Origin: an uncultured Blautia sp.
Lineage (GTDB): Bacteria > Bacillota > Clostridia > Lachnospirales > Lachnospiraceae
Assembly (NCBI GenBank): GCA_934426285.1
Contig: CAKRYE010000043.1
Location: 1 to 16,116 of the forward strand
Direction: 5' to 3'
DNA: 16,116 nucleotides
In this document: piece by piece, positions 1-16,116 of the stretch
Numbering within the stretch: position 1 is the first letter of the stretch
Layout of the letters: each line of letters starts with the position of its first letter
The notes under the pieces: generated by a model
Database searches by the model: none
What the model was told of the DNA's origin: nothing
Seen by the model: the letters and a program-made list of their open reading frames with translations, nothing else
Translations under genes and position numbers: made by a program

Positions 1-248
1 TGTACTGCCTGGGCAAGTACATGAGATGCTGTGTGACGGAGAACTGCAAGTCCTTTTTCGTCTTTGGCTGTCAGGATGTTTAATTCACAGTCACTGTCGA
101 GAACTGTTCTCAGATCAACAACCTCTCCGTTTACTTCGCCTGCACAGGCTGCACGTGCAAGGCCTTCGCTGATGTCGTAAGCAATATCGATGACTGATTT
201 TGCTTCAGCATATTCTTTTTTTGATCCGTCTTTTAATGTTACGATCAT
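1..248 (-). CDS. thrS: Threonyl-tRNA synthetase, N-terminal part (truncated by window edge)
   Basis: Reading the minus strand from ATG at 248-246 gives about 82 residues beginning MIVTLKDGSKKEY and ending near AVLRHTASHVLAQAV. This is the TGS domain (about residues 1-60) followed by the start of the editing/second N-terminal domain of ThrRS, whose hallmark is RHTASHVLAQA. The enzyme charges tRNA-Thr with threonine in the cytoplasm; the catalytic core and the C-terminus lie outside the window. Two in-frame ATGs occur, at 254-252 and 248-246. The ribosome binding site AAAGGAG is only about 3 bases from the first but about 9 from the second, so I prefer 248. Upstream on the same strand is a complete T-box leader, which fits a tRNA-Thr-controlled synthetase. 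Identity is high confidence because protein and regulatory element agree. Confidence 0.93.
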   Translation of the reverse strand, partial: MIVTLKDGSKKEYAEAKSVIDIAYDISEGLARAACAGEVNGEVVDLRTVLDSDCELNILTAKDEKGLAVLRHTASHVLAQAV

Positions 249-366
249 GGTCATTATCTCCTTTATTTATATATTCTTTGTATGCTGTCAGATGTCCGGC
301 TGCCTGTTTGGATGTGAGGATCATCTTTCAGTGTATTTTGTACTGCAAAGGGGGAAAAGAAAGAAT

Positions 367-404
367 AAAAAAATCCCCTACAGTACGGTTAAATACTGTA
401 GGGG
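367..404 (-). terminator. Intrinsic terminator of the thrS T-box
   Basis: A perfect 11-bp stem CCCCTACAGTA/TACTGTAGGGG (404-394 with 385-375) with an 8-base loop is followed on the minus strand by a seven-T run (373-367). It lies just after the T-box sequence and is the regulated terminator of the leader. About 118 bases of otherwise featureless leader separate it from the thrS start. Confidence 0.93.
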
Positions 405-633
405 ACGAGATATCATTACTCGCGGTTCCACCCCGGTTGTTCTGAATGACTGAAAACAATAATTCAGAACCACTTCATTCGATGGTAACGGAATCACCGG
501 ACTGTATTAAAGTCACTCAGAGGTGGTCTTCGGCTGTTTCCCGATGAAATGCTTGCACCGGAATGCATTTCTCTCTGTAACGTTCCTCAGCTTACTCTTC
601 TCTTCAACGTTTTAAGCTTTCTTATCTTTTCTG
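367..633 (-). promoter_or_regulatory. T-box riboswitch leader of thrS (likely ACC threonine specifier)
   Basis: On the minus strand the leader carries the diagnostic T-box GGGTGGAACCGCG (433-421). A 9-bp stem GTTCTGAAT/ATTCAGAAC (470-462 with 447-439) precedes it, and an intrinsic terminator follows. Stem I contains a CCGGTG-type loop motif (near 560-550), and a candidate specifier triplet ACC (527-525) sits in the context GAAGACCACC; ACC is a threonine codon. Known mechanism: uncharged tRNA pairs with the specifier and, through its 3' NCCA end, with the TGG bulge of the T-box, stabilising the antiterminator so that thrS is read. The exact specifier frame is inferred, because a second ACC lies at 524-522. 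Confidence 0.93.
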
Positions 634-639
634 CCACTG

Positions 640-668
640 ATTATAAACTTGAAAAATAGGTTTGTCAA
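640..668 (-). promoter_or_regulatory. Consensus sigma-A promoter for thrS
   Basis: On the minus strand a perfect -35 TTGACA (668-663) and a perfect -10 TATAAT (645-640) are separated by exactly 17 bases. Transcription would start near 633, just before the first T-box helices. The full consensus match fits strong constitutive initiation with control left to the T-box. Confidence 0.88.
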
Positions 669-696
669 TTGCTAAATTACAAATAACAGTAAGGGA

Positions 697-725
697 TTGA
701 TTTTTGAGGGAGCATCACATATTAT
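697..725 (+). promoter_or_regulatory. Probable promoter of the aldo/keto reductase gene
   Basis: TTGATT (697-702) and TATTAT (720-725) are separated by 17 bases, a 4/6 and 5/6 match to sigma-A boxes. The predicted start near 732 leaves about 25 bases before the ribosome binding site CAGGAG (758-763). A TATAAT closer to the gene (747-752) would start transcription inside that site and is less likely. Confidence 0.5.
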
Positions 726-772
726 TAACGTATTAGTGGTAAGGTATATAATATGAACAGGAGAAATGCTTT

Positions 773-1732
773 ATGGACAGAATAAATATTAAAGATACAG
801 ATCTGAAGCTTTCCAGACTTGGGCTGGGATGTGTGAAAGCAGGTGTAAAATGGGATGGACAGGAAGCTTTTGACCTGTTTGATGCGTTCCTGGATATGGG
901 TGGAAATGTATATGATACAGCCAGAGTATATTCTGACTGGATTCCTTCTGAGAAAGGTCGCAGTGAACGGGTACTGGGACAGTGGCTGGCGCACAGTGGG
1001 AAACGCCATGATGTTATTCTGGTGAGTAAAGGCGGACATCCGGATATGACAGGAGCGAATCCGGATATGCATAAATCCAGAGTAAGTGAAAGCTGCCTGA
1101 AATATGACCTGGAAGAATCTCTGCGTGTGCTGGGAACAGATTATATTGATATTTATTTTTATCACAGAGATAACGAAGATGTGCCAGTCAGTGAACTGAT
1201 CGATATTATGGAAGATTTCAGAAAGCAGGGAAAAATTCGCTATTATGCCTGCTCCAACTGGACGACAGCCAGAATGAAAGAAGCAGATGCCTATGCTGAG
1301 TCTAAAGGTTTCCGTGGATTTGTGGCAAACGAAGCTTTATATAATATGGGGGAGCCATGGATGAAACCTATGGCAGATGATACTCTGGTGATCATGGATA
1401 AAGAAATGAAGAAATATCATAAAGAGAATCCACGAAATCTGGCAATGCCCTATTCTGCAGCATGTAATGGATTTTTTCATAAACTTCTGGCAGCTGGCCG
1501 GGAAGCAGTGGTAAATTCAGAGTACTATACGGAAGGTAATCTGAATAATATGAGAATCATTGGTAAACTGATGGAAAAGTATGGAATTTCTGTTACCCAG
1601 GCTGTGCTGGGGTATCTGACCTGTCAGGATTTCCAGTGTCTGCCCTTGTATGGACCGCGAAGCATAGAAGATTTAAAAGATGCTATGGGAACTTTTGAGA
1701 TTCCTTTCCGTGCAGAGGATTATCGGGAATAA
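773..1732 (+). CDS. Aldo/keto reductase family oxidoreductase
   Basis: This is a 319-residue protein of usual AKR length, an NAD(P)H-dependent TIM-barrel enzyme that reduces aldehydes or ketones in the cytoplasm. The start fits the barrel's first strand (LSRLGLGCVKAG). The catalytic tetrad is visible: Asp48 and Tyr53 (NVYDTARVY), Lys86 (ILVSKGG) and His131 (DIYFYHRD). The cofactor-phosphate loop is at about 293-297 (YGPRS). CAGGAG lies 9 bases before the ATG. The gene is monocistronic: its own promoter is upstream, a strong hairpin terminator follows, and the neighbours are on the opposite strand. Nothing in the context indicates a substrate. Identity of the family is certain; the specific reaction is unknown. 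Confidence 0.92.
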   Translation: MDRINIKDTDLKLSRLGLGCVKAGVKWDGQEAFDLFDAFLDMGGNVYDTARVYSDWIPSEKGRSERVLGQWLAHSGKRHDVILVSKGGHPDMTGANPDMHKSRVSESCLKYDLEESLRVLGTDYIDIYFYHRDNEDVPVSELIDIMEDFRKQGKIRYYACSNWTTARMKEADAYAESKGFRGFVANEALYNMGEPWMKPMADDTLVIMDKEMKKYHKENPRNLAMPYSAACNGFFHKLLAAGREAVVNSEYYTEGNLNNMRIIGKLMEKYGISVTQAVLGYLTCQDFQCLPLYGPRSIEDLKDAMGTFEIPFRAEDYRE

Positions 1733-1752
1733 TTTTATATGTACAGAAAATG

Positions 1753-1792
1753 AAAAATCCGGGCAAAGTCTGGCAGACTGTCCGGATTTTTC
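1753..1792. terminator. Intrinsic terminator, usable in both directions
   Basis: A 10-bp stem AAAAATCCGG/CCGGATTTTT (1753-1762 with 1782-1791) encloses an inner stem AGTCT/AGACT (1767-1771 with 1775-1779). T runs appear on either strand, so it can end both the reductase transcript and the convergent transglutaminase-like gene on the minus strand. Confidence 0.85.
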
Positions 1793-1848
1793 TGTTGCGA
1801 AGCGCTGTATTGGGATAAATATTTATAAAGAGTCAAGTGGATATTCGG

Positions 1849-2658
1849 TTAAACGATTTTTACATATGCCCGATTGTTTTTATATCGGGGGATTCCGTTT
1901 ATTCCACTGAGATTATAATCCATACGATAGTAAAGCTTTATGTTTTTGGTAACCTTGGCCCAGTCAGGGTCACAGACCTTCCCCTTGATTTCTGCCCATC
2001 CGTGCCCGCCTGAGGAAACTACACTGGCTTCATAGCCCACTGCATTGGCCAGATAGGCAAAAGCGGATGCAAATGCAAAACAATTGCCTCTGCCTCTGTA
2101 AAACATGTCTTCAGCATAGCCCACATCCCAGTTGGCAGCTGCAGAACGATAAGCAAAATCATTGCCTGCTCCGCCATAGTTGTAGCTGACGGCTTTCTGA
2201 AAACAAATCCAGAGTTTCTCGGGCATGGACATATTTCTTTTTGTAATCTGTCTCATTTGCTGATTGGCATATACCATAACGTTTAATTTGCGCAGCTCCT
2301 GGCTGTTGTATCTGGCTTTCCCGCTTTTGGCGAGAGAAATCTGATTGACTTTTCCGGAGGTGACCATATATGCCTGAGCACCGTTTTTGATCCGGAAGAA
2401 ATAATAATTTCCCTTGATTTTCTGCCAGCCGTTCTGTTGTACACCCTTGCTGTCAAAATAGTACTTTTTCCCCTTGATCGTGACAAGACCTGTTACCCGT
2501 TTGCCGGCTTTGTCGTAGTAATAAACATTTCCACTGTTCTTTTTTTCAAATTTATTGCATGGAGCAGATTTCGCATAGGCAAAAGTGGAAAATATTATAC
2601 AGGCAAAGAGAAATGCAAACACAATGCAGGGATAAAGCAAAGACTTTTTCTTGTTCAT
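1849..2658 (-). CDS. Secreted transglutaminase-like protein with cell-wall-binding-type repeats
   Basis: The 269-residue product has a signal peptide (KKK, then a hydrophobic core to about residue 26, likely cleavage after Ala29 in AYA). Next come about three tandem aromatic repeats of the choline/cell-wall-binding type (about 42-101: NVYYYDKAGKRVTG, KKYYFDSKGVQQNGW, NYYFF). The C-terminal part (about 140-260) is a transglutaminase/cysteine-protease-like domain with Cys193 (GRGNCFAFA), His219 (GGHGWAEI) and Asp230 (CDPDW). This points to an exported, wall-attached enzyme that cleaves or cross-links an unknown peptide or glycan-linked substrate. AGGAGG precedes the ATG at 2658. The gene stands alone and diverges from the 2845-8461 operon. 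Fold and triad are well supported; the reaction is not known. Confidence 0.85.
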   Translation of the reverse strand: MNKKKSLLYPCIVFAFLFACIIFSTFAYAKSAPCNKFEKKNSGNVYYYDKAGKRVTGLVTIKGKKYYFDSKGVQQNGWQKIKGNYYFFRIKNGAQAYMVTSGKVNQISLAKSGKARYNSQELRKLNVMVYANQQMRQITKRNMSMPEKLWICFQKAVSYNYGGAGNDFAYRSAAANWDVGYAEDMFYRGRGNCFAFASAFAYLANAVGYEASVVSSGGHGWAEIKGKVCDPDWAKVTKNIKLYYRMDYNLSGINGIPRYKNNRAYVKIV

Positions 2659-2705
2659 AGAGCACCTCCTGTTTTCTGGCCTTTTGACCTTGATATTATA
2701 GTATC

Positions 2706-2734
2706 AGTATATTAGAAATGATAGGTATTCGCAA
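2706..2734 (-). promoter_or_regulatory. Probable promoter of the transglutaminase-like gene
   Basis: On the minus strand TTGCGA (2734-2729) and TATACT (2711-2706) are 17 bases apart. A second, perfect TATAAT lies at 2700-2695 but has only a weak -35 partner. The promoter is divergent from that of the neighbouring operon and about 50 bases away from it. Confidence 0.55.
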
Positions 2735-2762
2735 GGTTAAAAACATCCGGTTAAGCCAAATA

Positions 2763-2791
2763 TTGCACAGGTTGCGGTTGTGGTGTATAAT
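2763..2791 (+). promoter_or_regulatory. Probable promoter of the DUF5717/Hsp70-like/TPR operon
   Basis: A perfect -10 TATAAT (2786-2791) lies 17 bases after a weak -35 TTGCAC (2763-2768). The predicted start near 2798 leaves a leader of about 47 bases. No other good promoter is seen before the third gene ends, so all three genes probably share this one. Confidence 0.55.
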
Positions 2792-2844
2792 AAACAGATA
2801 AGGTTATTTGACAGTGATAAATTATGATGAACAGGGAAATATAG

Positions 2845-5800
2845 GTGAACAACTTGAAAAAGACGATAGAAGAACTCTTAAGTGGAAAATTCAGATATGA
2901 GCAGCCGGGACTTCTTTTTTCAAAAGAGAAAATTGAAGTGACACTGAAAGCCGGAGATGTATACAGGGGAGAACTGTATTTCGGGACAGAAGATAACCAG
3001 AGAATCCGCGGATATATTACATCTTCCAACAGGCGGGTTGTTCCGGGAACAGATCAGTTCACAGGGACGACAATACGTCTGCAATATGGGGTGGATGGTG
3101 TAGGAATGAATCCGGGTGACAGACATGAGGGCTGGCTGTGCTTTACCACCAATGTAGGAGAGTACAGGATTCCATTTGTGATCCAGGCTGAAAAGGAAGA
3201 GATGCACAGTGTGGCAGGCTCTGTAACGGATATGGATTCTTTTGTAAAAATCGCAAAAGAGGATTTTAAAGAAGCCTACCGTCTTTTTACAGATCCTGGA
3301 TTTCCAAGACTTCTGAAAAATGCAGGGACAAAGGAACTGGCTCTCTATAAAGGACTTTCCAGACAGCCTGTAACTTATCAGAATCTTGAGGAGTTTCTTG
3401 TGGGAACCGGACGGAAGAAACCGGTAAACATGGAATTAAAATTTGATCATAACAGCTTTTATGAAATTACAGAAACTGTGAGAGAGTCTTTTCCTGTACA
3501 TAAGGATGGTTGGGGACATTTAAGACTGGATATTGAGGCAAGAGGGGATTTCCTGGAAGTGCCGAAGTATGTGGTCACAGATGAGGACTTTATCGGTGGA
3601 TATTATCAGGTTGAGTATGTGATCCACAAAGAAGCTTTGCAGAAGGGACGGCAGTACGGGGAAATCCATGTAAAAAGCCCTTATCAGGAGCTGGTTTACA
3701 GAATTACAGCATCCGGCGGTCCTAAGGTACAGCTGAAGACCAGCCTTCATGAGAAACAGCAGAATTTTTCTTTGATGAAAGATTTTATGGAATACTCCTG
3801 CGGAAAAATGGAGCAGGGCACCTGGATCAGCAGTAGCCGTTTTCTGTTGAACCAGCTTCAGGAAGAAGGCTGTAATTATCCCAAATATCAGATGTATGAG
3901 GCATATCTCTGCCATGCGGAGGGAGAAGAAGAACAGGCAAAGGAAATCCTGCGCAGATTTAAGGATCAGACCTTCCTGCGGGAGGATCTGGAAATGGCAG
4001 GCGCTTACTTATATCTCTGTACCATTACCGGATTATACAGAGACAGAGAGCAGGCAGTGCGCAGGCTTCGCAATTTCTCCATGCAGAGAGAGGACAGCTT
4101 CCTGTTATTCTGGATTCTGCTTCAGGTGGATCAGGAGCTTAGGAATTCTCCGTCCAGAGCTGTGTTTATGATGGAGGAATTATTTGAAAAGGGCTGTCAC
4201 AATCCCCTTCTCTATCTGGAAGCCTGGAAATATATCAGTAAAGATATGTCTTTGTTACACAGAATGAGCAGCTTCTGGACCCAGGTTTTCCTCCTGGCAG
4301 GAAAAGAAGAAATGCTTACAGAGGAACTTGTAATGCGGTTCGCTTACCTGACCGGTTATGAGAAAAACTTCTGTCCAAGCATGTACCGTGCCCTGGCAGC
4401 AGGTTATGAAGCTTTTCCGGCAGATGATACTCTGGAAGCGATTTGCCGTTATATTATGTTGGGAAATCCGAGAGAACGAATCTATTTCCGCTGGTTTGCC
4501 CTGGCTGTTGAGCGAGGACTCAGGCTTACCAGATTGTATGAATATTATGTGGAGACGATGGATACCTCCTATCAGAGAGAACTGCCAAAGCCTCTTCTGA
4601 TGTATTTTACCTATAATAATAATTCCCTGGGTGATGATAAAAAAGCTTTTATTTATGCAAGTATTGTGGGAAATAAGGACGCACAGCCGGGAACCTATAG
4701 GGACTATCGGGAGAGTATGGCTGAATTTGCCGGTAAAAAGGCAGCAGAGGGCCGGATGGATGAGAATTACGCAGTACTTTATCAGGAATTTCTCACAGAA
4801 CCGGAGAACAGGGAACAGGCAGAGCTGATCGCAGGGAAAATGTTTACCTGCAGGTTGTACTGTGATGATAAAAAAATCCGTACGGTGATCGTACGTCATG
4901 ATAAATTCTCTATGGAGGAAGTCTATCCCTGTGTGCAGGGAGTAGCATATCCAAGGATTTATACAGAGGATGCAGTGATCCTTTTCCAGGATGAAAAACA
5001 GAGACGCTATTATGCAACGGTAGATTACAATGTTAAGAAGCTTTTTGATGAACGGGAGCTTGTGGAAAAGGTTCTGTCCCTGGGCGTAAGAGAGCCGGGG
5101 GTTCTGCTTCATTATTGTGTGAATGCAGAGTTAGGAAGGGATAATCTGGAATTATATCAGGAAGCTGCCAAGATGAAAGCATTTTCTGAAGGATACCGGA
5201 CAGAAATCCGGAGAAGTCTGCTGAAGTATTATGGGGAGGAAAACCCTGCAGGAGATCAGGAGGAATATCTGAAAAAGCTGGATTATAAGGAATATGCGGC
5301 AGCAGACAGGATACAGCTTCTGGAGGTGTTAATATCCAGAGGACTTTATTCTCAGGCTATGTCTGTGATCGAGGAATCCGGATATGAGGGAATCCGCCCG
5401 GAAAGCCTGCTGAAGCTTACCAGCAGGATGCTTACCAAATGTGAGATGGCTGAAGATGAGGAGTTGCTGGCTCTGGCTTCAGACGTATACAGAATGGGAA
5501 AATATGATGAGGTGATCCTGAAATATCTTATGGATTATCGCTTTGGACCATTGGATGAGCTGCTGTCAGTGTGGAAAAGCGCTCATGGCTTTGATATGGA
5601 TACCTATGAATTGGAAGAAAAGCTTTTGGGACTTCTGATGTTTACTTCTGATTATCGTAAAGAAGGAGAGAAGATCCTGGAGGATTATGTAAAGCATGCA
5701 GGCAAAGAATATCTGATCGGTGCTTACCTGACACAGATTGCTTATGGCGTGTTTGTGCGGGAATATCCTATGAGTATTTTTGTGCGTAATGAACTGGAGA

Positions 5801-6399
5801 CTGCCTGCAGGCAGAAATGGCCGGTGAATTTTATCTGCAGTCTGGCTCTCTTTGAGTCACTTTCCAGAGAGAAGAATCCAAGTCAGGATCAGCTGACTCT
5901 GGAAAAAGAGATTTTGCAGAAATGTATGAAGAAAAATCTGAAATTTGCATTTTTTAAAAGGCTTCCGGCGTCCATGCTGAGCCCTTATCAGCTGGATGAT
6001 AAAACCTTTGTAGAGTACCATACAGATCCGGCCGGAAAGGTGACTCTTTATTATGCTCTGGATGCTGGGCTGGGTGGAGAACTGAAATATCAGATGGAGC
6101 CCCTGCGTAATCTGTATGAGGGAATTTTTACCAAAACCTTTACGCTGTTTTACGGTGAAACTCTGCATTACTATTTCAAGGCTGAACTGGGGGAAAAAAC
6201 CTGGCAGACTCAGGAGCGTGTGATCACCATGGACAAGGTTGAGGGCATTCCGGTGAGCAAATATCAGCTGATCAATCAGATGCTTTCCGCCCGCAGACTG
6301 GATAACAGTCAGGAGGTAATGACGCAGCTGAAAAAATATCTTCGTCAGGAGCAGTATGTGAAGAGCATGTTTTCCATTGAAAAGGAATCTGGAAAATAG
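2845..6399 (+). CDS. Very large DUF5717-type protein: beta domains plus long helical repeat region
   Basis: The product has 1184 residues, no signal peptide and no membrane segment. I recall the family as DUF5717, found in Lachnospiraceae; its function is undescribed to my knowledge. Visible layout: a beta-sandwich-like domain (about 29-114), a second one (about 193-292, ending YGEIHVKSPYQELVYRI), a long alpha-helical solenoid with TPR-like character (about 300-1040) interrupted by a beta-rich insert (about 675-735), a third beta domain (about 1053-1130) and a helical tail. The start is GTG at 2845: an in-frame TAG lies immediately upstream and AGGGAA is 6 bases away. It is first of three tightly spaced genes (18 bases to the next). 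A scaffold or client-binding role with the Hsp70-like partner is inference only. Confidence 0.82.
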   Translation: MNNLKKTIEELLSGKFRYEQPGLLFSKEKIEVTLKAGDVYRGELYFGTEDNQRIRGYITSSNRRVVPGTDQFTGTTIRLQYGVDGVGMNPGDRHEGWLCFTTNVGEYRIPFVIQAEKEEMHSVAGSVTDMDSFVKIAKEDFKEAYRLFTDPGFPRLLKNAGTKELALYKGLSRQPVTYQNLEEFLVGTGRKKPVNMELKFDHNSFYEITETVRESFPVHKDGWGHLRLDIEARGDFLEVPKYVVTDEDFIGGYYQVEYVIHKEALQKGRQYGEIHVKSPYQELVYRITASGGPKVQLKTSLHEKQQNFSLMKDFMEYSCGKMEQGTWISSSRFLLNQLQEEGCNYPKYQMYEAYLCHAEGEEEQAKEILRRFKDQTFLREDLEMAGAYLYLCTITGLYRDREQAVRRLRNFSMQREDSFLLFWILLQVDQELRNSPSRAVFMMEELFEKGCHNPLLYLEAWKYISKDMSLLHRMSSFWTQVFLLAGKEEMLTEELVMRFAYLTGYEKNFCPSMYRALAAGYEAFPADDTLEAICRYIMLGNPRERIYFRWFALAVERGLRLTRLYEYYVETMDTSYQRELPKPLLMYFTYNNNSLGDDKKAFIYASIVGNKDAQPGTYRDYRESMAEFAGKKAAEGRMDENYAVLYQEFLTEPENREQAELIAGKMFTCRLYCDDKKIRTVIVRHDKFSMEEVYPCVQGVAYPRIYTEDAVILFQDEKQRRYYATVDYNVKKLFDERELVEKVLSLGVREPGVLLHYCVNAELGRDNLELYQEAAKMKAFSEGYRTEIRRSLLKYYGEENPAGDQEEYLKKLDYKEYAAADRIQLLEVLISRGLYSQAMSVIEESGYEGIRPESLLKLTSRMLTKCEMAEDEELLALASDVYRMGKYDEVILKYLMDYRFGPLDELLSVWKSAHGFDMDTYELEEKLLGLLMFTSDYRKEGEKILEDYVKHAGKEYLIGAYLTQIAYGVFVREYPMSIFVRNELETACRQKWPVNFICSLALFESLSREKNPSQDQLTLEKEILQKCMKKNLKFAFFKRLPASMLSPYQLDDKTFVEYHTDPAGKVTLYYALDAGLGGELKYQMEPLRNLYEGIFTKTFTLFYGETLHYYFKAELGEKTWQTQERVITMDKVEGIPVSKYQLINQMLSARRLDNSQEVMTQLKKYLRQEQYVKSMFSIEKESGK

Positions 6400-6417
6400 G
6401 AAAGACAGGAGAAACAG

Positions 6418-7665
6418 ATGAACGAAATCCGTGATTTGATCGTGGGAATTGATTTTGGCAGAGAATATTCCCAGATTTGTTATTATGACCGTAAAGGAGA
6501 GGAACCACGTTCTCTTTCCATGAAGGTGGGAGGAAGCCAGTATGAGGCACCTACCTGCCTGTGCAGGAGAACAGAGCAGAAGGATTACTGTGTAGGACTG
6601 GAAGCAGAGTATTTTGCCAGGGAAAAGGGAGGGATTATGATCCATGATCTCTACGGAATCTGCGAAAAAAAGGATTCCGTAGTGGTGGAAGGACAGGAAC
6701 ATGAGCCCTGGGAGCTGCTGACTGAATTTTTGAAAGGAATCCTGAAGTTTCTCGGTATCACTGAGCTGGTAAAAAATACGAAATGTATTGTAGTTACACT
6801 GGAGGATCTGGGAAATATCCAGGTGGAGAATTTTCGGAAGGCCTTTTCGTCCATGGGATTTCCGGAAGGAAAATATATGCTTCAGGATTACGGGGAAAGC
6901 TTTTATTATTATGCGCTTTCACAGAAAAGAGAAACCTGGAACCGCAGCGTTGCCTGGTACGCGTTCACTCCGGAAAATGTGTCTTTCCGGAAACTGACCT
7001 TAAACGGAAGTACGAAACCGGTATCTGTCAGACTGGAAGAACCTGTTGTCAGGGCACTTCCGGTCAATGATGAGGAAAGAGATATTGAATTCTGTAAATT
7101 TGTCCAGCAAACTCTGGGCAGGGATTTATATTCCAGCATTCAGATCACAGGCAGAGGTTTCTCACAGGATTGGGCCGGACAGTCCATAAAAATTCTTTGC
7201 TATCAGAAACGTAAGGTATTTTATGGAAATAACCTGTTTGCCAAAGGTGCCTGTGCTGCAGGTAAGGAAAAACTGGAAGATAAAGCGTTAAAAGGATACC
7301 GTTTCCTCAGTGATTCTCTTGTTATGGCAGATGTGGGAATGGAGATGCGTGTCATGGGTTCTCCGGCTTATTATCCTCTGATCGAAGCAGGAAACAATTG
7401 GTATGACTGCAAGGCATCCTGTGAATTGATCCTGGATAATACGGAAGAGCTGGTGTTTGTTGTGAGCACTTTTGACAGACCGGAGAAAAGACGTGTGGGT
7501 ATGATGCTTCCGGGAATTCCAAGGCGTCCAAACAAAACCACACGGCTTTATCTGGAATTGCAGTATATTTCTCCAAAAGAGTGTAAAGTAACAGTGAAGG
7601 ATCTGGGATTTGGGGAATTGTTTCCGTCCTGCGGTAAGGTATGGACAGAGACAGTAGAATGGTAA
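6418..7665 (+). CDS. Hsp70/actin-fold protein (DUF5716-like), lidless and divergent
   Basis: The 415-residue protein looks like a shortened Hsp70. Phosphate-1 motif: GIDFGREYS (10-18). The second subdomain start (about 120-170, KCIVVTLEDL then YMLQDYGESFYYYALS) mirrors the ATPase-domain pattern of strand, helix and EPTAAAL-like helix. TGRGF (244-248) and NNLFAKGACAAG correspond to the adenosine site and final ATPase helix. Residues about 335-410 resemble the substrate-binding beta domain, including LPGIPRRP (364-371). The usual DLGGGT phosphate-2 motif is replaced by a segment near SVAWYAFTPENVS (177-189), so ATP hydrolysis may be weak or lost. No helical lid follows. AGGAG lies 6 bases before the ATG. 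I recall the family as DUF5716; function unknown. Confidence 0.8.
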   Translation: MNEIRDLIVGIDFGREYSQICYYDRKGEEPRSLSMKVGGSQYEAPTCLCRRTEQKDYCVGLEAEYFAREKGGIMIHDLYGICEKKDSVVVEGQEHEPWELLTEFLKGILKFLGITELVKNTKCIVVTLEDLGNIQVENFRKAFSSMGFPEGKYMLQDYGESFYYYALSQKRETWNRSVAWYAFTPENVSFRKLTLNGSTKPVSVRLEEPVVRALPVNDEERDIEFCKFVQQTLGRDLYSSIQITGRGFSQDWAGQSIKILCYQKRKVFYGNNLFAKGACAAGKEKLEDKALKGYRFLSDSLVMADVGMEMRVMGSPAYYPLIEAGNNWYDCKASCELILDNTEELVFVVSTFDRPEKRRVGMMLPGIPRRPNKTTRLYLELQYISPKECKVTVKDLGFGELFPSCGKVWTETVEW

Positions 7666-7678
7666 AGGAGACAGACAG

Positions 7679-8461
7679 ATGAGTGGATATATTTTATGCC
7701 AGACAAAAAAAGCAGAGCGTCCGTATTTTATAGAGAATATCAGTACGAATATTTATTCTGTAGAAGAGCTTTGCTACTATCTGTACCATAACCTTTATCT
7801 GATAGATAAAACCATCATCAATGAAGAGCTTTGTATCTGGATAGGAGAAGAATTGAATCTGCCCGGACTGGCAGCAAAGATCAGGCAATTTCTGGGACAG
7901 GATATCCATGTAGATGATGTGATCTATCCGGTATTTAAGGAAATTAATTATCTTACCTATGAGGAATTAAAAGCACTTAACAGCAGACTGGTGCTGATAA
8001 GTAAGGAAAGTGCAGATATGCGTCAGAAGCAAAAGGGAGATTCCCTGATGGAAAACGGAATGTATGTAAATGCTATCCGGGTATATCAGAAGCTTCTTGA
8101 GAGGACAGATCTGGAGGAGCAGAGGAAGGGATTTGTGTCCGATGTATGGCATAACCTGGGATGCGCCTACAGTTATCTTTTCCAGATGGAGAAAGCCATG
8201 GAGTGTTTTTATCACGCATGGGAAAAGACGCAATCTCCGAAAGAATTAAAGGCATATCTGTTGTCATACCGGAGCATCCGTTCCGGGGCTGAGTATGAAA
8301 AGGAACTGGTCAGACTTGAGGCAACAGATGAGATCAAAGAGGATATACAGAATGCTTTGAAACAATTTGCTGCTGTTCCCGAACCTGCCCTGGAAGAAAA
8401 GGATGTGGACAGTACGCTTGCAAAGCTTACTGCAGGATATCACAGGAGTACAGGTTCCTGA
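7679..8461 (+). CDS. TPR-containing protein, third gene of the Hsp70-like operon
   Basis: The 260-residue cytoplasmic protein has an N-terminal helical region (about 25-110, rich in Tyr, Leu and Glu), then two clear tetratricopeptide-like units (about 118-139 and 156-189; the second has WHNLGCAYSYLFQMEKAMECF), then a charged tail. TPRs bind peptides or partner proteins, and TPR co-factors are common partners of Hsp70 proteins. The ribosome binding site AAGGAG overlaps the stop codon of the preceding gene and the ATG is 13 bases downstream of it, so translation is probably coupled. No terminator is visible before the next promoter at 8498. I do not recognise a named family for the N-terminal part. 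Confidence 0.8.
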   Translation: MSGYILCQTKKAERPYFIENISTNIYSVEELCYYLYHNLYLIDKTIINEELCIWIGEELNLPGLAAKIRQFLGQDIHVDDVIYPVFKEINYLTYEELKALNSRLVLISKESADMRQKQKGDSLMENGMYVNAIRVYQKLLERTDLEEQRKGFVSDVWHNLGCAYSYLFQMEKAMECFYHAWEKTQSPKELKAYLLSYRSIRSGAEYEKELVRLEATDEIKEDIQNALKQFAAVPEPALEEKDVDSTLAKLTAGYHRSTGS

Positions 8462-8497
8462 TACAACAAAATCCTCTGACTATTTAAAAAAGAAGGG

Positions 8498-8526
8498 TTG
8501 ACAGCCATGTGGGCTTATGTTAGGAT
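8498..8526 (+). promoter_or_regulatory. Promoter of the amino acid ABC transporter operon
   Basis: A perfect -35 TTGACA (8498-8503), a 17-base spacer and an extended -10 TGTTAGGAT (TG at 8518-8519, hexamer 8521-8526). It lies 37 bases after the TPR gene. Transcription would begin near 8533, giving a 60-base leader. Confidence 0.7.
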
Positions 8527-8595
8527 AAACACATACTTTCACGTGGTAGAGTGACTGCGTGATAAAGAAAAATAGATGAAGAGGAGATGTTTATC

Positions 8596-9465
8596 ATGAA
8601 AAAGAGAACATTAGCAGTACTTATGGCCGGTGCAATGGCAGCTTCTCTTATGGCTGGTGTTGTTTCTGTATATGCAGATGCTGAGAATAAAACTTTAACA
8701 GTTGGTTTTGATGCAGAGTATCCTCCTTTTGGATATAAGGATGATAATGGAGAATATGTAGGCTTTGACCTTGATCTTGCACAGGAAGTCTGTGATAATC
8801 TTGGATGGGAACTGGTCAAAAAACCGATCAACTGGGATTCCAAGGATATGGAACTGAATTCAGGATCCATTGACTGTATCTGGAATGGTTTCACGATCAA
8901 TGGACGTGAGGATGATTATACCTGGTCTGATCCATACCTGAACAATGAGCAGGTAATGGTTGTTGCCGCAGATTCCGGTATTGAGAAGCTGACAGATCTG
9001 GCAGGTAAGAATGTAGTTGTGCAGGCGGCTTCAGCAGCTTTGGATGCACTGAACAATGATGATAACAAGGATCTGACAGCAAGCTTTGGGTCACTTACAG
9101 AGAATCCTGATTATAATACAGCATTTATGAATTTGGATTCCGGTGCAGCAGATGCCATTGCAGTAGATATCGGTGTTGCCAAATATCAGCTTTCCCAGAG
9201 AGAAGAAGGCAAATATGTGATCATGGACGAGCCGATTCAGAGTGAGCAGTACGGCATTGGTTTCAAGAAAGGCAATGACGAACTGAAGGATACGGTATGG
9301 AATGAAGTTCTGAAGCTTTATGATGCAGGTGAGGTAGATAAGCTTGCTGAGAAATATGAAGTAGCAGATATGCTTTGCATTGGTGGAGAGGAAGAGAAGG
9401 ACGCAGCTGAGGATGAAACCGAAGAGGCTGAAGCTACTCCTACAGAAGAAGCAAAAGCAGAATAA
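8596..9465 (+). CDS. Amino acid ABC transporter substrate-binding protein, no lipobox
   Basis: The 289-residue protein belongs to the family 3 solute-binding proteins. Signal peptide 1-27 (cleavage after VYA) is followed by LTVGFDAEYPPFGY and the rest of a two-lobed periplasmic-binding fold. Arg104 (INGREDDYTWSDPY) and Asp191 (AIAVDIGVAKY) match the residues that usually hold the alpha-carboxylate and alpha-amino groups, so a polar amino acid ligand is expected. An in-frame ATG at 8587 abuts the ribosome binding site GAGGAG, whereas 8596 is 9 bases away, so 8596 is the start. Gram-positive binding proteins usually carry a lipobox cysteine; here SLMAGV has valine where cysteine would be. The C-terminal 25 residues are highly acidic. 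Confidence 0.9.
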   Translation: MKKRTLAVLMAGAMAASLMAGVVSVYADAENKTLTVGFDAEYPPFGYKDDNGEYVGFDLDLAQEVCDNLGWELVKKPINWDSKDMELNSGSIDCIWNGFTINGREDDYTWSDPYLNNEQVMVVAADSGIEKLTDLAGKNVVVQAASAALDALNNDDNKDLTASFGSLTENPDYNTAFMNLDSGAADAIAVDIGVAKYQLSQREEGKYVIMDEPIQSEQYGIGFKKGNDELKDTVWNEVLKLYDAGEVDKLAEKYEVADMLCIGGEEEKDAAEDETEEAEATPTEEAKAE

Positions 9466-9483
9466 TAGTTGTGTTAAATAAAT

Positions 9484-9534
9484 AAAGGAACGGGGCTATT
9501 ACGGCAGAAAGCATTTTGCTGTGACAGTCCCTTT
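9484..9534 (+). other. Stem-loop between binding-protein and permease genes
   Basis: GGGGCT (9492-9497) can pair with AGTCCC (9526-9531), flanked by AAA/TTT (9484-9486 with 9532-9534); an inner AGCA/TGCT hairpin lies near 9510-9520. No T run follows, so it is not a canonical terminator. Such elements between a binding-protein gene and its permease often raise the relative amount of the binding-protein mRNA; that role is inferred here. Confidence 0.4.
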
Positions 9535-9575
9535 CGTACTGTACAGGATATATTTTATTTCAGGAGGAAACTTAT

Positions 9576-10226
9576 ATGTCAATAAGCGTGATGCTTCAAC
9601 AGCTTGCCAGTGGTATGGTGGTATCTGTGGAGATTTTTGTTGTGACACTGTTGTTTTCCCTGCCACTGGGACTTTTGATCTGTTTTGGCAGAATGTCGAA
9701 GAATCCGGTGATGCGGGGGATTGTATCTGCATATATTTCCATTATGCGTGGAACACCTTTAATGCTTCAGCTGATGGTGGTATATTTTGGACCTTATTTT
9801 ATTTTTGGCATCCGTATTTCCATGGGCTATAGCCTGATCGCAGTGTTTATTGCTTTCAGCATTAACTATGCGGCATATTTTGCAGAAATTTACAGAGGTG
9901 GAATTGAATCCATTTCTGCAGGTCAGTATGAAGCAGCCAAAATTCTGGGATATAATAAGATGCAGACATTTTTCAGAATTATTCTGCCCCAGGTGATCAA
10001 GAGAATTCTTCCGGCTGTGACAAATGAAGTGATCACACTGGTAAAAGATACCTCACTGGCCTTTGTAGTTGCAGTAGCGGAAATGTTTACCATTGCCAAA
10101 CAGATTGCCAGTGCCCAGACCACTATGATGCCTTTTGTGATTGCAGCAGTATTCTATTTTGTATTTAATCTGCTGGTGGCAATTGTAATGGACAAAATTG
10201 AGAAGAAACTAAATTATTACCGTTAA
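9576..10226 (+). CDS. Polar amino acid ABC transporter permease (HisM/GlnP type)
   Basis: The 216-residue membrane protein has about five hydrophobic spans (about 14-37, 49-70, 83-103, 150-175, 188-207). Family signatures are RGTPLMLQL (58-66) and the EAA loop QYEAAKILGYNKMQTFFRII (117-136), which docks on the ATPase. It forms the membrane channel of an importer with the preceding binding protein and following ATPase, presumably as a homodimer because only one permease gene is present. AGGAGG is 8 bases before the ATG. The substrate cannot be read from sequence; cystine, glutamine or another polar amino acid are typical for this family. Confidence 0.93.
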   Translation: MSISVMLQQLASGMVVSVEIFVVTLLFSLPLGLLICFGRMSKNPVMRGIVSAYISIMRGTPLMLQLMVVYFGPYFIFGIRISMGYSLIAVFIAFSINYAAYFAEIYRGGIESISAGQYEAAKILGYNKMQTFFRIILPQVIKRILPAVTNEVITLVKDTSLAFVVAVAEMFTIAKQIASAQTTMMPFVIAAVFYFVFNLLVAIVMDKIEKKLNYYR

Positions 10227-10276
10227 CAGAGCAGATGGCAGAATTGTCAGGAAGCTGATAGATAAGAGGAAAATAT

Positions 10277-10963
10277 ATGAAGTTATTTGAAATGAAGCAT
10301 ATTAAAAAAAGCTTCGGAAGCCTTGAAGTTTTGAAAGATATTTCCCTTGAGGTGGAGGAGGGAGAAGTTTTAAGTATTATCGGACCTTCCGGTTCCGGTA
10401 AATCTACACTTCTTCGGTGTGCTACAGGACTTGAGACACCGGACAGCGGTGAAATTATCAAACAGGGGGATGTGGGGCTGGTCTTCCAGAATTTTAATCT
10501 GTTTCCACATTTTTCTGTATTGAAGAATATTACAGATGCTCCTATCAAGGTACAGAAAAGAAAAAAGGATGAAGTGTATGCCCAGGCAAGAAAGCTATTA
10601 AAGCAGATGGGGCTTTCTGACAGGGAGAATGCTTACCCATTCCAGCTGTCGGGCGGACAGCAGCAGCGTGTATCCATTGCCAGAGCTCTTTGTATGAATC
10701 CAAAGATCCTGTTTTTTGATGAGCCTACTTCAGCATTGGATCCTGAGCTTACAGGTGAGATCCTGAAGGTAATCAGAGATCTGGCAGCGGAGCATATCAC
10801 CATGGTGATCGTTACTCATGAGATGACTTTTGCAAGGGACATTTCGGATCATATTATTTTCATGGACAAGGGGCTGATCGCAGTAGAAGGAACTCCGCAG
10901 GAGGTTTTTGCCTCAGATCATGTGCGAATGAAGGAGTTTCTTGGCAAATTCCATCAGGGATAA
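10277..10963 (+). CDS. Amino acid ABC transporter ATP-binding protein
   Basis: The 228-residue ATPase energises uptake by the adjacent permease on the inner face of the membrane. All motifs are present: Walker [10 protein letters not shown] (36-44), Q-loop Gln71 ([10 protein letters not shown]), signature LSGGQ (124-128), Walker B ILFFDE (144-149) with the catalytic Glu149, D-loop SALD and switch His181 (VTHEM). The family is GlnQ/HisP-like. It is slightly shorter than the common 240 residues, because the segment between Walker A and the Q-loop (about 50-70) is compact. The ribosome binding site is GAGGA, 50 bases after the permease gene. No convincing terminator follows; a new promoter begins 12 bases downstream. 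Confidence 0.95.
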
Positions 10964-10974
10964 GGTTTTTGTGG

Positions 10975-11003
10975 TTGCTTTTAGTGGAATGATGTTATAT
11001 AAT
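10975..11003 (+). promoter_or_regulatory. Promoter of purB-purA
   Basis: TTGCTT (10975-10980), a 17-base spacer and a perfect TATAAT (10998-11003). Transcription would start near 11010, directly at a small hairpin GGATG/CATCC (11010-11014 with 11020-11024) that could protect the 5' end. The leader is only about 38 bases long, so there is no room for a purine riboswitch. Confidence 0.65.
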
Positions 11004-11048
11004 TTCAAAGGATGAAAACCATCCTACTAAAAAACAGGAGAGTGAATG

Positions 11049-12482
11049 ATGAGTACAGACAGATATGTAAGTCCTTTATCAGAACGTTATGCCAGCAAAG
11101 AAATGCAGTATATCTTTTCTCCGGACATGAAATTCCGTACCTGGAGAAAGCTCTGGATCGCACTTGCAGAGACAGAGAAGGAGCTTGGTCTTAACATTAC
11201 ACAGGAGCAGATCGATGAGCTGAAAGCTCATGCAGAAGATATTAATTATGAGGTTGCCAGAGAGAGAGAACGTCAGGTACGCCATGATGTTATGTCTCAT
11301 GTATATGCATACGGTGTACAGTGCCCGAAAGCAAAGGGCATCATCCATCTGGGAGCTACCTCCTGTTATGTAGGTGACAATACAGATATTATTGTGATGA
11401 CAGAAGCCCTGAAGCTTGTACGCAAAAAGCTGGTCAATGTTATCGCAGAGCTTGCTGCTTTTGCAGACAAATACAAGGCACAGCCGACCCTGGCTTTCAC
11501 ACATTTCCAGCCTGCGCAGCCTACTACTGTAGGAAAGCGTGCAACATTATGGACTCAGGAGTTTTTACTTGACCTGGAGGATCTGGAGTACGTGTTAAGT
11601 ACAATGAAGCTTCTTGGCTCCAAGGGAACTACAGGTACACAGGCAAGCTTCCTTGAGCTTTTTGACGGAGACCAGGAGACCATTGACAAGATTGATCCTA
11701 TGATCGCAGAGAAGATGGGATTTAAGGAATGCTATCCGGTATCCGGACAGACCTATTCCCGTAAGGTAGACACCCGTGTTGCCAATATTCTTGCCGGAAT
11801 TGCAGCAAGTGCACATAAGATGTCAAATGATATCCGTCTCCTTCAGCATCTGAAGGAAGTAGAGGAGCCCTTTGAAAAATCACAGATCGGTTCTTCTGCA
11901 ATGGCATATAAGAGAAATCCTATGAGAAGTGAACGTATTGCATCTCTTTCCAGATATGTGATGGTAGATGCTCTGAACCCTGCAATCACATCTGCAACTC
12001 AGTGGTTTGAGAGAACACTGGATGATTCAGCAAACAAGCGTCTGAGTATTCCGGAAGGATTTCTGGCAATTGACGGAATCCTGGATCTGTGCCTCAATGT
12101 AGTGGATGGACTGGTGGTATATCCTAAAGTTATTGAGAAACATATGATGGCAGAGCTTCCATTCATGGCTACTGAGAATATCATGATGGATGCAGTAAAG
12201 GCAGGCGGAGACCGTCAGGAACTTCATGAACGTATCCGTGAGCTTTCCATGGAAGCCGGGAAGACCGTAAAGGTAGAGGGCAAGGATAATAATCTTCTTG
12301 AGTTGATTGCGGCAGATCCTGCATTTAATCTGACACTTGAGGATCTTCAGAAATCCATGGATCCCACAAAATATGTGGGACGTGCCAAGGAGCAGACAGA
12401 GAAATTTGTGAGCAAAGTGGTTCAGCCCATTCTTGATGCTCATAAGGATATGCTGGGAATTAAAGCAGAAATCAACGTTTGA
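11049..12482 (+). CDS. purB: Adenylosuccinate lyase
   Basis: The 477-residue cytoplasmic enzyme of the fumarase/aspartase superfamily cleaves adenylosuccinate to AMP and SAICAR to AICAR, releasing fumarate. The superfamily signature [16 protein letters not shown] is at about 281-296, with the flexible-loop serine 282/283; His152 ([11 protein letters not shown]) matches the general-acid region and [10 protein letters not shown] lies earlier. Length is within the longer PurB group. Two adjacent ATGs exist, at 11046 and 11049; AGGAG is 5 bases from the first and 8 from the second, and the product of the second, [15 protein letters not shown], looks like family N-termini, so I prefer 11049. It is followed after 33 bases by purA, completing the IMP-to-AMP branch. 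Confidence 0.95.
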
Positions 12483-12515
12483 TAATTATACAGATTTCAG
12501 GAGGAATAGCAGATT

Positions 12516-13796
12516 ATGGTAAAAGCGGTTGTAGGTGCTAACTGGGGTGACGAAGGTAAAGGTAAGATTACCGATATGCTTGCCCAGAAAGCGGATATTA
12601 TTGTAAGATTTCAGGGTGGAGCAAATGCAGGTCATACTATCGTAAATAATTATGGTAAATTTGCCCTTCATACCCTTCCGTCAGGTGTATTCTATGATCA
12701 CACAACAAGTGTGATCGGTAATGGTGTAGCTTTAAATATTCCGGTATTTTTCAAGGAATATAATGAAATAGTAAGCAGAGGTGTACCGGCTCCGAAGATC
12801 CTTATTTCTGAGAGAGCGCAGATGGTAATGCCTTATCATATCCTTTTTGACCAGTATGAGGAGGAACGTCTGGGCGGTAAATCTTTTGGATCCACTAAAT
12901 CCGGTATTGCACCGTTTTATTCAGACAAATACGCAAAGATCGGTTTCCAGGTCAGTGAGCTTTTTGATGAAGAGCATCTGAAAGAGAAGCTGGCAAGTGT
13001 ATGCGAGACTAAGAATGTTTTACTGGAGCATTTATATCATAAACCACTTCTTGATCCTGAGAAGCTTTTTGAAGAAATGATGGAATATAAGAAAATGGTT
13101 GAGCCATATGTATGTGATGTTTCTCTTTATCTGTGGAATGCACTGAAAGAGGGAAAAGAGGTTCTTCTTGAGGGACAGCTTGGTTCTCTGAAGGATCCTG
13201 ATCATGGAATTTATCCAATGGTTACTTCTTCTTCTACACTGGCAGGATACGGTGCAGTAGGAGCAGGTCTTCCACCATATGAAATTAAGGAAATCGTCAC
13301 TGTATGCAAGGCTTATTCCAGTGCAGTAGGAGCAGGAGCATTTGTTTCTGAAATTTTCGGTGAAGAGGCAGATGAGCTGAGAAAACGCGGTGGTGACGGC
13401 GGTGAGTTTGGTGCTACTACAGGACGTCCCAGACGTATGGGATGGTTCGACTGTGTTGCTTCCAAATACGGATGTCGTATGCAGGGAACTACAGATGTAG
13501 CATTTACAGTACTGGATGTTCTGGGATATCTGGATGAGATACCGGTTTGTACTGCATATGATATTGACGGTGAGATTACCACAGATTTCCCGACTACTGT
13601 AAAGCTTGAGAAAGCAAAACCTGTTCTGGAGAAACTGCCGGGATGGAAATGTGATATCCGTGGAATCAAAAAATATGAGGATCTGCCTGAAAACTGCAGA
13701 AAATATATTGAATTTGTAGAAAAACAGATTGGATTCCCCATCACTATGATTTCCAACGGACCTGGAAGAGACGATATTATCTACAGAAATAAATAA
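12516..13796 (+). CDS. purA: Adenylosuccinate synthetase, divergent Lachnospiraceae-type form
   Basis: The 426-residue enzyme joins IMP and aspartate using GTP to form adenylosuccinate, the substrate of PurB just upstream. Active-site motifs are NWGDEGKGK (9-17, catalytic Asp12) and NAGHT (His40). GATTGRPRRMGWFD is the IMP/GTP-side loop. Several canonical motifs are altered: GSTKSGIAPFYSDK (125-138) replaces the usual GTTGRGIGPAYEDK, and EGQLGSLKDPDHG (219-231) replaces EGAQGTLLDIDHG, so the IMP-contacting Gln is shifted. Similar sequences are, as I recall, standard in Lachnospiraceae. AGGAGG lies 11 bases before the ATG. It is co-transcribed with purB and followed by two hairpins. Confidence 0.95.
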   Translation: MVKAVVGANWGDEGKGKITDMLAQKADIIVRFQGGANAGHTIVNNYGKFALHTLPSGVFYDHTTSVIGNGVALNIPVFFKEYNEIVSRGVPAPKILISERAQMVMPYHILFDQYEEERLGGKSFGSTKSGIAPFYSDKYAKIGFQVSELFDEEHLKEKLASVCETKNVLLEHLYHKPLLDPEKLFEEMMEYKKMVEPYVCDVSLYLWNALKEGKEVLLEGQLGSLKDPDHGIYPMVTSSSTLAGYGAVGAGLPPYEIKEIVTVCKAYSSAVGAGAFVSEIFGEEADELRKRGGDGGEFGATTGRPRRMGWFDCVASKYGCRMQGTTDVAFTVLDVLGYLDEIPVCTAYDIDGEITTDFPTTVKLEKAKPVLEKLPGWKCDIRGIKKYEDLPENCRKYIEFVEKQIGFPITMISNGPGRDDIIYRNK

Positions 13797-13803
13797 AAAT
13801 GTG

Positions 13804-13823
13804 GGTTGCTGAAAGCTGCAACC
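13804..13823 (+). other. Small hairpin after purA
   Basis: GGTTGC and GCAACC (13804-13809 with 13818-13823) form a 6-bp stem with an 8-base loop, 8 bases after the purA stop. There is no T run, so it may shield the mRNA 3' end or be the first of two tandem hairpins. Confidence 0.4.
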
Positions 13824-13836
13824 AATAACCAGGAAA

Positions 13837-13878
13837 GGCTGTCGCAGATCACAGATTTTTTGCGGCAGCCTTATCTTT
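13837..13878 (+). terminator. Probable purBA terminator
   Basis: A 10-bp stem with one G-U pair, GGCTGTCGCA/TGCGGCAGCC (13837-13846 with 13861-13870), is followed by the imperfect T-rich tail TTATCTTTAT. The tail is interrupted, so termination may be partial and some transcripts may continue into the HAD gene 20-30 bases downstream, which has no obvious promoter of its own. Confidence 0.65.
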
Positions 13879-13896
13879 ATCTTGGAGAGGTATAAA

Positions 13897-14721
13897 ATGA
13901 AAAATAATAAAAAGAAACAGATTGGAGCATGGATTGCCATTATTGTCCTGCTTCTGGCAGCGTGCATGCCCATGTTTTTTGCTTTTGGCAAGGGCGAAAA
14001 TGCTGGTAATTATTTCCGGGCAGCAATTGGAGTTGCCATTATTGTCCCTGTCCTTGCTTATGCAATGTGGATGGTTTACAGGATACTGGACCGTGATAAA
14101 AAGAAAGAGAGGAATTCAGTGGTGGAAAATATTATTTTTGATGTAGGTAAGGTGCTGGTTAAATTTGAATGGGAGGCCTATCTGGACAGCTTTGGATTTA
14201 CACCGGAGAAAAGGAATAAGATCGCAAAAGCTGTATTTCTCAGTGATACATGGAATGAACGTGACAGGGGAAGCTATGAGGAAGAGTATTATGTGGATCA
14301 GATGGTGAAAGCAGCGCCGGATTGTGAAGCGGAAATCCGGGCTGTAATGAAGGACTCCGGTAAAACCATTGAAAAGATGGAGTATGCAGATACCTGGGTG
14401 CGCTATCTGAAAGATAAGGGATATAAAGTCTATATTTTATCTAATTATGGAAATGAGACCATGCGAATGACAAAACAGAAACTTACGTTCCTGAAATATG
14501 TAGACGGAGCGGTTTTCTCCTGTGATGTAAAGCAGATTAAACCAGAACCGGAAATATACCGGACTTTGATCGAACGTTATCATCTGGATCCTGAGAAATC
14601 TGTTTTTCTGGATGACAGAAAAGAAAATTGTGAAGCTGCAGAGAAGTTTGGAATTCATGCTATTCAATTCCATTCCTTTAAGCAGGGAACAGCAGAACTG
14701 GAGAAACTGGGAGTAAAGTAG
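13897..14721 (+). CDS. HAD-family phosphatase with two N-terminal membrane segments
   Basis: The 274-residue protein has two hydrophobic spans (about 10-30 and 40-61), a Lys/Arg-rich linker and a complete HAD hydrolase domain (about 76-274). The HAD motifs are visible: nucleophile Asp82 in IIFDVGKVLV, Ser182 in YILSNYGNE, Lys215 in QIKPEP, and Asp239/Asp240 in VFLDDRKEN. The glycine two residues after Asp82 is as in YihX-type sugar-phosphate phosphatases (FDLGNV), so a small phosphorylated metabolite is the likely substrate. The start is ATG 13897, 6 bases after GGAGAGG; a TTG at 13882 overlaps that site. Membrane anchoring of this domain is unusual, and GTG codons at 14119/14122 behind GAGAGG could give a soluble form. 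Confidence 0.85.
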   Translation: MKNNKKKQIGAWIAIIVLLLAACMPMFFAFGKGENAGNYFRAAIGVAIIVPVLAYAMWMVYRILDRDKKKERNSVVENIIFDVGKVLVKFEWEAYLDSFGFTPEKRNKIAKAVFLSDTWNERDRGSYEEEYYVDQMVKAAPDCEAEIRAVMKDSGKTIEKMEYADTWVRYLKDKGYKVYILSNYGNETMRMTKQKLTFLKYVDGAVFSCDVKQIKPEPEIYRTLIERYHLDPEKSVFLDDRKENCEAAEKFGIHAIQFHSFKQGTAELEKLGVK

Positions 14722-14764
14722 AAAGTACTGGTTTTGTTTTCCGCAGAAGAAAAGATTATTTACG

Positions 14765-14800
14765 GTTACTGTGAACAGTAACTATTTACGTTACTGTTCA
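14765..14800. repeat. Three alternating copies of an inverted-repeat unit
   Basis: GTTACTGT (14765-14772), then TGAACAGTAAC (14772-14782), a 7-base spacer, then GTTACTGTTCA (14790-14800). The last two form a perfect 11-bp stem; the first two form a perfect 8-bp palindrome with a 2-base centre. The stems are mutually exclusive. No T run follows, so it is not an ordinary terminator. It may be a dispersed intergenic repeat or a protein-binding site. Confidence 0.75.
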
Positions 14801-14850
14801 GAGGTATGTATAAGTCATTGTAAAAAATGACGAAATTTATTTTTTTATTT

Positions 14851-15011
14851 TGTGGATAATCATTTGCGGCAGGAAAAACTGTGTTTATAGTTTTTCCTGC
14901 CGCTCTTTTTTTGAAAAGTTATACACCAGATTCTGGTTTTGGGAACTCATTCTTGAAGTTTCAGGATCTATACGAATCCCTTTTTTATTATAAAACAACT
15001 ATTTATCCACA
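14851..15011. other. DnaA-box cluster
   Basis: TGTGGATAA (14851-14859) is a perfect DnaA box on the minus strand, TTATCCACA (15003-15011) a perfect box on the plus strand, and TTATACACC (14919-14927) differs from TTATNCACA only in its last base. AT-rich sequence lies between and beside them. No dnaA, dnaN, rpmH or replication initiator gene is nearby, so this is a candidate DnaA-binding site rather than a proven origin. Confidence 0.6.
14866..14912 (+). terminator. Strong intrinsic terminator
   Basis: A perfect 15-bp stem GCGGCAGGAAAAACT/AGTTTTTCCTGCCGC (14866-14880 with 14889-14903) with an 8-base loop is followed by TCTTTTTTT (14904-14912). It lies 145 bases after the HAD gene and insulates the insertion-sequence region from upstream transcription. 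Confidence 0.93.
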
Positions 15012-15063
15012 GTTATATTGACGAATGGGCACTTTCTGGTGATTCGCTTTTTTTCTATGTTTC

Positions 15064-15072
15064 TGTTATACT
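15064..15072 (+). promoter_or_regulatory. Extended -10 promoter of the small ORF / transposase
   Basis: TGTTATACT is an extended -10 (TG at 15064-15065, hexamer TATACT 15067-15072). The -35 region (near 15043-15048, TTCGCT) is poor, as extended -10 promoters allow. The start near 15079 would lie just before the ribosome binding site GAGAGG. Confidence 0.5.
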
Positions 15073-15098
15073 TTTTCTTAAGAAAGAGAGGTTCCCTT

Positions 15099-15263
15099 AT
15101 GGATATTGATTTTAAAGAAGAGCTTAGAAAACGTGATGAACTTCTGACCGGTTATCTTAAACAGATTGAGATCCAGGAGGAATTTATCCAGAAACAGAAA
15201 GAATTGATTGAATATCTGGAAGATCATATTTCAAAGATTACAGACATTATCAGTGGCGTTTGA
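15099..15263 (+). CDS. 54-residue coiled-coil protein preceding the transposase
   Basis: The small, highly charged helical product has heptad-like spacing (about residues 14-47, QIEIQEEFIQKQKELIEYLE), predicting a coiled coil. The start is ATG 15099, 7 bases after GAGAGG; the reading frame is open further upstream to 15018 but that part has no ribosome binding site. It ends 25 bases before the IS66-family transposase gene and was probably carried with it. IS66 elements often encode two small accessory proteins (TnpA, TnpB) before the transposase; this sequence resembles neither that I can see, so it may be a different accessory factor or a remnant. Function unknown. Confidence 0.6.
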   Translation: MDIDFKEELRKRDELLTGYLKQIEIQEEFIQKQKELIEYLEDHISKITDIISGV

Positions 15264-15288
15264 TTATAACTGTACTGGAGGAAAACAT

Positions 15289-16116
15289 ATGCCTGATGCG
15301 TATGATCACATCTCACTTATGTGTCGGCTGAAAGCCGCACAGACAAGAAATAAAGAACTGGAATCCGGTGAACGCTATATTAAGCTGAAAGAACTCCATC
15401 AAAAGGAATGCAGAGCCTATGAACGTAAGATCCAGGCGTTGCTAACGGAGATAGCGGATGCACATAAAGAAACCATCCATGTCCGCAATTACTGGTTTCA
15501 GGTACTGGAGGATATGCTCCAGGAGTTTGAGGCAATGCAGAAAAAAGCTGACCAGAAGCTCCGGGAGATGGAGGAACGTGCCCTTCTTGCTGAGAGACAA
15601 AGAGATGAAGCATTGGAGAAAGCAAAAGAATTCCGCCTTAAGTTTTACGAAACCGCCACCCGGCTGGAAGAAGAACAGGGAAGGAATCTGAAACTTCATG
15701 CACAGATCAACCGTGATTATGAAAACTCCTCTATTCCTTCTTCCAAAACCATCCAGCAGAAAAAGATTGCAAACAGCAGGGAAAAGACAGGCAGGAAACC
15801 CGGAGGGCAGCCGGGACATAAAGGACATGGCCGAAAAAAGCAGGAGCCTACACAGCCGGTGATCTTTCTTCCACCACCGGAAGAAGTGCTTGATGACCAT
15901 GCCTTTAAGAAAACAGCAAGAACAATTATAAAACAAATGGTAAGCATCCGAATGGTCCTGGATGTAAAAGAATACCATGCTGATGTTTATTATAACAGCC
16001 AGACAGGGGAACGCATACATGCTGCATTTCCGGATGGTGTTATTGATGATGTGAATTATGATGGCAGCATCCGGGCATTTCTGTTCCTTCTGAATAACGA
16101 CTGCTGTACCTCTATT
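15289..16116 (+). CDS. IS66-family transposase (TnpC-like), 5' part, runs off the window edge
   Basis: The frame is open for 276 codons from ATG 15289 (TGGAGGA 6 bases upstream) to the window end. Residues about 20-140 form a long charged coiled coil. Then come NSSIPSS (146-152) and GRKPGGQPGHKGH (168-180), the diagnostic IS66 transposase block. The segment after it, where the zf-IS66 zinc finger normally lies (about 185-255), contains no cysteine at all. The last residues (VNYDGSIRAFLFLLNNDC) match the start of the DDE catalytic region, whose acidic residues are beyond the edge. The protein would move its element by cut-and-paste-like DDE chemistry if intact; completeness cannot be judged. 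Confidence 0.85.
   Translation, partial: MPDAYDHISLMCRLKAAQTRNKELESGERYIKLKELHQKECRAYERKIQALLTEIADAHKETIHVRNYWFQVLEDMLQEFEAMQKKADQKLREMEERALLAERQRDEALEKAKEFRLKFYETATRLEEEQGRNLKLHAQINRDYENSSIPSSKTIQQKKIANSREKTGRKPGGQPGHKGHGRKKQEPTQPVIFLPPPEEVLDDHAFKKTARTIIKQMVSIRMVLDVKEYHADVYYNSQTGERIHAAFPDGVIDDVNYDGSIRAFLFLLNNDCCTSI

Follow-up and report, generated by a model that had tools for sequence, protein, structure and literature searches.

The window analysed here, 16,116 nucleotides of DNA from an uncultured Blautia sp., carries three adjacent genes encoding a DUF5717 protein, a DUF5716 protein and a TPR protein. The explanation that we favour, and hold to be somewhat probable from sequence and fold comparisons, is that a dedicated multi-Hsp70 machine gave rise to this trio by reduction, and that the trio now forms a scaffold or holdase without ATPase activity. 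Typically, Hsp70s act as general chaperones assisted by J-proteins and GrpE. Within the papers covered, literature searches on DUF5716, DUF5717 and the operon found no description. New here are the Hsp70 descent of a trio protein, an expanded operon in relatives, its GrpE-domain partner and a protein with two transmembrane segments (two-TM protein).

Operon organization and control signals

The three open reading frames are all on the + strand, at 2845-6399 (1184 aa, GTG start), 6418-7665 (415 aa) and 7679-8461 (260 aa), and these coordinates confirm the 18- and 13-base gaps of the original prediction. The ribosome-binding site of gene 3 was also rightly placed over the stop of gene 2 (AAAGGAG at 7664-7670, TAA at 7663-7665); that of gene 2 is AGGAG at 6407-6411. 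Upstream of gene 1, a consensus scan alone identified a sigma-70-like promoter-like site (TGCACA-16-TATAAT, 2764-2791, + strand) and, farther upstream, a better site of equal score (TTGACC-18-TATATT, 2684-2713). The scan discriminates weakly, with 19 sites in the 6.7 kb scanned vs 12.5 expected from shuffles. It places another promoter-like site at 8498-8526, ahead of the gene after the trio, and no terminator-like site was found downstream of gene 3 between 8462 and 8586. The hydropathy threshold for membrane or signal segments is reached by no segment of the three proteins, consistent with the predicted absence of export signals.

DUF5716, a probable pseudo-Hsp70

Gene 2 (6418-7665, + strand) encodes a member of the DUF5716 family (PF18980; E 2e-97, 326.2 bits, cut-off 34.7). 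Its original description as Hsp70-like is borne out by the fold and by profile comparison with controls, and on this basis the protein is an Hsp70 homologue comprising a nucleotide-binding domain (NBD) and a beta substrate-binding domain (SBD-beta). The NBD is of the Hsp70/actin type. The alignment by hhalign to a DnaK profile (12 ORFs from six genomes, including duplicates of three genes and three HscC-like ORFs) runs to the end of the DnaK SBD-beta, and a local alignment extends as far as template column 479. The corresponding C-terminal domain of DUF5716 (residues 300-415, 7315-7662, + strand) has highly conserved residues, and model residues 292-330 have a pLDDT below 50. The protein stops at the SBD-beta, and thus the alpha-helical lid is absent. 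The window protein gave no match to PF00012 at E up to 1; among solved structures searched by sequence, the single protein found no homologue and the family alignment found only NKG2-D (E 0.41).

The phosphate-1 loop (GIDFGREYSQ, residues 10-19, 6445-6474, + strand) keeps G10 and D12, which are conserved in 81/81 and 79/81 family members, and its threonines are replaced. The DLGGGTFD motif is lost where the phosphate-2 loop would lie (residues 180-192, 6955-6993, + strand; WYAFTPENVSFRK). About 75 residues are missing at what we take to be the place of subdomain IIB. In columns that hang on the hhalign register, K70 (E. coli numbering throughout) is K in 2/69 family members, E171 is E in 0/81, with E in 4/81 and 0/81 in the two columns past this slot, D194 is D in 20/81 and T199 is T in 8/81. 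The window protein has E64, Q156, A182 and N187 in these four slots.

Because it is without the lid, subdomain IIB and catalytic motifs, DUF5716 is probably a pseudo-Hsp70, which may bind ATP without hydrolysing it. Members of the actin/Hsp70 fold can also act as nucleotide-dependent conformational or assembly switches, and DUF5716 could bind nucleotide in such a capacity and not be a chaperone at all. The conserved phosphate-1 residues and the GxGF motif conserved at the adenosine-loop position are what such a switch might keep, but the fold alone may explain the conserved glycines, and with the phosphate-2 loop, the catalytic lysine, E171 and the residues at the subdomain IIB place all gone we consider this quite improbable.

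The scaffold-like and TPR proteins

The DUF5717 protein encoded by gene 1 (2845-6399, + strand) matches PF18984 (E 7.3e-259, 861.6 bits) and PF18983 (E 3.5e-95, 319.1 bits; cut-off 25). The original description of the first two proteins as domains of unknown function is correct, with Pfam matches to DUF5717_N, DUF5717 and DUF5716_C. A single-chain model of gene 1 (mean pLDDT 87.8, pTM 0.61) agrees with the earlier reading of beta domains plus a solenoid and has a scaffold-like shape, in which two ASH/PapD-like beta domains precede an alpha-solenoid. The first, an ASH/PapD/MSP-like beta-sandwich, spans residues 19-117 (2899-3195) and the second, an Ig-like beta-sandwich, residues 192-292 (3418-3720). 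The first half of the solenoid (residues 299-663, 3739-4833; DSSP of the model and Foldseek) is separated by a modelled beta insert (residues 668-732, 4846-5040) from the second (residues 736-1048, 5050-5988; model), and a C-terminal beta domain with helices follows (residues 1053-1175, 6001-6369; Pfam and model), all on the + strand. Foldseek matches of the solenoid to Ski3/Ctr9/Naa15-type solenoids are weak. Structural matches to ciliary central pair proteins were taken as common ASH domains, and kinship with those proteins was rejected.

Gene 3 (7679-8461, + strand) encodes a TPR protein, as Pfam bears out. The N-terminal part (residues ~1-115) is conserved, and beyond residue 118 lie TPR-type repeats. 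Its matches to solved structures by sequence are generic TPR matches.

Conservation and distribution

DUF5717, DUF5716 and the TPR protein are all present, in this order, in 79/81 loci, so the neighbourhood check proposed with the original prediction supports a conserved trio. The exceptions are L037, which has no DUF5717 within 8.4 kb upstream, and L054, where the contig ends inside DUF5716; in some loci scored as complete, DUF5717 is truncated at the end of a contig. G324 (locus L104), which scored below the PF18980 cut-off in the class sample, holds no family gene and is excluded from the 81. DUF5716 occurs in 244/250 sampled genomes of the Lachnospiraceae, the family of Blautia, vs 4/299 of the phylum sample, and is mostly single-copy in the family. 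This would place it among the core proteins of a lineage dominant in the gut, and the presence of the trio in nearly all sampled Lachnospiraceae argues for a housekeeping role. Judged by dN/dS against Blautia relatives, the trio genes are under purifying selection (0.064-0.163 in the 7/12 comparisons with unsaturated dS; the other 5/12 are saturated). Chance open reading frames are ruled out by conservation and dN/dS, and plasmid carriage was rejected since plasmid records gave no DUF5716 match.

In 10 loci of one clade, DUF5717 lacks residues ~203-474 and DUF5716 lacks residues 47-98. Joint shortening of the two proteins has counter-examples: in L101 and L102 the 47-98 region of DUF5716 is gapped and DUF5717 is full-length, and L103 has a DUF5717 without residues 8-295 and a full DUF5716.

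Transporter and purine genes neighbouring the trio also remain close to it in many Blautia loci. Such proximity would be expected as well if the three genes were co-inherited and co-transcribed but did not form one complex. However, the flanking genes vary between loci whereas the trio does not, and the solenoid, DUF5716 and TPR proteins were retained jointly through the reduction proposed below, which leaves this possibility with very little probability.

The original prediction set the operon apart from DnaK/DnaJ/GrpE, and indeed the trio genomes encode dnaK and grpE at other sites; canonical DnaK and GrpE are kept in G001 and G032. Together with the conserved SBD-beta, these could indicate that DnaK took over from lost operon Hsp70s and that the trio feeds or regulates it as a co-chaperone, as Ssz1-Zuo1 does for Ssb. 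There is a precedent in Ssz1, which passages of the Ssz1 literature (PMC7083937) describe as lacking a lid, binding ATP that it cannot hydrolyse, and using its SBD-beta to take a pseudo-substrate and nascent chains. Yet common descent is the sole link of the trio to DnaK, and a search with one query sequence found no J-domain among the ORFs of the loci examined, trio or expanded, whereas Zuo1 brings one to Ssz1; a J-protein partner may yet be encoded elsewhere. Allowing up to 3 mismatches, no CIRCE element was matched anywhere in the window, which also led us to reject HrcA/CIRCE heat-shock control of the operon; the exact pattern occurs in 0/153 loci, a result that is uninformative because the dnaK loci among them lack it too. 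We regard a co-chaperone role as unlikely.

An expanded operon in relatives

In other Lachnospirales lineages we identified an expanded operon with the order solenoid, Hsp70-A, GrpE-domain protein, DUF5716, Hsp70-B, Hsp70-C/vWA and TPR, which a two-TM protein then follows in 4/16 loci. The order sample contributed 15 of its 65 weak-match genomes, hand-picked and mostly with better scores. Hsp70-A and Hsp70-C have intact ATPase motifs, Hsp70-B is without the catalytic lysine, and the vWA domain is the end of Hsp70-C. The DUF5716 counterpart in the expanded operon L164 matches PF00012 (E 1.4e-17). By these sequence comparisons, the window genes belong to a locus that in relatives is a dedicated multi-Hsp70 locus. 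The earlier claim that the cluster has neither a J-domain nor GrpE is true of the window; the relatives' cluster has a GrpE-domain protein, and the search with one query sequence found a J-domain in neither form.

The tree (27/80 trio proteins used, Hsp70-A and -C rows left out, near-copy L169 dropped) nests the trio among expanded operons. The trio is therefore most likely a reduction with loss of the ATPases and exchange factor, through which the solenoid, DUF5716 and the TPR protein stay together. The order of the deepest expanded-operon rows is unsure because the tree contains long branches that meet, and some rows have odd composition.

A proposed reduced scaffold or holdase

Under the favoured explanation, the window lineage would have retained the solenoid, pseudo-Hsp70 and TPR proteins out of an ancestral multi-Hsp70 machine. 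DUF5717 would be a long scaffold arm on which DUF5716 docks as a fixed, lidless Hsp70. The SBD-beta of DUF5716 could bind a partner or client along an extended segment without ATP-driven cycling, comparable to Ssz1, and the TPR protein may bridge to more partners. We infer the scaffold or holdase action from the lost motifs and the fold. As for the chaperone-like or assembly machine first proposed, the Hsp70 fold and the dedicated multi-Hsp70 locus support it in part; an active chaperone is unlikely because DUF5716 has lost its ATPase motifs and lid.

Where present, the two-TM protein could anchor the assembly to the membrane. It follows the trio in many Lachnospiraceae and was found in 109/250 family genomes; its only match among solved structures by sequence is a keratin coiled coil (E 0.099). 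Because it is not beside the window trio, nor among the ORFs of any of 66 loci examined, and was found in only 109/250 genomes, membrane tethering cannot be general unless there is another anchor.

More broadly, and tentatively, Lachnospirales may possess an undescribed heteromeric machine with up to four lidless Hsp70s (two ATPase-competent by motif, two pseudo), a GrpE-type factor, a vWA domain, a TPR adaptor, an ASH-solenoid scaffold and a two-TM anchor, reduced in Lachnospiraceae to a permanent pseudo-Hsp70 core as a near-universal housekeeping component. If so, bacteria would have made an Hsp70 into a structural subunit, combining specialised lidless Hsp70s with a scaffold and a GrpE-domain protein of their own, and only the catalytically degenerate member would survive in a descendant. 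The expanded operon points to the protein set relevant for co-purification and deletion.

Comparison with known systems

The window proteins are members of Pfam DUF5716 and DUF5717, whose names and descriptions carry no function. The expanded operon resembles the HSP70/GrpE theme of the GAP1-N2 conflict systems (theme 2), which Kaur et al. 2020 (PMC7159879) describe as GTPase-centred and membrane-associated, with HSP70, GrpE, a degenerate second HSP70 that lacks the peptide-binding domain, membrane proteins, and TPR or DnaJ fusions. A related locus would thus serve immunity. However, those systems are patchy and have a GTPase and GAP1 core, whereas Pfam found no TRAFAC GTPase or GAP1 family in 29 expanded-operon proteins (13 loci) or the window trio, with flanking ORFs partly scanned. 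The locus here is family-wide, near-universal and mostly single-copy in Lachnospiraceae, and an immunity function is accordingly very improbable. Annotation as a defence system was rejected, as four proteins had no PADLOC match.

Like DnaK and other canonical Hsp70s, to which it is homologous by profile comparison, DUF5716 combines an SBD-beta with a preceding NBD fold that retains the phosphate-1 G and D; unlike DnaK, it lacks the lid, most of subdomain IIB, the phosphate-2 motif, the catalytic lysine, E171 and a PF00012 match. Ssz1 differs from DUF5716 in binding ATP and in having the J-protein Zuo1 as partner at the ribosome, whereas the ATP-site motifs of DUF5716 are degraded and no J-domain was found nearby with one query sequence. 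By analogy, DUF5716 may nevertheless be likened to Ssz1 of the yeast ribosome-associated complex, which PMC7083937 describes as a lidless, non-hydrolysing Hsp70 homologue working in a fixed complex.

Gene content and conservation of the trio

The trio in the window comprises three ORFs, a DUF5717 gene (2845-6399; 1184 aa; Pfam DUF5717_N and DUF5717), a DUF5716 gene (6418-7665; 415 aa; DUF5716_C) and a TPR gene (7679-8461; 260 aa; Pfam TPR), separated by 18 and 13 bases. The ribosome-binding site of the third gene overlaps the stop of the second, and promoter-like sites (consensus matches only) lie 5' of the trio. Neither NCBIfam nor PADLOC returned an entry for the three proteins of the window. 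Trio dN/dS was 0.064-0.163 in the 7 of 12 comparisons with unsaturated dS. The transporter and purine genes 3' of the trio match the Blautia loci L001 and L002 at 93-96%, which makes Blautia or a close relative the most likely source of the window. Also in the window are a divergent minus-strand gene (1849-2658), whose product has choline-binding repeats and a transglutaminase-like domain, and a HAD-family hydrolase (13882-14721) with an N-terminus that by eye consists of two hydrophobic segments, an unusual membrane-anchored layout.

A scan with the DUF5716 alignment, one genome per species, gave 66 loci and a class-wide search added 16 regions; of these 82, L104 (a sub-cut-off match without any family gene) was dropped, leaving 81. 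The trio is complete, in the same order and on the same strand, in 79, with gaps between ORFs of -185 to 147 bases, mostly within a few tens. Because DUF5716 alone was the criterion for selecting loci, this neighbourhood is an independent observation. One exception, L054, is at a contig end; the other, L037, has no DUF5717 gene upstream. There, DUF5716 and TPR genes occupy 8436-10499, with no DUF5717 in the 8.4 kb upstream, and the upstream ORFs appear by eye phage- or integrase-like, so this locus may reflect an insertion or a chimeric contig. In one clade (L055, L056, L058-L064 and L066), DUF5717 lacks residues ~203-474 and DUF5716 lacks 47-98; L101-L103 are counter-examples to such paired shortening.

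Samples were defined relative to G001, the Blautia wexlerae genome that carries L002. DUF5716 scored above the cut-off in 244 of 250 genomes of its family, 16 of 391 in the class sample, 4 of 299 in the phylum sample and none of 14 control genomes. DUF5717 occurs in the identical 16 class-sample genomes. A single DUF5716 match is the rule (239 of the 244 family genomes), and five genomes have two (G521, G529, G594, G614 and G636).

An expanded locus with several Hsp70s

DUF5716_C was matched in 89 of 196 order-sample genomes, strongly in 24 (E 2e-49 or better) and more weakly in 65, many of which have two neighbouring matches in ORFs of ~500-560 aa. We fetched 16 such loci, one from the strongly matching genome G639 and 15 hand-picked from the 65. 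The gene order is solenoid protein (S), Hsp70-A (554-576 aa), GrpE-domain protein (G; 279-645 aa), DUF5716 protein (P; 457-542 aa), Hsp70-B (539-586 aa), Hsp70-C (690-727 aa) and TPR protein (T; 382-396 aa), sometimes followed by a two-TM protein (M). S-A-G-P-B-C-T was recognised in order in 11 of the 16, some with extra ORFs interspersed; L169 is a near-copy of L164. L158, L159 and L160 show only part of the set, with genes inserted or the region ending, and in L168 unrecognised ORFs occupy the P and T slots. The G639 locus (L154) has the complete set with broken C and T frames; the fragmented TPR and Hsp70-C frames, at 4208-5231 and 5343-7384, may reflect decay or sequencing error. Past the operon in L169 (16059-17976), the peptide FNSTIVRLN recurs in minus-strand ORFs, which suggests a CRISPR-like repeat array. 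Public records hold P-like proteins, named DUF5716 or Hsp70 family, in Defluviitalea phaphyphila, Epulopiscium, Defluviitaleaceae and one Turicibacter MAG.

Each of the 12 G proteins scanned has a Pfam GrpE match above the cut-off (E 4e-6 to 9e-15), always C-terminal, and each of the 11 C proteins scanned has a vWA family match, also above its cut-off, C-terminal to the Hsp70 part. In L164, A and B match HSP70, and P matches both HSP70 and DUF5716_C. On the 599-position profile, the HSP70 matches of this locus extend to 493 in A, 477 in B, 514 in C and 437 in P, and none reaches the lid. A, B and C all have intact phosphate-1, E171 and phosphate-2 motifs, with GTTHS in two B rows. At the K70 position, lysine occurs in 13 of 14 A proteins (R in the other), 13 of 13 C and 0 of 16 B.

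Canonical DnaK and GrpE are encoded outside the operon, besides the operon copies, in all four expanded genomes checked (G669, G745, G639 and G656). G001 and G032, both with the trio, encode a single GrpE and no second full-length Hsp70; a third trio genome, G208, has three further Hsp70s outside its locus (L112, L117 and L122), nearer to DnaK than to A, B or C. One J-domain query matched none of the ORFs of trio or expanded loci.

Direction of change

P bridges the trio DUF5716 and DnaK, as it matches both (E 1.6e-69 and 1.2e-41, respectively). In an IQ-TREE phylogeny, which was drawn midpoint-rooted and interpreted using Hsp70-B as the outgroup, the 27 trio rows fall into a single clade (support 100/98), which together with the P of L154 separates from all others at 100/100; the P rows of L165 and L167 follow (98/97), then the remaining expanded P rows. 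Long branches meet in this tree (L165 with L167; L057 with L102), and the composition of seven rows is unusual. The simplest reading of these sequences is that the expanded operon would be ancestral, with one reduction giving rise to the trio. A valyl-tRNA synthetase gene adjoins some trio loci (by Pfam in L098, by the same cluster in L057 and L093) and the expanded loci L154, L165 and L168 (read by eye), a common neighbour that fits reduction in place.

A two-TM protein as fourth gene

Of the 15 loci of this family that the class sample supplied (G001 was not fetched again), 12 have a two-TM gene at most 55 bases 3' of the TPR gene (L089-L092, L094-L100 and L102; for example, L091:10394-11584). 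Its product (390-504 aa) contains a pair of adjacent hydrophobic segments, and its halves look coiled-coil-like by eye; four members scanned gave no Pfam family above the cut-off. The protein was found in 109 of 250 family-sample genomes, by a search whose initial step may overlook some, and its gene lies within 3 kb of DUF5716 on the same contig in 64 of the 65 genomes with both positions listed. It also follows the operon in four of the 16 expanded loci (L154, L165, L167 and L168). The profile matched no ORF in the 66 one-genome-per-species loci, nor in G001; thus, the relatives of the window do not have this gene at the trio.

Possible mechanism and relation to known systems

Beside the established gene linkage, folds, motif loss and expanded relatives, we infer that the three trio proteins would form one complex. 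DUF5716 could be a fixed adaptor or holdase of Hsp70 shape, carried by the DUF5717 arm, with the TPR protein as a bridge and, where present, the two-TM protein as a tether. Pfam already contains the DUF5716 and DUF5717 families and assigns both HSP70 and DUF5716_C to P proteins of the expanded type; public annotation also uses the name DUF5716. The Hsp70 descent of the trio DUF5716 and the history of the operon were not found in the open-access papers searched. Ssz1, a lidless and non-hydrolysing yet useful Hsp70 whose SBD-beta engages nascent chains as well as a motif in a partner (PMC7083937), offers a precedent. Among published systems, the nearest parts list that we found belongs to the HSP70/GrpE theme of the GAP1-N2 type (PMC7159879). 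Among the operon proteins scanned, however, Pfam detected neither a GTPase nor a GAP1 family, and the near-universal distribution of the present locus does not resemble that of a conflict system.
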